A DNA stretch of 64,000 nucleotides from Hyphomonas sp. (lineage in GTDB: Bacteria > Pseudomonadota > Alphaproteobacteria > Caulobacterales > Hyphomonadaceae): NCBI RefSeq assembly GCF_013823385.1, contig NZ_PNMA01000012.1, positions 1 through 64,000 on the forward strand, written 5' to 3'. Shown here piece after piece: positions 1-64,000 of this stretch. A program made the position numbers and the translations under genes. How positions within the stretch are numbered: the stretch's first letter is position 1; each line of letters starts with the position of its first letter. The notes below the pieces were generated by a model, which ran no database searches, was not told the origin of the DNA, and saw only the letters and a program-made list of their open reading frames with translations.

Positions 1-1
1 G

Positions 2-322
2 CGCCGCGAAGCCCTCTTCTGCCTGATCGAAGAAACGCGCCTCGCCCGCGCCGCCTCAAAATCGGACGGCGCCGACACCCCTTTCGTGCAATGGGCGCTG
101 ATGATGGAAGCCGCCCGGCGCCTTGCACTGGTGCTGAATCACCCCGAACAACACGCCCTGCGCCTTGCCCGCTTGCTCCGCAGGCGGAATGGCCGTGTCC
201 TGAAGGATCTCCCTGTCCCCGGCCACATCATCCGCCGCCTGTCGCCCTGGACCGATGCGCTGCTGCTCCGCCTGGACGAAGAAGCCCGGCCTCAGGATTG
301 GGCCGGGATAAACAGCGGCTAG
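2..322 (+). CDS. Hypothetical protein, 3' end only
   Basis: An open frame enters from the left edge of the window and stops with TAG at 320-322, so only the last 106 residues are visible. The visible part is rich in Arg, Leu and Ala, looks largely helical, and contains no motif I recognise. GTG at 86 and ATGs shortly after it are possible internal starts, but the frame is open to the window edge with similar codon use, so I read it as a truncated longer gene. The following DNA is repeats, and the next gene runs in the opposite direction. Function unknown. Confidence 0.5.
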   Translation, partial: RREALFCLIEETRLARAASKSDGADTPFVQWALMMEAARRLALVLNHPEQHALRLARLLRRRNGRVLKDLPVPGHIIRRLSPWTDALLLRLDEEARPQDWAGINSG

Positions 323-324
323 GC

Positions 325-383
325 CCCCCTCCGTCAGCCGGCTGACGCCGCCTGCCACCTCCCCCGCTTCGCAGGGGAGGATA
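325..383. repeat. Dispersed palindromic repeat, copy 1
   Basis: This copy follows directly after the stop of the preceding gene. Positions 355-383 are identical over 29 bases to 14382-14410, and the upstream CCCCCTCCGTC part is also shared with the second copy (14360-14371). The core is a short hairpin, CTCCCC-GCTTCGCA-GGGGAG. Between the shared parts this copy carries the perfect palindrome CGTCAGCCGGCTGACG at 332-347. It resembles the REP/MITE-like intergenic repeats common in alphaproteobacteria. Whether it is transcribed or acts as a terminator is unknown. Confidence 0.7.
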
Positions 384-413
384 AGGGCGCTGCAAGTAAG
401 GCACAGTGAACCC

Positions 414-532
414 TCGTCACCCTCGATGGCCAAAGGCCATCTGAGGGCCCAGCTCCTGCCGGTGACGCAGGCGCAAGGGAAAAGGCAAGGAGATGGGCCC
501 TCAGATGCGCTCGCGCGCATCGAGGGTGACGA
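414..532. repeat. Nested long inverted repeat (119 bp)
   Basis: The outer arms, 414-428 and 518-532, are perfect 15-base inverted repeats beginning TCGTCACCCTCGATG. The inner arms, 439-451 and 494-506, are perfect 13-base inverted repeats (ATCTGAGGGCCCA). A further small hairpin lies at the centre (CCTGC 455-459 with GCAGG 467-471). The bulges between arms are small palindromes of their own (GGCC-AAA-GGCC on the left, GCGC-rich on the right), so one strand could fold into a branched, cloverleaf-like structure. It lies between two converging genes. A MITE-like element or a structured RNA are both possible. Confidence 0.65.
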
Positions 533-557
533 AAGAAGGGCAAAGATCAGGAAACCC

Positions 558-1712
558 TCAGCCGTTAAACCCCAGCACCGCCTCAATCACCCGGTCCTGA
601 TCCTCCACCCCCAGATAAGGATGCATCGGCAGGGCCAGCACATGCCGGCTCGCCGTTTCAGTGACCGGCAGAGTTCCCTCAGCCGGGGCAAAGCGGGCGG
701 CGAAATCCTGTTGGTGGATCGGCACGGGATAGTAGACCATGCTCGGAATGCCCTTGGCGGTCAGATGCGCCTGCAGCCCGTCGCGGTTCTCGTGCTCGAT
801 CACATATTGCGCCCAAACGCTCTGCCCGCCCGCAATCACCTTCGGCACACGGCGCACCTTGCCCTCCAGCGCCTGCGTATAGCGGCGGGCAACAGCTTCG
901 CGTTTCTCGATCTCATCGGCGAAGATCTTCAGCTTCTCCAGAAGGATCGCCGCCTGGATCGTATCCAGCCGCGAATTCATCCCCACCCGGAGGGAGAGAT
1001 ATTTCGGGTCATGATGAAAATTGCGTTGCGCCGCATCGGTCGGCGTCACCTTGCCATAGACCCGTAGCGACTCGATCAGTTCTGCGAGCGCGCTGTCATT
1101 GGTCACGATCGCCCCGCCATCGCCATAGCATCCAAGGGGCTTGGCCGGAAAGAAGCTCGTTGTGGCAATGTCGGCCCAGTCTGAAGGATGCCGGCCATTC
1201 AGCGTGCAGCCATAACCCTGCGCCGTATCGGAGATAAGCTTCATCCCTTCCCGGTCGCAGATCGCCTTGATCGCAGGGTAATCCGCTGGCTGACCAAAGA
1301 GGTCCACCGCAATCACCACCTTTGGCTTCAGCTTGCCTTCCGCCTTCACCCGCGCAATCTGCGCTTCAAGGCTTGCCGGGTCCATATTGTAGGTGTCGGC
1401 GTGGATATCCACGAACACCGGCGTTGCCCCCAGCCACGGAACCACCTGCGCCGTCGCCACGAAGGTAAAACTCGGGCAGAACACCGCGTCCCCCGGCTTC
1501 AGCGCCCACGCCATCAGGGCCAGCGCCAGCGCATCGGTGCCATTGGCGCAGCTCACCGCATGTTTCGCCCCGCACCAGGCCGCCAGCTGCTTCTCCAGCT
1601 CGCCGACCTCGGGCCCCAGAACATACCGCCCGCTTTCGATGACGGACTGAACGGCTGCATTGATCTGGGGTTCGATGCGGCGGCGCTGGGCCTGAAGGTC
1701 AATGAATTGCAT
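558..1712 (-). CDS. DegT/DnrJ/EryC1/StrS-family aminotransferase
   Basis: This 384-residue protein is a PLP-dependent sugar aminotransferase of the DegT family, which transaminates nucleotide-linked keto sugars for surface polysaccharide or modified sugars. Visible features are the start MQFIDLQAQ, the GTDALALAL segment early in the fold, DLFGQPADY with the PLP-contacting region, SDTAQGYG, and the FFPAKPLGCYGDGGAI segment whose lysine forms the Schiff base. The ATG at 1712 was chosen because the family begins at this point; upstream in-frame codons would add 26 poorly conserved residues. It reads toward the repeat region. The exact sugar substrate cannot be told from sequence, though WbpE/FdtB-like functions are typical of the family. 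Confidence 0.9.
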   Translation of the reverse strand: MQFIDLQAQRRRIEPQINAAVQSVIESGRYVLGPEVGELEKQLAAWCGAKHAVSCANGTDALALALMAWALKPGDAVFCPSFTFVATAQVVPWLGATPVFVDIHADTYNMDPASLEAQIARVKAEGKLKPKVVIAVDLFGQPADYPAIKAICDREGMKLISDTAQGYGCTLNGRHPSDWADIATTSFFPAKPLGCYGDGGAIVTNDSALAELIESLRVYGKVTPTDAAQRNFHHDPKYLSLRVGMNSRLDTIQAAILLEKLKIFADEIEKREAVARRYTQALEGKVRRVPKVIAGGQSVWAQYVIEHENRDGLQAHLTAKGIPSMVYYPVPIHQQDFAARFAPAEGTLPVTETASRHVLALPMHPYLGVEDQDRVIEAVLGFNG

Positions 1713-1808
1713 GGGTCCGGTATCCTGATCTTGAGCCGGCAAGGGCTTGCCGGCGCTGTTTGGCGCGCCTCGCGCGCGCTTTCCAGTCACACTTGGTTTC
1801 AGCCTGTG

Positions 1809-2729
1809 TCAGGAAAACTCTACGCGTTCCTGCGAGAAATAGAACAGCGAGCGGGTCTCATCGTCGATCGTGGTGGCATCAACATGCAGCAGCTTGCGCA
1901 TGGCATTCTTCCGGTCCTTGAGCGCATGATCGAAATCCGCCTCGATCAGCTTGTCCACGCCGAGCCGCGACATCGCATCGCGCACTTCCATGTAAAGCGT
2001 CAGCGATCCGCCGAGGAACATCGACTCATAGGCAATCTTGCTGGCAATCTTGTCATGGATATCGCCATAGCCAAACTGGCGTTCCATGACCGACTGGCGC
2101 TTGGTGATGAAGTCGATTTCCTGGCGATAATCCGGGTGCCGCAGGTAGATCGATTTCAGGCGCACCATCTCCGAGTCAATCGTCTCCTTCACCTCTTCGG
2201 GCAGGGCGTCGGAAAGGATGATGACGATGTCGACATCCGATCCCTTCACCATCTCGCCCGAAGCGGCATGTTCGCGCGGCTCATTATGTGCGAGGAAATA
2301 GGCAAGGTCGCCGGCGATGAAGGCGCAAAGCTGGCTGCGGGTTTCGCGGCTGAGCTTGAGGAACACCGCCTTCATGGCCGACTGGGCAAGCGCGATCTTC
2401 TCCCGGCTGATCTCGCGGTGCGTGTTCGAGAGAAATCCCTGCCGCTCGATCATCTGCTCGCGCTGGCCCGGCAGGCCGAACAGGGTAAAGGAGAGGAAGT
2501 CCCGCAGGATGGAGGGGCTGAGCCGCACCTGATCCTCACGCGTAATGTCATAGCGCAGATAATAGCTGGCGAAGTGAGAGATCAGGAAAGACTGGCTGCG
2601 GAAACAGGCCTGCCAGAGGGCGAGCACCGGAATATCCGGCATGGCAAAGGCGAGCTCCTTGCCGATCTGCGGCCCCTTTTCCGCGAGCCGCTCGAGGACG
2701 CGCGCCTCAATTTCACTGATCGATGCCAC
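1809..2729 (-). CDS. Nucleotidyltransferase-like protein (pol-beta superfamily motif)
   Basis: This 306-residue protein carries GSDVDIVIIL at residues 163-172, the glycine-serine and paired-aspartate signature of the nucleotidyltransferase fold, followed by EID at 204-206 as a likely third acidic ligand. The N-terminal 140 residues are mostly helical and I do not recognise them. There is no signal peptide, so a cytoplasmic location is expected. It lies 36 bp downstream of glmS on the same strand and may be co-transcribed with it. The sequence shows neither substrate nor target. Such domains can transfer nucleotides to proteins, RNA or small molecules, and catalysis itself is an inference from the motif. 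Confidence 0.65.
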   Translation of the reverse strand: MASISEIEARVLERLAEKGPQIGKELAFAMPDIPVLALWQACFRSQSFLISHFASYYLRYDITREDQVRLSPSILRDFLSFTLFGLPGQREQMIERQGFLSNTHREISREKIALAQSAMKAVFLKLSRETRSQLCAFIAGDLAYFLAHNEPREHAASGEMVKGSDVDIVIILSDALPEEVKETIDSEMVRLKSIYLRHPDYRQEIDFITKRQSVMERQFGYGDIHDKIASKIAYESMFLGGSLTLYMEVRDAMSRLGVDKLIEADFDHALKDRKNAMRKLLHVDATTIDDETRSLFYFSQERVEFS

Positions 2730-2765
2730 TGGCCCGCCTCTTCGCCTGATTCCCGAAGCGGCAGG

Positions 2766-4592
2766 TTATTCCACCGTCACCGATTTGGCGAGGTTGCGCG
2801 GCTGGTCAACATCCGTGCCCCGCGTCAGGGCGACATAATAAGCCAGCAGCTGCAACGGAATGGCCGAAAGGATGGGCAGCGAAATCTCGTCGCCGTCGGG
2901 CAGCTCGATCACATGATCGGCGCGTTTGCCCGCGGCCTTGATGCCGGCTGCGTCGGAGATCAGGATCACCTCGGCGCCGCGCGCGCGCACTTCCTCGACA
3001 TTCGAGATGGTCTTCTCGAAAAGTTCGTCCTTCGGCGCCACAACGATTACCGGCAGGCCCTTCTCGATCAGCGCAATCGGCCCATGCTTCAATTCGCCGG
3101 CGGCATAGCCTTCGGCATGGATGTAGGACACTTCCTTGAGTTTCAGCGCGCCTTCCAGTGCGAGGGGATAATACCGGCCACGGCCGAGGAAGAGGATGTC
3201 GCGCTTGCCGGCAATGTGCTTGGCGATTTCCCGGACATGAGCCGCAGATTCCAGCGCCTGCGTCACCTTGCGCGGCAGGGCCAGCAGGCTACGGACGAAT
3301 TTCACCTCATCACCCGGCAGCAGGTGTCCGCGCGCCTTGGCGGCCGACAGTGCCAGAATGGCGAGCACGGACAATTGCGCGGTGAAAGCCTTGGTCGAGG
3401 CAACACCGATTTCTGGCCCGGCATGGGTCGGCACGATGGAGGCGGCTTCCCGCGCAATCGAGCTTTCCGGCACGTTGACCACGGCAATCGCGGGCGTGCG
3501 GTTTTCGCGGCAATAGCGCAGCGCCGCCAGCGTATCGGCGGTCTCGCCAGACTGGCTGACGAAGATCGACAGGCCTTTGACCGGCAGCACCGGGCGGCGA
3601 TAGCGGAACTCCGATGCGATGTCCGGCTCGAAGGCGAGGCGGGCAATCTGCTCGAACCAGTATTTCGCGGTGAAGGCGGAATAATAGGCCGTGCCGCAGG
3701 CAATCGCCACGGCGCGGTCGGCATCGGCAAACAGCGACCGGGCAGCTTCGGGTATACTGATGGTCTGATCGGCCTGGTTGATATAGGGCATGATCGACCG
3801 GGCGAGGGATTCAGACTGCTCGTGGATTTCCTTGAGCATGAAGTGATCATACTCGCCGCGCTCGATCAGCGCGTCATTAACCGCAGAGGTGACGCGCGGC
3901 CGGTTCACCCGCTCGCCGCGCACATTGCGGATGTCGAAGGCGTTGCGGCGCATCACCACCCAGTCACCCTCTTCAAGATAGGTGACCTCGCGCGTCAGCG
4001 GCGCCAACGCGATGGCGTCAGAGCCAAGATACATCTCGCCCTCGCCATAGCCGAGCACCAGCGGCGAGCCCTTGCGGGCGCCGATCACCAGCTCGGGGTC
4101 ATTGGCGAAGATGGCGGCGATGGCGAAGGCGCCCTCGAAATGTTTCAGCGCCTCTTCAAAAGCGGCAACGGGGTCTTTTCCCTCGCCCATATAGGCGTCG
4201 ATCAGCTGGGCGATCACTTCACTGTCGGTTTCCGATTCAAACGTGCGGCCGCGCTTCTCAAGGTCCTCGCGCAGTTCGCGATAATTCTCGATGATGCCGT
4301 TGTGAACGATGGCGACCGCGCCCGACTGGTGGGGGTGGGCGTTGGTCTCATTGGGCGCGCCATGCGTGGCCCAGCGGGTGTGGGCGATACCGGTAAGGCC
4401 CTTCAGCGGGCTTTCGGTGAGGCGCTCCTGCAGGTTGACGATCTTGCCCTTGGCGCGGCGGCGTTCGACCCCGCCCGCTGCGGCCACGGCCACCCCGGCG
4501 CTGTCATAGCCGCGATACTCAAGCCGCTTGAGGCCATCGACCAGACGGCCTGCCACTTCATCCTTGCCTGCAATCGCGACGATACCACACAT
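2766..4592 (-). CDS. glmS: Glutamine-fructose-6-phosphate aminotransferase (isomerizing)
   Basis: GlmS makes glucosamine-6-phosphate from fructose-6-phosphate and glutamine, the first committed step toward UDP-GlcNAc for peptidoglycan and LPS. The protein is 608 residues, the normal family length. It begins MCGIVAIAG, so Cys2 becomes the N-terminal nucleophile of the glutaminase domain; this fixes the start at 4592 rather than further upstream. Two SIS domains follow, with CGTAYYS and SQSGETADT in the first. The C-terminus ends with the conserved RNLAKSVTVE. It is transcribed away from cysD, with about 270 bp of shared upstream DNA in which I saw no clear riboswitch or ribozyme. The nucleotidyltransferase-like gene follows. 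Confidence 0.97.
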   Translation of the reverse strand: MCGIVAIAGKDEVAGRLVDGLKRLEYRGYDSAGVAVAAAGGVERRRAKGKIVNLQERLTESPLKGLTGIAHTRWATHGAPNETNAHPHQSGAVAIVHNGIIENYRELREDLEKRGRTFESETDSEVIAQLIDAYMGEGKDPVAAFEEALKHFEGAFAIAAIFANDPELVIGARKGSPLVLGYGEGEMYLGSDAIALAPLTREVTYLEEGDWVVMRRNAFDIRNVRGERVNRPRVTSAVNDALIERGEYDHFMLKEIHEQSESLARSIMPYINQADQTISIPEAARSLFADADRAVAIACGTAYYSAFTAKYWFEQIARLAFEPDIASEFRYRRPVLPVKGLSIFVSQSGETADTLAALRYCRENRTPAIAVVNVPESSIAREAASIVPTHAGPEIGVASTKAFTAQLSVLAILALSAAKARGHLLPGDEVKFVRSLLALPRKVTQALESAAHVREIAKHIAGKRDILFLGRGRYYPLALEGALKLKEVSYIHAEGYAAGELKHGPIALIEKGLPVIVVAPKDELFEKTISNVEEVRARGAEVILISDAAGIKAAGKRADHVIELPDGDEISLPILSAIPLQLLAYYVALTRGTDVDQPRNLAKSVTVE

Positions 4593-4858
4593 GATCGGTA
4601 CTCCGGTTCTCTGACCCAGCCTGCGCCCTGCAAATGCTCTGCCATAGGCTTGATCGTTTCCATAAACCTCGCGAGTCGGGCTGCACAATGACGATTTATG
4701 TGCATTTGTGACACCGATTGCGGCGGATTCGGGTCTGGCGCCCGGCCCGCTTTCGTTTAGCTTTACTGAAGGGTCAATGCGCAGCCGTCACAGAGCCTTC
4801 CTTCTCCCCACAAGGCCCGCTACGGAACGCGCAGAGTGCCAGAACAGGACCAGTAGCC

Positions 4859-5761
4859 TTGCCCAACCTGACCCATCTTGACCGGCTGGAAGCCGAAAGC
4901 CTGCACATCCTGCGGGAGGTGGCGGCCGAATGCGAAAAGCCCGTGATGCTCTATTCCATCGGCAAGGATTCGGCGGTGATGTTGCATCTGGCGATGAAGG
5001 CTTTCTATCCGGCCAAGCCCCCTTTCCCGCTGCTGCATGTCGATACCGGCTGGAAGTTCCGCGAGATGATCGCGTTCCGCGACCGCAAGGTGAAGGAGCT
5101 GGGCCTGGAGCTGCTAGTGCACACCAATGAAGACGGCGTGCGCGAAGGCGTCGGCCCGTTCAGCCATGGCTCGGCCTATCATACGGATGTGATGAAGACC
5201 GCCGCGCTGAAACAGGCGCTCGACAAGTATGGCTTCGATGCGGCCTTTGGCGGGGCGCGCCGCGACGAGGAAAAATCTCGCGCCAAGGAGCGCGTCATCT
5301 CGTTCCGCTCGGCCGGGCACCGCTGGGATCCCAAACGTCAGCGTCCGGAAATCTGGAACCTCTACAATACACGCATGCACAAAGGCGAAAGCCTGCGGGC
5401 CTTCCCGCTGTCCAACTGGACCGAGCTCGACATCTGGCAATACATCCGCCGCGAGAAGATCGAACTGGTGCCGCTCTATATGGCTGCGCCCCGCCCTGTG
5501 GTGACCTGGAACGACACGCTGATCATGCTGGATGACGACCGGGTGCCCGCCGAGATTGCCGCCAAAGCAGAAGTCAAATCCGTCCGTTTCCGGACGCTTG
5601 GCTGCTATCCGCTGACCGGCGCAGTGGAAAGCACCGCCCACACACTGGATGAGGTCATCCAGGAAATCCTTCTCACCACCACCTCCGAGCGCCAGGGCCG
5701 CGCCATCGACAAGGACCAGTCCGCCTCGATGGAGAAGAAGAAGCAGGAGGGCTATTTCTGA
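4859..5761 (+). CDS. cysD: Sulfate adenylyltransferase subunit 2
   Basis: CysD is the catalytic PP-loop subunit of ATP sulfurylase, which forms adenosine-5'-phosphosulfate from sulfate and ATP. The PP-loop SIGKDS lies at residues 33-38, and [16 protein letters not shown] and [11 protein letters not shown] are family-typical. I chose the TTG at 4859 because it gives 300 residues, against about 302 for E. coli CysD, begins at the conserved [11 protein letters not shown] region, and has an AGGA about ten bases upstream. A start at 4718 would add a 47-residue low-conservation leader. The stop overlaps the ATG of cysNC (TGATG), so the two subunits are translationally coupled. Confidence 0.95.
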
Positions 5762-7692
5762 TGCGCCTCAATGACGATCTCATCGCTTCGGATATCGGCG
5801 CCTATCTCGAGGCGCATGAAAACAAATCCCTGCTGCGCTTCATCACCTGCGGCTCGGTAGATGATGGCAAGTCCACGCTCATCGGACGGCTGCTCTACGA
5901 TTCGAAGATGATCTTCGAGGATCAGCTCGCCGCGCTGGAAAACGATTCCAAAAAAGTCGGCACGCAAGGCGATAGCATCGATTTTGCCCTCCTCGTCGAC
6001 GGCCTCGCCGCCGAGCGGGAACAGGGCATCACCATTGATGTCGCCTACCGTTTCTTTGCCACCCAGAAGCGCAAGTTCATCGTGGCCGACACGCCGGGAC
6101 ATGAACAGTATACGCGCAATATGGCGACCGGCGCCTCGACCGCCGACGCCGCCATCCTGATGATCGATGCGCGCAAGGGCGTGCTGACCCAGACGCGCCG
6201 CCACAGCTTTATCGCGAGCCTCCTCGGCATCCGCCATCTGGTGCTGGCCGTGAACAAGATGGACCTGGTCGGCTTCAATCAGGATATCTTCGACGACATC
6301 GTGGCCGACTATATGACCTTTGCCGAAGGACTGCCCGGAAAGGTCCGTATCCAGCCTATCCCTCTCTCGGCGCTGGCGGGTACCAACATGACCGAGCGCT
6401 CGCCCGAGACGCCCTGGTATGACGGCCCGAGCCTGATCGAATATCTCGAAACGGTCGAGATCGAGGACGAGCGCGCTGCCCGGCCATTCCGCCTTCCGGT
6501 TCAGTGGGTGAGCCGCCCCAATCTCGATTTCCGCGGATTTGCCGGCCAGGTCGCCAGCGGCAGCATCAGGCCGGGCGACAAGGTGCGCTCGCTCCCCTCA
6601 GGCCGCGAGACGACCATCACCCGTATCGTCACCGCCGGCGGCGACCTGGATGAAACCGTTTCCGGCCAGTCCGTCACGCTGACCTTCGCGGACGAAATCG
6701 ACACCTCCCGCGGCGACATGATCGTCTCGGCCGATCAGCCTGCGGAGGTATCCGACCAGTTCCAGGTTCACCTCCTCTGGATGAACGAGCAACCCCTGCT
6801 GCCAGGCCGGCGCTACATCCTGAAGGCTGGCGCCAAGACGGTGACCGCCACGGTCAACGCGCCCAAGCATGGCATCGACGTCAACACGCTGGCGGAAACC
6901 TCTGCCCGCTCGGCGGAGCTCAACCAGATCGTCGTCACCACCCTGTCGCTGGACCAGCCGATCCCGTTTGATCCCTATAAGGACAACCGGGAAACTGGCG
7001 GGTTCATCCTGATCGACCGCCAGTCGAACGACACTGTCGCCCTTGGCCTGATCGACTTTGCCCTGCGCCGCGCGTCCAACATCCACTGGCAGGCCCTCGA
7101 CATCAGCCGCGATGCCCTCGCCGAACAGAAGGGCCAGCGCCCGGCCGTGCTCTGGTTCACCGGGCTTTCTGGCTCAGGCAAATCGACCATCGCCAATGCG
7201 CTGCAGAAGCGCCTCTTCGCCTATGGCCGCCACACTTTCATTCTCGACGGCGACAATGTCCGCCACGGCCTTAACCGCGATCTCGGCTTCACCGATGCCG
7301 ACCGGGTGGAGAATATCCGCCGCGTGGCCAATGTGGCCCGGCTGATGTCGGACGCGGGCCTGATCACGCTGGTCTCGTTCATCTCGCCCTTCCGGGCCGA
7401 GCGCCAGCTGGCGCGCAGCCTTATGCCGGAAGGCGAATTCATCGAAATCCATGTCGATACGCCGCTGGAGGTGGCCGAAAGCCGCGATGTCAAAGGCCTC
7501 TACAAGAAAGCCCGCGCCGGCGAGATCCGAAATTTTACGGGCATCGACAGCCCGTATGAGCCGCCGCTGAACCCGGAAATCCGCATCAGCACGGCAGACC
7601 GCTCCGCCGACGAGGCGGCCGAGGAAATATTCGTTTACCTCCAGAAAAAGGGCTTCCTCAGCATCTGGGAAGGCCCTGGCAGCGGCATTTGA
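5761..7692 (+). CDS. cysNC: Bifunctional sulfate adenylyltransferase subunit 1 / APS kinase
   Basis: This 643-residue fusion joins the regulatory GTPase of ATP sulfurylase (CysN) to adenylylsulfate kinase (CysC), which phosphorylates APS to PAPS. The GTPase part has G1 GSVDDGKST at 31-39, DTPGHEQ at 110-116 and NKMD at 165-168, then two elongation-factor-like beta domains. The kinase part has P-loop GLSGSGKST at 468-476 and the [10 protein letters not shown] motif. The start overlaps the cysD stop by one base. The product feeds assimilatory sulfate reduction or sulfation; no PAPS reductase gene is present in this window. The CysN-CysC fusion is common in alphaproteobacteria. Confidence 0.96.
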
Positions 7693-7782
7693 CGCCGATT
7701 TAACCTCAAAACGGCCCACAGTTTGCATATCCGGCGCCGATGGGCATTGTTGCCCACGGGCAGCCACTGATGCGAGCGAAGT

Positions 7783-8853
7783 ATGAGTATCCATCCCGTG
7801 ATCATGTGCGGCGGCGCCGGCACGCGGCTCTGGCCGGCCTCTGACAAGGCGCGTCCCAAGCAGTTTCACGGCCTCGTTTCAGACAAATCGGTGTTTCAGG
7901 AGACAGTCCTGCGCTTTCAGGCACCGGACTGCGCAGGCGCCTTCGCCGCGCCGATCATCATCAGCAACGCAGCCTATGCCGACCTGATCGAGGCGCAGCT
8001 GGCGGAAATCGGCGTGGAAGCCGCCGCCATCCTGCTGGAGCCGATGGGCAAGAATACTGCGGCGGTCGCAGCGATTGCCGCGCGCGTGATTGCAGACCGG
8101 TTTCCCGGTGGACTCGGCCTGCTTGTGCCGTCCGACCATTATATCGGGCGGCCCACGGTCTTCACCGATGCCATCCGCGAAGCCGCCGCCACCGCGCAGG
8201 CCGGTTACATCACCACCTTTGGCATTGCCGCCAGCCGGCCGGAAACCGGCTTTGGCTATATTCAGGCCGGTGCGCCGCTCTCCGGCCCGGTCTCGCGCGT
8301 TACCGCCTTCAAGGAAAAGCCCGATCACGCCACCGCCGCCAGCTATCTGGCCAGCGGGCAGTATAGCTGGAATGCTGGCATCTTCCTGTTCGATGCGGCC
8401 ACGCTTCTGGCCGAACTGGAAGCGTTTGCCCCGGATATTCTGGAGGCTTCTTCACAGGCGCTGAGCGCTGCCCGCACGGACGGCACGCGGGTCTTTCTGG
8501 ACCCGGACATTTTCGCCACCATCCGCAGCACGTCGATCGACTATGCGATCATGGAGCAGACCCGCCGCGCCGCCGTCTATGCCCCGCTGGAATGCGCCTG
8601 GAGCGATATCGGCACCTGGGCGATGATTGGCGATGTTTCCGGGCGGACAAATTCTCCCGAGCCGGTCAGCATCTCGGCGGGAGAATGCGTCGTTCATGCC
8701 GCAGACGGAATACTGGTTGCGCTGGTGGGCGTTGAAGACCTGGTTGTGGTTGCCGATGGCAAGCGCGTCCTCGTCGCCTCGAAGAACAGCGCGCAGGATG
8801 TGGGCAAGGTCGTTCAGGCCCTCAAGGATCGCGGGCTCGACAGCTATCTCTGA
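7783..8853 (+). CDS. manC: Mannose-1-phosphate guanylyltransferase
   Basis: This enzyme makes GDP-mannose from mannose-1-phosphate and GTP for surface polysaccharides. The 356-residue protein starts MSIHPVIMCGGAGTRLWP, with the nucleotide-binding GGAGTRLWP loop at residues 10-18. It also has PSDHYI, the FKEKPD motif and WNAGIFLF, all typical of the family. It is shorter than bifunctional ManC/AlgA proteins of about 470 residues and lacks the C-terminal cupin phosphomannose isomerase domain. An inverted repeat, TGGGCA-TTGT-TGCCCA, lies at 7741-7756 shortly upstream. The gene converges on der with a 15-bp gap. Confidence 0.9.
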   Translation: MSIHPVIMCGGAGTRLWPASDKARPKQFHGLVSDKSVFQETVLRFQAPDCAGAFAAPIIISNAAYADLIEAQLAEIGVEAAAILLEPMGKNTAAVAAIAARVIADRFPGGLGLLVPSDHYIGRPTVFTDAIREAAATAQAGYITTFGIAASRPETGFGYIQAGAPLSGPVSRVTAFKEKPDHATAASYLASGQYSWNAGIFLFDAATLLAELEAFAPDILEASSQALSAARTDGTRVFLDPDIFATIRSTSIDYAIMEQTRRAAVYAPLECAWSDIGTWAMIGDVSGRTNSPEPVSISAGECVVHAADGILVALVGVEDLVVVADGKRVLVASKNSAQDVGKVVQALKDRGLDSYL

Positions 8854-8868
8854 CGCGGAGGTGCGCGG

Positions 8869-10395
8869 CTACTCGTTGCGGCGCTTGTAGCGCGGCGGGC
8901 CATCCGGGCCGACCTTGCCGGCATAGGGGTTCTTCCCCTGGCGCACGAACAGGCGGATCGGCACGCCGTGCATGTCGAACGCCTCGCGGATACCGTTCAC
9001 CAGATAGCGCTTGTAGCCTTCCGGCATCTGATCCCCGCGCGAGGCAATCAGCACGAAGGTTGGCGGACGCGCCTTCATCTGCGCCATATAGCGCGGCTTG
9101 ATCCGCTTGCCCTGCACGCTCGGCGGCGGGTGATGCTCGACCGTATGGCGCAGCCAGCGATTGAGGTCGCCGGTTTTGGCGCGCGCCGTCCAGTCCTTGT
9201 AGACCTTCACCACCGCCGGCATCAGCTTATCGATGTTCCGGCCCGTCAGGCCGGAGAGGAACACCACCGGCGCGCCGCCGGCATTCGGCATCAGCCGGTT
9301 GGCCATGTCGCGGATATGCCGCGCGGCAGCATCCGTATCCTGAACAGTATCCCATTTGGAGATGACGAGCACGAGCCCCCGCCCTTCGCGCAGGGCAAGA
9401 TCGGCAATCTGCAGATCCTGCTTCTCCATCGCCTCATGCGCGTCCATCACGAGGGCGACAATGTCGGCATACTTCAGGGAGCGGATGGTCTCGGCGGTGG
9501 ACATCCGCTCCAGCCGTTCCTGAACCTTGGATTTGCGGCGCAGGCCGGCGGTATCCACGAGACGGATCTGACGGCCTTCCCATTCCCAGTCGATGGTAAT
9601 GGAATCGCGCGTGATGCCTGCTTCCGGCCCGGTCAGCAGACGGTCTGATTGCAGCAGCTGGTTGATCAGGGTGGACTTGCCCGCATTCGGGCGCCCGACG
9701 ATGGCCAGGCGGATCGGCCGGTCTGCCTGAACCGGCGCAGCCGGGGCGTCCACATCGGCCGCCTCGATGGCCGCGACGAGTTCCTCGTCCGACATCGTCG
9801 TGTCTTCAATGTCGATATGGGCGAGCTTGTCGAGAATGTCGTCGCCCGCGCCGCCGGCATAATCAGGCTCGGCCTCTTCGAGGGCACGTTCGAAGGCTTC
9901 CGGGCCGAGGGCATTGCGGATCGCTTCGTAAAGCTCGGCCATGCCTTCGCCATGCTCGGCCGAGAGGCCGACCGGTTCGCCGAAACCGAGGCGGAACGCA
10001 TCGAACACGCCTGCTTCCCCGGCGCGGCCTTCGGCCTTGTTGGCGGCCAGCACGACCGGAAGGTTTGCCTTGCGCAAGAGGGCGGCGAAGGTCTCGTCTT
10101 CCGGGGTCACCCCGACGCGGGCATCGACCAGGAAGAGGACAAGATCGGCCTCCGCGATGGCCGCTTCGGTCTGGGCGCGCATGCGCGCTTCCAGGCTGTC
10201 ATCCTTCACATTCTCGAAACCGGCGGTGTCGATCAGCGACAGGGGCAGCGAGGCAAGCCGGCCTTCGGCCATCTTGCGGTCCCGGGTGACGCCGGGCTGG
10301 TCGTCCACAAGCGCGATCTTCTTCCCAACCAGACGGTTGAAAAGGGTCGATTTACCGACGTTTGGCCGGCCGACAATGGCGAGCTTCAATGGCAA
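8869..10395 (-). CDS. der: Ribosome biogenesis GTPase Der (EngA)
   Basis: Der is an essential double GTPase needed for 50S ribosomal subunit maturation. The 508-residue protein has P-loops GRPNVGKST at 9-17 and GRPNAGKST at 234-242, each followed by DTAG and NK-type or SKWD specificity motifs, and a C-terminal KH-like domain. The linker between the G domains (about 165-225) is long and acidic, as is usual in alphaproteobacteria. It is the last gene of a leftward block after yfgM-like and bamB, the same order as in E. coli. The BamB gene ends 51 bp upstream. Confidence 0.97.
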   Translation of the reverse strand: MPLKLAIVGRPNVGKSTLFNRLVGKKIALVDDQPGVTRDRKMAEGRLASLPLSLIDTAGFENVKDDSLEARMRAQTEAAIAEADLVLFLVDARVGVTPEDETFAALLRKANLPVVLAANKAEGRAGEAGVFDAFRLGFGEPVGLSAEHGEGMAELYEAIRNALGPEAFERALEEAEPDYAGGAGDDILDKLAHIDIEDTTMSDEELVAAIEAADVDAPAAPVQADRPIRLAIVGRPNAGKSTLINQLLQSDRLLTGPEAGITRDSITIDWEWEGRQIRLVDTAGLRRKSKVQERLERMSTAETIRSLKYADIVALVMDAHEAMEKQDLQIADLALREGRGLVLVISKWDTVQDTDAAARHIRDMANRLMPNAGGAPVVFLSGLTGRNIDKLMPAVVKVYKDWTARAKTGDLNRWLRHTVEHHPPPSVQGKRIKPRYMAQMKARPPTFVLIASRGDQMPEGYKRYLVNGIREAFDMHGVPIRLFVRQGKNPYAGKVGPDGPPRYKRRNE

Positions 10396-10446
10396 GGCAG
10401 ACGCCCTCCGCAGCGGCTATGAGCCGGAGGGTCGCCCCGGCCCGAA

Positions 10447-11796
10447 TTATCTGATGGCGATCAGGCGTGCCTTATCCGTCAGGATGTAAAGCTTACCCTG
10501 AGCCGCGATGGGCTCAAGATACACCGTATCGCCAAGTTTCAGCGAAGCGGTCTGCTGCCCGGTCTGCGTGGAGAATGCAAGCAGTTCCCCCTCTGAAGAG
10601 GCCACCAGGACCCGGTCAGACGCGATAATCGGGGAAGAATAGCTGATCCGGTTCTTCTTTTTCTTCTCATTCTTGAACTGCGGCAGCTCCGTCACCCAGA
10701 AAGCATCGCCATTCTGGGCGTCGAGGCAGGCGAGTTCGCCATTGATGCCAACCACGAACAGATAGCGGCCGGCCAGGGCAGGCGCGCGAGTGGAGCCGAT
10801 GGTCTTGCCCCAGACGCGGGTGCCGGTGCGGCCATCAATGGCCACCGTGGCGCCCGACTGGTTGGACGCAAACACCAGACCGGAGCCGAGGATCGGGCGC
10901 GAGCCGATATCGTTGATCTCCGAAATGGGCGTGAAACCGCCGGCCTGCTGGATCGCATCGGTCCATAGACGGCGGCCATTGGCGGCCAGATAGGCAATGA
11001 TCTCACCCGAAGAGAAAGGCGCAATCACGAACTCTTCGACCGCGGCTACGCTCGGGCTGCCCAGCACGCGGGCGGTTTCGGAGATGGCCTGATCGCTCCA
11101 CAGCGTCTGGCCGGTGGCCAGATCAAGGGCGAATATCTCATTATTGTTGGAATTGATGAATACGCGCCCATCGGCAATCGTCGGCGAACCGGTCATCGGC
11201 ACGCCGAGCGGGCGCTTCCATTTTTCGGCGCCATTGGCCGCGTTCAGAGCGGCGACATAGCCATAGCCGCTGGCGACGACCAGCGTATCGCCGGTAACTG
11301 CCAGGCCGCCGCCGACGGCGGCCTTGTCACGGCGGGAGAGCCCTTTCAGCCGTTCCGACCACACAGCGCCGCCATCCGACAGGCGCAGGGCGCGCACGGT
11401 CTGCTGGGAATCGAGCACATAGATGAGGGTGCCATCGGTGACCGGGGCGGAGGTCAGGGCGGAGCGCTTGTTGGAGCCCTTGCCGACGGAGCGCCGCCAG
11501 TCGATCTTCAGATCCGGCGCGGCCTGGATGTGGCCGGTGACCTTGGCCGGGTTGCCGCCCGCTTCGGGCCAGGCATTGACCGAGACGGCTGGCGGCAGGT
11601 CGATGGCCACGCCGGCGAGGCCGGGCTCGGGCGTTACCCGCTCATCATCCAGCACCATCGCCAGACGGCCGGCTCTCTCTTCAGCGGTCTGCTCCGCCTT
11701 CTTGTTGTTGCCAAAGCTCGGCAGGCTGCTGCAGCTCGACAGGGCGAGCGCGGCTGCCAGTGTCGTGCTGACAAGAATGGTGCGGGCAAACTTCAT
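10447..11796 (-). CDS. bamB: Outer membrane assembly lipoprotein BamB (PQQ-like beta-propeller)
   Basis: BamB is a lipoprotein of the beta-barrel assembly machine that helps BamA insert outer-membrane proteins. The 449-residue protein begins with a lipoprotein signal peptide; the lipobox LSSC puts the acylated cysteine at residue 22. The rest is a series of PQQ-type beta-propeller blades, with repeated motifs such as GTLIYVLDSQQTVRAL, GRVFINSNNNEIFALD and GELACLDAQNG. It overlaps the upstream YfgM-like gene by four bases and precedes der. The conserved yfgM-bamB-der order supports the call. Confidence 0.9.
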   Translation of the reverse strand: MKFARTILVSTTLAAALALSSCSSLPSFGNNKKAEQTAEERAGRLAMVLDDERVTPEPGLAGVAIDLPPAVSVNAWPEAGGNPAKVTGHIQAAPDLKIDWRRSVGKGSNKRSALTSAPVTDGTLIYVLDSQQTVRALRLSDGGAVWSERLKGLSRRDKAAVGGGLAVTGDTLVVASGYGYVAALNAANGAEKWKRPLGVPMTGSPTIADGRVFINSNNNEIFALDLATGQTLWSDQAISETARVLGSPSVAAVEEFVIAPFSSGEIIAYLAANGRRLWTDAIQQAGGFTPISEINDIGSRPILGSGLVFASNQSGATVAIDGRTGTRVWGKTIGSTRAPALAGRYLFVVGINGELACLDAQNGDAFWVTELPQFKNEKKKKNRISYSSPIIASDRVLVASSEGELLAFSTQTGQQTASLKLGDTVYLEPIAAQGKLYILTDKARLIAIR

Positions 11797-12509
11797 TGGC
11801 CGGTCTCCTGCGGCTCGGCCGGTGCCGCCTCGGCGGGCGCGGCCTCTGTTGCTTCTTCAGTTCCGGTCTGAACCGGGATCGCCGCCAGGGCGATCTCGGC
11901 CCGCCGGACCAGCCCCTGCGGCGCATAAGCGTCGAGGCGCAGCCGGTTATATTCGGTACGGGCGCGGGCAAAATCGCCCGCTTCATAGGCCTTGGCCGCC
12001 ACCAGCTCCCGGGCGAGCGCGCCGACCGTGCTGTCATCGGTGACGAGGCTGCCAAGGGTGGTCTCAAGGTCTGCGAGGCTCAGCTCGTCTGCCTTGAAGT
12101 AGGCCGACTTCAGGAGGGCAAGGCGCTCATACGGGCCGCCTTCGACCCCGCCGACCGAGGCGAGCAGCTCAGCCGCGCCGGCGGCATCGCCGCCGCCTTC
12201 ATATTTGGTCTGGGCAAGGAAATGGGCGGCCAGCGGGGCGAGCTTGGCATCCTCGTTCATGATCCTGGTGAAGGCTTCCTCAGCCTCGGCATAGCGGGCG
12301 TCTTCCAGCGCGCGGATGCCGTTTTCCAGCGCCAGGGCGCGGGCTTCGCGCCGGGCTTCGGCCTGCGGGGCCAGCACAAACTCATTGACGGCGACGCCGA
12401 TGATCAGGGCCGCCACGCCGCCATAAACGAAGGGCCGCCATTTCTTCCAAAGGGTTCCCAGCTTTTCCTGGCGAATGCCTTCGTCAACTTCAGTGAAAAT
12501 GTCGCTCAC
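11793..12509 (-). CDS. YfgM-like tetratricopeptide membrane protein
   Basis: This 238-residue protein has a cytoplasmic N-terminus (VSDIFTEVDEGIRQEKL), one membrane helix at about residues 30-50 (FVYGGVAALIIGVAVNEFV), and a helical TPR-like periplasmic domain, then an Ala/Glu/Pro-rich tail. This is the architecture of E. coli YfgM, which binds the SecYEG translocon and periplasmic chaperones. The GTG at 12509 was chosen because it begins the conserved segment directly; the frame upstream of it is proline- and serine-rich and overlaps panB antisense. The stop overlaps the bamB start (ATGA). The exact role is inferred from family and gene order. Confidence 0.82.
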   Translation of the reverse strand: MSDIFTEVDEGIRQEKLGTLWKKWRPFVYGGVAALIIGVAVNEFVLAPQAEARREARALALENGIRALEDARYAEAEEAFTRIMNEDAKLAPLAAHFLAQTKYEGGGDAAGAAELLASVGGVEGGPYERLALLKSAYFKADELSLADLETTLGSLVTDDSTVGALARELVAAKAYEAGDFARARTEYNRLRLDAYAPQGLVRRAEIALAAIPVQTGTEEATEAAPAEAAPAEPQETGQ

Positions 12510-12588
12510 GCTGGGGCTCCGGCGGGGGTTTGGGGACTCGGGCGCGAACCTAGACGGCCCAAGGCGGGCCTGCAACGGATCAGCGCTG

Positions 12589-13416
12589 TTAAGACCCTTG
12601 TTTTCGCAGGCTGTAGGTTTCAGCCGTGCCCGGGAAGCGCCGGGCGCGCACGTCAGCGGCGTATTCTGCGGCGGCCTGATCGATGGCCTCGCGCAGATCG
12701 GCGTAGCGGCGGACGAACTTGGGCGTCCAGTCGAACAGGCCGAGCATGTCCTGGGTGACCAGAACCTGGCCGTCGCAGGCGGCCGAGGCGCCGATCCCGA
12801 TGGTAGGGCAGCTGACTTCGGCGGTGATGGCGGCGGCGAGATCCTCGGCGACGCCTTCGATGACGATGCAGAAGGCGCCGGCATCGGCGGCGGCGCGGGC
12901 CTCGGCGAGGACGCGGGCGCGTTCATCTTCCGTGCGGCCCTTGGCGCGGAAGCCGCCATCGACATGGATCGCCTGCGGGCGCAGGCCGATATGGCCCATC
13001 ACCGGGATGCCGCGCTCCACGAGGTGGGCGATCTGGCCGGCGGCATAAGCCCCGCTTTCGATCTTGATCGCCTGGCAGCCGGTTTCCTTCATGATCCGCA
13101 CCGCGTTCAGGAAGGCCTGATCGGCATTGGTTTCATACGAACCGAAAGGCATATCGACGACGACCATCGCACTTTGCGAGCCGCGCATGACGGCCTGGCC
13201 ATGCAGGATCATCATCTCCATCGTGACGCCGACGGTCGACGGGAGGCCATGGACGACCATGCCGAGGCTGTCGCCCACCAGCAGGATGTCGCAATGGGGA
13301 TCGAGGATCGCGGCGGTCGGAGCGTCATAAGCCGTCAACATGACAAGCGGCGTCGCGCCCTTGGCGGCGGCGATGTCCTTGACGGTCTTTCTGGCGGTCT
13401 GGGTCTGTTTTGACAT
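12589..13416 (-). CDS. panB: 3-methyl-2-oxobutanoate hydroxymethyltransferase
   Basis: PanB transfers a hydroxymethyl group from methylene-tetrahydrofolate to alpha-ketoisovalerate, giving ketopantoate for pantothenate and CoA. The 275-residue protein has the TIM-barrel signatures [23 protein letters not shown] with the metal-binding aspartate, [14 protein letters not shown], and the IEGVAEDLA segment with the catalytic glutamate. The ATG at 13416 ([12 protein letters not shown]) was preferred over an upstream start because it directly precedes the conserved core. It sits between nnrU and the yfgM-bamB-der block on the same strand, with gaps of 57 and 79 bp. No panC is visible nearby. Confidence 0.96.
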
Positions 13417-13473
13417 GGCCCTGCGATTACAGGGTCCGCCCCCGGCGGGCAAGCAATGCCTTTGCCGGGCTGG

Positions 13474-14055
13474 TTATTGCGGGAGGGCGGGCATGCCGAA
13501 GAGGATCGGGTGGAGCCAGAGCAGGATGGCGGCATACACCCCTGCCCCGATGACCACCGCGCCGATGTCGCCAACGGCGGAAACCGGCGCGTCCGGGCCG
13601 GGGCCGATATCGCCGCGCTTTTTGAGGGCAATCCGGTCAATCACCCCATAGGCAAGGAAGCTGCCGAAAAGGAGGACGGAATTCAGCTCGCCATTGGCCA
13701 GCAGGTGGCCCAGCGCCCAGATCTTCACCGCCGCCAGCATCGGATGCTTCGCCGCCTTCTTGATGCGTCCGGTGGGCAGATAGGCGGCCGCCAGCAGGAT
13801 CATCGCCGGCAGCATCAGGGCAAGGTTGAGGTGGGCGAGGCCCGTAGGGGGCGTGTAGAGGATGGGCGCGGGCCGGGCGGCGTCAAAGCCCCAGATCATC
13901 AGGCCAAGCCCCACAGCCGAAACAAGGCTGTAGAGGCCCATATAGGGGCCGTAGCCGAGCTTTGCCTTCAGATCCTTCCCCGGCGCGCGGCTGCGGAAGG
14001 CGCTGAACAGATGCGCTCCGAAAAAGATGATGATCCCCAGAATGAGATAGGTCAT
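13474..14055 (-). CDS. NnrU family integral membrane protein
   Basis: This 193-residue protein has about five to six membrane helices and the family pattern MTYLILGIIIFFGAHL at its start, RIKKAAKHPMLAAVKIWALGHLLANGE in the middle, and an ending WLHPILFGMPALPQ. NnrU-type proteins resemble isoprenylcysteine methyltransferase-like membrane proteins. They were named from a denitrification locus, but most copies, like this one, occur without denitrification genes, so a link to nitric oxide is not supported here. The ATG at 14055 was chosen because the frame further upstream is proline-rich and lies in the repeat patch. Function in this organism unknown. Confidence 0.85.
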   Translation of the reverse strand: MTYLILGIIIFFGAHLFSAFRSRAPGKDLKAKLGYGPYMGLYSLVSAVGLGLMIWGFDAARPAPILYTPPTGLAHLNLALMLPAMILLAAAYLPTGRIKKAAKHPMLAAVKIWALGHLLANGELNSVLLFGSFLAYGVIDRIALKKRGDIGPGPDAPVSAVGDIGAVVIGAGVYAAILLWLHPILFGMPALPQ

Positions 14056-14186
14056 GGCGGTGCCTCCCAGCGTTTGGCGGCAGGGTAAACTGATTGGGGA
14101 ATGGCGGGAAGCGCCGCGTTTGGGGCAGCACGGAGGGCCGGAACGCGCGGGGGGCGCGGCCGGTGTTTGCTTTTTTCTTGAGAGGT

Positions 14187-14325
14187 GCCCCACCCCATCC
14201 CTCCCCACATCCGTGGGGAGGGGGCCTGTTGCTTTGTGGGGAGAGGTAGGGTTTCAGCGGAGGGCGACTTTCCCCTAGGGCGCGACTTGCCCCCTCCCCG
14301 CAAGCGGGGAGGGTGGGGGTGGGGC
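14187..14325. repeat. MITE-like inverted repeat element A (139 bp)
   Basis: Two imperfect inverted arms of about 35 bases enclose roughly 70 bp. The arm ends are GCCCCACCCC (14187-14196) and its complement GGGGTGGGGC (14316-14325). Each arm also forms its own hairpin: CCCTCCCCAC-ATCC-GTGGGGAGGG at 14199-14222 and CCCTCCCCGC-AA-GCGGGGAGGG at 14292-14313. No coding potential is seen inside. This layout is typical of small non-autonomous repeats in alphaproteobacteria. It ends ten bases before the stop codon of the small gene on the minus strand. Confidence 0.7.
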
Positions 14326-14334
14326 TGCTTGCAG

Positions 14335-14727
14335 CTAGGAGGTGTCGGGGTGTGGGGCTCCCCCCTCCGTCCGCTTCGCGTCCACCTCCCCCGCTTCGCA
14401 GGGGAGGATACTTGTGTTGGGGGCTGAGGAATTGGCAGCCAGAAGGGTTTTGGAGTCCTCCTGAAAAACTCCAACGAGGTTTGGCGCAGTGTGGCTTTCC
14501 CAGACGGGATCATCCCAGCTCGGTTTGACGGCTTTCGGCTTTTTGTAAGCGCGCCAGTAGTCGCCGACATGGACGATGTGGACGTGACCCCATTTGGAGA
14601 CCGAGATCAGAAGCGTCCTGAGTTCCTTGTCCTGACGTTTGAAGATCCAGCGCAGCTGCAGCCAGAGGTATGGCCAGAAGACTGGCAATACGTGGGCATA
14701 GAGGCGGGCGGCGATCTGGGGCGACAT
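14335..14727 (-). CDS. Hypothetical protein with repeat-derived C-terminus
   Basis: The 130-residue reading frame starts MSPQIAARLYAHVLP, contains an aromatic stretch (VFWPYLWLQLRWIFK) at about 16-30 that may be amphipathic or membrane-associated, and a hydrophobic, beta-like VSKWGHVHIVHVGDYW segment. I recognise no family. Residues from about 106 onward are read from the dispersed repeat at 14360-14410 and its flank, giving the typical repeat-encoded PCEAGEV. The original C-terminus was therefore probably replaced or extended when the repeat arrived. It is surrounded by repeat elements on both sides. Real expression is plausible but unproven. Confidence 0.5.
   Translation of the reverse strand: MSPQIAARLYAHVLPVFWPYLWLQLRWIFKRQDKELRTLLISVSKWGHVHIVHVGDYWRAYKKPKAVKPSWDDPVWESHTAPNLVGVFQEDSKTLLAANSSAPNTSILPCEAGEVDAKRTEGGAPHPDTS
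14360..14410. repeat. Dispersed palindromic repeat, copy 2
   Basis: This is the second copy of the element at 325-383, with 29 identical bases at 14382-14410 and a shared CCCCCTCCGTC start. The variable middle differs: here CGCTTCGCG replaces the 16-base palindrome of the first copy. It lies within the 3' part of the small minus-strand gene and supplies codons to it. Confidence 0.75.
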
Positions 14728-14828
14728 GCGAAGGAGTATACCTCCGTTCCCGGAGGGGGTGGATGAAATTTCTGGAAATCGCCTAAGTGCTGCAGGTTCA
14801 GCGGGAAATTTGTTGGATAGGGTTGAAG

Positions 14829-14974
14829 GCCCTCACCTCCCATCGCCTTGCGATGGGCCCCTCCTCTCCCACTTCGCGGGAGAGGGGTTTAGCGTTGTGC
14901 TCGCGGTGAGGTCCCAACCCCTCTCCCTCTGGGAGAGGAGGGGCCCGCGCGCGAAGCGCGTGGGAGGTGAGGGC
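14829..14974. repeat. MITE-like inverted repeat element B (146 bp)
   Basis: The outer arms are perfect 14-base inverted repeats, GCCCTCACCTCCCA (14829-14842) and its complement (14961-14974). Inner arms of 16 bases are also perfect complements: 14855-14870 and 14931-14946, GGGCCCCTCCTCTCCC. Within it are further hairpins: CATCGC-CTT-GCGATG at 14841-14855, CTCTCCC-with-GGGAGAG around 14864-14884, CTCTCCC-TCT-GGGAGAG just after 14920, and GCGCG-rich pairs near 14947-14960. It lies in a 434-bp stretch without genes (14728-15161), upstream of the diguanylate cyclase. Confidence 0.7.
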
Positions 14975-14980
14975 TGCGGC

Positions 14981-15019
14981 GTTGGAGTTTTTTGCAGAAA
15001 GCTCCAAAAAAACTCCAAC
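14981..15019. repeat. 13-bp perfect inverted repeat (GTTGGAGTTTTTT)
   Basis: GTTGGAGTTTTTT at 14981-14993 and its exact complement at 15007-15019 flank a 13-base loop. It begins seven bases after repeat element B. The hairpin ends in an A/T run, so it could act as a weak terminator, but no gene ends nearby on either strand. The GTTGGAGTT word recurs elsewhere in the window. The rest of 15020-15161 leads up to the diguanylate cyclase; I see no clear promoter consensus there. Confidence 0.6.
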
Positions 15020-15161
15020 GGCGCTCCAAAGGCAGGTCCGGACACTTCCGGAACGCTTTTGCAACCTTTAAGGACAAAAAAAACGCGGCAACCGGTATTA
15101 ACTGTCCTCAAACTCTCTTATGGTATGCCATAACATCTGACCAAGACTGGATAGACCCGCC

Positions 15162-16244
15162 ATGGGCGCGCAACTGATCGACCGGACCCTGCTGACCCAT
15201 GGCTCTGACGCCAGGGCCCAGCTGAATTTTCGAGAGGCCTGCAGGGCCGCCGTGCGCGTTTTTCAGCTCAGCGAGAAATACAAGACGGCGCCCTACCCCA
15301 ATGCCTATGCGGTGTGGTTTGCCTATTCGACCAAGTCTGATCCGGCGCTTGTGGCCGAGATTGACGAGTTGCTGCTGGGGCAGGACACGATTTCGCCCTA
15401 TGACATCGACGTTCTGTTCCAGGCCTATCTGGCCGAGGACCAAAGCGCTTTTGCAGCGCATGATCTGAGCCAGGCGATTGGCGACGAGATTGGCGAAGTG
15501 CTGAGCGTGATCGATGCGAGCCTGCAGCAGAATTCGGCGTTTTCCGAGACGCTGACGACGCTGGAGCAGGACCTGCCCAAGGCGGCAACCTCACCCGAAC
15601 AGCTCAACTCTCTGGTTTCCGGACTGATCGAGGAAAACCGCCGGATGAGCGCGATGACGATGGAGCTCAACCAGGGCCTTGTCCGGTCGCAGACCCTCAT
15701 CGCGGTTCTGAGCGACCAGCTGGACGAGGTGCGCTCGCAGAGCCTGCGCGACCCGCTGACCTCCATTCCCAACCGCCGCGCCTTCGACAAGACGCTGGAA
15801 GACGCCATCAAGCAGGCCAACCGCACGCGCGAGCCGCTGTGCGTGGCGATGGCAGACCTCGACCATTTCAAGGCGCTGAATGACACTTACGGGCACGAGG
15901 CCGGTGACGTGGTGTTGCAGAACTTCGCGCGGCTGATCTCGTCCAATGCGGATGAGCCGCGGCTGGTGGCCCGGCATGGCGGCGAGGAATTTGCAATCCT
16001 CTTCCCCGGCAGCCAGCTGATGGAGGCCTATAACCGGCTGGTGAACATCAAGCATCTGCTGAGCCAGACCGAGCACCAGCTGGATGGCAATCCGGTAGCC
16101 TTGCCGGTGGTCACCGCGTCCTTCGGCGTGGTGCAGTACAAGCCGGAAATGACCCCGCGCGAACTTATGCAGAAGGCGGATAAATACCTCTATGAGGCCA
16201 AGGCCAAGGGCCGCAACCGCGTCTGCGCGCCGGGGCTGGGATAA
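15162..16244 (+). CDS. Diguanylate cyclase (GGDEF domain, GGEEF active site)
   Basis: The protein (360 residues) makes cyclic di-GMP from two GTP. A non-membrane N-terminal domain (about 1-110) of unknown type is followed by a helical, coiled-coil-like linker (about 110-195) and a GGDEF domain (about 195-355). The active-site loop HGGEEFAIL is at 272-280; DLDHFKALND supplies the metal and substrate residues. The usual RxxD inhibitory site five residues before GGEEF is absent: residues 264-267 read DEPR, so feedback inhibition through that site is unlikely. There is no signal peptide, so it should be cytoplasmic, with the N-terminal domain as a possible sensor or localisation module. It lies just upstream of an EAL protein. 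Confidence 0.92.
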   Translation: MGAQLIDRTLLTHGSDARAQLNFREACRAAVRVFQLSEKYKTAPYPNAYAVWFAYSTKSDPALVAEIDELLLGQDTISPYDIDVLFQAYLAEDQSAFAAHDLSQAIGDEIGEVLSVIDASLQQNSAFSETLTTLEQDLPKAATSPEQLNSLVSGLIEENRRMSAMTMELNQGLVRSQTLIAVLSDQLDEVRSQSLRDPLTSIPNRRAFDKTLEDAIKQANRTREPLCVAMADLDHFKALNDTYGHEAGDVVLQNFARLISSNADEPRLVARHGGEEFAILFPGSQLMEAYNRLVNIKHLLSQTEHQLDGNPVALPVVTASFGVVQYKPEMTPRELMQKADKYLYEAKAKGRNRVCAPGLG

Positions 16245-16396
16245 TCCATCACGGCGCCGCCAGGCCCGCCCTGGCCGCCGGATCAATTCCTTGCAAAGAG
16301 TAAATCCCTTCCGCACAACTTCCCAGCGCGGTCTTTCCGGGAAGTTAACTCTGATATGTTAGAGAAAATGCCAAATTAGTGCCCAAGAGGCTGGCA

Positions 16397-18781
16397 ATGG
16401 CAATTCTCCGCAGAATCCGCACAGAGGTCGAAAAACTGGCAATGTTTATCCGGCCAGTGCCTGTGCCGGAGAAACTGCAGGCAGCGCTTCAGGCCAAACA
16501 GGTCAGTTCCATCAACCATCTGATTGTGCTGATGATTCTTGTCGGGCTGATGAATACCGCAATTGTCCTCCTGGAACTGGGCTCGAAAAACCTGAACCCG
16601 ATGATGATTGTCTGGGGCGCCGCGCTGACCCTTCTGAACATCGTGACCTATGTGCATCACGTCCGGGGACTGAAATACAGCCACAAGGAAGACTATGCCG
16701 CCCGGAAGCTGGATATAGGCGCAAAGAATTCGACGATGCATGGGCTCTTCTGGGCGGCCCTGCCCATGCTGGTGGCCATCAACGCGCCGGACATGCAATT
16801 CATGGTGACGATGCTGATTGCGACCGGCATGGCATTTGGCGGCACCTTCCTGCTCGCCCGCGTGCCGCGCGCGGCCCTCTGCTTCATTGTGCCGATCAGC
16901 CTCGGCATGAGCGGCGCGGGCTTCCTGCGCGGAGACGCGACCAGCCAGGTGGTTGGCGTATTGTCCATCATATATGTCTTTGTGCTGATCTATTCCGTTC
17001 TCTGGGCCCACCGGCAGTTCGTGCTGCAATTCCTCAGCGAGGCGGCAGTCAGTGAACAATCTCAGGTGATCAGCCTGCTGCTGCGGGATTTCGGCGAAAG
17101 TTCTTCGGACTGGCTGTGGCAGACCAACGCTGATTTCCGGATGGAGAGCGTGCCCTGCAATGGGCAGAATACCGACGCTTCGAGATCCTTCATGCACGCG
17201 GACCGCAATTTCTTCTCGCTGTTCCAGAGCTGCGAAGCGCGCCGGAAACTTGAAGAGGCCATGCACGCCCACGAACCTTTCCATGATGTGGTGCTGCAGG
17301 TGCGCGTGTCTGGCCCGGAAAAGTGCTGGGTCGCCCTGACCGGCAAGCCGATCTATGAGGACGGGCGGTTCATGGGCTTCCGCGGGGTGGCCTCGAACGT
17401 GACGCAGGCCAAGCAGGCCGAAGACCGGATCGAACGGCTGGCCCATTATGATGACCTCACCGGCCTGCCCAATCGCGCCCATATTCTGGAGCTTCTGGAG
17501 GAGTGGACGCGCGCGCCGCTGGAAATTTCCTCGATGCGGGCGATGATCTGTCTCGATCTTGATTCCTTCAAGGTGATCAATGACACGCTTGGCCACAAGG
17601 CGGCAGACCAGTTGCTGCGGCAGGTGACAAACCGGCTGACCGAACATGCGGCCGCCGACGACCTCGTGGCCCGGATTTCCAGCGATGGTTTTATCCTGGC
17701 GGTGAAACGCCAGGCCAGCGTCGGCGGGCTGGAAGCATTCCTCGATATGCTGAGCGCCTATCTGAACGAACCCTACTCCATATGGGACGCAACGATTGTG
17801 TGTACCGCCTCGATTGGCGTGCGCCGGTTTGACGAACCCGATCTCGATGCCGCAATGGCAATGAACCATGCAGACTTGGCGATGCATGCCGCGCGCCAGA
17901 AGGGCAACGGACGATGGGCGCTATTCACCCCGGACATGGCCAACAAGGCCGCCGCGCGCCTGCGCGGGGAAGTGGAACTGCGCGAAGCCATCACCCAGGG
18001 TCAGCTGCGCCTCGTTTATCAGCCCCAGGTCAGCGCAGAGACGCGCAAGGTGGTGGGCTTTGAGGCCCTGGTGCGGTGGCATCACCCCAAGCTTGGCATC
18101 ATTCCGCCTTCCGAGTTCATTCCGCTGGCGGAGGAAAACGGCCTGATCGTGCCCATGGGCGAATGGATTATCCGCACGGCCATGGCGCAAGCGGCTCAGC
18201 TTCCGGCGAATATCCGCATGGCGATCAATATCTCCCCGCTGCAGATGAACGCGACAAGCCTTGTGTCTACGATTGTGCATGCGCTGGCCGCCAACCAGCT
18301 GGACCCGTCCCGCATAGATCTGGAGATCACTGAATCGGTCCTGATGGCAGATACCGGCTTTGCGCTGGAGCGTCTGCATCAGCTGCGCGATATGGGCCTG
18401 CGGATTTCACTGGATGATTTCGGGACGGGATATTCCTCGCTGAGCTATCTGCGGATGTTCCCCTTCCACAAGATCAAGATCGATCAGAGCTTTGTGCGCG
18501 GGATCGAGACCGATGCGGAAAGCCGCGCCATCACGCAGGCGACGCTGGCGCTGGCCAAGCTGCTGGGACTGCGCTGCACGGCCGAAGGGGTGGAAACACT
18601 CTACCAGGCAGACTTCCTCAGCGGCCATGGCTGTGACGAGCTGCAGGGCTATCTGGTCGGGCGGCCCCAGCCGATGGAGGCCATGCAGCATCTGATCGAC
18701 GCGGCGGCGGCGGAGTACGAAGCGTCCCTGCCAGCCGAGCCCGATGAGGCCCCGCTGCAGAAGATTGCCCGCGCCAACTGA
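16397..18781 (+). CDS. Membrane GGDEF-EAL protein, probably a c-di-GMP phosphodiesterase
   Basis: This 794-residue protein has an N-terminal membrane sensor of about five helices (about 35-210), a PAS-like domain (about 225-345), a GGDEF domain and a C-terminal EAL domain. The GGDEF signature is degenerate, reading SSDGF, so cyclase activity is unlikely; such domains often bind GTP as regulators. The EAL domain keeps its key motifs: FEALVRWHHP, DLEITESVL, LDDFGTGYSSLSYL, KIDQSFV and AEGVET, consistent with c-di-GMP hydrolysis. The ATG at 16397 has AAGAGG eight bases upstream and is preferred over the GTG at 16379. It follows the diguanylate cyclase in the same direction, 152 bp downstream. 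Confidence 0.9.
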   Translation: MAILRRIRTEVEKLAMFIRPVPVPEKLQAALQAKQVSSINHLIVLMILVGLMNTAIVLLELGSKNLNPMMIVWGAALTLLNIVTYVHHVRGLKYSHKEDYAARKLDIGAKNSTMHGLFWAALPMLVAINAPDMQFMVTMLIATGMAFGGTFLLARVPRAALCFIVPISLGMSGAGFLRGDATSQVVGVLSIIYVFVLIYSVLWAHRQFVLQFLSEAAVSEQSQVISLLLRDFGESSSDWLWQTNADFRMESVPCNGQNTDASRSFMHADRNFFSLFQSCEARRKLEEAMHAHEPFHDVVLQVRVSGPEKCWVALTGKPIYEDGRFMGFRGVASNVTQAKQAEDRIERLAHYDDLTGLPNRAHILELLEEWTRAPLEISSMRAMICLDLDSFKVINDTLGHKAADQLLRQVTNRLTEHAAADDLVARISSDGFILAVKRQASVGGLEAFLDMLSAYLNEPYSIWDATIVCTASIGVRRFDEPDLDAAMAMNHADLAMHAARQKGNGRWALFTPDMANKAAARLRGEVELREAITQGQLRLVYQPQVSAETRKVVGFEALVRWHHPKLGIIPPSEFIPLAEENGLIVPMGEWIIRTAMAQAAQLPANIRMAINISPLQMNATSLVSTIVHALAANQLDPSRIDLEITESVLMADTGFALERLHQLRDMGLRISLDDFGTGYSSLSYLRMFPFHKIKIDQSFVRGIETDAESRAITQATLALAKLLGLRCTAEGVETLYQADFLSGHGCDELQGYLVGRPQPMEAMQHLIDAAAAEYEASLPAEPDEAPLQKIARAN

Positions 18782-18790
18782 TCGCGGCCG

Positions 18791-20800
18791 TTATTCCGTC
18801 TGCTGGACCGGGCCGCCGCGGCTGGCGCTGCGGGAGCCCCCCGAAGCGGCTGCGAAGGCCTGGGCCATGCCGCGATAGAAGGTGATGCGCTGCTCCGCTG
18901 CCGGATCAAGCACCACGGCCCGGTTTGCCCCGAAGAGAGCTTCAGGTTTCTTGCCCTCATGGGCAACCTTCATGATGTCTGCCCAGAGTTCAGCCGGGAG
19001 GCCGCCGCCGGTGACCCGGCGCATGGGGCTGTCATCATCATTGCCGACCCAGACACCGCCGATATAGGCCGCCGTGAAGCCGACAAACCAGGCGTCGCGC
19101 GATTCCTGGCTGGTGCCGGTCTTGCCCGCGACGGTCCAGTTCGGGATGCGGGCGCGCCCGCCGGTGCCGAAGGAGGCGGTGATGACCCGCATCATCATGG
19201 CGTTCATCTCTGCGGCGAGGTCTTCCGGGTACACACGTTCGCGCTCGGAGACGGGATGTTCGAAATAGACCTGGCCGCGCGAATCCGTCACGCGGGCGAT
19301 GAGGTAGGGCTCCATCCGGTAGCCGCCGGACTGGAAGACGCCATAGGCGCGCACGAGTTCCCAGAGGCTGACTTCCTGACTGCCAAGGGCGATGGAGGGG
19401 AAGGGCTTCATCTCGCTCGCGATGCCGAAGCGTTTGGCCAGGGCCGCAATCCGCTCGGGATTGGTTTCGTTGCCAAGCTCGGCCGCCACCGTGTTGGTGG
19501 AGCGGGCGAGCGCTTCAGACAGTGTCATCGGCCCGTGATACTCGCCGCTATAATTCACCGGCTGCCATTTGCCGATGGAAATCGGCCGGTCATTGAACAC
19601 GTCATAGGGCGAATAGCCGTCTTCCAGGGCGAGGGCATAGACGAAGGGCTTGAAGCTGGAGCCGGGCTGGCGCCGTGACTGGGTGACCCGGTTGAAGGGC
19701 GAGGCAGCGTAATCGACCCCGCCCGTGAGGGCCACGACGGCGCCATTGCGATCAAGGATCAGGGCCGAGACCTGGCTGGCGGCAACGGCCTTGCCATCCT
19801 TGGTCATCCGCTCGCTGAGCAGCGTCTGCGTCTTCTGCTGGATTTTCGGATCGATGGTCAGCTGGACGACGGCATCCCCCGGCACGCGCGGCAGCAGGGT
19901 TTTCAGGCGCTCGGCAGCAATGTCGAGGGCGTAGCCAAGCTGGGGATCGTAGCGCGGGGCGGCGATGATGTTGATCGGCGCTTCCCGGGCGGCGGCGGCT
20001 TCCTGGCGCGAGATGTAGCGCTCGCTCTCCATCTCCTTGAGCACATAGAGCTGGCGGGATTTGGCGCCTTCCAGATTGTCGCGCAGGTTGAGCTTGGAGG
20101 GGGCCTTGGGCAGCGCGGCCAGGAGGGCGGCTTCATGGATCTGAAGCTCGGCCGGAGGCTTGCCGAAATAGAAGCGCGAGGCCGCGTCGATGCCGTAGAG
20201 GCCTGCGCCGAAATAGATGCGGTTGAGATAGAGCGAGAGGATCTCGTCTTTCGTCATCCGTTTTTCGAGCTGGCGGGCGAGGGTGATTTCCTGCGCCTTG
20301 CGCTGCATCGTCTGGCGGCTGTCGAGAACGAGGTTTTTCACCACCTGCTGGGTGATGGTGGAGGCACCCGAGACGGTTTCGCCGGCCGCGGCGTTGGAGA
20401 GGGCGGCGCGGGCGATGGCGGCCTCATCGGCGCCGTCATGCTCGTAGAAGCGCTTGTCTTCGGCCGCGATGAAGGCCTGGGAGACGTGTTTGGGCAGCTC
20501 CGTCACGGTGATGGCGCGGCCATAGCGGGGGCCGCGCACGGCGAGAGTTTTGCCTTCCGCGTCGATGAACTCGATGGCCGCCTCGCGCTGGGCCTGCCAG
20601 AGCTCGGACACTTCGGGCAGGCGGGGCATGCCCGAATGCAGGCTCTGCCACTTCCACAGGCCCCAGGCGCCGGCGCAGAGGGCGATGGCGCCGATCGCGA
20701 TCAGCAGGATGCGCAGCGGGCTCAGCCGGCGCGGCGAAAGCGCCTGCGCGGGAACGCGGATGACCCTTGGCATGCGGGGCGGTTGATGGCTGTCGGTCAT
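18791..20800 (-). CDS. Class A penicillin-binding protein (PBP1A-type)
   Basis: This 669-residue bifunctional enzyme polymerises and crosslinks peptidoglycan. After a cytoplasmic tail and one membrane helix (about 30-50), the GT51 glycosyltransferase domain has AAEDKRFYEHDG with catalytic Glu114, and STITQQVVKN. The transpeptidase domain has SSFK at 381-384 (nucleophile Ser381), STN at 434-436 and KTGTS at 560-564. All catalytic motifs are intact. It ends with a Ser/Gly-rich tail. It converges with the EAL gene, ten bases apart. An LpoA/LppC-like lipoprotein, a family known to activate PBP1A in E. coli, is encoded 2 kb away. Confidence 0.93.
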   Translation of the reverse strand: MTDSHQPPRMPRVIRVPAQALSPRRLSPLRILLIAIGAIALCAGAWGLWKWQSLHSGMPRLPEVSELWQAQREAAIEFIDAEGKTLAVRGPRYGRAITVTELPKHVSQAFIAAEDKRFYEHDGADEAAIARAALSNAAAGETVSGASTITQQVVKNLVLDSRQTMQRKAQEITLARQLEKRMTKDEILSLYLNRIYFGAGLYGIDAASRFYFGKPPAELQIHEAALLAALPKAPSKLNLRDNLEGAKSRQLYVLKEMESERYISRQEAAAAREAPINIIAAPRYDPQLGYALDIAAERLKTLLPRVPGDAVVQLTIDPKIQQKTQTLLSERMTKDGKAVAASQVSALILDRNGAVVALTGGVDYAASPFNRVTQSRRQPGSSFKPFVYALALEDGYSPYDVFNDRPISIGKWQPVNYSGEYHGPMTLSEALARSTNTVAAELGNETNPERIAALAKRFGIASEMKPFPSIALGSQEVSLWELVRAYGVFQSGGYRMEPYLIARVTDSRGQVYFEHPVSERERVYPEDLAAEMNAMMMRVITASFGTGGRARIPNWTVAGKTGTSQESRDAWFVGFTAAYIGGVWVGNDDDSPMRRVTGGGLPAELWADIMKVAHEGKKPEALFGANRAVVLDPAAEQRITFYRGMAQAFAAASGGSRSASRGGPVQQTE

Positions 20801-21056
20801 GCGTGAATGGCCCGGCCTGAATGCTGGAGTGTGCCTGAAACCCGGAGCCTAACTGATAGAAGATTACGGCAGGGTGAAGGCACCGGCTGGAACGGAACGC
20901 TGAGTACAGGCCCTGAGCGTGCACCCCGCTAGGGAAAAGTACGGGATTTGCCTTCCGGGAGGCCGGTGGCAGGATGAAAGTGTGATATAGTGAGGGATCA
21001 AGGGCCGATTCTGGCCTGCAGCGCCCTGCCCCAACTTTCTGCAAAGGAGCCCGCCG

Positions 21057-21515
21057 ATGCGCCCTTCCCTGCCTTTCCGCCCGGTTGCCATCCTGCTGGC
21101 CGCAGGCTTCATGACGCTGGCCGCCTGTGAGCGCCAGCCGGTAGAGCAGCCGCATGTGCCCTCGCCCGGTGTGGGGCTGGAGACCCCGGCGGAGCCGGCC
21201 GCGCCGGTCTTCGATGTGGAAGCGCTGGGCATCCCGATGGATGAGGCCTCGATTGCCGATGGCAAGGCGATTGCGCAGACCCATTGCGCGATCTGCCATG
21301 GGCTGGACCAGGATGCGAGCCTGCGGGCAGACGCCCCGCCGCTGCGCTATGTGCTGTCGCTCTACTCCCCGGAAAACCTGTCTGAAGACTTCCGGGCGGG
21401 CATCCATGTCGGTCATGAGACGATGCCGGATTTCGTGTTCGGCGATCTCGGGATGGATGTGCTGCTGGCCTATCTGGTGAGCATTCAGGAGACCCCGCCC
21501 ACCGCGGTGGAGTGA
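21057..21515 (+). CDS. Lipoprotein cytochrome c
   Basis: The 152-residue protein has a lipoprotein signal peptide ending in LAAC (Cys24), a Pro/Ala-rich spacer, and a single haem-binding motif CAICH (Cys77, Cys80, His81). A methionine in HETMPDF is a good candidate for the distal haem ligand. It is therefore probably a membrane-anchored periplasmic class I c-type cytochrome for electron transfer. Partners are not evident nearby. An AAAGGAG ribosome-binding site sits just before the ATG. The 256 bp upstream (20801-21056), between this gene and the divergent PBP gene, contain no feature I can name. It converges on yraN, seven bases apart. Confidence 0.88.
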   Translation: MRPSLPFRPVAILLAAGFMTLAACERQPVEQPHVPSPGVGLETPAEPAAPVFDVEALGIPMDEASIADGKAIAQTHCAICHGLDQDASLRADAPPLRYVLSLYSPENLSEDFRAGIHVGHETMPDFVFGDLGMDVLLAYLVSIQETPPTAVE

Positions 21516-21522
21516 GGCCCGG

Positions 21523-21891
21523 CTAAGCCAGGCCGGGACGCCAGGCATCCTTCAGGTGATGTGGCAGGCGGCCGGGGGCGAGCGCGACGATGTCATAGCG
21601 CCAGCCATAATCTGCGAATTTCGGGCGCTGGCCCATCCAGGCCTCGGCGGCGCGGGCAATGCGCTGCCAGGACTGCACGCTGACGGCGCCGAGGGCATCC
21701 TCCTGCCGGGCGCGGGCCTTGACCTCGACAAAGGCAATCAGCTTTCCCTTGCGCGCGACAAGATCGATCTCGCCCACCGGCAGCTTCACGCGGGCAGCCA
21801 GGATGGAATAGCCCTTCAGGCGCAGCCAGAGGGCGGCGCGGCGCTCGGCAGACCGCCCCCGCGCCTCGGCGATCTGGCGCTTAGCCGGCAT
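21523..21891 (-). CDS. yraN: YraN family protein (UPF0102)
   Basis: This 122-residue protein belongs to the YraN family, which has a restriction-endonuclease-like fold. The visible core is [21 protein letters not shown], with the D-ExK pattern typical of the PD-(D/E)XK superfamily, and YDIVAL further on. Actual nuclease activity is not established for most members. The ATG at 21891 lies inside the end of rsmI, an 11-base overlap, so the two are translationally coupled. The rsmI-yraN order next to lppC is conserved across many proteobacteria. Confidence 0.9.
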
Positions 21892-22756
21892 CTTCCGATC
21901 TGATCTGGAGGGCGCGCTGATAGACCTCGCGGCGCGGCAGGCCGAGGGCTTCGGAGACACTGCTGGCCGCTTCCTTGGTGGGCATAGTTTTCAGGGCGTC
22001 GCGCAGGGCGGAGTCGAGATCAGCGGCGGTGGCGTGTCTTTCTTCCGGCGGCCCGGCGAGGACGACAATCTCGCCGCGCGGGGGCCCGGCCTCTTCATAA
22101 TGACGGGCGAGGCTTTCCAGCGTGCCGCGCCTTGTTTCCTCAAACATCTTGGTCAGCTCGCGGGCGACGGCGGCGGTGCGGCCCCCGCCCAGAACGCTGG
22201 CGAGATCGGCCAGGCTTTCGGCAAGGCGTGGGCCGCTCTCATAGAAGACAAGCGTGGCGGGGACGTGTTTGAGGGTTTCGAGCGCGGATTTGCGGGCGCC
22301 GGATTTGGGCGGCAGGAAGCCGGCAAACATGAACCGGTCGCTCGGCAGGCCCGAGGCGACGAGCCCCGCCAGCAGCGCTGAGGCGCCGGGCACGGGATGA
22401 ACCTTGTGGCCCGCCTCCAGCGCGTCATGCACCAGCTTCCAGCCGGGGTCCGACACCAGCGGCGTACCAGCATCCGAAATCAGGGCGATGCGGCCACCTG
22501 CTGCGAGGCGGGCGAGGATCTGTGGCCGCCGTTCGGCCCCATTATGGTCATGGTACGGGCTGAGACGGGCTTTAATCCCGTAGGCGGACATTAGTTTTGC
22601 CGCCACGCGGGTGTCTTCGGCCAGTACCTCATCGGCAGCGGACAGGATGTCCAGCGCGCGCAGGGTGATGTCCCGGAGGTTGCCGATCGGGGTGGAAACA
22701 ACATAGAGGCCGGGAGAAACGGCAACGGGCTGTTGCCCGGCACCGGCGGCGCTCAT
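21881..22756 (-). CDS. rsmI: 16S rRNA (cytidine(1402)-2'-O)-methyltransferase
   Basis: RsmI methylates the ribose of C1402 in the decoding centre of 16S rRNA using SAM. The 291-residue protein has the tetrapyrrole-methylase fold signatures [38 protein letters not shown] and VPGASA. I chose the ATG at 22756 because GAAGG lies seven bases upstream and the length matches E. coli (286). Starts at 22810 or 22819 would overlap the divergent lppC gene. Confidence 0.94.
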
Positions 22757-22803
22757 AGAGTCGCCTTCGGCTGGAATCGAACTGGCGTCGGAAGGATCGG
22801 AAG

Positions 22804-24105
22804 ATGACATTGTTGCCACCCTTACTCAGGAAACTCCGGGCGCCAAGCCTTGTGCTGGCTTCGCTGCTTCTGGCGACAGCCTGCGCCTCGGCGCCGGCGC
22901 GTCCGCCGGTCTCCATCGGGACAGGCCAGCCGCGCGTCGATCCGGTGACCGGGGAGCCGGTTCAGCCAAGGCCCGGCGAGACTTACGACACCGGCCAGAT
23001 GGCCGAACCCTATTACCGCGATGATGGCGGTCTGACGCCGGAATTCATGCGCGGGAAGGATGTGAAACGTGCCGCCGTGCTGCTGCCCTTCACCCATCCG
23101 AGCGCCAATGTGCGCGCCGAAGCCGAGAGCATGCTGGCCGGGATCGAACTGGCGCTGTTCGAACTGGCGGGAACCGACTTCCTGATCATGCCGATGGACA
23201 CGGCAGGCCGCGCCTCCACCGCCGAAGCGCGGGCCGATGAAGCCATCAAGGAAGGCGCCGACATCATTCTGGGGCCGCTGTTTGCCGCCAATGTGGGCGG
23301 GGTGAAACAGGCAGCCAATCGCAAATCGATCCCCGTGGTGGCCTTCTCGAACGATCCGACCGCTGCGGGTGGCGGGGCGTATCTCGCCTCGATCATGCCG
23401 GAGGAGGAAGTCATCCGCGTGATGGGCTATGCCGCCAGCCGGGGCACGCGCACCTTTGTGTATCTCGGCCCGGACAGCCCGTATGGCCGCCAGGTGGAAG
23501 CCGCGATGCGCGCCGAAGCGGCCCGGAATGGCTGGCGGATGGCCTCGAGCGCCTTCTATCCGGCAGACTCCGGGGCCGGCGATCAGGCCCGCCAGATCGC
23601 CAGCGTGGTGAAGGCCGAATATGCCGGCGCCAACCAGCGGGTGGGCGTGATGATCCCCGAGCGCGGCACACGCCTGCTCGCAGTGGCGCCGCTGCTGCCC
23701 TATAATGGCGTGGACCTGAAGCGCGTGCGCCTGATGGGGACGAGCAACTGGGATGACAGCTCCGTCTGGCGCGAGCCGACGCTGGAAGGCGGCATCTTCG
23801 CCACGCCAGATCCGGACAATATGACGACCTTCAGGGACACCTATCGCCGGATCTATGGCCGCGCGCCGACCGACCTGGCAGCCGCCGCCTATGACGCTGC
23901 GGCCATGGCGGTGAACCTGTCGGCTACCGGGGCGATCCAGCATTCGGGCGTGACCGATCCCAACGGCTTCATGGGGGTTAACGGCCTCTTCCGCTATCGC
24001 CTCGACGGCACCGCCCAGCGCGGGTTGGCCGTGAAGCAGATCGGCGGCGGCGGCGCCTCTGTCGTGGAGAAAGGTATTACCCAATTCCCGCCGGGTGGTA
24101 GCTAA
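22804..24105 (+). CDS. LppC/LpoA-like lipoprotein, penicillin-binding protein activator
   Basis: The 433-residue protein has a lipoprotein signal peptide with lipobox LATAC, then a proline-rich linker and a periplasmic-binding-protein-like fold (VAFSNDP, YLGPDSPYGRQV and DLAAAAYDAAAMAV segments). The family includes the C-terminal domain of E. coli LpoA, an outer-membrane lipoprotein that activates PBP1A. This copy lacks the N-terminal TPR domain of E. coli LpoA, as is usual in alphaproteobacteria. It is divergent from rsmI. Whether it activates the PBP encoded 2 kb away is an inference. A GC-rich hairpin (CTCCGGCCC/GGGCCGGAG, 24126-24150) follows the stop, without a T tract. Confidence 0.82.
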   Translation: MTLLPPLLRKLRAPSLVLASLLLATACASAPARPPVSIGTGQPRVDPVTGEPVQPRPGETYDTGQMAEPYYRDDGGLTPEFMRGKDVKRAAVLLPFTHPSANVRAEAESMLAGIELALFELAGTDFLIMPMDTAGRASTAEARADEAIKEGADIILGPLFAANVGGVKQAANRKSIPVVAFSNDPTAAGGGAYLASIMPEEEVIRVMGYAASRGTRTFVYLGPDSPYGRQVEAAMRAEAARNGWRMASSAFYPADSGAGDQARQIASVVKAEYAGANQRVGVMIPERGTRLLAVAPLLPYNGVDLKRVRLMGTSNWDDSSVWREPTLEGGIFATPDPDNMTTFRDTYRRIYGRAPTDLAAAAYDAAAMAVNLSATGAIQHSGVTDPNGFMGVNGLFRYRLDGTAQRGLAVKQIGGGGASVVEKGITQFPPGGS

Positions 24106-24204
24106 TTGGCCTGAACTGCACCTGACTCCGGCCCTTGCGGGGGGCCGGAGGGCGCCCCAAATGACCCGCACAGGGCGGACCAGAGTTCAGGCAGCGACGA
24201 AAAC

Positions 24205-25356
24205 ATGAACAAGCGCGACTATTACGAAGTGCTCGGCGTTGACCGCGGCGTCGACGAGAAGGCGCTGAAATCAGCCTATCGCAAGCTGGCGATGAAGTAT
24301 CACCCCGACCAGAATGCCGGGGATGCCGCAGCAGAAGAGAAGTTCAAGGAGGTCGGCGAGGCTTATGCCGTGCTCTCCGATCCGCAGAAACGGGCAGCCT
24401 ATGACCGCTATGGCCATGGCGCCTTTGAGAATGGCGGGATGGGCGGCAACCCGTTCGGCCAGGGCGGCAATCCGGAAGACATCTTCCAGGATCTGTTCAG
24501 CCAGGTATTTGGCGGGGGCTTTGCCTCCAGCCGCCGCCGCAGCGGCCCGCAGCGCGGCGCAGACCTGCGCTATGACCTCGAAATCACGCTGGAAGAAGCC
24601 TTCTACGGCAAGGATGAAACCATCCATGTGCCCCAGGCGGTGACCTGCCGCCCGTGCGAAGGCAGCGGCGCCTCGCCGGGCACCAAGCCGGAAACCTGCG
24701 AGACCTGTGGCGGCCATGGCCGCGTGCGCGCCCAGCAGGGCTTTTTCACCATGGAACGCACCTGCCATATCTGTCAGGGGCGCGGCCAGATCATCCGCAA
24801 GCCGTGCAAGAATTGCGGCGGCGCCGGCCAGGTGAAGGAAGAACGCAAGCTGCAGGTGAAGATCCCCGCCGGCGTCGAGAGCGGGATGCGCATCCGGCTT
24901 TCCGGCGAGGGCGAACCGGGCAGCGCCGGCGGGCCGAAGGGCGACCTCTACATCTTCGTCGAAGTGGTGGATCATGACATCTTCGAGCGCGACGGGCCCA
25001 ACCTCTATTGCCGCGCGCCGGTGCCGATGACCACGGCTGCCCTTGGCGGCGAGATCGACATTCCGACCATCGATGGCGGCCGCGCCCGCGTGGCCATCCC
25101 CGAAGGCGCGCAGACGGGCCGCAAGCTGCGCCTGCGCGGCAAGGGCATGCCGAGCGTGCGCGCCAATGGGCAGACGGGCGATCTCTATGTCGAGATGTTC
25201 GTGGAAACCCCGCAGAACCTCACAGCCCGCCAGAAGGAACTGCTGCGCCAGTTCTGTGACTGCTCCGGCGCAGACTGCCACCCGGAAAGCGAAGGCTTCC
25301 TCGGCAAGATCAAACGCTTCTGGGGCGGCGAAGGCGACGAGAAACGCCCGGTTTGA
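24205..25356 (+). CDS. dnaJ: Molecular chaperone DnaJ
   Basis: DnaJ stimulates DnaK ATPase and delivers substrates. The 383-residue protein is a full-length type I J-protein. It has a J-domain with HPD at 33-35, a Gly/Phe-rich region (about 72-105), and four CxxCxGxG-type zinc repeats ([32 protein letters not shown]), followed by the two beta-sandwich substrate-binding domains. dnaK is not in the window, although dnaK-dnaJ pairs are usual, so here dnaJ seems to stand alone after lppC. The C-terminal tail contains two extra cysteines (FCDCSGADC). Confidence 0.96.
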
Positions 25357-25420
25357 CAGCGCGACTTCACACCGCCAGCCTATCCTCTGTTATCTGACAA
25401 AGCGGCACGGGCGCGGCTGC

Positions 25421-26071
25421 TCAGCGTTGGCGCAGGCCGTCCAGGAAGAGGCTGACGGCATCGTCCACCACGTCACGAATTTCGTCTGCATCCGGAAAGT
25501 ATCCGGGGTTCAGAAGGGCGCGGTGCGCCAGGGTGCCGCGGACCATTTCTAGGAAGAAGCTGGCGGCGCGGTGGGGGTCGCGCAGTTTGAGTTCGCAGGC
25601 CGCTTCCCGGTCTATCAGATAGGCGGCAACGGCGGCGCGCACTTCGCTGAGGCCTTTCTCGTAGAACTGGCGGGATAGATCCGGGAACTTTGGCGCGAGG
25701 CCGAGGATGACGCGGTAAAGCCCAACGCCGGTGGGCGTCAGCAGATGGGCGACGAAGTTCTGGCCGATGCGGCGCAGACCCTGCTCCGCCGGTGCCTGGG
25801 CGGAGATTTCCAGCTGCAGGGCGCCGGAAAGCTCCTTCACGCGGCGGGTGACGACGGCGAGGAACAGCCCCTCCTTGTCTCCGAACTGGGCATAGAGCGT
25901 GGAGAGCGAGCCGCCTGCCCGCGCCACGATCTCGGCCATGCTGGCGGCTTCATATCCCTGCTCCAGGAACACATCCCGCGCAGCATCCAGAAACGCCTCG
26001 CGGCGCTGGGCGGCCCGGCCCGGGCGCCCCGTAAGCGCTGTTTCTGAAGCTTTTTCCGAAGAGTCAGACAT
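25421..26071 (-). CDS. TetR/AcrR family transcriptional regulator
   Basis: This 216-residue regulator has an N-terminal helix-turn-helix (about 20-65; RREAFLDAARDVFLEQGYEAASMAEI, then GGSLSTLYAQFGDKEGLF) and a C-terminal ligand-binding domain. It is divergent from an emrAB-type efflux pair. The intergenic DNA has two palindromes with identical arms, so it probably represses the pump and possibly itself, with the pump substrate or a related compound as inducer. The ATG at 26071 is preferred over upstream codons that would run through the operator DNA. Confidence 0.92.
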   Translation of the reverse strand: MSDSSEKASETALTGRPGRAAQRREAFLDAARDVFLEQGYEAASMAEIVARAGGSLSTLYAQFGDKEGLFLAVVTRRVKELSGALQLEISAQAPAEQGLRRIGQNFVAHLLTPTGVGLYRVILGLAPKFPDLSRQFYEKGLSEVRAAVAAYLIDREAACELKLRDPHRAASFFLEMVRGTLAHRALLNPGYFPDADEIRDVVDDAVSLFLDGLRQR

Positions 26072-26092
26072 GGATGCACTTTCCCGAATTGG

Positions 26093-26135
26093 TGTAATTG
26101 ACATTACACATTTTGATGGTGTAATCAAGATTACA
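26093..26135 (+). promoter_or_regulatory. Tandem TetR-type operators overlapping an emrA promoter
   Basis: Two 16-bp palindromes share identical arms, TGTAAT-N4-ATTACA, at 26093-26108 (spacer TGAC) and 26120-26135 (spacer CAAG). Their centres are 27 bp apart. A plus-strand promoter fits exactly: TTGACA at 26098-26103, a 16-bp spacer, and TGTAAT at 26120-26125. The first operator covers the -35 box and the second covers the -10 box. A repressor bound here would block RNA polymerase for the pump genes. The divergent regulator gene starts 22 bp from the first palindrome and is probably autoregulated. Confidence 0.8.
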
Positions 26136-26176
26136 GTTTCGGGAAATCATCAGCCCGGACATCAGAAACAAGTGCC

Positions 26177-27448
26177 ATGCGCCCACAAACTCTCTCCCCG
26201 AAGCCTGCCGCTCAGCCGATTCCTCCCCGTTCTGAGCCCGGGCCTGCGCCCTCCCAACCGTCCCCACCCCCTCCCGCCACCCCTGCCGAAGATGCCAGTG
26301 CCGAGCCTGAACCGGCCGGCTTTGCCCAGCGGTATCGCCGCCACATCCTGACCGGGCTTGGCCTGCTGCTGGCCCTGGTCATCGGTTGGAAAGGCATCGA
26401 TTGGTGGACCACCGGACGGTTCGACGTTTCCACCGACAACGCCTATGTGCGCGCCGACATCACGCTGGTGGCGCCCAAGGTGCAGGGCTATGTTGAAGAA
26501 GTGGCCGTGACGGACAATCAGCCGGTGAAGGCCGGCGATCTCCTGATCCGGCTGGAAGGGGCGGATGCTGCCGCGCGGATGGAAGAGGCGCGCGCCGCCC
26601 TGGCCGCCGCCGAGGCAGAAGCCGCCCGGGCCCGCGCCCAGCTGGCTTCGCTGAAATCCACCGCTGCGGGCACGGCTGCCAGCCTCGCCGCTGAAAACGA
26701 CCGCCTCTCCGAACTCAACGCCGGGGCCGAGGCCGCCAATGCCAATGCCCGCCTCGCCCAGGATGAACTTGCCCGCGACCAGAAGCTTGCAGAGCGCGGC
26801 TTCTATCCCAAGGCCGGGCTCGACACGGCCGCCACCAGGGCGGACGCGGCCAATGCGTCGGCCGATCAGGCCAGCGCCGCCATCATTTCCCAGAAAAGCC
26901 GCATCTCTGTGGCGCGCACATCGCTCGCCCGCGCGCAGGAAGACATTGGCGCTGCAGAAGCCGCCATCGCCAGCGCCGACGCGCAGGTGGCCGCGGCGAA
27001 GGCGCGCGTTGACGCCGCCACCCTTGACAGCGGCCGGTTTGAAATCCGCGCGCCAGTGGACGGGATCGTCACCAACCGGACGGTTTCGCAGGGGCAACTG
27101 GTCAGTCCCGGCCAGCAGACAATGGCGATCGTCCCGACACAGAGCGCTTATGTGATTGCCAATTTCAAGGAAACCCAGCTTGGCCGGATGCGGCCTGGAC
27201 AGCCGGTGGAGCTGCATATTGATGCGTATCCGGACATGAAGGTGCATGGCATTGTGGAATCGCTGGCCCCCGCCTCTGGCGGCCAGTTCAGCCTCATTCC
27301 GATGGATACAGCGACGGGCAACTTCACCAAGATCGTGCAGCGGGTTCCGGTGCGGATTGCGATTGCCGAGGACGCGCTCGCCACGGGCCTGATGCGGCCT
27401 GGCCTGTCGGTTGAGGCAACTGTTTCGGTAAAGCCCGCCAAGAGCTGA
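26177..27448 (+). CDS. emrA: HlyD/EmrA-type membrane fusion protein
   Basis: This 423-residue periplasmic adaptor links an inner-membrane MFS pump to an outer-membrane channel. After a proline-rich cytoplasmic tail there is one membrane helix (about 55-72), then a biotinyl-lipoyl half (DNAYVRADITLVAPKVQGYV), a long Ala-rich coiled-coil hairpin (about 125-285), and the second lipoyl and beta-barrel part (IRAPVDGIVTNRTV, ANFKETQLGRMRPGQPVEL). It is followed one base later by the pump gene. An outer-membrane TolC-type gene is not in the window. Control by the divergent TetR protein is likely. Confidence 0.92.
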   Translation: MRPQTLSPKPAAQPIPPRSEPGPAPSQPSPPPPATPAEDASAEPEPAGFAQRYRRHILTGLGLLLALVIGWKGIDWWTTGRFDVSTDNAYVRADITLVAPKVQGYVEEVAVTDNQPVKAGDLLIRLEGADAAARMEEARAALAAAEAEAARARAQLASLKSTAAGTAASLAAENDRLSELNAGAEAANANARLAQDELARDQKLAERGFYPKAGLDTAATRADAANASADQASAAIISQKSRISVARTSLARAQEDIGAAEAAIASADAQVAAAKARVDAATLDSGRFEIRAPVDGIVTNRTVSQGQLVSPGQQTMAIVPTQSAYVIANFKETQLGRMRPGQPVELHIDAYPDMKVHGIVESLAPASGGQFSLIPMDTATGNFTKIVQRVPVRIAIAEDALATGLMRPGLSVEATVSVKPAKS

Positions 27449-27449
27449 C

Positions 27450-29045
27450 ATGACCGCCGCCACCGCCTCACCCGGTGCAGGCACTTCTCCCGCAGCCAGC
27501 GCGGCGGAAGAGAAGATACCCCTGACGCTGCATATCGGCTTCTTCGCAATGGTGATCGGCATGTTCATGTCGATCCTTGACGTGCAGATCGTGGCAAGTT
27601 CCATCCGTCAGATCCAGGCGGGCGTGGCCGCCAGCGGCGAAGAGATCGCCTGGGTACAGACCGGTTATCTGATTGCCGAGGTTGTGGGCATTCCGCTCTC
27701 GGGCTTCCTCAACCGGGTGTTCGGCCTGCGGCGCCTGTTCATCTTGTCGGCGGGCGCATTTACCGTTACCAGCCTGCTCTGCGCGCTTTCCTGGGATCTC
27801 GACTCGCTGATCTTCTTCCGCGCCATTCAGGGCTTTGCCGGCGCGGCGATGGTGCCCACCACGATGGCGGCAGCCTTCACCCTGTTTCCCGGTGGGCGAT
27901 CGATGACGCAGCAGGTGATGATCGGCATGGTGGCCACGCTTGCCCCGTCGATTGGCCCGACACTGGGCGGCTGGGTGACCGAGCATCTGGGCTGGCACTG
28001 GCTGTTCCTGATCAATATCGGCCCTGGCATTGCCGCCTGCGTGCTGGTCTATCTGTTCGTACCCAAACAGAAGGGCGACTTCGCTCTGCTACGCCGGCTG
28101 GATGTGCTTGGCTTTGCGGCGATGGCGCTGTTTCTCGGCAGCCTCGAATGGGTCGTCGACGAAGGCCCGAGCGCAGGCTGGTTCACCGACAGGGGCATCG
28201 TGTACGGGGCGGCCCTGTGCGCAGTGGCGGGCGTGATCTTCTTCTTCCGCTCCTTTACCTATCATACGCCGATCGTGGACCTGATGGTGTTCCGTAACCG
28301 GAACTTCTGGTCCGGCGCCGTGATTGCCACCATTGTTGGCCTCGGGCTTTACGGCTCGGTCTATATCCTGCCGCTGTTCCTCGGGCAGGTGCGGGGGTTT
28401 TCGCCGCTGCAGATCGGCCAGATCATGAGTATTTCCGGCATCGCGATGTTCATCGGCGGGCCACTCTCGGGCGCGCTGACGAAGCGGTATGATCCGCGGC
28501 TTGTGGTGGGCATGGGCATCGTACTGGTGACGGCGGGCCTCTGGGGCAATGCGCAGCTGACCGCACAATCGGGATTCAACGAGCTGATGTGGCCGCAGGC
28601 GCTGCGCGGGATCGGCCTCATCATGACCATGGTGCCGGTGTCCAACCTGGCGCTTGGCACCTTGCCTGCGCCGATGGTGGCGAATGCTTCGGGCCTGTTT
28701 ACCGTGGTGCGCAATCTGGGCGGGGCTTTCGGCATCGCGGCGCTGAACACGATGACCTATCATTTCACCGCCCTGCATGAGCAGGAAATTGCCTCCGGCC
28801 TCGATCCCGCGCGGCCGGAAGTGCAGGCTTTCCTGCAACAGGCCGAAGCGGCCGGCGCGGCCCATGGCCTGACGGATCCGGCGGCCGCGGCCTATGCGCA
28901 GCTGGTGATGCGGATGAAGATCGAAGCGATGACCATGACGTTCAACAACCTGTTCATGGCGATGGCGATGGCATTCTGCCTGATGCTTCTGGCGCTGCTT
29001 GTGCTGAAGAAGCCGGTAAATGCCCCCGCAGGCCCGGCGCACTGA
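27450..29045 (+). CDS. emrB: DHA2-family (EmrB-type) multidrug MFS transporter
   Basis: This 531-residue inner-membrane protein has the about 14 helices of DHA2 drug/proton antiporters. Motifs include LDVQIVASSIRQIQ at the end of helix 1, WVQTGYLIAEVVGIPLSGFL in helix 2, GAAMVPTTMAAAFTLFP near motif C, and a periplasmic loop before the last helix (EIASGLDPARPEV). It forms a two-gene unit with the emrA-type adaptor. The sequence does not show which compounds are exported. After its stop, 29046-29264 (219 bp) contains the palindrome described separately. Confidence 0.93.
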   Translation: MTAATASPGAGTSPAASAAEEKIPLTLHIGFFAMVIGMFMSILDVQIVASSIRQIQAGVAASGEEIAWVQTGYLIAEVVGIPLSGFLNRVFGLRRLFILSAGAFTVTSLLCALSWDLDSLIFFRAIQGFAGAAMVPTTMAAAFTLFPGGRSMTQQVMIGMVATLAPSIGPTLGGWVTEHLGWHWLFLINIGPGIAACVLVYLFVPKQKGDFALLRRLDVLGFAAMALFLGSLEWVVDEGPSAGWFTDRGIVYGAALCAVAGVIFFFRSFTYHTPIVDLMVFRNRNFWSGAVIATIVGLGLYGSVYILPLFLGQVRGFSPLQIGQIMSISGIAMFIGGPLSGALTKRYDPRLVVGMGIVLVTAGLWGNAQLTAQSGFNELMWPQALRGIGLIMTMVPVSNLALGTLPAPMVANASGLFTVVRNLGGAFGIAALNTMTYHFTALHEQEIASGLDPARPEVQAFLQQAEAAGAAHGLTDPAAAAYAQLVMRMKIEAMTMTFNNLFMAMAMAFCLMLLALLVLKKPVNAPAGPAH

Positions 29046-29190
29046 CGCGGGACGGGCGCTCGACTTCCTCTGGCGGTCCGCAATTCAGGCGGAGAACCCG
29101 GACCAGGAAGCCGCACGGATGACCGGCGCAGAACTTAACGGCCGGAAAACCATCTCATCGACTGACCCGGCGTCACGGCTTCCCATGCTC

Positions 29191-29206
29191 CTTACGCACG
29201 CGTAAG
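29191..29206. promoter_or_regulatory. 16-bp perfect palindrome upstream of the thiolase
   Basis: CTTACGCACGCGTAAG is a perfect palindrome (seven-base arms with a two-base centre), ending 58 bp before the thiolase ATG. Its size, symmetry and location fit an operator for a dimeric regulator, such as TetR- or MerR-type proteins that control acyl-CoA metabolism. The regulator is not adjacent; the TetR gene at 25421-26071 has different operators. The thiolase has a good ribosome-binding site, GGGAG, about ten bases before its start. Confidence 0.6.
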
Positions 29207-29264
29207 CCTTGAAAACAGACGCTGCCTGAACGCGCCTACCATCACAAAGACAGGGAGTAACATC

Positions 29265-30515
29265 ATGGCTGATGCCTTTATCGTTGATGCCGTCCGTACG
29301 CCGCGCGGCGTCGGCAAGGTCGGCAAGGGCGCTCTCGCCCACATGCACCCGCAGCACCTTGCGGCCACCGTTCTCAGCCAGCTGCGCGACCGCAACAAGC
29401 TGGACACCGAGACCGTCGACGACATCATCTGGGGCACCTCCAGCCAGCGCGGCGCGCAGGGTGGGGACATGGGCCGCATGGCCGCCCTCGACGCGGGCTA
29501 CAACGTCAAGGCCTCGGGCGTGACGCTGGACCGTTTCTGCGGCTCGGGCATCACCACGGTGAGCCTCGCGGCGGCACAGATCATGTCCGGCATGGAAGAT
29601 TGCGTGATCGCCGGCGGCTGCGAAATGATGAGCTACACGGCCGCTTCGGCTGACCCGAAAACCCCGCCGATGATGGACGCTGGCAACCTGCGCCTGCGCG
29701 CATCGCATCCGCAATCCCAGCAGGGCTGCTGCGCGGACGCCATCGCGACGCTGGAAGGCATCGACCGGGAAGCGGTTGACCGCCTCGCCGTCGTCTCTCA
29801 GGAGCGCGCTGCCCAGGCGATCAAGGAAGGCCGTTTCAACAAGTCGGTTGTTCCGGTTTACAATGTCGATGGCACGCTCGCCCTCGACCATGAAGAATTC
29901 CCCCGCCCCGGCACCACGATGGAAAGCCTGGGTGGCCTGAAGACCGTGTTCAACATGTTCTGGAACATCCCGGTCGACGACCAGGGCACCACCTATGGCA
30001 GCCTGATCGAGAGCCGCTATCCGCAGCTCAAGGGCAAGATCCAGCACGTGCACCATGCCGGTAACTCCTCAGGCGTCGTCGACGGTTCGGGCGGCGTGCT
30101 GATGGCGTCTGAAAACTACATGAAGAAACATGGCCTGAAGCCGCGCGCCCGCATCGTGGCCACAGCAAACATGGGCGACTGCCCGACGCTGATGCTGAAC
30201 GCGCCGGTTCCGGCCGCGAAGAAAGTGCTCGAGAAAGCCGGTCTCACCACCAGCGATATCGACGTCTGGGAAATCAACGAGGCCTTCTCGGTGGTTGCCG
30301 AGAAATTCATCCGTGACCTGAAGCTCGACCGCGAGAAGGTGAACATCAATGGCGGCGCCATGGCGCTGGGCCACCCGATCGGCGCTACCGGCTCGATCCT
30401 CATCGGCACCGCCCTTGACGAGCTTGAGCGTTCGCAGAAGCGCTATGGTCTCGTGACGATGTGTGCCGCTGGCGGCATGGCCCCGGCGATCATCATCGAG
30501 CGCCTCAGCGCCTGA
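29265..30515 (+). CDS. Acetyl-CoA C-acyltransferase (thiolase)
   Basis: This 416-residue thiolase cleaves or forms 3-ketoacyl-CoA. The nucleophile is Cys92 in DRFCGSG; His370 in GHPIGATG and Cys400 in CAAGGMA complete the active site. The family contains both fatty-acid beta-oxidation thiolases (FadA-like) and acetoacetyl-CoA thiolases of PHB synthesis, and the sequence alone does not decide. The longer length and the WEINEAF motif fit either. No fadB or phaB partner lies beside it. It is monocistronic, with a strong terminator after it and a palindrome before it. Confidence 0.93.
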   Translation: MADAFIVDAVRTPRGVGKVGKGALAHMHPQHLAATVLSQLRDRNKLDTETVDDIIWGTSSQRGAQGGDMGRMAALDAGYNVKASGVTLDRFCGSGITTVSLAAAQIMSGMEDCVIAGGCEMMSYTAASADPKTPPMMDAGNLRLRASHPQSQQGCCADAIATLEGIDREAVDRLAVVSQERAAQAIKEGRFNKSVVPVYNVDGTLALDHEEFPRPGTTMESLGGLKTVFNMFWNIPVDDQGTTYGSLIESRYPQLKGKIQHVHHAGNSSGVVDGSGGVLMASENYMKKHGLKPRARIVATANMGDCPTLMLNAPVPAAKKVLEKAGLTTSDIDVWEINEAFSVVAEKFIRDLKLDREKVNINGGAMALGHPIGATGSILIGTALDELERSQKRYGLVTMCAAGGMAPAIIIERLSA

Positions 30516-30537
30516 TTTTCCCATCCGCAATAAAGGC

Positions 30538-30571
30538 AAAACCCCGCCGGTTCGCGCCGGCGGGGTTTTTC
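30538..30571 (+). terminator. Rho-independent terminator after the thiolase
   Basis: AAACCCCGCCGG (about 30539-30550) pairs with CCGGCGGGGTTTT (30557-30569) around the loop TTCGCG, followed by a T run. The strong GC stem with A and T tails begins 23 bases after the thiolase stop. It could work in both directions, but only the plus-strand gene ends here. Confidence 0.88.
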
Positions 30572-30658
30572 TTTGGCGGGCTGGCAGGTGCAGATTCCCC
30601 TGCGCCCTCAGCGCGAGACGGCTTTCCTCCGGGCGCGCGGGCGGCTATCGGTGCCTGC

Positions 30659-31702
30659 ATGATGGATACTGTTGTTTTTGATACATTGCTGCTGGCGCTG
30701 GATACGGGCGCCGTTCCCGTGCCCGAACACGGCCCGATCCTGGTGCTGAATGCCGAACCGGGCAGCTGGATGGCTCAGCTGCCAAAGGAGCGCGTAGTCT
30801 GCCGCACGAGCCTCAAGCCGGCATATGACACCCTGAAGGCAGCGGGCTACAATGTGTTGACGCCTGACAGCGTGGACATTCCCGAGGCGATGCTGACCAT
30901 CGTGGTGCCGCCCCGGCAGCGTGACTATGCTCGCGCGCTCTATGCCCGCGCCCTGCTGGCGGCGCCCGAGGGCGGCTATGTGCTGGCCAGCCTGCCAAAT
31001 ACGCTGGGCGGCAAGACGGCCGAGAAGACCCTGGCCGAGATTGCCGGTGACGCCGAAAGCCTGTCGAAGCACAAATGCCGGGCCTTCTGGACCGTGAAGC
31101 ATGCCAGCCTCGTGAATGAAGACCTGGCGCAGGAATGGATCGAGGAGGACGCCCCGCGCGAAATCGAACCGGGCCTCTGGAGCCGGCCGGGCCTTTTCAG
31201 CTGGGACCGGATTGATCCGGGCAGTGAGCTTCTGGCCGACAGCGTGCCGGAATACACCAAGGGCATCGGGGTCGACATCGGCGCCGGCAACGGATTCCTC
31301 AGCCGGGAAATCCTGCGCCATTGCGACAAGGTCGAACGGATGGACCTCTTCGAGGCCGATTACCGCGCGCTGTTCTGCCAGGAACAGACAATGGCGGAGT
31401 TTGGAGAGCGCTGCACCCTGACCTGGGGCGACGCGCTGAAGGACATGCCCCGGGCGACCTATGATTTCGCCGTGATGAACCCGCCTTTCCATACGGGGCG
31501 GGCAGACAATTCCGAGCTTGGCCGCGCCTTCATCCGGGCCGCCGCCGCTACGCTGAAGCCCTCGGGCACGCTGTGGCTGGTGGCCAACCGGCATCTTCCG
31601 TATGAGGCAGAAATTTCTGCCTGCTTCCGCGGTCAGGAAATGCTGGAAGACGAAGACGGCTACAAGATCATCAAGGCTGAAAAGCCCAAGCGCCAGAAAT
31701 GA
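30659..31702 (+). CDS. RsmC-like class I SAM methyltransferase
   Basis: This 347-residue protein has a degenerate N-terminal domain and a C-terminal SAM-dependent domain, the layout of 16S rRNA (guanine1207-N2)-methyltransferase RsmC. The SAM motif is GVDIGAGNGFLS and the catalytic motif is MNPPFHTG, the NPPF of N-methyltransferases acting on exocyclic amines. The ATG at 30659 was chosen because the family starts about there and the frame upstream runs through the terminator. It is followed seven bases later by an RsuA-type gene, so two rRNA-modifying enzymes are probably co-transcribed. Exact target base inferred. Confidence 0.85.
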   Translation: MMDTVVFDTLLLALDTGAVPVPEHGPILVLNAEPGSWMAQLPKERVVCRTSLKPAYDTLKAAGYNVLTPDSVDIPEAMLTIVVPPRQRDYARALYARALLAAPEGGYVLASLPNTLGGKTAEKTLAEIAGDAESLSKHKCRAFWTVKHASLVNEDLAQEWIEEDAPREIEPGLWSRPGLFSWDRIDPGSELLADSVPEYTKGIGVDIGAGNGFLSREILRHCDKVERMDLFEADYRALFCQEQTMAEFGERCTLTWGDALKDMPRATYDFAVMNPPFHTGRADNSELGRAFIRAAAATLKPSGTLWLVANRHLPYEAEISACFRGQEMLEDEDGYKIIKAEKPKRQK

Positions 31703-31709
31703 GCCGGGC

Positions 31710-32384
31710 ATGAACGATACCCGCAAGCTCGCAAAATACCTTGCCGGCCTCGGCTATGGCTCGCGCAAGGAAATGGAAGTGGCCATCCGGCGCGGACGGG
31801 TCACCGGCTGGGGCGAGGATGTGCGCTTTGACGACGAGCCGCTGGACCCCGCGCCCGGCATGGTGCTGATGATACACAAGCCGGCGGGCTATACCTGCTC
31901 GCATCAGGATCAGGGAAAGCTGGTTTATGATCTTCTGCCACCGCGCTTTCTCAAGCGCGACCCCAAGATTTCCTCTGTCGGACGACTCGACGCGGACACG
32001 ACCGGTCTTCTTCTGTTCACAGATGATGGGGCACTGCTGCACAAGCTGATCTCGCCAAAGTCTGACATCCCCAAGACCTATGAGGCGACGCTGGCGCGCC
32101 CGCTGGAGGGGTTTGAGCGCGAGTTTTTCGCCTCTGGCTCTCTCATCCTGCGCGGCGAGGACAAGCCCTGCCTGCCGGCAGAGCTTGAAGTGACCGGAGC
32201 GCGCACCGCCCGCCTCACCCTCACCGAAGGCCGCTACCACCAGGTGCGCCGCATGTTCGCCGCCGCCGGCAACCATGTCGAAGCCCTCCACCGGAGTCGG
32301 TTTGGCCCGCTGACGCTGGGCGATCTGGCAGAAGGCAAATGGCGCCTGCTGACAACGGAGGAGCGGGCGGCGATCTGCCCCTAG
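31710..32384 (+). CDS. RsuA/RluB-family pseudouridine synthase
   Basis: The 224-residue enzyme converts a specific rRNA uridine to pseudouridine. It has a short N-terminal S4-type RNA-binding region (LAKYLAGLGYGSRKEMEVAIRRGRV), the IHKPAGYTCSHQ segment, the catalytic aspartate in GRLDADTTGLL (Asp94), and TEGRYHQVRRMFAA. The size and S4 domain fit RsuA (16S position 516), although RluE/RluB-like roles are possible. It lies seven bases after the methyltransferase gene. Confidence 0.9.
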   Translation: MNDTRKLAKYLAGLGYGSRKEMEVAIRRGRVTGWGEDVRFDDEPLDPAPGMVLMIHKPAGYTCSHQDQGKLVYDLLPPRFLKRDPKISSVGRLDADTTGLLLFTDDGALLHKLISPKSDIPKTYEATLARPLEGFEREFFASGSLILRGEDKPCLPAELEVTGARTARLTLTEGRYHQVRRMFAAAGNHVEALHRSRFGPLTLGDLAEGKWRLLTTEERAAICP

Positions 32385-32416
32385 CGCGGGGCGGCGCCAG
32401 CCGCTATCTCACCGCT

Positions 32417-34243
32417 ATGGCTCAACCTCCCCTGATTACACTCACCGATGTGCGGCTTTCATTTGGCAATACGCCCCTGTTTGAAGGGGTGACGCTGGCG
32501 CTGTCGAAGGGCGAGCGGGCCGCCTTGGTGGGGCGCAATGGCGCGGGCAAATCCACGCTGATGAAGATCGTCTCGGAAGCGGCCGAGCCCGATTCCGGCG
32601 AAGTGTGGCGCCAGCCGGGCGTGACCTTCGCCAGCGTGGCGCAGGAACCGGACCTCTCCGGCTACGCCACAGTGCTCGACTATGCCGCTGACGGGCTGGA
32701 GGCGGCCTATATGGCCGAGGCCGAGCTGATGGAGTTCGGCATCGATCCGGCCGCCGATCCCAAGACACTGTCAGGCGGGCAGATGCGCCGCGCCGCGCTC
32801 GCCAAGGCATTTGCGCAGGAACCGACGATACTCCTGCTCGACGAGCCGACAAACCATCTCGACGTACCGATGATCGAGTTTCTGGAAGGCCGGCTGAAGG
32901 CGTTCAACGGGGTTGTGCTGGTGGTAAGCCATGACCGGCGCTTTCTGGAGAATGTCTCCACAAACACGCTTTGGCTGCGGCAGGGCAAGGTGCTGAAAAG
33001 CCCGGAAGGCTATGTGAAGTTTGATCAGTGGGCCGAGCAGATCGAGGAGGAGGATGAGCGCCAGCTGAAGCGGATGACAACTCACCTCAAGGACGAACAG
33101 CACTGGCTGGCGCGCGGCGTCACCGCCCGGCGCAAGCGTAACCAGGGCCGCCTCGCCCGGCTGCGCCAGCTGAAGGTGGAACATGCGCAGGTGCGCAGCG
33201 CGCTGAACGACCGCAAGGCATTGGCGACGATTACGGCGGATGCCGGCGACTCCCTCAGCAAGAAGGTGATTGAGGCCAAGGGCCTTTCGAAAACCTATCA
33301 GACCCCGGACGGCACGGAACTCATCATTGCGAAGGATCTCGATCTGCGCATCCTGCGGGGCGACCGGATCGGCATTATCGGGCCAAATGGGGCGGGCAAG
33401 ACGACGCTGGTGCGCCTGCTGCTGGGCGAAATCCCGCCCGATGCCGGCACGCTCTACCATTCCAAGACGCTGCAGGTGACCTATCAGGATCAGACGCGCG
33501 ATACCCTCAACGCCAGGGACACGATCTGGGAAGCCCTCGCGCCGGAAGGCGGGGATTCGATCACGGTGCAGGGCCATCAGCGCCATGTGGCCGCCTATGC
33601 GAAGGACTTCCTGTTCAAGCCGGAGCAGCTGCGCCAGCCTGTTGGCGCGCTGTCGGGCGGGGAGCGCAACCGGCTGGCCCTCGCCATTGGCCTGGCGCGC
33701 ACGTCAAACCTTCTGGTGATGGACGAGCCGACCAACGATCTCGACATGCAGACGCTCGACCTCCTGGAAGACATGCTGCTGAATTATGAGGGCACGCTGA
33801 TCCTCGTCAGCCATGACCGCGCCTTTCTGGATGCGACGGTGACGAGCTGTCTCTCGCCCATCGGCGGGGGCGAATGGATCCAGACGGCGGGCGGATGGAG
33901 CGACGCGCAGGAACAGCTCAAAGACGTGCGCCGGAAGGATGCTCCGAAGGCGGAGCCTCAGAAGTCGTCTGCCACCGCGCCCGCCCCGGCCAAAGCCAAA
34001 GCTCAGACGAAACTCTCCTTCAAGGACGAGCACCGCCAGAAGGAGATCAACGGGCTCATACCGAAGCTTCAGGCGGAAATTGCAAAGCTGGAGGCAGACC
34101 TTGCCGATCCGCAGCTCTATGCCCGTGATCCAGGCGGCTTCAACAAGAAGTCTGCCCGTATTGGCGCGGCGCGTAACGAGCTTGAGGGGATTGAGATGGA
34201 GTGGCTGGAAATCGAGGAGAAGCGGGAAAGCCTCGGCAACTAG
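32417..34243 (+). CDS. uup: ABC-F family ATPase, Uup-like
   Basis: This 608-residue soluble protein has two ABC ATPase domains and no membrane helices. The first has GRNGAGKST, LSGGQMRRAALA and LLLDEPTNHLD; the second has GPNGAGKTT, LSGGERNRLALA and LVMDEPTNDLD. A C-terminal coiled-coil domain (about 525-608, KEINGLIPKLQAEIAKLEADL) follows a basic Ala/Pro/Lys linker; this domain is characteristic of Uup. ABC-F proteins act on ribosomes, and Uup also affects DNA transposon excision and branched DNA. The ATG at 32417 begins the conserved fold; an upstream start would overlap the pseudouridine synthase gene. Confidence 0.9.
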   Translation: MAQPPLITLTDVRLSFGNTPLFEGVTLALSKGERAALVGRNGAGKSTLMKIVSEAAEPDSGEVWRQPGVTFASVAQEPDLSGYATVLDYAADGLEAAYMAEAELMEFGIDPAADPKTLSGGQMRRAALAKAFAQEPTILLLDEPTNHLDVPMIEFLEGRLKAFNGVVLVVSHDRRFLENVSTNTLWLRQGKVLKSPEGYVKFDQWAEQIEEEDERQLKRMTTHLKDEQHWLARGVTARRKRNQGRLARLRQLKVEHAQVRSALNDRKALATITADAGDSLSKKVIEAKGLSKTYQTPDGTELIIAKDLDLRILRGDRIGIIGPNGAGKTTLVRLLLGEIPPDAGTLYHSKTLQVTYQDQTRDTLNARDTIWEALAPEGGDSITVQGHQRHVAAYAKDFLFKPEQLRQPVGALSGGERNRLALAIGLARTSNLLVMDEPTNDLDMQTLDLLEDMLLNYEGTLILVSHDRAFLDATVTSCLSPIGGGEWIQTAGGWSDAQEQLKDVRRKDAPKAEPQKSSATAPAPAKAKAQTKLSFKDEHRQKEINGLIPKLQAEIAKLEADLADPQLYARDPGGFNKKSARIGAARNELEGIEMEWLEIEEKRESLGN

Positions 34244-34323
34244 GCCCTCGAATTGTAAGGCAAACGCTTCGTTAATACGGGGCGGGTAGCCTTCGCCGCA
34301 GATTATTGCCGGAGCCCGAACCC

Positions 34324-34806
34324 ATGCGCCTTGCCATGCTGATCGCCGCCGCCTGTCTTGGCCTTGCCGCCAGCGCCCATGCCGATGGCAAGGAGGGCAG
34401 GACGCTTTCCGTCAGACCCATTGCGCCGCTGGAGGCCACCGGAACGGTGACCGAGGCGGCCTACACGCCCGCCCCGGCCAGTCATGAACCGAATATCTAT
34501 CGTTTTGGCGCGACATATTCCGTGGTCGACACCGCCTCGGCGCTCGCCTGCGAAACGGCCTGTGACGAGGACGCCAGCTGCAAGGCCTGGTCTTATGTGG
34601 ATACTTACGGCGCCTCCCGGGCACGCTGCGAACTGAAGCGCGGCCAGGGCCGGAAGGAAGAAAATCCGCTCGCCACCTCCGGCGTCGCCAACCGCCTCAA
34701 GACGGCAATTCTTGGGGATGTGCCCGAACCGGCACCCGCCCCGCAGATTGAACCGGGCCAGCTCAGCGGCGGGCTTACGCCAGCGCCCGCTCCTTCGTTG
34801 CCGTAA
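34324..34806 (+). CDS. Secreted protein with PAN/Apple-like domain
   Basis: The 160-residue protein has a signal peptide (MRLAMLIAAACLGLAASAHA), then a domain with four cysteines in the pattern ACETACDEDASCKAW followed by CELK, characteristic of PAN/Apple-type modules that bind proteins or carbohydrates. A proline-rich tail follows. GGAG precedes the ATG at 34324; TTG at 34306 would only add six residues. Its last 32 bases overlap the 3' end of prfC on the opposite strand. Ligand unknown. Confidence 0.75.
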   Translation: MRLAMLIAAACLGLAASAHADGKEGRTLSVRPIAPLEATGTVTEAAYTPAPASHEPNIYRFGATYSVVDTASALACETACDEDASCKAWSYVDTYGASRARCELKRGQGRKEENPLATSGVANRLKTAILGDVPEPAPAPQIEPGQLSGGLTPAPAPSLP

Positions 34807-36376
34807 AGCGGATGCCCGGATTTTTCTCCTGGGCATAGCCAACATCCCAGGCATTCTTCGCGAGGTATACCGGCGCGCCGTCAAGGTCTGTTCCGGTGGC
34901 TGACTTGTTCCGCTCAAGGAACTCTTCGAGCTTCTTCGGATCGTCTGATGCCATCCAGCGGGCAACGTTATAGGGCGCCTGCTCGAACATGACTTCGAGA
35001 TTATACTCCGCCGTCATCCGCTCGATCATCACCTCAAACTGCAGCTGTCCGACGGCGCCGACGATCATGTCGGAGCCGATGGCGGGCAGGAACAGCTGCG
35101 TGACACCCTCTTCGGCGAGGCTTTCCAGCGCCTTGCGCAGGTGTTTGGCCTTCATCGGGTCTTTCACGCGGGCGCGGCGGAGGAGTTCCGGGGCGAAGTT
35201 TGGGATGCCGCCGAACTGGATGTCGCCATTCTCAGAGAGCGAGTCCCCCACACGCAGCTGGCCATGGTTGGGCACGCCGATCACATCGCCGGCATAGGCG
35301 GTCTCGGCGATCTCGCGGTCCTGCGCCATGAACATCAGGGGATTGTGGATGTTGAGCTGCTTGCCGCTGGTGGTCTTCAGGCGCATGCCGCGCCGGAACT
35401 CACCCGAGCAGAGACGCAGGAACGCCACACGGTCCCGGTGGTTGGGGTCCATGTTCGCCTGGATCTTGAAGACAAATCCGCTGACGGAAGGCTCGTCCGG
35501 CGAGATCATGACTTCAGCGCCCTTCTTCACGGCCTTCTGAGACCGGGGGCCGGGGGCATAGGCATGCAGCGTGCGGAGCAGTTCCGCCACGCCGAAATAG
35601 CGCAGCGCCGAGCCGAACACCACCGGCGTCATATTCCCGGCGCGGAAGGCTTCCGGGTCAAACTCCGGCAGCAGGCTGCGGGCCATTTCAATCCCCTCCA
35701 CCATTTCGGCGAAGACGTAGGGGTCGAGACCCGCCTTGAGGCTGACCTCATCGCCGGGGATTTCCGTGGCCGGACCGATGCGCGCTGGCTCGCCGGGGCG
35801 GCGCTCAAACTGGAGGAACTGGTTGCGGGCAAGGTCCAGCATGCCGGCAAAGCGCTGGCCGCTGGCGGCGGGCCAGTAGAGCGGCGCGGTGTCGAGTTGC
35901 AGCTTGTCCTGCACTTCATCCAGCAGCGCGATGGGCTCAAGCGCTTCGCGGTCCATCTTGTTGATGAAGGTGACAATCGGAATGTCCCGCATCCGGCAGA
36001 CTTCAAACAGTTTCAGCGTCTGCGGCTCGATACCCTTGGCGGCGTCGAGCACCATGACGGCGCAGTCAGCGGCGGTCAGCGTGCGGTAGGTGTCTTCGGA
36101 GAAGTCTTCGTGGCCCGGCGTGTCGAGCAGGTTGAACATGAAGCCGTCAAATTCGAACGTCATCACCGAGGCGGAAACCGAGATGCCCCGGTCGCGCTCG
36201 ATCTTCATCCAGTCAGACTTTGTGCGCCGGGCCTCGCCGCGCGCAGCCACTTCCCCTGCCGCCCGGATGGCACCGCCCGCCAGGAGGATATTCTCCGTCA
36301 GCGTGGTCTTGCCCGCGTCAGGGTGGGAGATAATGGCAAAGGTGCGCCGCCGGGCGGCTTCGGTAACGTGCGACAT
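34775..36376 (-). CDS. prfC: Peptide chain release factor 3
   Basis: RF3 is the GTPase that removes RF1/RF2 from ribosomes after peptide release. The 533-residue protein has the G1 loop SHPDAGKTT near residue 17, DTPGHEDFS and NKMDREA, and ISVSASVMTFE in the switch region typical of RF3. The following beta-barrel and C-terminal domains are of normal length (about 530). The 3' end overlaps the secreted PAN-like gene tail-to-tail by 32 bases. A hairpin (GGCCTAA/TTAGGCC, 36410-36428) lies upstream, of unclear role. Confidence 0.96.
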   Translation of the reverse strand: MSHVTEAARRRTFAIISHPDAGKTTLTENILLAGGAIRAAGEVAARGEARRTKSDWMKIERDRGISVSASVMTFEFDGFMFNLLDTPGHEDFSEDTYRTLTAADCAVMVLDAAKGIEPQTLKLFEVCRMRDIPIVTFINKMDREALEPIALLDEVQDKLQLDTAPLYWPAASGQRFAGMLDLARNQFLQFERRPGEPARIGPATEIPGDEVSLKAGLDPYVFAEMVEGIEMARSLLPEFDPEAFRAGNMTPVVFGSALRYFGVAELLRTLHAYAPGPRSQKAVKKGAEVMISPDEPSVSGFVFKIQANMDPNHRDRVAFLRLCSGEFRRGMRLKTTSGKQLNIHNPLMFMAQDREIAETAYAGDVIGVPNHGQLRVGDSLSENGDIQFGGIPNFAPELLRRARVKDPMKAKHLRKALESLAEEGVTQLFLPAIGSDMIVGAVGQLQFEVMIERMTAEYNLEVMFEQAPYNVARWMASDDPKKLEEFLERNKSATGTDLDGAPVYLAKNAWDVGYAQEKNPGIRFTATKERALA

Positions 36377-36469
36377 GGGGATGGGCCGGTCTTAGATGAT
36401 CTGGCCGAGGGCCTAACCGATTTAGGCCATGGATAGAAGGGGTTGCCTGCCTTGGCGGGCCGCTCCCGC

Positions 36470-36838
36470 CTAAGCCGCCCGCGTCCAGAACGCGCCCGTA
36501 TCGGTGCCCCGGCCTTCGGCGAGGCGCGTACGCACAGCGTCGAGGATGGCTTCCGGCAGGATCGTCAGGCGCGCTTCGGCCACGCGGCCGTCATGCACGG
36601 GGAACAGCGCCGCATTGGCGCCGGTCTTGGCGATGATCAGGGCGGCGAGGTCATCGACCATCGCCCGGTCGGGCACCTGGCCCCGGTCATGCAGCGCCTG
36701 CAGGCGGCCGCGCACCAGGTCCATCGCCTCGCGGGGCCGCATCCCGTGCACATCGCCGCCAAACACGGCTTTCCGCACGAGCAGCCGCATTTCGGGCGCC
36801 TCGATCTCGGTCACGATGTCATTCAGAAGGAACAGCAT
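36470..36838 (-). CDS. Conserved-looking hypothetical protein, 122 aa
   Basis: A cytoplasmic protein without signal peptide or obvious membrane segment: MLFLLNDIVTEIEAPEMRLLVRKAVFGGDVHGMRPREAMDLVRG and so on is mostly helical. Codon use matches its neighbours. No motif I recognise. It is 78 bp downstream of a small secreted protein on the same strand. Function unknown. Confidence 0.65.
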   Translation of the reverse strand: MLFLLNDIVTEIEAPEMRLLVRKAVFGGDVHGMRPREAMDLVRGRLQALHDRGQVPDRAMVDDLAALIIAKTGANAALFPVHDGRVAEARLTILPEAILDAVRTRLAEGRGTDTGAFWTRAA

Positions 36839-36916
36839 TGCCGCCCAAGCCCCCGATTATCCCAGCAGGCCACAACCTGCGGGGATAGGGTAAACAGGCG
36901 GTTTATGTGGCTGCCG

Positions 36917-37321
36917 TCAGCGGTTCAGTTTCAGTCCGAGGGCTTCCATCAGGACACCGGTGCGCGCATTTGCGCCACACGCGCCTTCATGGGCGGCAAT
37001 CGCGGTGACCAACTCAGCCTCTGCCGCGTCCCATTCGGGCTGGCGGTCGGTCCAGGCAAGCTCGGCGGCGCGGATCTCGCCCCGGAAGAAATCGATCTCG
37101 GCCTGACGCTCCGGCGTATTGCCCTTGGTGTCGATTTCCTTGCGGACGAGGCTGCGCTCCTTTTCGGCGTCCTCAAACCGGGTCTGCACCGCCATCCGCT
37201 CATTGTTGGCCGCCTTCACGGCAAGACCGGCCTTGTTCACATCGGCGACATAGGATTCGCAGGCAAAGGCGGCGGGGGTAAGCGTCAGCGCGGCCAGCGC
37301 GCAGGCAATGATCAGTTTCAT
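36917..37321 (-). CDS. Small secreted helical protein, 134 aa
   Basis: A clear signal peptide (MKLIIACALAALTLTPAAFA) is followed by a mature protein beginning CESYVADVNKAG and continuing as a long helix with charged heptad-like sequence. One cysteine lies near the start of the mature part (CESY) and another near the end (GACGAN), so they may form a disulfide bridging the ends of a helical hairpin. There is no lipobox. A similar size and layout is seen in the neighbouring gene at 37427-37759. Periplasmic; function unknown. Confidence 0.65.
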   Translation of the reverse strand: MKLIIACALAALTLTPAAFACESYVADVNKAGLAVKAANNERMAVQTRFEDAEKERSLVRKEIDTKGNTPERQAEIDFFRGEIRAAELAWTDRQPEWDAAEAELVTAIAAHEGACGANARTGVLMEALGLKLNR

Positions 37322-37426
37322 GGAATCTCCTCCTATCAGTGAAGGGAGGATGCCTCGCGCATTGCAAGATGGCCAGATTACAGTCGCATCAGTCTTGCGG
37401 CGGAAAAGGGGCGCGGCCCCAGCGTC

Positions 37427-37759
37427 TCACTCGGCCGGGCAAGCGGCCTGGGCTGCTTTCAGACGGTCATGGGCAGCTTTGGCGGCATCGTAGCGGGCCT
37501 GATAAATCGGGAATTCGGGTTCCCCGTTTTCCATCTCTTCCAGGAATTCAGCCTCCTCGATCCGGCCAGCATCATAGTCGTACTCGATCCATGTGAGGAT
37601 CTCAGCCAGTTCGTTTAGGAGAATGTGTTGCCGGGCTTCCTCTCTGGCGGCGAGGCGCATGGCTTCATCAAGTTCAGGTCCGCAGGCGGGCATGTTTTCA
37701 GCCAAAGCGATGCCACTCAGGCAGACCGCGACGAGACATGTTCCCGGAAATCTCAGCAT
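37427..37759 (-). CDS. Small secreted helical protein, 110 aa
   Basis: The ATG at 37759 starts a signal peptide (MLRFPGTCLVAVCLSGIALA). The mature part, ENMPACGPELDEAMRLAAREEAR, is helical and acidic and ends with AAQAACPAE, so like the gene at 36917 it has one cysteine near each end of a helical region. Longer upstream starts give a poor leader. This looks like a distant relative of, or the same architectural class as, its neighbour, but sequence identity is too low to be sure. Function unknown. Confidence 0.6.
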   Translation of the reverse strand: MLRFPGTCLVAVCLSGIALAENMPACGPELDEAMRLAAREEARQHILLNELAEILTWIEYDYDAGRIEEAEFLEEMENGEPEFPIYQARYDAAKAAHDRLKAAQAACPAE

Positions 37760-37820
37760 AAGGCACTCCTGCAAGCCGGTGGTTCCCCCGATGGGAACGC
37801 TACCCACTCGCGTGCCGCAG

Positions 37821-38183
37821 TCATTCCCCTGATCCGGGGGGCTCGCCTTCAACGTCTTCGGTCAGGAAATGGCGGCCCTGCCGATCCTCGATCTCGATGA
37901 CCCACAGGTCGCTGTCGCGTGCCTTCGCGCGGCGGACATAGTCGTCCACGGCAGCTTCGTCCGGGCCGATCCCCTGGACCAGAAGATTGAGGAAGACCCG
38001 TTCGCCCTCCATGTTCATGGACGGAATATAGGCTGCGGCCGTGCCATCGAGACGGGCAACCTTCACCAGCACATCGCCGCGATCTTCATCGCCGTGCTGG
38101 GTGACGAACGCGCTGGCGCCGGCAAGATTTGCCCGGCGGATCAGCGCGTCCGTCCATAGTCTGGCTGGCAGGCGTTCCATCAT
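37821..38183 (-). CDS. DUF1491 family protein
   Basis: This 120-residue protein matches the small DUF1491 family of alphaproteobacteria: RLPARLWTDALIRRANLAGASAFV at the start, VLVKVARLDGTAAAY in the middle and the conserved DLWVIEIEDRQGRHFL near the C-terminus. It is cytoplasmic and has no signal peptide. Two adjacent ATGs (38183 and 38180) are possible starts. The family has no established function. It sits among small genes on the same strand. Confidence 0.85.
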   Translation of the reverse strand: MMERLPARLWTDALIRRANLAGASAFVTQHGDEDRGDVLVKVARLDGTAAAYIPSMNMEGERVFLNLLVQGIGPDEAAVDDYVRRAKARDSDLWVIEIEDRQGRHFLTEDVEGEPPGSGE

Positions 38184-38221
38184 CGGTCCGAATGTCCCGC
38201 CTCACGCCTGCCCGTCACGCT

Positions 38222-38530
38222 TCAGGCGCCGCCAAAGGCGCACTGCATGCCGACGGACATCATCGCGCCTTCTATCTTTGCCTTCTCCGAAGCCGGGAGC
38301 TTATCAAGAACCTCACCCCCCTTTTCTTCACCCTTGGCCATTGCCTTGCCAACAGTGTTGAAGGTTTTGGCGTCGAGAGTTTTCTCCAAGCCATCAGCAA
38401 TACACGTACACATTGCGTTGTCTGCGGCCGACTCCGTACAGGCTTTCACTATCGAGGCCTTGGCTGCCCCAGTACCGCCGCATGCGGTCAGCGCAAGCGC
38501 CAGTGCGCCCGCCACAATTGCCATTCTCAT
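38222..38530 (-). CDS. Small lipoprotein, 102 aa
   Basis: The ATG at 38530 (GGGGA upstream) opens a lipoprotein signal peptide, MRMAIVAGALALALTACGG. The mature part contains ASIVKACTESAADNAMCTCIADGLEKTLDAKTF, with three cysteines in a helical context, and later GMQCAFGGA. The pattern resembles small periplasmic helical proteins with disulfides; I do not recognise the family. An upstream in-frame start would add 40 unlikely residues. Confidence 0.7.
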   Translation of the reverse strand: MRMAIVAGALALALTACGGTGAAKASIVKACTESAADNAMCTCIADGLEKTLDAKTFNTVGKAMAKGEEKGGEVLDKLPASEKAKIEGAMMSVGMQCAFGGA

Positions 38531-38633
38531 TTTGAGATATCCCCTTGGCTGATAGTAATAGGCAAGCGTGCCACGCTTCGGGAGGCTAAGCCACCGCTTT
38601 TTGAGGCCGGAATGATGGCGGCCGGGCTGCGCC

Positions 38634-39872
38634 TCAAAGACCGAACGCAAAAGCCAACCGGTCCCTGAGGATCGTGCGGTTCTGGGTCGTCAGGCCCTTG
38701 TCGCGCGCCGCTGCCGCCATTCTCGCAAGGCGTCCACGGGCTTCGGGAGAGCGGACGATGTCAAGACAGGCCTGCGCCAGATCGTCTTCCCCCTGCACGC
38801 AGATGAAGTGCTCATCCTCGGTCAAACCGAGGCCTTCGGCGCCGACCGGCGTGGTGATGACCGGAACACTGTGCTCCAGCGCATCGATGATCTTTGTCTT
38901 GATGCCCGTGCCTTGAAGGATGGGCGCCACCAGCACGGCGTCGCCTGCCAGAAACTCTGAAAGGTCGGGCACGAAACCGGCCACCTCGACCTTCTGATAG
39001 GCCGCATCGGCCAGCGGCTTGCCGGCTGCCTGGAAGCAGTAATCCGCATCCGAACTGCTTGTATTCCGGCTCACTTGCACAGCGGCGCGATCGAGCAGGT
39101 CAAGCGCTTCGGCGTTGGGCGCGTAACCGGCATTGCCGATGAAGACAAAACGCACGCTCCGGCTGAAATCCTGCAGCGGCACCGGCAGTTCGGCGATCAG
39201 CGGCGGGAAGGCAACAACACTGGCCCTTCCAGGGCAGTCTGCCCGCATCTCGTCCGCTTCCAGCGCCGACACCATCAGGATCGCGTCAAATACATCCGCC
39301 GCGCGGCGTTCGGAGCGTTCCATCAACTGCTTTTCCACGCGCAGCAGCAGCTTCTTGAGCCTCGGCACGAGGAAGCGGATGGCGCCCGGAAGCCGCGATT
39401 CAAATGTGCCGCCCAGATCGCCCACAGTCTCATTGGCCAGCATCCGCTGATACCGTTTCGACAACCGGTCATCCATGTCGAGGACAAGGCGAACGTCGGG
39501 GTAGCGGCGATGAATGGCGAGGGCGAGATGGGAGAGGCGCGCCATGTCGAACACGATGACATCGGGACGAATGCGTTCGACTGTGTCCATCACGGCCGTG
39601 GTCGCCTTCCTGTTCAGGAACAGATGGCTCTGCAGCGGCAGCAGCGGGCGCGTGATCAGGCTGAGGGCCAGCCCCATTATCCCCGACATTTCCAGCATTG
39701 CGGAGGACCGGATGTAATCCGGGGCGGGCGTCTTGGGCGCTTCTCCGAAGGAGAGGAGGTGAACCTCGCCAAGCGCAGACGCAAATTCAAGCGTCTGCGC
39801 AATCATGCGCTGACGGCCCATCTCGACCGGCCACGGCCAGCGCGTGGCTATATACAATACCTTCACAGACAT
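38634..39872 (-). CDS. Glycosyltransferase (GT4-like, two-domain)
   Basis: The 412-residue protein begins MSVKVLYIATRWPWPVEMGRQRM, an N-terminal nucleotide-fold start typical of GT-B enzymes. The C-terminal half has FIGNAGYAPNAEAL, VEVAGFVPDLSEFLAGDAVLVAPILQGTGIKTKIIDALEHSVPVITTPVGAEGL, with the conserved donor-site GTGIKTKIIDA segment and the glutamate of group 1 glycosyltransferases. It probably transfers a sugar during surface polysaccharide or glycolipid synthesis. ATG at 39872 is preferred over TTG at 39878. No polysaccharide cluster surrounds it. Confidence 0.85.
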   Translation of the reverse strand: MSVKVLYIATRWPWPVEMGRQRMIAQTLEFASALGEVHLLSFGEAPKTPAPDYIRSSAMLEMSGIMGLALSLITRPLLPLQSHLFLNRKATTAVMDTVERIRPDVIVFDMARLSHLALAIHRRYPDVRLVLDMDDRLSKRYQRMLANETVGDLGGTFESRLPGAIRFLVPRLKKLLLRVEKQLMERSERRAADVFDAILMVSALEADEMRADCPGRASVVAFPPLIAELPVPLQDFSRSVRFVFIGNAGYAPNAEALDLLDRAAVQVSRNTSSSDADYCFQAAGKPLADAAYQKVEVAGFVPDLSEFLAGDAVLVAPILQGTGIKTKIIDALEHSVPVITTPVGAEGLGLTEDEHFICVQGEDDLAQACLDIVRSPEARGRLARMAAAARDKGLTTQNRTILRDRLAFAFGL

Positions 39873-40004
39873 CCCCAATCTCCCGGGCGCGTCCCTACAC
39901 CCGGTAAAATCCCAGCCATCCGGGCGCCTGCAAGCTTCATGCTAGAAGCCCCGCTGACACCGGATTTACCCTACATTCCGCACATAATCGCGGCGAAATG
40001 GTGG

Positions 40005-41603
40005 TCACTCCGCCGCTTCGTCCAGTGGTCGGAGATCGGCCTCGCTGGCACGGGGCAGGATGACCTCTGCCCTGGTTCCCCGTCCCGGTTTCGAACTCAG
40101 GCGCAGCTCGCCGCCGTGCAACTCTGCAAACCGGCGTACGACCGACAGGCCAAGCCCGGTTCCAGCCTTGGCACCGGTCGCCTGGACGAAGGGCTGGGTG
40201 AGACGGGCAAGATCGTCAGCGGGAATACCCGCGCCCCTGTCCTGAACGCTGAGGATTGCGGCGCCCCCCTCGATCCGCGTTTCCAGTGTCACCGTCTTGC
40301 CGTTACCCGAATATTTGATCGCGTTGGAAACGAGGTTCTGCCAGATCTGCCGCACGGCGCGCGCGTCCGCCTCTGCCCAGGCCTCGCCTTGCGACTTCAG
40401 CTTCAGCGTCACCCCGGCCCGGTCTGCGTGGCCCTTCAGCTGGCGCATGACAGATTCGGCAGACGCCGCCAGATCCACCGGTTCGGGATCAAGACGCGGC
40501 TGGCCAGCCTCGGCGCGGGCAAGGTCGAGTATATCATCGACCAGCAGCAGAAGGTCCGTACCACTCTCATGGATGATCGCCGGATAGTCCGCATACACTT
40601 CGGGCATCGGCCCCATGAGTTCGGCCTGCATGATCTCGGCATAGCCCAGGATGGCGTGCAGCGGCGTGCGCAAATCATGGCCGAGAGAGGCGAAGAAGGC
40701 CGTGCGCCGTTTCAGTTCTTCCTCAAACGCCACGCGGGCGTCCTCAGCGGGATCAGCCAATCCGGCCGGCGGCGCGAAAAGGAGCAGGGTGGCACCGCCA
40801 GAACTCGTCTCGGCAGCAATCAGCACGCGCTGGCCAGATACCAGAGTGGCCTCCCCGGTCACCCGCGCGCCAGGCTGGGTAACGTCGCCGGGTAATCCGC
40901 CGGGTTCGAAAAGCGATGTCAGCGCCGCGCCCGGTCTCAGGGCATGCAGCCCGAATGTATCCCCGGCCACCCCGCGCAGGCGCCCTTCCGGCGTCACATC
41001 CAGCAGCGCTGCGCCGCGTCCCGGCACCCGTGGAACCTGCGGCCGCGCGGCGGCCGCGCCGTTGGAGTTTTCCGGGACTGAAACGGCCGCTGGTTGGAGT
41101 TTCTGTTGGAGTTTTTCGGCCATGCCGGAATGCACCAGCATCCACACCATCAGGGCCGAAACGACGAGCCCTGAGAAGGCAAATGGCACCGCCACAGCCC
41201 CGGCCCAGGCGGCAGGCTGAGGCACCCAGCCCAGCTGCCCCCCCACCAGCGCCAGGAAAAGGGCAAGGGTCGCAAACACCCCTGCTTCGGCCGCCATGCG
41301 CCGTGCGCCAGCCAAAAGCCCCGCCAGCGGCGCCGCCAGCAGCAGTATGGTTAAGGGTGAGGCCCCGCCACCGGTCAGAATCAAGCCGGCAAGCGCCACC
41401 AACGTCCAGGAAATCACGACCAGTCCGCGCCAGGACGAATCACCTGCCGGAACGAGGCTTCCGGCGATTCCCGGCACACTCGCGGTAACCATAATCGCAA
41501 GCACCGCCCACAGGGGCGCGCCCGCGATCAGGCCCGCAAGCCCGCTGCCGCCGCACAATGCGAGCCAGGCAACGTGGACAAACTGTAATCGCTTCTGCGA
41601 CAT
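40005..41603 (-). CDS. Membrane sensor histidine kinase
   Basis: The 532-residue protein has about six membrane helices (about 8-155), a linker, a PAS-like region (about 195-285), then HisKA with the phosphorylated His309 in ASLGHDLRTPLHAILGYAEIM, and a HATPase domain with NLVSNAIKYS, DRGAGIP and GTGLGLSVV. All kinase motifs are present. No response regulator gene is adjacent, so it is an orphan kinase. The linker (residues 163-181) is encoded by DNA carrying three copies of the GTTGGAGTT word. ATG at 41603 was chosen; TTG at 41615 is also possible. Confidence 0.9.
   Translation of the reverse strand: MSQKRLQFVHVAWLALCGGSGLAGLIAGAPLWAVLAIMVTASVPGIAGSLVPAGDSSWRGLVVISWTLVALAGLILTGGGASPLTILLLAAPLAGLLAGARRMAAEAGVFATLALFLALVGGQLGWVPQPAAWAGAVAVPFAFSGLVVSALMVWMLVHSGMAEKLQQKLQPAAVSVPENSNGAAAARPQVPRVPGRGAALLDVTPEGRLRGVAGDTFGLHALRPGAALTSLFEPGGLPGDVTQPGARVTGEATLVSGQRVLIAAETSSGGATLLLFAPPAGLADPAEDARVAFEEELKRRTAFFASLGHDLRTPLHAILGYAEIMQAELMGPMPEVYADYPAIIHESGTDLLLLVDDILDLARAEAGQPRLDPEPVDLAASAESVMRQLKGHADRAGVTLKLKSQGEAWAEADARAVRQIWQNLVSNAIKYSGNGKTVTLETRIEGGAAILSVQDRGAGIPADDLARLTQPFVQATGAKAGTGLGLSVVRRFAELHGGELRLSSKPGRGTRAEVILPRASEADLRPLDEAAE
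41061..41113. repeat. Three GTTGGAGTT words in the kinase linker
   Basis: GTTGGAGTT occurs at 41061-41069, 41093-41101 and 41105-41113, all on the plus strand, inside the minus-strand kinase gene. The same nine-base word or its complement is also at 14467-14475, 14981-14989 and 15011-15019. About 0.5 chance occurrences would be expected in a random 64-kb double strand. In the kinase it is read in two different frames (NSN and KLQ), so protein constraint alone does not explain it. Confidence 0.6.
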
Positions 41604-41763
41604 AAGGGGGTCCAAGCGTTAACACCCCAGAGAGATTTATTAGGCATTTTCTGCCAGAACGATCACCTGCTGTATTTGTAATGTTGCAAACAGACAAGGC
41701 GAGGTTCCCCCGTCAGGGAAGTTAAGGCATCACTATCGCGTGTCGCGTGAGGGAGAGAGAAAC

Positions 41764-42735
41764 ATGGCTGCAGTGCGGATTTTCGCAGCGGTTCTGGCAG
41801 TAGCTGGGCTTGCCGGCGTATCGATAGCTCAAAACAAGGACCCGGTCTCTGAAAAGGCCGCCGTCTATATGACTTACCAGTCCGACGCAGACAAAGTCGG
41901 CGGGAAACCTTTCAAATCTTCGGGCGACATTGATGCCGCCCTCGAAACACTCGGCTCCTACAATGCCGACCAGCTGACGCGGGGCTGGATTTCCTATTCC
42001 GCCCTTGTCGCCTCGCAGGATCCCGATTTCCGCGCCAATGTGCGCGACATCGAGGCATTTTACGGCCGTGACCGCGTGGTCAACAGCTTCGCCAGCGGCG
42101 GTGGCTATGCGCGCTCGCTCAAAGGCGGCGATGATGCGGTCGGCTCTGCCATCGCTGTGACGGATGAAGACCTGGCACGGCTCTATTCGACGGCCGCCAT
42201 CGTCAAGGAGCAGGGATATTCCCTTCAGGGTTATGGCTGGGCGAAATCGCGCATCCGGGATGGCGGCCGGCGCGCCGAAAACGTCAAACTACTTCAGGGC
42301 AGCGGCAAATCCGCTGACAATCTGATCCTGGCGGCTCTTGTGGCGCCCAGCGCCACGCCGCTTTCCGACACCAACGCTGCCGGCGTGACCACAGCGGTTG
42401 CAACCGCCTCTGATGTGGCAACCGCCGTGCGCCTGCCCACCTTCCTCACCGGCAATTTCACGGGCGGGAAGAAGAAGGTGAAGTATGGCAAGGAGCCGGT
42501 GGCAAACCAGATTGCTTCGGTCGCCGCGCTGCGCATCCTGGGCGCCGACTCGGTTGAGGAAGCCAGGCTCAGCCGCGTGATGCTGGAGCCCAGCGTCCAG
42601 AGCTGCATGAAAATGCAGAACCTTCAGCTGCAGGGCTGTGTCGCCGGCGTGGGCCAGGAGTTTGAAGTTCCCCACTGCATCAGCCAGCACGCCCTCGCTG
42701 AAATCGCTGACTGCCTCGGCGCCGTTTACAAATAG
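41764..42735 (+). CDS. Secreted protein of unknown function, 323 aa
   Basis: A signal peptide (MAAVRIFAAVLAVAGLAGVSIAQ) is followed by a soluble domain with the segments AAVYMTYQSDADKVGGKPF, LTRGWISYSALVASQDPDF and FYGRDRVVNSFASGGGYARSLKGGDDA, and later GKKKVKYGKEPVANQIASVAALRILGA. Four cysteines near the C-terminus (SCMKMQNLQLQGC, HCISQ, DCLG) suggest disulfides. I recall similar proteins as conserved unknowns of marine alphaproteobacteria but assign no function. GAGGGAGAGAGA precedes the ATG. A terminator follows. It is divergent from the histidine kinase. Confidence 0.75.
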   Translation: MAAVRIFAAVLAVAGLAGVSIAQNKDPVSEKAAVYMTYQSDADKVGGKPFKSSGDIDAALETLGSYNADQLTRGWISYSALVASQDPDFRANVRDIEAFYGRDRVVNSFASGGGYARSLKGGDDAVGSAIAVTDEDLARLYSTAAIVKEQGYSLQGYGWAKSRIRDGGRRAENVKLLQGSGKSADNLILAALVAPSATPLSDTNAAGVTTAVATASDVATAVRLPTFLTGNFTGGKKKVKYGKEPVANQIASVAALRILGADSVEEARLSRVMLEPSVQSCMKMQNLQLQGCVAGVGQEFEVPHCISQHALAEIADCLGAVYK

Positions 42736-42757
42736 GCGCTGCCAAAGATTTCCGATG

Positions 42758-42796
42758 AACCCCGGCGCAGTGGCCTGCGCCGGGGTTTATTTTTTG
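42758..42796 (+). terminator. Rho-independent terminator
   Basis: AACCCCGGCGCAG (42758-42770) pairs with CTGCGCCGGGGTT (42775-42787) around the loop TGGC, followed by TATTTTTTG. It ends the secreted-protein transcript, 23 bases after its stop, and separates it from sufE. Confidence 0.9.
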
Positions 42797-42820
42797 CCCC
42801 GCTTGCCCCAGATGACGGCG

Positions 42821-43240
42821 ATGAGCATTCAAGACGCCGCCGCCGACATTCGCGAAGAATTCTCCTGGCTGGAGGATTGGGAGGCCCGCTACGCCCACAT
42901 CATCGATCTGGGAAAGCAGAATCCGCCGCTGGAAGCGGGTGAGCGTACCGAGGAAAACAAGGTACGCGGCTGCGCCTCGCAAGTCTGGATGGTCACCCGT
43001 ATCGACAATGACCAGATCAATGTGCGGGCGGAGTCCGATGCGATGATTGTTTCCGGTCTCATCGCCCTGCTGATCCGTCTCTACTCCGGATCGGACCTGA
43101 AAGAAGCCGCGGCGTTCGACGCCGAAAGCTTTCTCGACGAGATCGGCGTCAAAGGCGCGTTGACGGCCCAGCGGTCCAACGGGCTCGCCTCAATGCTGGC
43201 GCGCATCCGGCGGGATGCCGGGGCCGCTCTGGCAGGCTGA
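42821..43240 (+). CDS. sufE: SufE family sulfur acceptor protein
   Basis: SufE accepts persulfide from the SufS cysteine desulfurase and stimulates it for Fe-S cluster assembly. The 139-residue protein has the family core, EEFSWLEDWEARYAHIIDLGK, and the catalytic-cysteine loop VRGCASQVWM. It starts at ATG 42821 or 42812, a three-residue difference; the fold begins just after. No other suf genes are near, so it is a stand-alone copy. It converges on the next minus-strand gene, six bases apart. Confidence 0.93.
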   Translation: MSIQDAAADIREEFSWLEDWEARYAHIIDLGKQNPPLEAGERTEENKVRGCASQVWMVTRIDNDQINVRAESDAMIVSGLIALLIRLYSGSDLKEAAAFDAESFLDEIGVKGALTAQRSNGLASMLARIRRDAGAALAG

Positions 43241-43246
43241 GCACCT

Positions 43247-43909
43247 TCAACGCGGCGCCTTGATCGCCAGATCATACGCCTCGATCAACGCCATCAGCGC
43301 AGCGAGGGCGGCCTTGTAAGCCCCGGGTTCCTCCAGCCCGGCCTCACGCGCAAAGGCTTTCGCCGTATCCGAACGGACCAGAAGGCTTTCAAGCTGACGG
43401 AACCTATCCAATCCAATCACGGCCTCCAGCGCAGCCAGACGTGACAGCGCCGCCTCCGGCCCCATACTTGGCGGCCTGCGTTCACCGAGCTTGGACGGGC
43501 GCGTGGACGCCTGATGCATATCGACAAGGAAACGCTGGCTGGCCGCCCTGAGCCTTGCCAGCTCGCCGGGCTTGCTGATGAGGTCAGCGGTGATCGTATC
43601 GAACAGGGAAACCGGCTTCTGCCCACGCCTTCCTTCCAGCAGCCTGACTGGCGGAGGAATGGCCGCGCCCGAAGGGGCAAGCGGCTGGATGGCAAGCCAA
43701 CGCCGGGGCTTTTGCGGGTCCGCGTGCACCGCGCCTTCGGCCTTTAGCCGCCCCGCAATCAGCGGGGAAATGCACCCCGCAGCCGACATCCTTGCATCCT
43801 GGCAACGATAGGCCCGCCACTGGCCGCCGCTTTCCACCAGCATGCCACCTGCCGCCAGCACGCGGCGCACCTGCGTTTCGCTCAAGGCGCGCAACCTCGC
43901 CCGGCTCAT
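43247..43909 (-). CDS. DUF6456-like protein, possible DNA-associated regulator
   Basis: This 220-residue, basic protein begins MSRARLRALSETQVRRVLAAGGMLVESGGQWRAYRCQDARMSAAGC, a short region that looks like a small winged or helix-turn-helix-type module, followed by a helical C-terminal domain with GPEAALSRLAALEAVIG and LMALIEAYDLAIKAPR. I recall this layout from proteins annotated with DUF6456 in alphaproteobacteria, but cannot confirm it here. Its ATG overlaps the stop of the upstream DnaA-like gene by four bases, so the two are translationally coupled. Function inferred only weakly. Confidence 0.6.
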   Translation of the reverse strand: MSRARLRALSETQVRRVLAAGGMLVESGGQWRAYRCQDARMSAAGCISPLIAGRLKAEGAVHADPQKPRRWLAIQPLAPSGAAIPPPVRLLEGRRGQKPVSLFDTITADLISKPGELARLRAASQRFLVDMHQASTRPSKLGERRPPSMGPEAALSRLAALEAVIGLDRFRQLESLLVRSDTAKAFAREAGLEEPGAYKAALAALMALIEAYDLAIKAPR

Positions 43910-44250
43910 ACCGCCACCTCCGCAGCCCCCAGCAGGACAACCGACTGAATGCCGCTGGAAAGCTGTTCGATCCAGATGTCGAAATCCGCGTCCTCCCGAT
44001 AATCCTCGATGATCCGGCAGGCATGGGAAATGGTCGAGCGGTCCCGGCCGAAGGCACGGGCGACGCGGGCAAGGCTCATTCCGCAGGCCGTATGGGTCAG
44101 ATACATCGCAATATGCCGGGCGCGCGCATGGACCGGATTTCCACGCTCCTCCGACAGCACAGCCTCGGCCTTCAGGCCAAGGGCGTAAGCCACCAGCGCG
44201 CCCGCCAGATAGGCCCTGTCTTCATCTCTTTGGGGATTGAACTCCGCCAT
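43906..44250 (-). CDS. Stand-alone DnaA domain IV-like DNA-binding protein
   Basis: The 114-residue protein has no ATPase; its middle resembles the C-terminal DNA-binding domain of DnaA: ARHIAMYLTHTACGMSLARVARAFGRDRSTISHACRIIED (about residues 44-83), with helix-turn-helix spacing and the GRD-ST pattern. In DnaA the equivalent loop reads GRDHTT, and the histidine contacts the DnaA box; here that residue is Arg, so the binding specificity may differ. It might bind DnaA-box-like sites as a regulator. It is translated with the following DUF6456-like gene (ATGA overlap). Alternative: a generic helix-turn-helix regulator. Confidence 0.75.
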   Translation of the reverse strand: MAEFNPQRDEDRAYLAGALVAYALGLKAEAVLSEERGNPVHARARHIAMYLTHTACGMSLARVARAFGRDRSTISHACRIIEDYREDADFDIWIEQLSSGIQSVVLLGAAEVAV

Positions 44251-44350
44251 TCACCACTCCTCTTCGGTTATGAGGAGATCATAGCCGAGATCGAGAGGTG
44301 TAGGATAACTTTCCTATTCCAGCAAGCAAGTGCCCGGAAAATGCTGGGGA

Positions 44351-44851
44351 TCAGGCGGCAAAGCGTGACCTGGAATGTTGGATAAGCCCGTCATCCTTGG
44401 GGAGCGTCCGCAGCAGCCTGCGGCTCGGCAGCAGCTCATCATGGCACAGAACCTGGCTCAGCTGGCCATCATCGCCCACCAGTGGCAGACGCAGCCAGGC
44501 ATGGATCCGGCCCTCGATCTCGATAATGCCGCCGACCGGCTCGCCCCGCTCCAGCGCAGCGGAAAGCCCAAGCGCATAACACTCGCCATGGGCGCCGGCG
44601 ATTTCCGTCAGGCGCATACCCCGCACCTCAACCCCGAAAATCTCCCGCAGCCTCGACCCGGCGATCCGGAACCGGCATTCACCGGCCTCATCCACTTCGA
44701 CGATCGAAATGCAGGCCAGCGCGCTGCGCAGGGCGCCGGGATCGATGTTGTCTCTTGCGACCCGCCCCTTGCCATCACGGCGCGACTGCCAGTGCTGGAT
44801 CAGCACTTCCTGAGCATCTGTGATACCGGCAAAAACATTCTGTTGACGCAT
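44351..44851 (-). CDS. PAS-fold protein (PF07310-type)
   Basis: This 166-residue cytoplasmic protein resembles single-domain PAS proteins widespread in alphaproteobacteria: VLIQHWQSRRDGKGRVARDNIDPGALRSALACISIVEVDEAGECRFRIAGSRLREIFG gives the strand-helix pattern, and GIIEIEGRIHAWLRLPLVGDDGQLSQVLCH the second half. There is no output domain, so it probably signals by interacting with other proteins. ATG at 44851 is preceded by a GGGGGC run about eight bases away; TTG at 44914 would add 21 residues. Confidence 0.8.
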   Translation of the reverse strand: MRQQNVFAGITDAQEVLIQHWQSRRDGKGRVARDNIDPGALRSALACISIVEVDEAGECRFRIAGSRLREIFGVEVRGMRLTEIAGAHGECYALGLSAALERGEPVGGIIEIEGRIHAWLRLPLVGDDGQLSQVLCHDELLPSRRLLRTLPKDDGLIQHSRSRFAA

Positions 44852-44947
44852 GACTGCCGCCCCCGCGGTGATTCGATAAGAATCACCTATCGCGCGAGTA
44901 GACTCTGGGATCAAGAGTCGATGAAGGAATTTGTTAACACAGATTAG

Positions 44948-44959
44948 CGAAATATTTCG
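44948..44959. promoter_or_regulatory. AT-rich palindrome upstream of the PAS gene
   Basis: CGAAATATTTCG is a perfect 12-bp palindrome in the AT-rich DNA between mucR's end and the PAS gene's start (44852-44998). It lies about 100 bp upstream of the PAS ATG, which is a plausible operator position. MucR-type regulators favour AT-rich sites with TpA steps, but binding here is only a suggestion. Confidence 0.4.
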
Positions 44960-44998
44960 TTTCGATTTCGCAATGACCTGTATTTTCTTGCGCTATGC

Positions 44999-45430
44999 TT
45001 AGCGTTCTTGGCGGCCGAGGCCCATTTTCTTGGCCAGTTTTGACCGCTGCGCAGAATAACCTGGGGCGACCATGGGATAGTCTGCCGGCAGGCCCCACTT
45101 CTCGCGATACTCATCCGGCGACATGTCATATTTTGACCGCAGGTGCCGTTTCAGCGATTTGAACTTCAGCCCGTCTTCGAGGCAGATCAGATAGTCGTGC
45201 TGTATGGATTTCTTCACGGAAACAGCCGGTTTCAGCCGCTCCGGTTCGCGTATGGGATCGCCAAGTTCCACGAGGGAGCGGTGAACATTGCGAATCAAGT
45301 CCGGAAGTTCTGTCGTCTGCACCGCATTATTCCGGACATAAGCAGCCACAATTTCTGTAGCATATACAACGAAATCGTTCGATCTGACCGACACGTTCTC
45401 TTCTTCCGGCATACCCTGCACCCCGTCCAT
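44999..45430 (-). CDS. mucR: Ros/MucR family transcriptional regulator
   Basis: The protein (143 residues from ATG 45430; 153 from TTG 45460) is a MucR-type global regulator of surface polysaccharide and cell-cycle or virulence genes in alphaproteobacteria. The core DYLICLEDGLKFKSLKRHLRSKYDMSPDEYREKWGLP and the tail YPMVAPGYSAQRSKLAKKMGLG are characteristic. In Ros the zinc is held by CxxC and two histidines. Here the second Cys is Asp, as in MucR, and the last His position is Lys/Tyr (RHLRSKY), so zinc binding is doubtful. The N-terminal half is the oligomerisation domain. A palindrome overlaps its upstream region. Confidence 0.9.
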   Translation of the reverse strand: MDGVQGMPEEENVSVRSNDFVVYATEIVAAYVRNNAVQTTELPDLIRNVHRSLVELGDPIREPERLKPAVSVKKSIQHDYLICLEDGLKFKSLKRHLRSKYDMSPDEYREKWGLPADYPMVAPGYSAQRSKLAKKMGLGRQER

Positions 45431-45445
45431 TACTTGGGAAGCGTA

Positions 45446-45459
45446 TGTCACCTCTGACA
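45446..45459 (-). promoter_or_regulatory. Palindrome in the mucR start region
   Basis: TGTCA-CCTC-TGACA is a 14-bp inverted repeat overlapping the TTG start option and located 16 bases before the ATG at 45430. On the minus strand, TTGACC lies just upstream and could be a -35 box, with TACGCT as -10 after 16 bases, so the repeat would sit between the promoter boxes. Autoregulation is known for MucR-type genes in rhizobia; whether this repeat is the site is inferred. Confidence 0.4.
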
Positions 45460-45558
45460 AAGGTCAAATACAGAAATTCCGAGACTGTCTGACAGGCCGC
45501 CAGGCGGGCGGCCTCCATTGAGGTTTTATTGCATCCGTGAGCGCGTGTCCCGGGCAGG

Positions 45559-45590
45559 AAAAACGGGCCAGCCGGGGTTTCCGGCTGGCC
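45559..45590 (-). terminator. Rho-independent terminator of the antiporter operon
   Basis: On the minus strand GGCCAGCCGG (complement of 45581-45590) pairs with CCGGCTGGCC (complement of 45566-45575) around five bases, followed by CGTTTTT. It begins seven bases after the stop of the last antiporter gene. A further GC hairpin (GGCCGCC/GGCGGCC, 45495-45513) lies between it and mucR. Confidence 0.88.
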
Positions 45591-45596
45591 GTTTCG

Positions 45597-47375
45597 TCAG
45601 CTCGACAGGAAGGACATCAACAGCACAGCCGCCAGGATAACGGCGGTCCAGATCGATGCGCCGCCGGACAAACCACCCCGCGCGATCTCTCCTCGCGGAC
45701 TGAAGGCAGATTCCAGCCGCTTGTAGGCCCTCTCCGACAGCCGCGAGAACATGGCGGACATCGCCGGCCCCATCTTGCCCCAGACCGTGCCCGACCATTG
45801 CACGAAGCCGTAGCCGGCCTTGCGGTAGAACCAGTCGGTATCGAGGATCGTGCCGGGCTTCTCTGCCGGATAGAGCGCGAAGCGCTTGAGCAGAATGAAG
45901 GCAAAGGTAGCCAGTACCAGAAGCTGCATCTGGGTGAGGATGTGCTCCAGCGTGAAGGGCTGATAGCTGGAAGCCTCAACCGGATATGGCAGCAGGCTGT
46001 AGAGCCACTGATAGCCAAAGCCCGGAATGATCGCGGGGAGGCCGACGGCGATACACAGGAAAGCGGCCATACCCATTGCCAGAAGCATGTTGAATGGCGC
46101 TTCCTTCACCCGCTTGCCACTGTCGTGGCCGAAGAAGGCAAAGTACGGGATCTTGATGCCCGAATGCTCAAGCACACCTGCCGAGGCAAAGAGCAGCATC
46201 AGCCAGACGACAACCATGCCGGCATCCGACACGCCTTCATACGCCACCGCGCTCATTGTCAGCGACTTGGCGACGAAGCCGGAGAAGAGCGGGAAGGCCG
46301 AGATCGACAGGCCGCCGATGATGCAGAACAGCGTCGTCCAGGGCATGGAGCGGTAAAGCCCGCCCAGTTCCGACGCCTTGGTCGTACCGGTACGGTAAAG
46401 CACCGCGCCCATGCTCATGAACAGCAGGGCCTTGTAGATGATGTGCGCAAAAGCATGCGCGCTGGCGCCATTCAGGGCGAGCGCGTTGCCCACCCCGGCT
46501 GTGCCGACCCCGATGGCGCAGATCATGAAGCCGACCTGGTTGTTCAGCGAATAGGCCAGAACCCGGCGCAGATCGTTCTCGATCACGGCGAAGAAGACCG
46601 GGAAGACGGTCATGATGGCGCCGATCCAGATCAGCGCATCGAAGCCTGGGAACAGGCGCGCAAAACCATAAACCGCAAGCTTCGTGGTGAAGGCAGACAG
46701 CACCACCGCCCCGACCACGGAGGCCTTGGGATAGGAATCCTGCAGCCAGTTATGCATGAAGGGGAAGGCCGCCTTGATGCCGAGCGCGATGAATATGTAG
46801 ATCGCGCCGGGATCGCTGAAGCTCTGGAAGGCCTCGAGCGAGAGCGTGCCATTGTAGCGCCAGACATAGGACAGGCCATCGAGCAGGATCACGCCCGACA
46901 GGATCTGGATCACCAGATAACGCATCGAGGCAAAGTAGGCCGCCCGCGTGCCCGCCTGCAGCACCAGGAACACCGAGGTAATGGCGGTGATTTCCCAGAA
47001 GATGAACAGCGTCATCAGGTCGCCCGCAAAGCTCGCCGAAACCGCCGCGCCGGCATAGGCCAGCGCCATGCCATCCTGGCGGGGATTGTTCGTGTGCAGC
47101 GCATAGATGGCATTGAGCAAAGACGCGATCAGGAAGGCGAGGCCGAAGATGAAGTTCAGGCTGTCGACGCGGTAAAAGCTGAAGGTGATGTCGAGCGCTT
47201 CGGCGGTCAGCAGGTCCACCTCATGTGGCGCCATCACGAGCAGCGCGATCGCGACGATGGGCGTGCCGACGGTAAGCACCTGGCGAACCTGGCGGTATGG
47301 GATGAAAAGGGCAGCGATGCCCACAAGGATCATCAGCCAGCCGGGATTGAGGGCAGCAAGCCAAGCCGGCATCAT
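45597..47375 (-). CDS. Antiporter-like NuoL/MrpD-type subunit (third of three)
   Basis: This 592-residue protein with about 14-16 helices belongs to the antiporter-like subunits shared by Mrp antiporters and complex I. Key polar residues are present: Glu in LMTLFIFWEITAITS, Lys in ALGIKAAFPFMHNWLQ, Lys in FTTKLAVYGF, and Lys in AFAHIIYKALLFM. A C-terminal extension (from about 480) includes PGTILDTDWFYRKAG and an amphipathic stretch before a last helix, reminiscent of NuoL-like C-termini. It is the last gene of the operon and overlaps the small gene before it by four bases. It may replace the N-terminal part of MrpA, but that is inference. Confidence 0.88.
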   Translation of the reverse strand: MMPAWLAALNPGWLMILVGIAALFIPYRQVRQVLTVGTPIVAIALLVMAPHEVDLLTAEALDITFSFYRVDSLNFIFGLAFLIASLLNAIYALHTNNPRQDGMALAYAGAAVSASFAGDLMTLFIFWEITAITSVFLVLQAGTRAAYFASMRYLVIQILSGVILLDGLSYVWRYNGTLSLEAFQSFSDPGAIYIFIALGIKAAFPFMHNWLQDSYPKASVVGAVVLSAFTTKLAVYGFARLFPGFDALIWIGAIMTVFPVFFAVIENDLRRVLAYSLNNQVGFMICAIGVGTAGVGNALALNGASAHAFAHIIYKALLFMSMGAVLYRTGTTKASELGGLYRSMPWTTLFCIIGGLSISAFPLFSGFVAKSLTMSAVAYEGVSDAGMVVVWLMLLFASAGVLEHSGIKIPYFAFFGHDSGKRVKEAPFNMLLAMGMAAFLCIAVGLPAIIPGFGYQWLYSLLPYPVEASSYQPFTLEHILTQMQLLVLATFAFILLKRFALYPAEKPGTILDTDWFYRKAGYGFVQWSGTVWGKMGPAMSAMFSRLSERAYKRLESAFSPRGEIARGGLSGGASIWTAVILAAVLLMSFLSS

Positions 47376-47815
47376 TCTTCTCCCTCAAAGGCTTTGGGTT
47401 CGCCCGCATTCAGGCGGTCAGCAATCGCCGGATCGATATCGGCAGGCGGACCGCTGAGATCGCCATAATAGTTTTCGTCACGGCGCAGCAGCTTGCCGAG
47501 CGGCCAGCCCATGAGCACGACGAACGAGAACGCCGCAAAGCCCCACAGCGCGTAAAAACCGACAGCATTTGCGATGCCGATCTTTTCATGCCGGGGCACC
47601 ACAAGATCGAGCAGAACCAGCAGGATCGACAGGCCAGCCATGCCCCAGAAGATGATCCCGCCAATGCCCTTCTTCTCGGTCCAGCCGAAGAGCACCCGCG
47701 ACATCGGATGAATGCCGTCTTCCGAAGTCCGGCTCATGGCATTCACCTTTTCAGCCGCCGTTTTCACGAAGCGGCCGGACGTATCCCGGACGGGAGGGGT
47801 CGTGTCGTTGCTCAT
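47372..47815 (-). CDS. Small membrane protein in the antiporter operon, 147 aa
   Basis: The protein has a hydrophilic N-terminus (about 50 residues, SNDTTPPVRDTSGRFVKTAAEK), two membrane helices (about 52-70 and 82-105; GGIIFWGMAGLSILLVLLDLVV, FYALWGFAAFSFVVLMGWPLG), and an acidic tail. It overlaps both neighbours by four bases (ATGA-type), so it is part of the same translational unit. I recognise no standard Mrp subunit in it. It could be an accessory subunit or a coupling factor between the second and third large subunits. Function unknown. Confidence 0.75.
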   Translation of the reverse strand: MSNDTTPPVRDTSGRFVKTAAEKVNAMSRTSEDGIHPMSRVLFGWTEKKGIGGIIFWGMAGLSILLVLLDLVVPRHEKIGIANAVGFYALWGFAAFSFVVLMGWPLGKLLRRDENYYGDLSGPPADIDPAIADRLNAGEPKAFEGEE

Positions 47816-49320
47816 GGCAGCGCGGCCTCCTGAACTGTGGTTGTGGCCGCATCCAGCGCGGGCGCAAGGAAATCTCCCATCGGATCAACCAGCAGGAAGA
47901 GGATGAGGCAAAGGAAGGCGGTGAACAGCGGCGCCGCCACCGTCAGCGCGGGCGCCCCGCCCGGCCGCTTGAATTCCTTCACCGGAGCTTCCGGTGGCGG
48001 CGGCATCAGCGCCAGGATCGGGATCGGCAGCAGATAGGCAATGTTCAGCACCGAAGACGCAATCAGGATGAACGGCACCCAGTCTGCCCCACGGTCGACC
48101 GCGCCCTGCATCAGCTCATACTTCGGCCAGTCCCCAGCAAAGGGCGGCACCCCGATGATCGAGAGGGAGGCCATGAAGAAGGCGATGAAGATCAGCGGCA
48201 TCTTCCGGCCAAGGCCGCGCATGTCGGAGATATTGGTGAGACCCGTGGCCACATAGATAGCCCCGGCGCACATGAAGAGCGTGATCTTGGCAACGGCGTG
48301 GGCCGCGATCTGCAGCGAGCCGCCCATGAAGCCGGCCTTGTCCGCCAGCATGGCACCGAGCGTGACATAGGCCAGCTGCGCCACCGTTGAATAGGCAAGA
48401 CGCGCCTTGAGATTGTCCTTGGTCAACGCAATCAGCGACGCGACCACAATGGTGATACAGGCCACATCCATCAGGAATTCGCGGGATGGGGTCGCGTTCA
48501 GCAGGTCAGCGCCGAAGATATACATCGACACCTTCAGCACCGTGAACACCCCTGCCTTCACGACCGCCACGGCGTGCAGCAGCGCAGAGACCGGCGTTGG
48601 CGCCACCATCGCGTTCGGGAGCCAGAAATGGAACGGCATGAGCGCCGCCTTGCCGATACCGAACACGAACAGCAGCAGCAGCGCGCTGGCAACGACCGGC
48701 GAAATCTGGACATTCGCCAGAAGGCCGCCCTCGACAAAGTCGAGCCGCTGACCGGCCACGAACCAGGTCCACATGATGGCTGTCAGGAAGAAGCCGATGG
48801 AGGTGCCAAGCAGGGTCAGCAGGTAGATGCGCGCGCCGCGCTGGGCGGCTGCGTCTCCCTTGTGCGCGACCAGCGGATAGGTCGACAGCGTCAGCACTTC
48901 ATAGAAGATGAAAAGCGTGAACAGGTTGGCCGCCGACGCAACGCCCATGGCGCCGCAGATGGCGATGGCGAAGCAGATGTAGAAGCGCGTCTGGTTCCGC
49001 TCGCGGTTCCCGCGCATGTAGCCGATGGAATAGAACGAGTTCACGATCCACAGGCCGCTGGCCACGATCGCAAACAATGCGCCGAGCGGCTCCAGCTTGA
49101 ACGCAATCTCCAGCCCCGGCGCGGCCTGGCCGACGAACAGTTCCGGGCGCGCGCCAGACGACACCAGCGCCGCCAGCTGGATCACCACCGCAAACAGGGC
49201 AATCGATCCGACAATCGTGACACCTTCCCGGATGTTCGGGAACTTGCCCATGGCGGCAATGCCCGCCGCGATCATCAGCGGCAGGAGAATGACGGCGGCA
49301 ATGAGGGTTTCCGGGGTCAT
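47812..49320 (-). CDS. Antiporter-like NuoM/MrpD-type subunit (second of three)
   Basis: This 502-residue protein has about 14 helices with the conserved polar residues of the family: Glu in LFTLFIFYEVLTLSTY, Lys in GIGKAALMPFHFWLPNA, Lys in AVVKAGVFTVLK, and Lys in IAAHAVAKITLFM. These residues form the proton path across the subunit. It overlaps the first MrpD-like gene and the small gene after it by four bases each. Direct orthology to one Mrp subunit cannot be assigned without a tree. Confidence 0.9.
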   Translation of the reverse strand: MTPETLIAAVILLPLMIAAGIAAMGKFPNIREGVTIVGSIALFAVVIQLAALVSSGARPELFVGQAAPGLEIAFKLEPLGALFAIVASGLWIVNSFYSIGYMRGNRERNQTRFYICFAIAICGAMGVASAANLFTLFIFYEVLTLSTYPLVAHKGDAAAQRGARIYLLTLLGTSIGFFLTAIMWTWFVAGQRLDFVEGGLLANVQISPVVASALLLLFVFGIGKAALMPFHFWLPNAMVAPTPVSALLHAVAVVKAGVFTVLKVSMYIFGADLLNATPSREFLMDVACITIVVASLIALTKDNLKARLAYSTVAQLAYVTLGAMLADKAGFMGGSLQIAAHAVAKITLFMCAGAIYVATGLTNISDMRGLGRKMPLIFIAFFMASLSIIGVPPFAGDWPKYELMQGAVDRGADWVPFILIASSVLNIAYLLPIPILALMPPPPEAPVKEFKRPGGAPALTVAAPLFTAFLCLILFLLVDPMGDFLAPALDAATTTVQEAALP

Positions 49321-50855
49321 CGGAACGCCTCCAGACCAAGGGCAGCCACGGCCCCGTCACGGGCAAGGCCCAGCGGGAAATCGGCGGCAATGCCGAAATA
49401 AAGATTGGCGAGCGCCAGTATCCAGAGCGGCACAAGGATAAGCAGCGGCGCCTCCTTATGGGTTTTGCGCGGGTTGATGGGCGGCTGGAAGAATGCCGCC
49501 TGCAGAATGCGGCCGACATAGAAGACAGCCAGGAAGCTGGAGAACACGACGAGCAGCACCGCCCACCACCAGCCTTCGGCAAACAGCGCGTAGCCGAGCT
49601 GCAGCTTGGAGATGAAGCCTGCCGTGAGCGGCACGCCGATCAGCGAAAGACCGGCAATTGCGAAGGCCGTCATCGTCCATGGCGCCGTGCGGCCAAGGCC
49701 GGCAAAGTCACGTATCGTCGTGCCCTGATGGGTCATCACGATCCCGGCAATGGCCATGAACAGCGCGCCCTTCATCAGGGCGTGGTTGAAGAGGTGAAGC
49801 AGGCCCGCCGCCACGCCCGGCGCGGTGGCCAGTGACACGCCCAGCAGCATGTAGCCAACCTGCGCTACAGAGGAATAGGCCAGGACGCGGCGCACATCGG
49901 TCTGGAACACCGCCTGGAAGCTGCAGATGACCATCGCTGCAATTCCCAGCGGCGCCAGGATCCAGGAGAAGCTTGCCAACTCAAAGCTGTATTCCGGGCG
50001 GAACACCGTGAACAGGAAGCGCACCAGCGCGTAGAGCGCCACCTTGGTTGCCGTTGCCGAGAGGAAAACGGTGACGAAGCTCGGGCTGTAGGAATAGGCG
50101 TTGGGCAGCCATTGGTGGAGCGGCCACATCGCGGCCTTCAGGCCGAGGCCGACGATGATGAACGCGAAGCCGACCTGAACCGACCGGCTGGTGGTGAGCG
50201 CCGGAAGGCGGTCTGCAATATCGGCCATGTTCAGCGTACCGGTGGCCGCATAGAGGAAGCCGATACCGATGATGTAGAAGCTGGCGCCCAGCGTACCCAT
50301 GATCAGATAGTTGAAGGCCGCCGGCAGCGCCCGCCGATCGCGCTGCGCACCCATGGCAACCATCACATAGGTGGCCAGCGAACTGATCTCCAGGAAGACG
50401 AAAAGGTTGAACGCATCCCCTGTCGAGGCGACGCCCAGGAGGCCCGCCATGCAGAGCAGGAAGGCCGCGTAGAACATGCCGAGCTTGTTGCGGTTCTTGA
50501 GCTCGGAGGCAATCGTGGGCCAGGAAAATACCGATGCCAGAAAGCCGATACCGGTCACCAGCAGCAGGATCATCGCATTCAGCGCATCGGTCCGGAACTC
50601 GATGCCGATGGGCGGCGGCCAGCGGCCGATTTCATAGGACAGGACCCCTGTCGGCGAGGATTGCACCAGCCCCAGCGTGACGATGGCCAGATAGAAGGAT
50701 ACCGCCGCCGTCAGGACGGAAATGAGCCAGGCCGCACGCCCGTTGGGCAGGATCGCCACGAGCGGCGCAATCAGCATCGGCACTGCAACGATCAGTATCG
50801 GCGCGTGCGCAAGCGCCCAGGCGGGCGCGGAGGTCAGCACGGATTCCAGCGTCAT
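49317..50855 (-). CDS. mrpD: Na+/H+ antiporter subunit D-like protein (first of three)
   Basis: The 512-residue protein has about 14 helices. Polar residues are Glu in LFVFLEISSLATYVM, Lys in GLGLKAAMWPLHQWLPNA, Lys in SATATKVALYALVR and Lys in LFNHALMKGALFM. Its position directly after the C subunit, with an ATGA overlap, makes it the best candidate for the true MrpD. MrpD-type subunits carry protons or cations in the complex. The cation actually exchanged (Na+, Li+ or K+) is not decided by the sequence. Confidence 0.92.
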   Translation of the reverse strand: MTLESVLTSAPAWALAHAPILIVAVPMLIAPLVAILPNGRAAWLISVLTAAVSFYLAIVTLGLVQSSPTGVLSYEIGRWPPPIGIEFRTDALNAMILLLVTGIGFLASVFSWPTIASELKNRNKLGMFYAAFLLCMAGLLGVASTGDAFNLFVFLEISSLATYVMVAMGAQRDRRALPAAFNYLIMGTLGASFYIIGIGFLYAATGTLNMADIADRLPALTTSRSVQVGFAFIIVGLGLKAAMWPLHQWLPNAYSYSPSFVTVFLSATATKVALYALVRFLFTVFRPEYSFELASFSWILAPLGIAAMVICSFQAVFQTDVRRVLAYSSVAQVGYMLLGVSLATAPGVAAGLLHLFNHALMKGALFMAIAGIVMTHQGTTIRDFAGLGRTAPWTMTAFAIAGLSLIGVPLTAGFISKLQLGYALFAEGWWWAVLLVVFSSFLAVFYVGRILQAAFFQPPINPRKTHKEAPLLILVPLWILALANLYFGIAADFPLGLARDGAVAALGLEAFR

Positions 50856-51352
50856 GCCGAAGCCTCTTTGATGTCTTTGTCTGCTTCGAGTTCCTGGGCG
50901 AACGCAGTTTGCATGTCGATCTCGCGAACCTCATCGGCTTCGATGGTGCCATAGGCTTCGCGAATGCGGACGATCAGGGCGAGGCCAAGCGAGAGCGTGG
51001 CCACGCCAACGACGATCGCCGTCAGCATCAGGACGTGCGGCAGCGGATTGGAATAAAGGTGATGCAGGTCGGCGAAGCGTTCACCGGTTGCCGCCAGCAG
51101 CGAGTCTGGACCGTTCACCCCGTCATGCACCGGGTCGGAATGATACGGCGTATCTTCCGGCAGAAGGATCGGCGCTGTGCCGCCACTGACTTTGGCAAGC
51201 GACACATAGAAAAGACAGATTGTCGTCTGGAAGATCGACAGCCCGACGAGGCGCTTGATGAGGTTTTCAGCAGAGAAGGCAATGTAGAGGCCGATCATCA
51301 TAAGACAGATGATTGCCCAGTACCCTGCGCGTTCGAGAACAAATTCGACCAT
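50852..51352 (-). CDS. mrpC: Na+/H+ antiporter subunit C (NuoK-like)
   Basis: This 166-residue protein has the three-helix NuoK/MrpC core: GYWAIICLMMIGLYIAFSAENLIKRLVGLSIFQTTICLFYVSL, then LPHVLMLTAIVVGVATLSLGLALIVRIREAYG. The glutamate in SAENLIK is a conserved family residue. Between helices two and three is an extended loop (PEDTPYHSDPVHDGVNGPD), and there is a charged C-terminal tail. It begins four bases after the B subunit stop and overlaps mrpD by four bases. Confidence 0.92.
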   Translation of the reverse strand: MVEFVLERAGYWAIICLMMIGLYIAFSAENLIKRLVGLSIFQTTICLFYVSLAKVSGGTAPILLPEDTPYHSDPVHDGVNGPDSLLAATGERFADLHHLYSNPLPHVLMLTAIVVGVATLSLGLALIVRIREAYGTIEADEVREIDMQTAFAQELEADKDIKEASA

Positions 51353-51355
51353 GGC

Positions 51356-51808
51356 TTACCAGTCCTCGTCACGGATTTCAGCCACGCGGCCAGCCAGCGC
51401 GTAGAAGATGGTGATCATCGCACCTGTGACCGCAAACAGCACGCCCAGCTCAACGATGATGATACCGGCATGCTGGCCGTCATGACCACCCGGCGGCTCG
51501 CCGAACAGCGCCTGGTATTCCAGGAACAGGCCGCCCTGCATCATCGACCAGAAACCGACGCCGACATAGATCAGCACACCGACTGCAGCGAGCGTACGCG
51601 CAAATACTGGCGGCACGGCGCGCATTGTAGTGGCGAGGCCGAATGTGAGCGAATGAAGGATGATGGCAACGGCCAGCACCACACCAGCCTGGAAGGCACC
51701 GCCCGGCCCTACTTCACCATGGAACTGGACGTAAAACCCGTAAATCACGATCAGCGGGATGAAGCATTTTCCGATAACGCGCAAAATCACGTGATGATCA
51801 CTCTTCAT
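51356..51808 (-). CDS. mrpB: Na+/H+ antiporter subunit B
   Basis: This 150-residue protein with four helices has the MnhB/MrpB family core: KCFIPLIVIYGFYVQFHGEVGPGGAFQAGVVLAVAIILHSL, with the HGEVGPGGAFQAG loop very characteristic, and later ELGVLFAVTGAMITIFYALAGR. It overlaps the preceding MbhD-like gene by four bases. Confidence 0.94.
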   Translation of the reverse strand: MKSDHHVILRVIGKCFIPLIVIYGFYVQFHGEVGPGGAFQAGVVLAVAIILHSLTFGLATTMRAVPPVFARTLAAVGVLIYVGVGFWSMMQGGLFLEYQALFGEPPGGHDGQHAGIIIVELGVLFAVTGAMITIFYALAGRVAEIRDEDW

Positions 51809-52416
51809 GATGCATCGCCCTCTTTGCCCTTGCGCTTTTTGTTCCGCAGCGTTTCGGCGAGCGACCGTTCGCCAAAGCCCAGCAGCATGGCAACGGCCAG
51901 ACCGGCAACAAAGACCACGACTGTCTCGCCCATCGTGTCGAAACCACGATAGCTTGCCAGAACCGAGGTCACGACGTTCGGAACGCCGGTATCGAACCAG
52001 TTCACATGCACATAGGTCATGCCCGGTCCGGTATTGGCGGGAGAGTTGGGATCGCCGAGGCCCGGCAGGTCAACTGTTGCATAAATCAGCATGGCAGCGG
52101 TGGCGCCGCAAACCAGGAACGGGCCGAGTTTCGACAGGGGCTTTTCGGGCTTGGCGGTGCGCGCGGTCAACAGCATCGCCCCCAGAAGCACCGCCGTGGA
52201 CATGCCGGCCCCGACCGCCGCTTCGGTATAGCCCACATCCACCGCGTCAACGGAAATATACCAGGCAGCAGAAACGAGCGAATAGACGCCCGACAGCATG
52301 ACGATGGCAAACAGGCTGCGCAGCCTTGCAATGGCGAGCGCCACGATAAACAGGATAGCCAGAAGCGTGATGTTGATCAGCAGCGGGCCGGCATCTGCCG
52401 TAAACAGGTCCCTCAT
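51805..52416 (-). CDS. MbhD/DUF4040-type subunit, counterpart of the MrpA C-terminal part
   Basis: The 203-residue protein begins with three helices of MbhD/DUF4040 type (ITLLAILFIVALAIARLRSLFAIVMLSGVYSLVSAAWYISVDAVDVGYTEAAVGAGMSTAVLLGAMLL), with the conserved DVGYTEAAVGAG motif. It continues with a second part similar to MbhE (VNWFDTGVPNVVTSVLASYRGFDTMGETVVVFVAGLAVAMLLG), with the RGFDTMGE motif. In canonical Mrp these two parts are the C-terminal end of MrpA; here they are a separate gene and the NuoL-like N-terminal part is missing. It overlaps both neighbours by four bases. Confidence 0.9.
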   Translation of the reverse strand: MRDLFTADAGPLLINITLLAILFIVALAIARLRSLFAIVMLSGVYSLVSAAWYISVDAVDVGYTEAAVGAGMSTAVLLGAMLLTARTAKPEKPLSKLGPFLVCGATAAMLIYATVDLPGLGDPNSPANTGPGMTYVHVNWFDTGVPNVVTSVLASYRGFDTMGETVVVFVAGLAVAMLLGFGERSLAETLRNKKRKGKEGDAS

Positions 52417-52781
52417 GCTTCGTCCTCCGGATTAGCGGCGCCGACAGGACCAATCCGCGGCTGCAGGCCGGCAACATGCGCGGCGTTCACAAGCGCATGC
52501 GAGGCCGTGGGGCTGGTGAGGAACAGGAATATGAAGATGCACAGCAGCTTCACCAGCACCAGCCAGTTGGGCGCCATCAGGGCCATGCCGATCAGGATCA
52601 GCGCGGCGCCGGATGTGTCGGTCACGCTGGCCGCGTGCAGGCGGGTATAGAAGTCAGGAAAGCGCAGCACGCCGATAGCGCTGACAATGCAAAGAAGCCC
52701 GCCGGCAAGGCAAGCCACCCCGCCGAGCGGGTGGCGCAGGAACTCCCAGAAATTTCCAATATTTGCGAAGAAGTCGCCCAT
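52413..52781 (-). CDS. mrpG: Na+/H+ antiporter subunit G
   Basis: This 122-residue protein with three helices matches MrpG: LGGVACLAGGLLCIVSAIGVLRFPDFYTRLHAASVTDTSGAALILIGMAL, with the typical RFPDFYTRLHAAS motif, and SPTASHALVNAAH. ATG at 52781 (MGDFFANIG) follows the mrpF stop by one base; an upstream start would overlap mrpF needlessly. It overlaps the next gene by four bases. Confidence 0.93.
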   Translation of the reverse strand: MGDFFANIGNFWEFLRHPLGGVACLAGGLLCIVSAIGVLRFPDFYTRLHAASVTDTSGAALILIGMALMAPNWLVLVKLLCIFIFLFLTSPTASHALVNAAHVAGLQPRIGPVGAANPEDEA

Positions 52782-52782
52782 G

Positions 52783-53079
52783 TCATTCACCGCCTTTGGC
52801 AGGATCAACCCGCCGCGCAAGAGGCACCTGGAAGGAGCGGTAGCGGAAGAACTTCAGGATCGCGATCGTGGTGACGAAGTTGATCAGCGTGTAGATCATG
52901 GCGATGTCCAGGAAGTCGGGACGGCCCATCACATAGCCAAGCAGCCCTATGACGAGCACGGTCTTGGTGCCGAACGCATTGACCGCCAGAATGCGGTCAT
53001 AGAGCGTCGGCCCCATCAGCGCCCGCACGAGCAGCAACACCATTCCGATCAGAATGGCGATCAGAGCAGCAGCTGTCAT
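52783..53079 (-). CDS. mrpF: Na+/H+ antiporter subunit F
   Basis: This 98-residue, three-helix protein has the family pattern LLLVRALMGPTLYDRILAVNAFGTKTVLVIGLLGYVMGRPDFLDIAMIYTLINFVTTIAILKFF. The conserved RxxxGPTxxDRxLAxN motif is intact. It overlaps mrpE by four bases and abuts mrpG. Confidence 0.94.
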   Translation of the reverse strand: MTAAALIAILIGMVLLLVRALMGPTLYDRILAVNAFGTKTVLVIGLLGYVMGRPDFLDIAMIYTLINFVTTIAILKFFRYRSFQVPLARRVDPAKGGE

Positions 53080-53609
53080 GCGCGGGTCTCCTTGGGGTCA
53101 CAGGCAGCAGCGCAACGCTTGTCCATTTCAATGAACCCCTCCGGCTCCGTGCCAGACTCGTAGAGCCCGTGAACCAGCAGCTTGTCTCCCTCGATTTCCA
53201 CAGTCACCGTGCCCGGTGTCATCGTGATCGAATTGGCGAACGTCACTCTGGCGAGGTCGGTCTTGCAGGTGGTTTTGATCTTCGCGAGGGTCGGCGTGAT
53301 GTCCAGATCAGCGCGCAGGCACGCCCGGATCACGACCCAATTCGACTTGACGACTTCGACCGCCAGCCAGGGATAATACTTCATCAGCTGAGGCAGCCGC
53401 ACATAGGGCGCGCCTTCGCGATCGATGATATCCAGCCGGTAGGCAAGTATCATCGTCAGCAGCACCGAGGCGCCGCCAAATCCGAGCATCAGCGGCTTGT
53501 AATGGCCCGAATTACCGAGCCAGAAAGCCACCAAGGCCGCCAGTAGTCCCAAGAAATACGCCACAGCGCCCCTCAGCTCCGACCGATCCCAATTTGGTGA
53601 ACGACCCAC
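53076..53609 (-). CDS. mrpE: Na+/H+ antiporter subunit E
   Basis: This first gene of the operon encodes 177 residues with two to three N-terminal helices (AVAYFLGLLAALVAFWLG, LMLGFGGASVLLTMILAYRL) and a soluble part with ANSITMTPGTVTVEIEGDKLLVHGL, the diagnostic MrpE motif (NSITLTPGT). GTG at 53609 is the start used here, and the preceding gene ends 49 bp away. Subunit E is peripheral in the Mrp complex. Confidence 0.93.
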   Translation of the reverse strand: MGRSPNWDRSELRGAVAYFLGLLAALVAFWLGNSGHYKPLMLGFGGASVLLTMILAYRLDIIDREGAPYVRLPQLMKYYPWLAVEVVKSNWVVIRACLRADLDITPTLAKIKTTCKTDLARVTFANSITMTPGTVTVEIEGDKLLVHGLYESGTEPEGFIEMDKRCAAACDPKETRA

Positions 53610-53658
53610 CTAAAGGGCGCGGGCCCGCTTGAAAAGCCCGTTCGCCCCGAAAAAGACA

Positions 53659-54861
53659 CTAACGCCCGAAGACGAGGCGAGCAGTGCGTTGGGCGGTCGA
53701 GAACTCAGCCTCTTCATTGGCGGGCTCTCCCAGGGATTGGGCGTGGCGTAGCGCCGCAGGCGAGTAAGCGGAGGACAAAGCCCAGTTCCAGTAGCGCAGC
53801 GTTGTCTGCGCCTTGAGGACCGAAAGCACCTCATATGTTTCCGCAACCAGCTGGAATTGCGGATGGGGCACACCGGGATCGATTTCCAGCGGCCGGCGGA
53901 GCGCCGTCCAGAGCATGCCGAGATATTCCCGCTTGAGACCCGTCGCCTTGCAGAGCACTGCCAGAGCTTCCCCGCCCGGATCAGAGAGTATCTTGGCGGC
54001 CGTTACCGGTTTGATGCCCGAGAGATAGCCGATCTCCTGAGCAATCTTTGCTTCCATGCCAGAACTGGCCGCAGCGTGAACAGCGTCTTCAAGGCTGTCA
54101 TAGGGGCTGCGCTCGATCGCCGCCCGGTTACGTTGCCGCCGCTCGATCAGCTGCAGCGCCTTGCGCGCGACAGGATCCTGCCACCCCTCCACAGCCGCCA
54201 TTTCGAACACATCCGAGCAGAGAGAGATCATCTCCTGACGGTCAGCCGCATGGCGTGTCAGTATTTTCCGGCGCGTGGCCGCATCAGCCCACCAGAACAT
54301 CGCCATCGCGTGGGAAGGGCGCAACTCGATCCGGTCGACCAGGAGCGGACAATAGCTGGGCTCATCCCGCGAGGCCGCGATGAGCCTGTCCATGGTTGTC
54401 TCGGCGAAGGCCGCTGTCCGGTTGGCCAGCAGCTCCCGCATGACGTGCGGCTCGCCAACGTCTGAAATGGCAGCGGTGACGGCAACCGAGAGGTTCCGCC
54501 GCCGGGCCACCGTCAGCCGGTGCTCAGGGGTCGTCTGCCGGACGATCTCTGCAAGGTCGCAGTCATCGAACGCTTCACTTTCCTCCAGCAATGGCCGGGC
54601 TACGGTAAAATTCGACTGGGCAAGATACCGGAGGAGGCGCCGGGGCGCTTCGCGGCTCGCCGCCAGGCGGGTGGAACACATAACGCGCTCACGCTCTCCG
54701 GCATGAAACAGCATATCGAGCAGAATATCGCCCGCCATCTGCCGGTCCTGAGGCGGGATACGGGATGCCGGCATCGAGACAACATCCAGTATCCGGCGGA
54801 GAAGCGCTTCCTGAGCAGCCCCTACCGGCAGATGTGTTCTGGACTCTGTCGCGTCAGCCAT
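53659..54861 (-). CDS. DUF2336 domain-containing protein
   Basis: The 400-residue soluble protein is a series of HEAT-like helical repeats: ISDVGEPHVMRELLANRTAAFAETTMDRLIAASRDEPSYCPLLVDR fits the DUF2336 family of alphaproteobacteria. The C-terminal part has GLKREYLGMLWTALRRPLEIDP. No catalytic motif is visible. Such proteins are seen near cell-surface or signalling genes, but their role is unknown. ATG 54861 is preferred to TTG 54867. It lies 49 bp upstream of mrpE and could be co-transcribed. Confidence 0.8.
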   Translation of the reverse strand: MADATESRTHLPVGAAQEALLRRILDVVSMPASRIPPQDRQMAGDILLDMLFHAGERERVMCSTRLAASREAPRRLLRYLAQSNFTVARPLLEESEAFDDCDLAEIVRQTTPEHRLTVARRRNLSVAVTAAISDVGEPHVMRELLANRTAAFAETTMDRLIAASRDEPSYCPLLVDRIELRPSHAMAMFWWADAATRRKILTRHAADRQEMISLCSDVFEMAAVEGWQDPVARKALQLIERRQRNRAAIERSPYDSLEDAVHAAASSGMEAKIAQEIGYLSGIKPVTAAKILSDPGGEALAVLCKATGLKREYLGMLWTALRRPLEIDPGVPHPQFQLVAETYEVLSVLKAQTTLRYWNWALSSAYSPAALRHAQSLGEPANEEAEFSTAQRTARLVFGR

Positions 54862-54925
54862 GCGCAAACCTAAGGCGTTGCCGGGCAGGTTTGCATCAAT
54901 TTATTAATGAGAAATGGAATCTGGT

Positions 54926-55411
54926 TTACGCATGCCGCCAGTATTGGGCAGGCGTCAGCACCCGGCTTGTGCGCGAGCGTCCCGGATGGACCACCAGCAG
55001 CAACAGGCTGAGGGCAAGCAGGATCACAGCCACCAGAAAATGGGTTCCCCCATCCATTGCCCCATCCGGAAGCACGATTTCCCGCCCCAGCCAGGGAGAG
55101 AGATGCAGGGCTACGCCTGATCCGAAAATAAGGACGGCGATTATTGCCCCGAACCGGCGGCTGAAGGGCAAGACGATGAGGATGGCGGCCACAAGCTCAA
55201 GCAATCCAGCCACAAACCTGCCTGCCGGCTCGAACAGGGTAATTCCTGATTTCTCCGCCAGCGCAGCGAAAACCACGTGCTGACCAGGGGGGTCGAAGAA
55301 TTTCACATCCCCCACACCCGGCGCCGGCCAGGGATGCAGCGTCATATGCAGGAACATCACCGCCAGAGCGAGGGCGATCCCCCAGCTGACCGCGTACCGG
55401 AACGTCCGCAT
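54926..55411 (-). CDS. DoxX-like four-helix membrane protein
   Basis: The 161-residue protein has four helices: ALALAVMFLHMTLHPWP, then FAALAEKSGITLFEPAGRFVAGLLELVAAILIVLP, RFGAIIAVLIFGSGVALHL and THFLVAVILLALSLLLLVV. The ELVAAILIVLP segment resembles DoxX/SURF4-type quinol-related membrane proteins; this is a weak assignment. ATG 55411 has a TGAGGTC ribosome-binding site; ATG 55432 does not. It is divergent from the MFS gene. Function unknown. Confidence 0.7.
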   Translation of the reverse strand: MRTFRYAVSWGIALALAVMFLHMTLHPWPAPGVGDVKFFDPPGQHVVFAALAEKSGITLFEPAGRFVAGLLELVAAILIVLPFSRRFGAIIAVLIFGSGVALHLSPWLGREIVLPDGAMDGGTHFLVAVILLALSLLLLVVHPGRSRTSRVLTPAQYWRHA

Positions 55412-55557
55412 CGGAAGAGACCTCACCCACATGGTTTACAAGCCATAAAAAACCTATCGGCACAGTCCTGCCTTTGCAACCATGCCCGGCTGCTGCTAGC
55501 GATCGCGTTCCATTATCGGCAGGTTTGTATGAGTATGCGCCGCGTGGGGACCAATCA

Positions 55558-57036
55558 GTGACAGAAGAAGCCGGAAAAGACGCCGAAGAAACGCGCGCTC
55601 AGGAAGACAGCCCGGCCGCAGTCGATGCGACCGTGAATGTGACGTCACCCGTCAGCGGCGTCAGCGAAGCGATCACGGCAGGCGCGTCCTTTCTGGTGAC
55701 CGCCACCAACTGGCGGGCCAGGAAACTCCGCCGCGGCGTGAAGATCGAGCTGCCTGCCTATCTCGGGGTCCAGTGCAGCTGGTTCATGGCGTTCGGGCTC
55801 CAGCTGGTTCTCTTTCCATACCTGATCACCGGACGAAACCACCTGCATCTGGACGGCCTCGCGCTCGGGCTTGCCAATATGGCCTTGTCGGCGCCTTCCG
55901 TTGTGTTCCTTCTGATCGGCGGCGTTGTGGCCGAGCGCGCAGATGGCCGCCGGCTGCTGATCCTGCTTCATCTCCTGGCTTCCGTGCCATCTCTCTTCCT
56001 GGCCGTTGCTGTTTCACGCGGAGAGCTGACCTATCCGGCGATGATCTTCTACGCACTGGCGATTGGCACCATTGGCGCCTTCATGATGCCTGCGCGCGAC
56101 GCCATCGTGAATGAAGTGGTCGAGCGGCGGATGCGGGTCGGCTCAAGCGTCACCCTGCAGCTGGGGGTGACGCTCGCCACCATGGCGCAATTCCTCGCCC
56201 AGATCGGAGGGCTCATCCTCGCGGGCTATGCCGACAAGGCGACCCGTATGCCCCTCTGGCTTGGGGGTTTCTCGGTCGGGCCGATTTCGGCCAGCACCCT
56301 GTTGATTGTTCAGGGCGTTGCGCTGGCCTGCGGGGCCGGCTTTGCCCTCTTCATGGCGCGCGGGCGCCAGGTGCGCACCGGCCGGAAGGGCATCGGCGCT
56401 GCCGTTGGCGACATCCTCGACGGGGTGAAAGCCGTGCGCAGTGATGGCAAGCTCTCGGCCATGACGATGCTGATGTTTGGGGTCGGCGTGTTCGTGATCG
56501 GGTCTTTCCTGGTCGTCCTGCCGATCATCAACCGGGACGTCTATCACTTCGGCTCCTCCGGCATTCGGGACATGTTCGTCACCTTCTGGATGGGCGCCTT
56601 TGCCTCGTCGGTAGTGCTGGCGATCTTCCGGCGCATCAAGCGCCAGGGCCGCCTGCTGCTGATTGCCCAATTCATAGCGTCTGCGGCCATGATCCCCATG
56701 CTCTGGGTGGTGCCGCACTGGGCCTTCCTGATGATCGTGTTCATCTGGGGCAATGCGGCGGGCATCTCCATCGCCATGAGCCGGTCGATCGTTCAGGACG
56801 CCGCGCCGAAGGAAAAGCTCGCTCGGGTGCTGTCTATCTACCAGCTTGGCTTCATGGCCGGCGCCCCCTTCGGCGCCGCCCTCATGGGGCTGCTGGTGGA
56901 TATCTTCGGGCCGCAGAAGATCGCCATTGTTCCGGCCGGCGGCATGATCCTGCTGATCCTGTGGATGGTGTTCTTCACGCCCGTCTGGAACATGAAGGGC
57001 TCTGCCTGGGTCGCGCATAATGAAGGTGGCAAGTAG
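55558..57036 (+). CDS. MFS transporter (MFS_3/EntS-like)
   Basis: This 492-residue protein has about 12 helices after a hydrophilic N-terminal tail of about 60 residues. Segments such as LANMALSAPSVVFLLIGGVVAERADGRRLLILLH (motif A-like, between helices 2 and 3), GTIGAFMMPARDAIVNEVV and SIVQDAAPKEKLARVLSIYQLGFMAGAPFGAALMGLLVDIFG are typical of exporters related to EntS. Substrate unknown. GTG 55558, with GGGGA eight bases upstream, is the likely start. It is followed 48 bp later by alr, possibly in the same transcript. Confidence 0.85.
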   Translation: MTEEAGKDAEETRAQEDSPAAVDATVNVTSPVSGVSEAITAGASFLVTATNWRARKLRRGVKIELPAYLGVQCSWFMAFGLQLVLFPYLITGRNHLHLDGLALGLANMALSAPSVVFLLIGGVVAERADGRRLLILLHLLASVPSLFLAVAVSRGELTYPAMIFYALAIGTIGAFMMPARDAIVNEVVERRMRVGSSVTLQLGVTLATMAQFLAQIGGLILAGYADKATRMPLWLGGFSVGPISASTLLIVQGVALACGAGFALFMARGRQVRTGRKGIGAAVGDILDGVKAVRSDGKLSAMTMLMFGVGVFVIGSFLVVLPIINRDVYHFGSSGIRDMFVTFWMGAFASSVVLAIFRRIKRQGRLLLIAQFIASAAMIPMLWVVPHWAFLMIVFIWGNAAGISIAMSRSIVQDAAPKEKLARVLSIYQLGFMAGAPFGAALMGLLVDIFGPQKIAIVPAGGMILLILWMVFFTPVWNMKGSAWVAHNEGGK

Positions 57037-57084
57037 CAGGCAGGCAGGATGACAAGGCGCTGAAACTCGCCTAGCGATGGGCCC

Positions 57085-58143
57085 ATGAGCCACACGCCCC
57101 GCGCCACCGTCCTGACCGGCAATATCGCCGACAATTGGAGGACGCTCGATGCTCTGCATCCGGGCGCCACGACGGCGGCTGTGGTCAAGGCAGATGCCTA
57201 TGGCCTTGGCATCGCGCGGGTTGCCCGCGCCCTGCGGATCGCCGGTTGCCAGACGTTTTTCGTCGCCTATCCCGAAGAAGGCGCCGCTGTCCGAAAGGCT
57301 GCCGGCAAGGCCGCCCGCATCTTCGTACTGAACGGCCCCATGCCGGGCCGGGAACTGGCCCTTTACCGGGACGCCAATCTCACAGCCGTCCTCTCCAGCG
57401 AGGCCCATGTCCTCCTCTGGACGAACATGATGCAGGGCTCCTGCGCCTTGCAGTTCAACACCGGGATGAACCGCCTCGGCCTCCCCACCGATCTTGGCGA
57501 GAAGGAACTCGCCAGCCTGCGCCGGTTGCAGCCTGTGCTGGTGATGAGCCATCTTGCCTGCGCCGACGAGCCAGACCACCCGATGAACGCGCAGCAGCGC
57601 AAGGCCTTCAATGAGGTGGCCGACGCCTTTCCGGATACGCCTGCCAGCCTTGCCAACTCCAATGGCTGCTATCTCGGCAAGAAGTTCGCCTACGATCTGA
57701 CCCGCCCCGGCCTCGCCCTCTATGGCGGCACGCAGCCTCCGGCAGGCACCCATCTGAAGACCGCCGTGATCCTGGAGGCCAGCATTCTCTCAGTCTTCAC
57801 CGGGCGCGCCGGCGAGCATGTCGGATATGGCGCCACGCATACGCTGGCTGAAGACCGGCTTCTGGCAACCTGCAGCCTCGGCTATGCCGATGGCATTCCC
57901 CGCTCCGGGGGCGGCCGGATGACTGCCTGGTTGGGCGACCTTCCCTGCCCAGTGCTCGGACGTATTTCGATGGATCTGATCACGATCGACATCACCGGCT
58001 GCACCAAGCAACCCAAAATCGGCGAACGGGTTGAATTTCTGGGTGAGAACGCCAAACTCGAGGCGCAGGCATCTGCCTGTGGCACGCTTGGTTACGAACT
58101 GCTGACAGGGCTTGGCCCCAGAGTGCAACGTGTTTACCGCTGA
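57085..58143 (+). CDS. alr: Alanine racemase
   Basis: Alr interconverts L- and D-alanine for peptidoglycan. The 352-residue PLP enzyme has Lys35 in VVKADAYGLG as the Schiff base, FNTGMNRLG, and the C-terminal YGAT and LGYADGIPR motifs with the catalytic tyrosine region (HVGYGATHTL), then GRISMDLITID. Length is normal. It lies nine bases upstream of the mlaE gene, so envelope genes are grouped here. Confidence 0.95.
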   Translation: MSHTPRATVLTGNIADNWRTLDALHPGATTAAVVKADAYGLGIARVARALRIAGCQTFFVAYPEEGAAVRKAAGKAARIFVLNGPMPGRELALYRDANLTAVLSSEAHVLLWTNMMQGSCALQFNTGMNRLGLPTDLGEKELASLRRLQPVLVMSHLACADEPDHPMNAQQRKAFNEVADAFPDTPASLANSNGCYLGKKFAYDLTRPGLALYGGTQPPAGTHLKTAVILEASILSVFTGRAGEHVGYGATHTLAEDRLLATCSLGYADGIPRSGGGRMTAWLGDLPCPVLGRISMDLITIDITGCTKQPKIGERVEFLGENAKLEAQASACGTLGYELLTGLGPRVQRVYR

Positions 58144-58152
58144 GGCCTGACC

Positions 58153-58935
58153 ATGCAGAATCCCTTTCAACTGATTGGCCGGGCTGTGCTTGGGCTGTTT
58201 GCCGAGGTTGGCCGCCTCGCGGTGTTTGCTGCGCAGGTCAAAGGCGCCGCCTTCACCCCCCGCTGGTATGGCGGGCAGATCCTCAGCCAGATGGTCAAGA
58301 TCGGCTTCTATTCGCTACCCGTGGTGGGTATGTCGGCCGTGTTCATTGGCGCGGCCCTTGCCCTCAATATCTATGAAGGCGGCAGCCGCTATGGCGCCGA
58401 ACAGTTTGTGCCCAGCATCGTGGTGCTGGGTATCACCCGCGAACTTGGCGTCGTGATCACAGGCCTGATGCTGGCCGGCCGCGTGACTGCCGGTATCGCC
58501 GCCGAAATCGGCGCCATGCGCGTTACCGAACAGATCGACGCGCTGGAAACCCTGTCCGCCTCACGCTTCCGCTATCTGTATGCGCCGCGCTTCATCGCAG
58601 CGCTGGTCACCCTGCCGATGCTGGTGGCGCTGGCCGATGTCGTCGGCGTGATGGGCGGCTGGCTCGTCAGCGTCTATGGCCTCGGCTTTGATTCCACCGT
58701 CTATCTGCGCAACACGATCGACTTCGTCACGATGAACGACATTATCGCGGGCCTCATCAAGGCGGTCGTGTTTGGCGGCGTAATCGCGATAATGGGCTGC
58801 TATCAGGGCGACCGCAGCCAGGCGGGCGCCACCGGCGTGGGCCGCGCGGCAACCCTTTCGATGGTTGGCGCGGCAGTACTGATCCTTGCGTTCAACTATG
58901 TCATGTCCACCCTCTTTGTGGAGATCGGCCTGTGA
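58153..58935 (+). CDS. mlaE: MlaE-type ABC transporter permease
   Basis: The 260-residue protein has about five to six helices and the family sequence GITRELGVVITGLMLAGRVTAGIAAEIGAMRVTEQIDALETL, the MlaE coupling region, and ADVVGVMGGWLVSVYGLG. It is the inner-membrane permease of the Mla phospholipid transport system that keeps outer-membrane asymmetry. It overlaps mlaF by four bases. MlaD, MlaC and MlaB genes are not in the window. Confidence 0.93.
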   Translation: MQNPFQLIGRAVLGLFAEVGRLAVFAAQVKGAAFTPRWYGGQILSQMVKIGFYSLPVVGMSAVFIGAALALNIYEGGSRYGAEQFVPSIVVLGITRELGVVITGLMLAGRVTAGIAAEIGAMRVTEQIDALETLSASRFRYLYAPRFIAALVTLPMLVALADVVGVMGGWLVSVYGLGFDSTVYLRNTIDFVTMNDIIAGLIKAVVFGGVIAIMGCYQGDRSQAGATGVGRAATLSMVGAAVLILAFNYVMSTLFVEIGL

Positions 58936-59696
58936 CAGTTTCCCTGCTCAAGCTTGAAGGCGTCGAGAAATCCTTCGGTCCGAAGAAGGTGCTGCGCGGC
59001 GTCGACATTGATGTGGCGCCCGGTCAGAGCCTTGTCATCATCGGCGGCTCGGGCTCGGGCAAATCCGTGATGCTGAAAAACGCGCTGGGTCTGATGACGC
59101 CGGACGCCGGACGCATCCTGTTCGACGGGCAGGACGTGACAAACGCCAAAGGCAAGACACGCGAAGCCATGCGGGCGCGCATCGGCATGCTGTTCCAGGC
59201 AGGCGCTCTCTTTGACTCGCTCACCGTCTGGGAAAATGTTGCCTTCCGCCTGATCAACTCCGAAGGCATGCGCCGCAAGGACGCAAAAGAACGCGCCATC
59301 GAAACGCTGAAGAAAGTGCGCCTCGGCGCCGATGTCGGCGGGCTCTATCCGGCGGAGATTTCCGGCGGCATGCAGAAGCGCGTCTCGCTCGCCCGCTCGA
59401 TCATCTCCGAGCCGGACCTCATCTTCTTCGACGAGCCGACCACCGGCCTTGATCCGATCACGGCAGACGCCATCAACGACCTGATCCTCGAAATGGTCCG
59501 CGGCCTCGGCGCCGCCGCCGTCACGATCACCCATGACATGGCCAGCGCGAAGAAAATCGCCGACGAAATCGCCATGCTGCTCGACGGCAAGATCATCTGG
59601 CGCGGTCCGGCGAAGGATGTCTACGCAAGCGGCAACGAATACGTGGATCAGTTCGTCAACGGACGAGCCGAAGGGCCGATACAGCCGGCGATTTAG
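58932..59696 (+). CDS. mlaF: MlaF-type ABC transporter ATPase
   Basis: The 254-residue ATPase has Walker A GGSGSGKSVM, the signature ISGGMQKRVSLARSI, and Walker B DLIFFDEPTTGLDPITADAI. SGGMQKRVSLAR is the MlaF/Mkl form. GTG at 58932 overlaps the mlaE stop (GTGA), so the pair is coupled. It powers lipid transport with MlaE. The substrate-binding MCE protein (MlaD) is not visible downstream: instead, the next gene is the low-GC orphan on the other strand. Confidence 0.94.
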   Translation: MTVSLLKLEGVEKSFGPKKVLRGVDIDVAPGQSLVIIGGSGSGKSVMLKNALGLMTPDAGRILFDGQDVTNAKGKTREAMRARIGMLFQAGALFDSLTVWENVAFRLINSEGMRRKDAKERAIETLKKVRLGADVGGLYPAEISGGMQKRVSLARSIISEPDLIFFDEPTTGLDPITADAINDLILEMVRGLGAAAVTITHDMASAKKIADEIAMLLDGKIIWRGPAKDVYASGNEYVDQFVNGRAEGPIQPAI

Positions 59697-59705
59697 GGGG
59701 CACAA

Positions 59706-60266
59706 TCAAGCATTTGCCGATTCTTTTATAATCGTTGCTGCCCTCTCTATCTGCTCGACCACCTCCAAGGGCATTTGATCCGGCCGCGTCCTATAAGAAT
59801 AGAATTGAGAGATTGCGTCATCAACCAATTCAGCCACTGGCAACCCTAAGCTATCGTCTTGCCAAAGATGGTAGACATGGACTCTGAGGTCGGTTTTAGG
59901 CAGACCTTTGTACTTTCGACGCCTACGTCCGTCCGACACGTTTGAAACAAGTTTATCTACAGCAGCGCGGATTTCTCCAAAACCAGCTGATGCGCGCGAA
60001 AACGGCCTAAGATTGGCATTCGGTTGTTCAACTGCGGTATCGATTTCTTGTTGTGTTGGAAGATCAACCTGCAGCTCGTGTCTTTTGGACAGCTGCTCGT
60101 CAACTGCTTTCTTTCTCTGTTGATCTGTAACTTCATCTACGCGCTTCACGATTTGCCGTGCGATCAGCGCCGCAACAATTGTCGCAATCGCAGTAATCAA
60201 TGTTCCGGCAGCCTGAGAATTAGCTAACTCCCAAACCGTCAAATCTGAAGGTACACCATGGTACAT
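59706..60266 (-). CDS. Low-GC orphan membrane-anchored protein
   Basis: The 186-residue protein has a single N-terminal membrane helix (about 20-38, AGTLITAIATIVAALIARQIV), a charged helical region (DQQRKKAVDEQLSKRHELQVDLPTQQEIDTAV), and a soluble C-terminal part with VYHLWQDDSLGLPVAELVDDAISQF. I do not recognise the family. The DNA (about 59697-60349) is visibly AT-richer than its neighbours, with AT-rich codons such as AAA, GAT and ATT unlike the rest of the window, which suggests recent acquisition. No mobility gene or repeat flanks it. Function unknown. Confidence 0.6.
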   Translation of the reverse strand: MYHGVPSDLTVWELANSQAAGTLITAIATIVAALIARQIVKRVDEVTDQQRKKAVDEQLSKRHELQVDLPTQQEIDTAVEQPNANLRPFSRASAGFGEIRAAVDKLVSNVSDGRRRRKYKGLPKTDLRVHVYHLWQDDSLGLPVAELVDDAISQFYSYRTRPDQMPLEVVEQIERAATIIKESANA

Positions 60267-60349
60267 ACTCTAGTCCCCCAAAAGTAGCTCGCCATGCATA
60301 CACTACCACCTTAGGGTGTCCATACCGCTCGATTAGATGGGGGCACTTT

Positions 60350-61540
60350 TTATCTATTGTCAGCCCCCACAGCCCGCCCCATCGCCAGGCAGGCCGTCAG
60401 CAGATAGCCGCCCGTGGGCGCGTCCCAAGCGACCATTTCGCCGATACAGTATGTACCCGGAATAGCCTTGAGCATCAGGCGGTCGTCCAGCGCATCCCAT
60501 GCAACGCCGCCGGCGGTGGAGATGGCGGTGTCCATCGGGGCGGTGCCGGTCAGCGTAAGGGGCAGGGCCTTGATCAGGCGGGCGAGCGTGGCGGGGTCTT
60601 TGGGCGGCGCGCCTTTTGTGACTTCATTCAGAAGGGCGATCTTTACCGCATCGAGCCGCGCCGCCTTTCGCAAGCGGTTTGAGGCGGAGTCTTTTGCTTG
60701 GGCGCCACCAAGGCGCGCTGCAAGCGCCCCTTCCTCCGTATCCGGCAGAAGATCGACCAGAAGCGTGGCCGCGCCGCTGCCCGCCAATTCCTGCCGGAGC
60801 GCCGCCGAGAGCGGATAGACGGCGCCGCTCTCGATGCCGGCCCGCGTGATGACGAAATCCCCGCGCTGCGTCCTGCCGCCTGCGGTGAGCGCCACCCCCT
60901 TCACAGGCGCGCCTTCCTGCGCCGCCAGCATTCGCGTAGACCAGTCTACCGTGAACCCACAATTCGATGGCGCAAACGGCTCAATCTCCACGCCGCGCGC
61001 GGCCAGAATGTCCGCCCACGCCCCATCTGATCCAAGCCGCCGCCAGCTTGCCCCGCCCAGCGCCAGGATGGTGGCGTCTGCGGTCAAGCGCACCTCGCCT
61101 TCCGGCGTATCGAAGAGAAGCGCGCCGTTCCCGTCCCATCCTTTCCAGCGATGGCGCGTGTGCAGCGTGGCGCCCCCTTTCCCCAGCCGCGCCAGCCAGG
61201 CGCGCAGCAGGGGAGAGGCCTTCATGCCCACGGGAAACACCCGGCCGGAGGAGCCCACATAGGTCTCGATCCCCAGCCCCGCCATCCAGCGCACAATCTC
61301 CTCAGGCCCAAACGCCTCAACCATCGCCGCCAGCCGCCCATCGGGCGCAGTATACCGGGAACGGAAGATCGCCTCGTCTTCGGAATGGGTGATGTTGAGG
61401 CCGCTCTTGCCGGCCATCAGGAATTTGCGCGCAGGGCTCGGCATCGCGTCATAGATGGCGACGCGGGCGCCGCGCTCCAGCGCCGCTTCCGCCGCCATCA
61501 GGCCCGCAGGCCCCGCCCCGATGATCGCAACCCGTTTCAT
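60350..61540 (-). CDS. HI0933/TIGR03862-type flavoprotein (NAD(P)/FAD-dependent)
   Basis: The 396-residue protein starts VAIIGAGPAGLMAAEAALERGA, a dinucleotide-binding fold with GxGxxG for FAD. It continues with KFLMAGKSGLNITHSE and ends with the conserved YCIGEMVAWDAPTGGYLLTACLAMGRAVG. The middle has an inserted domain. It belongs to the HI0933-like/BaiN family, specifically the TIGR03862 group. A general oxidoreductase role is expected; the substrate is not known for this group. Confidence 0.88.
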   Translation of the reverse strand: MKRVAIIGAGPAGLMAAEAALERGARVAIYDAMPSPARKFLMAGKSGLNITHSEDEAIFRSRYTAPDGRLAAMVEAFGPEEIVRWMAGLGIETYVGSSGRVFPVGMKASPLLRAWLARLGKGGATLHTRHRWKGWDGNGALLFDTPEGEVRLTADATILALGGASWRRLGSDGAWADILAARGVEIEPFAPSNCGFTVDWSTRMLAAQEGAPVKGVALTAGGRTQRGDFVITRAGIESGAVYPLSAALRQELAGSGAATLLVDLLPDTEEGALAARLGGAQAKDSASNRLRKAARLDAVKIALLNEVTKGAPPKDPATLARLIKALPLTLTGTAPMDTAISTAGGVAWDALDDRLMLKAIPGTYCIGEMVAWDAPTGGYLLTACLAMGRAVGADNR

Positions 61541-61576
61541 CCCGCCCCTTTAGCGGGCGGGCGCGGGCGTGGCCAG

Positions 61577-62023
61577 CTACTGCCCCGCCGGCACGGCACA
61601 CTGGCCGAGAATGGACACGAAGGAGTAATCCTCCCCCCAGACCACCCCTTCAGCGATTCCCCAGGCGGTATCGGTGCGCTGCTCCAGGAACAGCTCTGTT
61701 TCCGCGTCCAGCTCTCCCATACCGAGGCCCATCTTGAGCGCCGCTTCTTTCTCCCAGTAGGCGTAGGCAGCCTGCGCGGCGGCTTCGCCCAGGGCCGGGT
61801 CCAGCCGGGCCATCATCGTCTCGCCAAACTCATCTGCGGCAAACTCCGACCAGACATGCCAGAAGACGGCGCAGGTCCAATACTCATTAGTGGTCTGCGG
61901 CTTTTCAAGCGCCTTGCCCTGCGCGAACGCCGTATTGACGTTGGCAGAGTCGTCATACTGCGCCATCGCCGGCAGGCAGGCCGCAGAGAGAAGGGCGATT
62001 GAAGCGAGCGTGCGGATGATCAT
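61577..62023 (-). CDS. Secreted hypothetical protein, 148 aa
   Basis: A signal peptide (MIIRTLASIALLSAACLPAMAQ) precedes a mature domain with NEYWTCAVFWHVWSEFAADEFGE, which includes one Cys, and a second Cys near the end (ILGQCAVP), possibly a disulfide. Acidic overall. I recognise no family. It follows the flavoprotein on the same side, 36 bp upstream of it. Function unknown. Confidence 0.7.
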   Translation of the reverse strand: MIIRTLASIALLSAACLPAMAQYDDSANVNTAFAQGKALEKPQTTNEYWTCAVFWHVWSEFAADEFGETMMARLDPALGEAAAQAAYAYWEKEAALKMGLGMGELDAETELFLEQRTDTAWGIAEGVVWGEDYSFVSILGQCAVPAGQ

Positions 62024-62161
62024 GAGCAGTCCCCTTTTCTGGAACCTTGCCTTCTTCCTCCCCGCCCGAAAACCACCGGTTCAGGTGGGCTTCCTGTTTG
62101 CGCAGACTCAGGCGCGCGCCTAGACTCCGGCGCTCAGAATCCCTGCTGGAACCGATTCCCC

Positions 62162-63544
62162 ATGGCGAAACCGCCCACCTCTGCCTTCGTCTGCCAGAAT
62201 TGCGGCGCCGTTTACGCCAAATGGGCCGGGCGCTGCGAAGCCTGCGGGGAGTGGAACACGCTGGTCGAAGAGACTGTCTCTGCCCCGCCCGGCGCGCTGA
62301 AGGCTGAGAAGGCTGGCACAAAGCGCGGCCCGAAGGCGGAGTTCATCGCCCTCGACGCCGAAACCGAAACGCCAAACCGCATTGTCATCGGCGTGGACGA
62401 GCTTGACCGCGTCTTTGGCGGCGGCATCGTGCCGGCGTCTGCCACCCTGATCGGCGGCGATCCCGGCATCGGCAAGTCCACGCTTCTCCTGCAGGCTGCT
62501 GCCCGCCTCGCCCGCAATGGCGTGAAGACGGTCTATGTCTCCGGCGAGGAAGCCGCCGCCCAGATCCAGGAACGGGCGAGGCGCCTGAAAGTGGCCAATT
62601 CCCCCGTCCAGCTCGCGACCGAGACAGACCTGCGCAAGATCCTCGCCGCGCTAAAGGAAGCCTCGCCCGATTTCGTGGTGATCGACTCGATCCAGACCCT
62701 CTGGTCAGACAGTCTGGAAGCCGCCCCCGGCTCGGTGGCGCAGGTGCGCGCCTGCGCGCAGGAACTCGTGCGCTGGGCGAAGAAGTCCGGCGCAGCCCTC
62801 GTGCTCGTCGGCCATGTCACCAAGGAAGGCACCATCGCCGGCCCCCGCGTGGTGGAACACCTTGTCGATGCCGTCTTCTATTTCGAAGGCGAACGCGGCC
62901 ACCAGTTCCGCATCCTGCGCGCGGTGAAGAACCGCTTCGGCCCCACCGACGAGATCGGCATCTTCGAGATGCACCAATATGGTCTCGCCCCGGCAAAGGA
63001 GCCGTCGGCACTCTTCCTCTCGGCCGAAGATGAAGGCGGCGGCGGCACAGCGGTATTTGCCGCCATGGAGGGCTCGCGCCCCGTGCTGGCCGAAGTGCAG
63101 GCCCTCGTCGCCAAAAGCCCGTTCGGCACGCCGCGGCGCAGCGTGATCGGTTTCGACTCCGGGCGCCTCGCCATGCTGATGGCCGTTCTGGAGACACGCT
63201 GCGGGGTCAACTTCGCCGGAATGGATGTCTATCTCTCGGTCGCAGGCGGCTACCGGATCAACGAGCCGGCAGGGGATCTGGCTGCCGCAGCCGCCCTCCT
63301 TTCCTCGCTCGCCGGAAACCCTGTTCCAAAGCGTTCCGTGTTCTTCGGCGAAATTGCGCTTTCTGGCGCCGTCAGGCCAGCGCCGCGCATGGACCAGCGC
63401 CTCAAGGAAGCCGCCCGGCTGGGCTTCCGCACCGCTTTTGCCCCGGAGGGCATTCCTTCAGCAGAGAGCGGCTTGACGGTGACGCCGATTGCAAGGCTTA
63501 TCGCGCTCGTCGACTTACTCGCGCCGGACGCGCCTGATGCTTGA
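62162..63544 (+). CDS. radA: DNA repair protein RadA (Sms)
   Basis: RadA is a RecA-related helicase that processes recombination intermediates. The 460-residue protein has a four-cysteine zinc finger (Cys11, Cys14, Cys25, Cys28), Walker A GGDPGIGKST, the KNRFG motif (VKNRFGPTDEIG) that distinguishes RadA from RecA, and a C-terminal Lon-like domain (MDVYLSVAGGYRINEPAGDLA). It overlaps the next gene by eight bases. Confidence 0.96.
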   Translation: MAKPPTSAFVCQNCGAVYAKWAGRCEACGEWNTLVEETVSAPPGALKAEKAGTKRGPKAEFIALDAETETPNRIVIGVDELDRVFGGGIVPASATLIGGDPGIGKSTLLLQAAARLARNGVKTVYVSGEEAAAQIQERARRLKVANSPVQLATETDLRKILAALKEASPDFVVIDSIQTLWSDSLEAAPGSVAQVRACAQELVRWAKKSGAALVLVGHVTKEGTIAGPRVVEHLVDAVFYFEGERGHQFRILRAVKNRFGPTDEIGIFEMHQYGLAPAKEPSALFLSAEDEGGGGTAVFAAMEGSRPVLAEVQALVAKSPFGTPRRSVIGFDSGRLAMLMAVLETRCGVNFAGMDVYLSVAGGYRINEPAGDLAAAAALLSSLAGNPVPKRSVFFGEIALSGAVRPAPRMDQRLKEAARLGFRTAFAPEGIPSAESGLTVTPIARLIALVDLLAPDAPDA

Positions 63545-64000
63545 AAACATTTCAGCTTTTGACGGAATCGTCGTCGGTGTGATCATCGTTTCGGCGATCA
63601 TGGCCTTTGCGCGCGGCTTCCTCCGGGAACTTGCCACGCTTGGCGCCTTCATCGGCGCGCTGGCAGCAGCCTATTATGCGCGCAAATTCTTCAGCACGAC
63701 GGTCGCCGGCCTGCTGCCGGAAGGCACCCATCCGCTGGCGCCGGACATCATCCTCGTCGTGACTGCTTTCCTGATCGTCTATGTGATCGTGGCCTGGTTT
63801 GGTCAAAGCCTGTCAAAATCGATCATGACAAATGGCGAGATCGGCCTGTTCGATCATATCGCAGGCCTCGTCTTCGGCATTTTCCGCGGCTTCATTGCGT
63901 TGGTCTTCTTTGCCGTGCTGCTGAACGTGGCCGTCGAGCATGACCGCGTGCCCCCCTTCATCTCGGAGAGTTTCAGCTATCCCTACCTTGAGCAGATTGC
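63537..64000 (+). CDS. cvpA: CvpA family membrane protein, 5' part
   Basis: The gene starts at ATG 63537 within the end of radA and runs off the window after 154 residues. It has four helices: GIVVGVIIVSAIMAFARGFLREL, FIGALAAAYYARKFF, IILVVTAFLIVYVIVAWFG and GLVFGIFRGFIALVFFAVLLNV. The RGFLRELATLGAF motif is the CvpA signature. CvpA is linked to colicin V production and envelope functions in E. coli. The radA-cvpA-purF order is common in alphaproteobacteria; purF would be expected next. Confidence 0.92.
   Translation, partial: MLENISAFDGIVVGVIIVSAIMAFARGFLRELATLGAFIGALAAAYYARKFFSTTVAGLLPEGTHPLAPDIILVVTAFLIVYVIVAWFGQSLSKSIMTNGEIGLFDHIAGLVFGIFRGFIALVFFAVLLNVAVEHDRVPPFISESFSYPYLEQI

Follow-up and report, generated by a model that had tools for sequence, protein, structure and literature searches.

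Mrp antiporters of the canonical groups 1 and 2 have one large MrpA and two antiporter-like subunits. Their MrpF is acidic at position 35, and the MrpC of the solved Mrp has His37 and His40. Group 3 Mrp, in contrast, is described as being without mrpA and as having only mrpD, sometimes in several copies (PMC8415708). In the stand-alone Mrp of Pyrococcus furiosus (mrpEFGBB'CD), where the MbhD/E-like and MrpB proteins are encoded by separate genes, one MrpD suffices, and Na+ use was concluded from the authors' deletion strains (PMC8415708). In the group 3 mrp locus of Ca. Nitrospira alkalitolerans, mrpD is followed by two further NuoM/NuoL-like genes, although the paper names the genes mrpA-G (PMC7784846). 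The Pyrococcus MBS and MBH membrane modules carry hydrogenase-like redox subunits together with two and one antiporter-like subunits, respectively. Finally, rhizobial green complex I has two MrpD-like subunits in place of NuoL; inserts of about 26 residues have been tied to one more pump, and a rhizobial green subunit is without the 26-residue insert of its five-pump relative (PMC9040806).

The operon described here is of a kind that is known already, that of group 3 Mrp in the broad sense, and its second and third large subunits (D2 and D3) have relatives in green complex I. Added beyond this kind are a split of the large subunits into three families, the length of the lateral helix (HL) of D3, a conserved small protein (S) and an altered cation path. 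The long arm and the altered ion site look distinct from the known kind.

Gene content and conservation of the operon

Ten open frames lie tightly packed on the minus strand of the window, the 64,000-nucleotide stretch of a Hyphomonas contig that was analysed, between 45597 and 53609. Their order is E-F-G-X(MbhD/E)-B-C-D1-D2-S-D3, as an earlier note on this DNA had given it for ten leftward genes:

53076..53609, minus strand: MrpE, 177 aa, GTG start (PF01899, 93.1 bits, cut-off 27)
52783..53079, minus strand: MrpF, 98 aa (PF04066, 64.6 bits; alignment to 6z16_F)
52413..52781, minus strand: MrpG, 122 aa from the ATG at 52781 (PF03334, 94.6 bits; NCBIfam TIGR01300 over cut-off)
51805..52416, minus strand: X, MbhD/E-like, 203 aa (PF13244, PF20501 and NF009159 over cut-off; PDB alignments)
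51356..51808, minus strand: MrpB, 150 aa (PF04039; NF009162 over cut-off)
50852..51352, minus strand: MrpC/NuoK-like, 166 aa (PF00420; NF005624 over cut-off; alignment to 6z16_C)
49317..50855, minus strand: D1, MrpD-like antiporter-like subunit, 512 aa (PF00361, 214 bits; best NCBIfam match PRK12662, subunit D, below cut-off)
47812..49320, minus strand: D2, second antiporter-like subunit, 502 aa (PF00361, 181 bits)
47372..47815, minus strand: S, small two-helix membrane protein, 147 aa (112 S frames read; alignment)
45597..47375, minus strand: D3, third antiporter-like subunit, 592 aa (NF009310, 680.9 bits, over cut-off 564)

Four-base overlaps occur at seven of the nine gene junctions, and a three-base gap separates B and C. 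The listed G frame (52413-52820) begins at a TTG inside F; judged by the sequence, G more probably starts with the ATG at 52781, which was preferred to the listed start and would leave F and G without an overlap. Over the ten products, Pfam returns MNHE, MrpF_PhaF, PhaG_MnhG_YufB, MbhD plus MbhE, MnhB, Oxidored_q2 and three Proton_antipo_M proteins. The three antiporter-like subunits and the separate gene for the C-terminal part of MrpA, both read by the earlier note, are thus present, the latter as the 203-aa X. The likeness of the E-F-G-D/E-B-C order to Mbh holds as well; this gene order is shared with MBS and MBH and resembles that of the P. furiosus Mrp (E-F-G-B-B'-C-D, likewise without mrpA), which has one D where there are three here. 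The Nitrospira locus is likened by its description only.

Homologues of E, F, G, B, C and D are shared with canonical Mrp. However, no single protein joins an N-terminal pump to a C-terminal MbhD/E part as in groups 1 and 2; X is separate. In the genome, which is 100% complete in 172 contigs, PF00361 occurs in six places, three at the ten-gene locus and three on contig C10, where NuoL is confirmed by TIGR01974 over cut-off and the other two genes occupy the places of NuoM and NuoN. Since the best genome match of an MrpA family is this same NuoL, the family search and the PF00361 tally together give no full-length mrpA in the genome. The claim that MrpA is missing therefore stands after a genome-wide search, and the absence of mrpA from both cluster and genome agrees with group 3. 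Unlike complex I, MBH and MBS, the cluster encodes no redox (49-kDa/hydrogenase large) subunit: no redox-complex subunit occurs among the ten products or eight scanned neighbouring proteins, and the single PF00346 match of the genome (49-kDa/hydrogenase large subunit) is on the nuo contig C10. A survey of 21 loci gave no functional partner beside the operon. Only local synteny genes recur, a DUF2336 gene on the E side (9/21) and a ROS/MucR-type protein gene on the D3 side (7/21).

The ten-gene operon is common in Alphaproteobacteria, including the named cultured marine genera Hyphomonas, Henriciella and Maricaulis, with the same gene order in loci uninterrupted by a contig end. Frames were read from 115 sources, which include four green regions and the nuo region of this genome, yielding 112 S frames (the window's own and four green ones included), 114 of D3 and 108 of D2. 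The full set with S is also present in 11 of 12 further regions, chosen for their neighbouring antiporter-like frames, and in six of seven more; in the seventh, the contig ends beyond C. The search of other genomes proposed by the earlier note thus yields a gene set that is conserved far above chance, in locus counts that are not independent, as some species are present in both genome collections. Long open frames (up to 1221 aa) hinted at a D2-S-D3 fusion; the fetched regions hold separate genes, and the fusion was therefore rejected.

The large subunits and the lateral helix of D3

In the tree, D1, D2 and D3 form three separate families, one clade each (support 100/99-100/100). D1 has its own clade (100/99), and the D2 and D3 clades include the corresponding subunits of green complex I (100/100 each), between which S also lies. 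A 'subunit D' model is the best NCBIfam match of each large subunit, and D3 passes the curated cut-off of PRK12668 (NF009310, Na(+)/H(+) antiporter subunit D); D2 and D3 are nonetheless families of their own. Judged by the tree, they are separate deep families, not recent mrpD copies. NuoL and MrpA group together at 99/95, and other links between families are tentative: the best tree puts D2 with MrpA and NuoL (79/72) and D1 with MrpD (51/91). D3 does not join MrpA/NuoL in this tree, and the alternatives D3+MrpA+NuoL and D3+MrpA have p-AU values of 0.356 and 0.179, so that D3 as an MrpA/NuoL orthologue is not favoured by the sequences, nor is it rejected. Of the two findings that the earlier note named as refuting, an mrpA elsewhere in the genome did not turn up, but D2 and D3 do group, in a quick tree as well, with the pair already described from green complex I.

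The Glu and Lys of the proton path, which the earlier note had read in the three large proteins, are kept almost without exception. In the window, D1, D2 and D3 each have Glu in TM5 and Lys in TM7, TM8 and TM12, and the departures across the ten-gene loci are a TM7 Asn in 5/109 D3 and two unread residues (102 D2 and 109 D3 counted, green rows apart). The NuoL/MrpA-type TM8 His is kept in D2, in 102/102 outside green complex I.

The C-terminal part of D3 consists of TM15, HL (residues 514-558) and TM16. The model of D3 (pLDDT 81.7, pTM 0.80; block pLDDT of only 51-71 in the HL part) has the MrpA/NuoL fold, as found in the N-terminal part of canonical MrpA, with VIA-align Z scores of 41.7 to B. 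pseudofirmus MrpA and about 40-42 to NuoL chains. By sequence, D3 is matched best in the PDB by MBS chain 6u8y_X (1.1e-44; NADH dehydrogenase subunit M, taken as MbsH'), and MbsH' also carries HL. HL length is a sequence proxy, measured between author-chosen anchors within bounded ranges (50-80 residues for NuoL, roughly 45-85 for the ten-gene D3 and roughly 26-56 for MrpA), so that very different lengths would show up as misses. HL has a median of 36 residues in MrpA (34-39; 19/31 measured, 12 missed by the motif), 63 in NuoL (58-65; 30/31, L226 missed for a variant motif) and 65 in the ten-gene D3 (58-69; 126/128, with L159 cut by a contig end and L309 of variant motif). In green D3 it spans 87-88 residues (8/8, all in a nuoK/nuoM context without E, F, G and X). 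The ten-gene set takes in L308 and L310 with a corrected anchor and leaves out L304, and L059, a green D3, was dropped. Gene context was checked for the added rows, namely three green ones and seven of eight others (all but L190). The step from D3 to green D3, 22-23 residues, is slightly under the 26-27 seen elsewhere. Being near that of NuoL and above that of MrpA, the HL length of D3 is as in a three-pump complex and argues for a single row with D3 at its far end. The suggestion that the third subunit with its C-terminal extension takes the MrpA role is borne out to the extent that the fold and HL length of D3 suit the distal place of MrpA/NuoL.

Cation path, proposed complex and alternatives

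Asn34 of MrpF aligns with Asp35 of A. flavithermus MrpF (6z16_F). Read from the alignment column, position 35 is Asn in 91/91 homologues of the ten-gene operon type; a regular expression missed 10 of the 91 and read one differently, and the column was used. A later set of 12 regions has Asn in 11 and Ser in one (L306). In MrpF loci from 100 Pseudomonadota genomes (n=30), on the other hand, there are 25 Asp, 4 Asn (three of the ten-gene operon type and one the L304 variant) and 1 unread; seven canonical MrpF from other fetched loci have 4 Asp, 2 Glu and 1 unread, and MBH and MBS align with Asp. In MrpC, the cation-binding His37 and His40 are absent in 98/98 (alignment to 6z16_C), His37 being replaced by Thr, Ser, Val or Ala and His40 by a non-His residue, and Ser36 is replaced by Gln in 93/98; in the window the three residues are Gln42, Thr43 and Cys46. 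In the alignments, MBS and MBH too are missing some of the MrpC histidines. The locus thus departs from the published canonical path at MrpF Asp35 and MrpC His37/His40, changes that were absent from the earlier note. Other positions are kept: Glu65, Asp160 and Glu164 of X correspond to MrpA Glu706 (93/94), Asp792 (94/94) and Glu796 (94/94), and MrpF Asp29 (91/91) and MrpG His42 (92/92) are retained. Because Asp35 has become Asn and both histidines are missing, Na+/H+ antiport is not simply transferable to this system.

The ten products probably assemble into a single stand-alone complex in the membrane, an antiporter of Mrp type that exchanges a monovalent cation for protons and falls within group 3 in the broad sense, with D1, D2 and D3 in a row. 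While gene content, conservation, families, residues, the modelled D3 fold and HL length are shown by the analysis, the single complex, the subunit order, antiport and the place of S are what we infer. A cation/proton antiporter with an arm of complex-I length is likely. D1, which is MrpD-like, would adjoin the cation module of X, B, C, E, F and G, D2 would stand in the middle, and D3 would close the row, its long HL running back along D2 and D1 and tying them together. The role of MrpA would thus be split: X would supply the C-terminal part, D3 would hold the end position and bear HL, and D2, with its NuoL/MrpA-type TM8 His, may have a share. Protons would probably enter through the D2/D3 end, with their charge relayed through D1 and moving the cation the opposite way.

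An ordinary group 3 Na+/H+ antiporter, with canonical ion and mechanism and with extra mrpD genes that are redundant or only extend the arm, falls somewhat short of an even chance. Group 3 is a described category, the acidic residues of X, MrpF Asp29 and MrpG His42 are kept, and MBS and MBH are also short of MrpC histidines, yet the P. furiosus Mrp uses Na+ (PMC8415708). However, the Asn at MrpF 35 (91/91) contrasts with the Asp of most Pseudomonadota loci, with the Asp or Glu of canonical MrpF elsewhere and with the Asp of MBH and MBS, and D2 and D3 are too deeply separate to be recent mrpD copies. The altered cavity also opens the reading that something other than Na+ is exchanged (K+, another monovalent cation or protons alone). 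The loss of MrpF Asp35 and of the MrpC residues speaks for such an exchange, which is rather unlikely all the same, as several cation-path acids are kept and the change of Asp35 to Glu or Asn was not so detrimental in B. subtilis itself (PMC7419157, section 8).

The operon could, alternatively, encode two machines, a minimal EFG-X-B-C-D1 antiporter like that of P. furiosus, where a single MrpD is enough (PMC8415708), and a D2-S-D3 module that docks to another complex such as complex I. The clusters of green complex I do have D2-S-D3 where NuoL would stand. Nevertheless, this division is improbable: the D3 HL has three-pump length here and is longer in green complex I, fitting a row of exactly D1-D2-D3, and the complex I of this Hyphomonas genome already has its own NuoL. 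The single stand-alone antiporter is retained as the preferred reading. Its fullest form, in which three pumps stand in one row, D2-S-D3 with the unnamed subunit S is an end cassette that can be exchanged, and the cation site is remodelled so that the ratio or the ion differs from canonical Mrp, is put forward tentatively, at clearly less than an even chance. If true, pump number and HL length would form a series, with one pump in MBH, two in Mrp and MBS, three in the ten-gene system, four in green complex I and five in the Manganitrophaceae complex. The number of protons or ions moved per antiporter-like subunit and the role of the lateral helix are questions for complex I and Mrp, and a redox-free three-subunit complex in cultured marine genera would be simpler than complex I for relating stoichiometry to subunit number. 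The D2-S-D3 cassette, common to the ten-gene operon and a respiratory complex I, would offer a ready module swap.

The small protein S

S is a conserved two-helix protein ending in a conserved RxE[DN]YY motif; the earlier note had listed its gene without this conservation. No credible Pfam, NCBIfam or PDB match was obtained. Scattered weak Pfam matches in single members (best 0.00076, MFS_1, 3/30 members) and a weak match to a designed protein in the PDB (E 0.0014) were taken as chance, and Foldseek gave no match for a model of low confidence (pLDDT 73.2, pTM 0.36). Two distant relatives, L079 and L304, yielded no S. The portions of the P. furiosus and Nitrospira group 3 descriptions used here make no mention of such a protein, and neither S nor the HL/Asn pattern was seen described in the literature searched, though either may be in print elsewhere.

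The gene lies between D2 and D3 both here and in green complex I, where S is an unnamed 84-aa protein, and it was matched in the green regions L057-L060, L171 and L313-L315. The D2-S-D3 cassettes are clearly homologous; that of green complex I stands within complex I with NuoJ/K/M/N and redox subunits, without E-F-G and with no NuoL at its place, and its D3 has the longer HL. Because S travels with the D2-D3 pair into rhizobial green complex I, it is probably an accessory subunit of the D2-D3 end.

Operon, host genome and known relatives

The stretch between 53609 and 45597 holds a leftward run of ten genes, in the order MrpE, MrpF, MrpG, X (a separate MbhD+MbhE gene, the C-terminal part of MrpA), MrpB, MrpC, D1, D2, S and D3, with four-base overlaps at seven of the nine junctions. 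D1, D2 and D3 are antiporter-like ("pump") subunits; S is a small two-helix protein that no Pfam or NCBIfam profile matches. The nearest named record for D3 is that of Hyphomonas polymorpha PS728 (98% identical). The operon is flanked by:

53659-54867, minus strand: DUF2336 protein, just upstream and in the same direction
44999-45460, minus strand: ROS/MucR regulator, just downstream

A PAS protein also lies downstream. Among the loci examined, homologues of the DUF2336 protein adjoin the operon in 9 of 21 and those of the ROS/MucR regulator in 7 of 21.

The host genome (4.18 Mb, 172 contigs, 100% complete) holds six PF00361 places: D1-D3 and three on C10, the contig with the nuo genes. One of these three proteins is NuoL, scoring above the TIGR01974 cut-off and giving the best match to the MrpA family profile; the single PF00346 subunit of the genome sits on the same contig. 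Because the remaining PF00361 and PF00346 places are on the nuo contig and the best match of the MrpA family is NuoL, these searches reveal neither a hidden mrpA in the genome nor a redox partner at the operon locus, and the absence of MrpA claimed in the earlier note holds.

The operon is of a known kind, since group 3 Mrp, likewise without mrpA and with several mrpD, has been described (PMC8415708; group 3 is otherwise defined by irregular gene order, PMC5703873), a Nitrospira locus carries mrpD followed by two NuoM/L-like genes (PMC7784846), and NCBIfam already has models for the operon's proteins. Distinct here are the three pump families, the conserved unnamed subunit S, a lateral helix (HL, between TM15 and TM16) of NuoL length and a changed cation site.

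Pump families and the green complex I cassette

The TM5 Glu and the TM7, TM8 and TM12 Lys of the proton path, said earlier to be kept in all three subunits, are indeed retained nearly throughout the aligned rows from ten-gene loci (D1, 99; D2, 102; D3, 109), the exceptions being a TM7 Asn in 5/109 D3, a single unread residue in D1 and another in D3. Positions follow E. coli numbering, given in part in PMC4938563. D2 has His at the position of NuoL H254 (102/102), as do MrpA (8/8) and NuoL (2/2), and this His is absent from D1, D3, MrpD and NuoM; the helix-VIII residue there has been picked among those specific to NuoL and MrpA (PMC4938563). The TM7 Asn was observed in D3 of five aligned green complex I loci (L057-L060, L171) and in that of L079, a relative with a small genome; together with the ten-gene cases, the loci that carry it are L057-L060, L171, L079, L071-L074 and L077.

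In a careful tree, D1, D2 and D3 each form a single clade (support 100/99 to 100/100), and green D2 and D3 fall inside the D2 and D3 clades, respectively, as in a quick tree. Of the two outcomes that the earlier note named as refuting, a full-length mrpA elsewhere was not found, but D2 and D3 do join the described green complex I pair. Apart from NuoL+MrpA (99/95), links among families are mostly poorly resolved: D2 with MrpA+NuoL has support 79/72 and D1 with MrpD 51/91, and D3 with MrpA+NuoL is neither favoured nor rejected (p-AU 0.356).

Green complex I is described as having two MrpD-like subunits in place of NuoL (PMC9040806; PMC7415380). The complex I cluster of Sinorhizobium meliloti pSymA is of this form, with the order nuoJ-nuoK-D2-S-D3-nuoM-nuoN, D2 and D3 annotated as antiporter subunit D proteins and S as a hypothetical protein; NuoL is absent among the genes listed in the 29.5 kb shown, in a gene table self-described as incomplete. 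Like the window operon, all eight green clusters examined contain the D2-S-D3 cassette; in them it is followed by two more antiporter-like frames, and no others were found. Models built for E, F, G, X, B and also C of the ten-gene operon give no match there. E. coli nuoK, nuoM and nuoN are matched in 8/8 and nuoJ in 5/8. E. coli NuoL is 28-32% identical to the green regions, as expected of any antiporter-like subunit.

Proposed pump row, subunit S and cation path

The operon most likely encodes a cation/proton antiporter with three pumps in a row where canonical Mrp has the two-pump MrpA-MrpD pair. Protons would be relayed from D3 through D2 to D1, coupling at the D1/X/C boundary to cation movement along a path through F-X-C. 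We infer a single complex, as well as its subunit order, direction and ion. The best evidence for one row with D3 at its end is HL length, a sequence proxy. In the AlphaFold2 model of D3 (pLDDT 81.7, pTM 0.80), TM15 (476-498) and TM16 (572-591) flank a helix of 45 residues at 514-558, where block pLDDT is 51-71. The model aligns with MrpA (Z 41.7) and with NuoL chains (Z about 40-42) across the pump body and on into HL. Counted in residues from the aromatic anchor preceding HL to the centre of TM16, the length is 36 (median; 34-39; 19/31 measured) in two-pump MrpA, 63 (58-65; 30/31) in three-pump NuoL, 65 (58-69; 126/128) in ten-gene D3 and 87-88 (8/8) in four-pump green D3. Ten-gene D3 therefore has NuoL length. 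A five-pump complex has a 26-residue HL insert relative to the rhizobial green subunit (PMC9040806).

S has two predicted membrane helices (51-72 and 87-110), a conserved Gly-Phe-Tyr stretch and an equally conserved end, RxE[DN]YY. Its structure model is of low confidence (pTM 0.36), and comparison with the PDB by sequence and by fold gave no match worth reporting. Positive residues flanking both helices would place the two termini in the cytoplasm, facing the side where HL lies, and the position between D2 and D3, green complex I included, suggests a subunit of that end of the row. S is not universal: the divergent L304 operon leaves no space for such a gene, and in L079 none was found.

Along the published cation path (PMC7419157, section 8), X retains Glu706 (93/94, one gap), Asp792 and Glu796 (both 94/94), MrpF retains Asp29 (91/91) and MrpG retains His42 (92/92) and Pro86 (85/92). 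MrpF Asp35, termed invariably conserved (PMC7419157), is Asn in 91/91 of the operon type; in MrpC, His37/His40 are replaced in 98/98 and the Ser36 position is Gln in 93/98. As a control, a search of 100 Pseudomonadota genomes gave 37 MrpF matches in 31 genomes, and the 30 loci taken have 25 Asp, four Asn (the window and genomes G007, G106 and G091) and one unread residue at position 35. G007 and G106 have the D3 family (in G106 the operon was read), and G091 has the L304 variant. Seven canonical MrpF from other fetched loci have four Asp, two Glu and one unread residue, which makes this an acidic position but not one restricted to Asp; MBH and MBS align with Asp. Asn is thus tied to the ten-gene operon type. 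A later set of 12 regions has 11 Asn and one Ser (L306). With this acid and the histidines altered, the complex may not match canonical Mrp in its ion or in its affinity for it.

Distribution

The cut-off of NF009310, the NCBIfam model of D3, is exceeded in 25 of 397 Pseudomonadota genomes sampled; in four of these (L057-L060) the D3 is that of green complex I. Within a green carrier's own family, 13 of 121 genomes exceed it, and in the 12 whose context was read five are green and seven ten-gene (one of them truncated at the edge of its contig). The best 80 of 164 loci from a genome-contig scan with D3, many of them metagenome assemblies, are mostly titled Hyphomonas, Henriciella or Hyphomonadaceae; other titles are Maricaulis, Rhodospirillaceae, Betaproteobacteria, Gammaproteobacteria, Thermoanaerobaculales and Myxococcota. 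The gene set is conserved: its order recurs across 115 sources (taking in four green regions and the nuo region of the window's genome), with frames read for S in 112, D3 in 114 and D2 in 108, a difference explained in part by cut contigs. A search for S was positive in 48 of 61 genomes, a count that takes in the genome of the window. Among 12 regions with neighbouring antiporter-like frames, from 39 sampled alphaproteobacterial genomes, 11 have all ten genes; the twelfth, L304 (G091), reads E-F-G-XB-C-D1-D2-D3', and its D3' scores just 162 bits. This recurrence makes the operon an ordinary possession of Alphaproteobacteria and no oddity of the host genome.

X and MrpB form one long fused frame in a subset of loci (L140, L142, L143, L150-L153 and others). 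Four contigs titled Acidobacteria or Ca. Sulfopaludibacter (L095, L101, L102, L117) carry a D3 72-79% identical to that of the window, in three cases with the operon around it; they are probably misnamed or misbinned assemblies.
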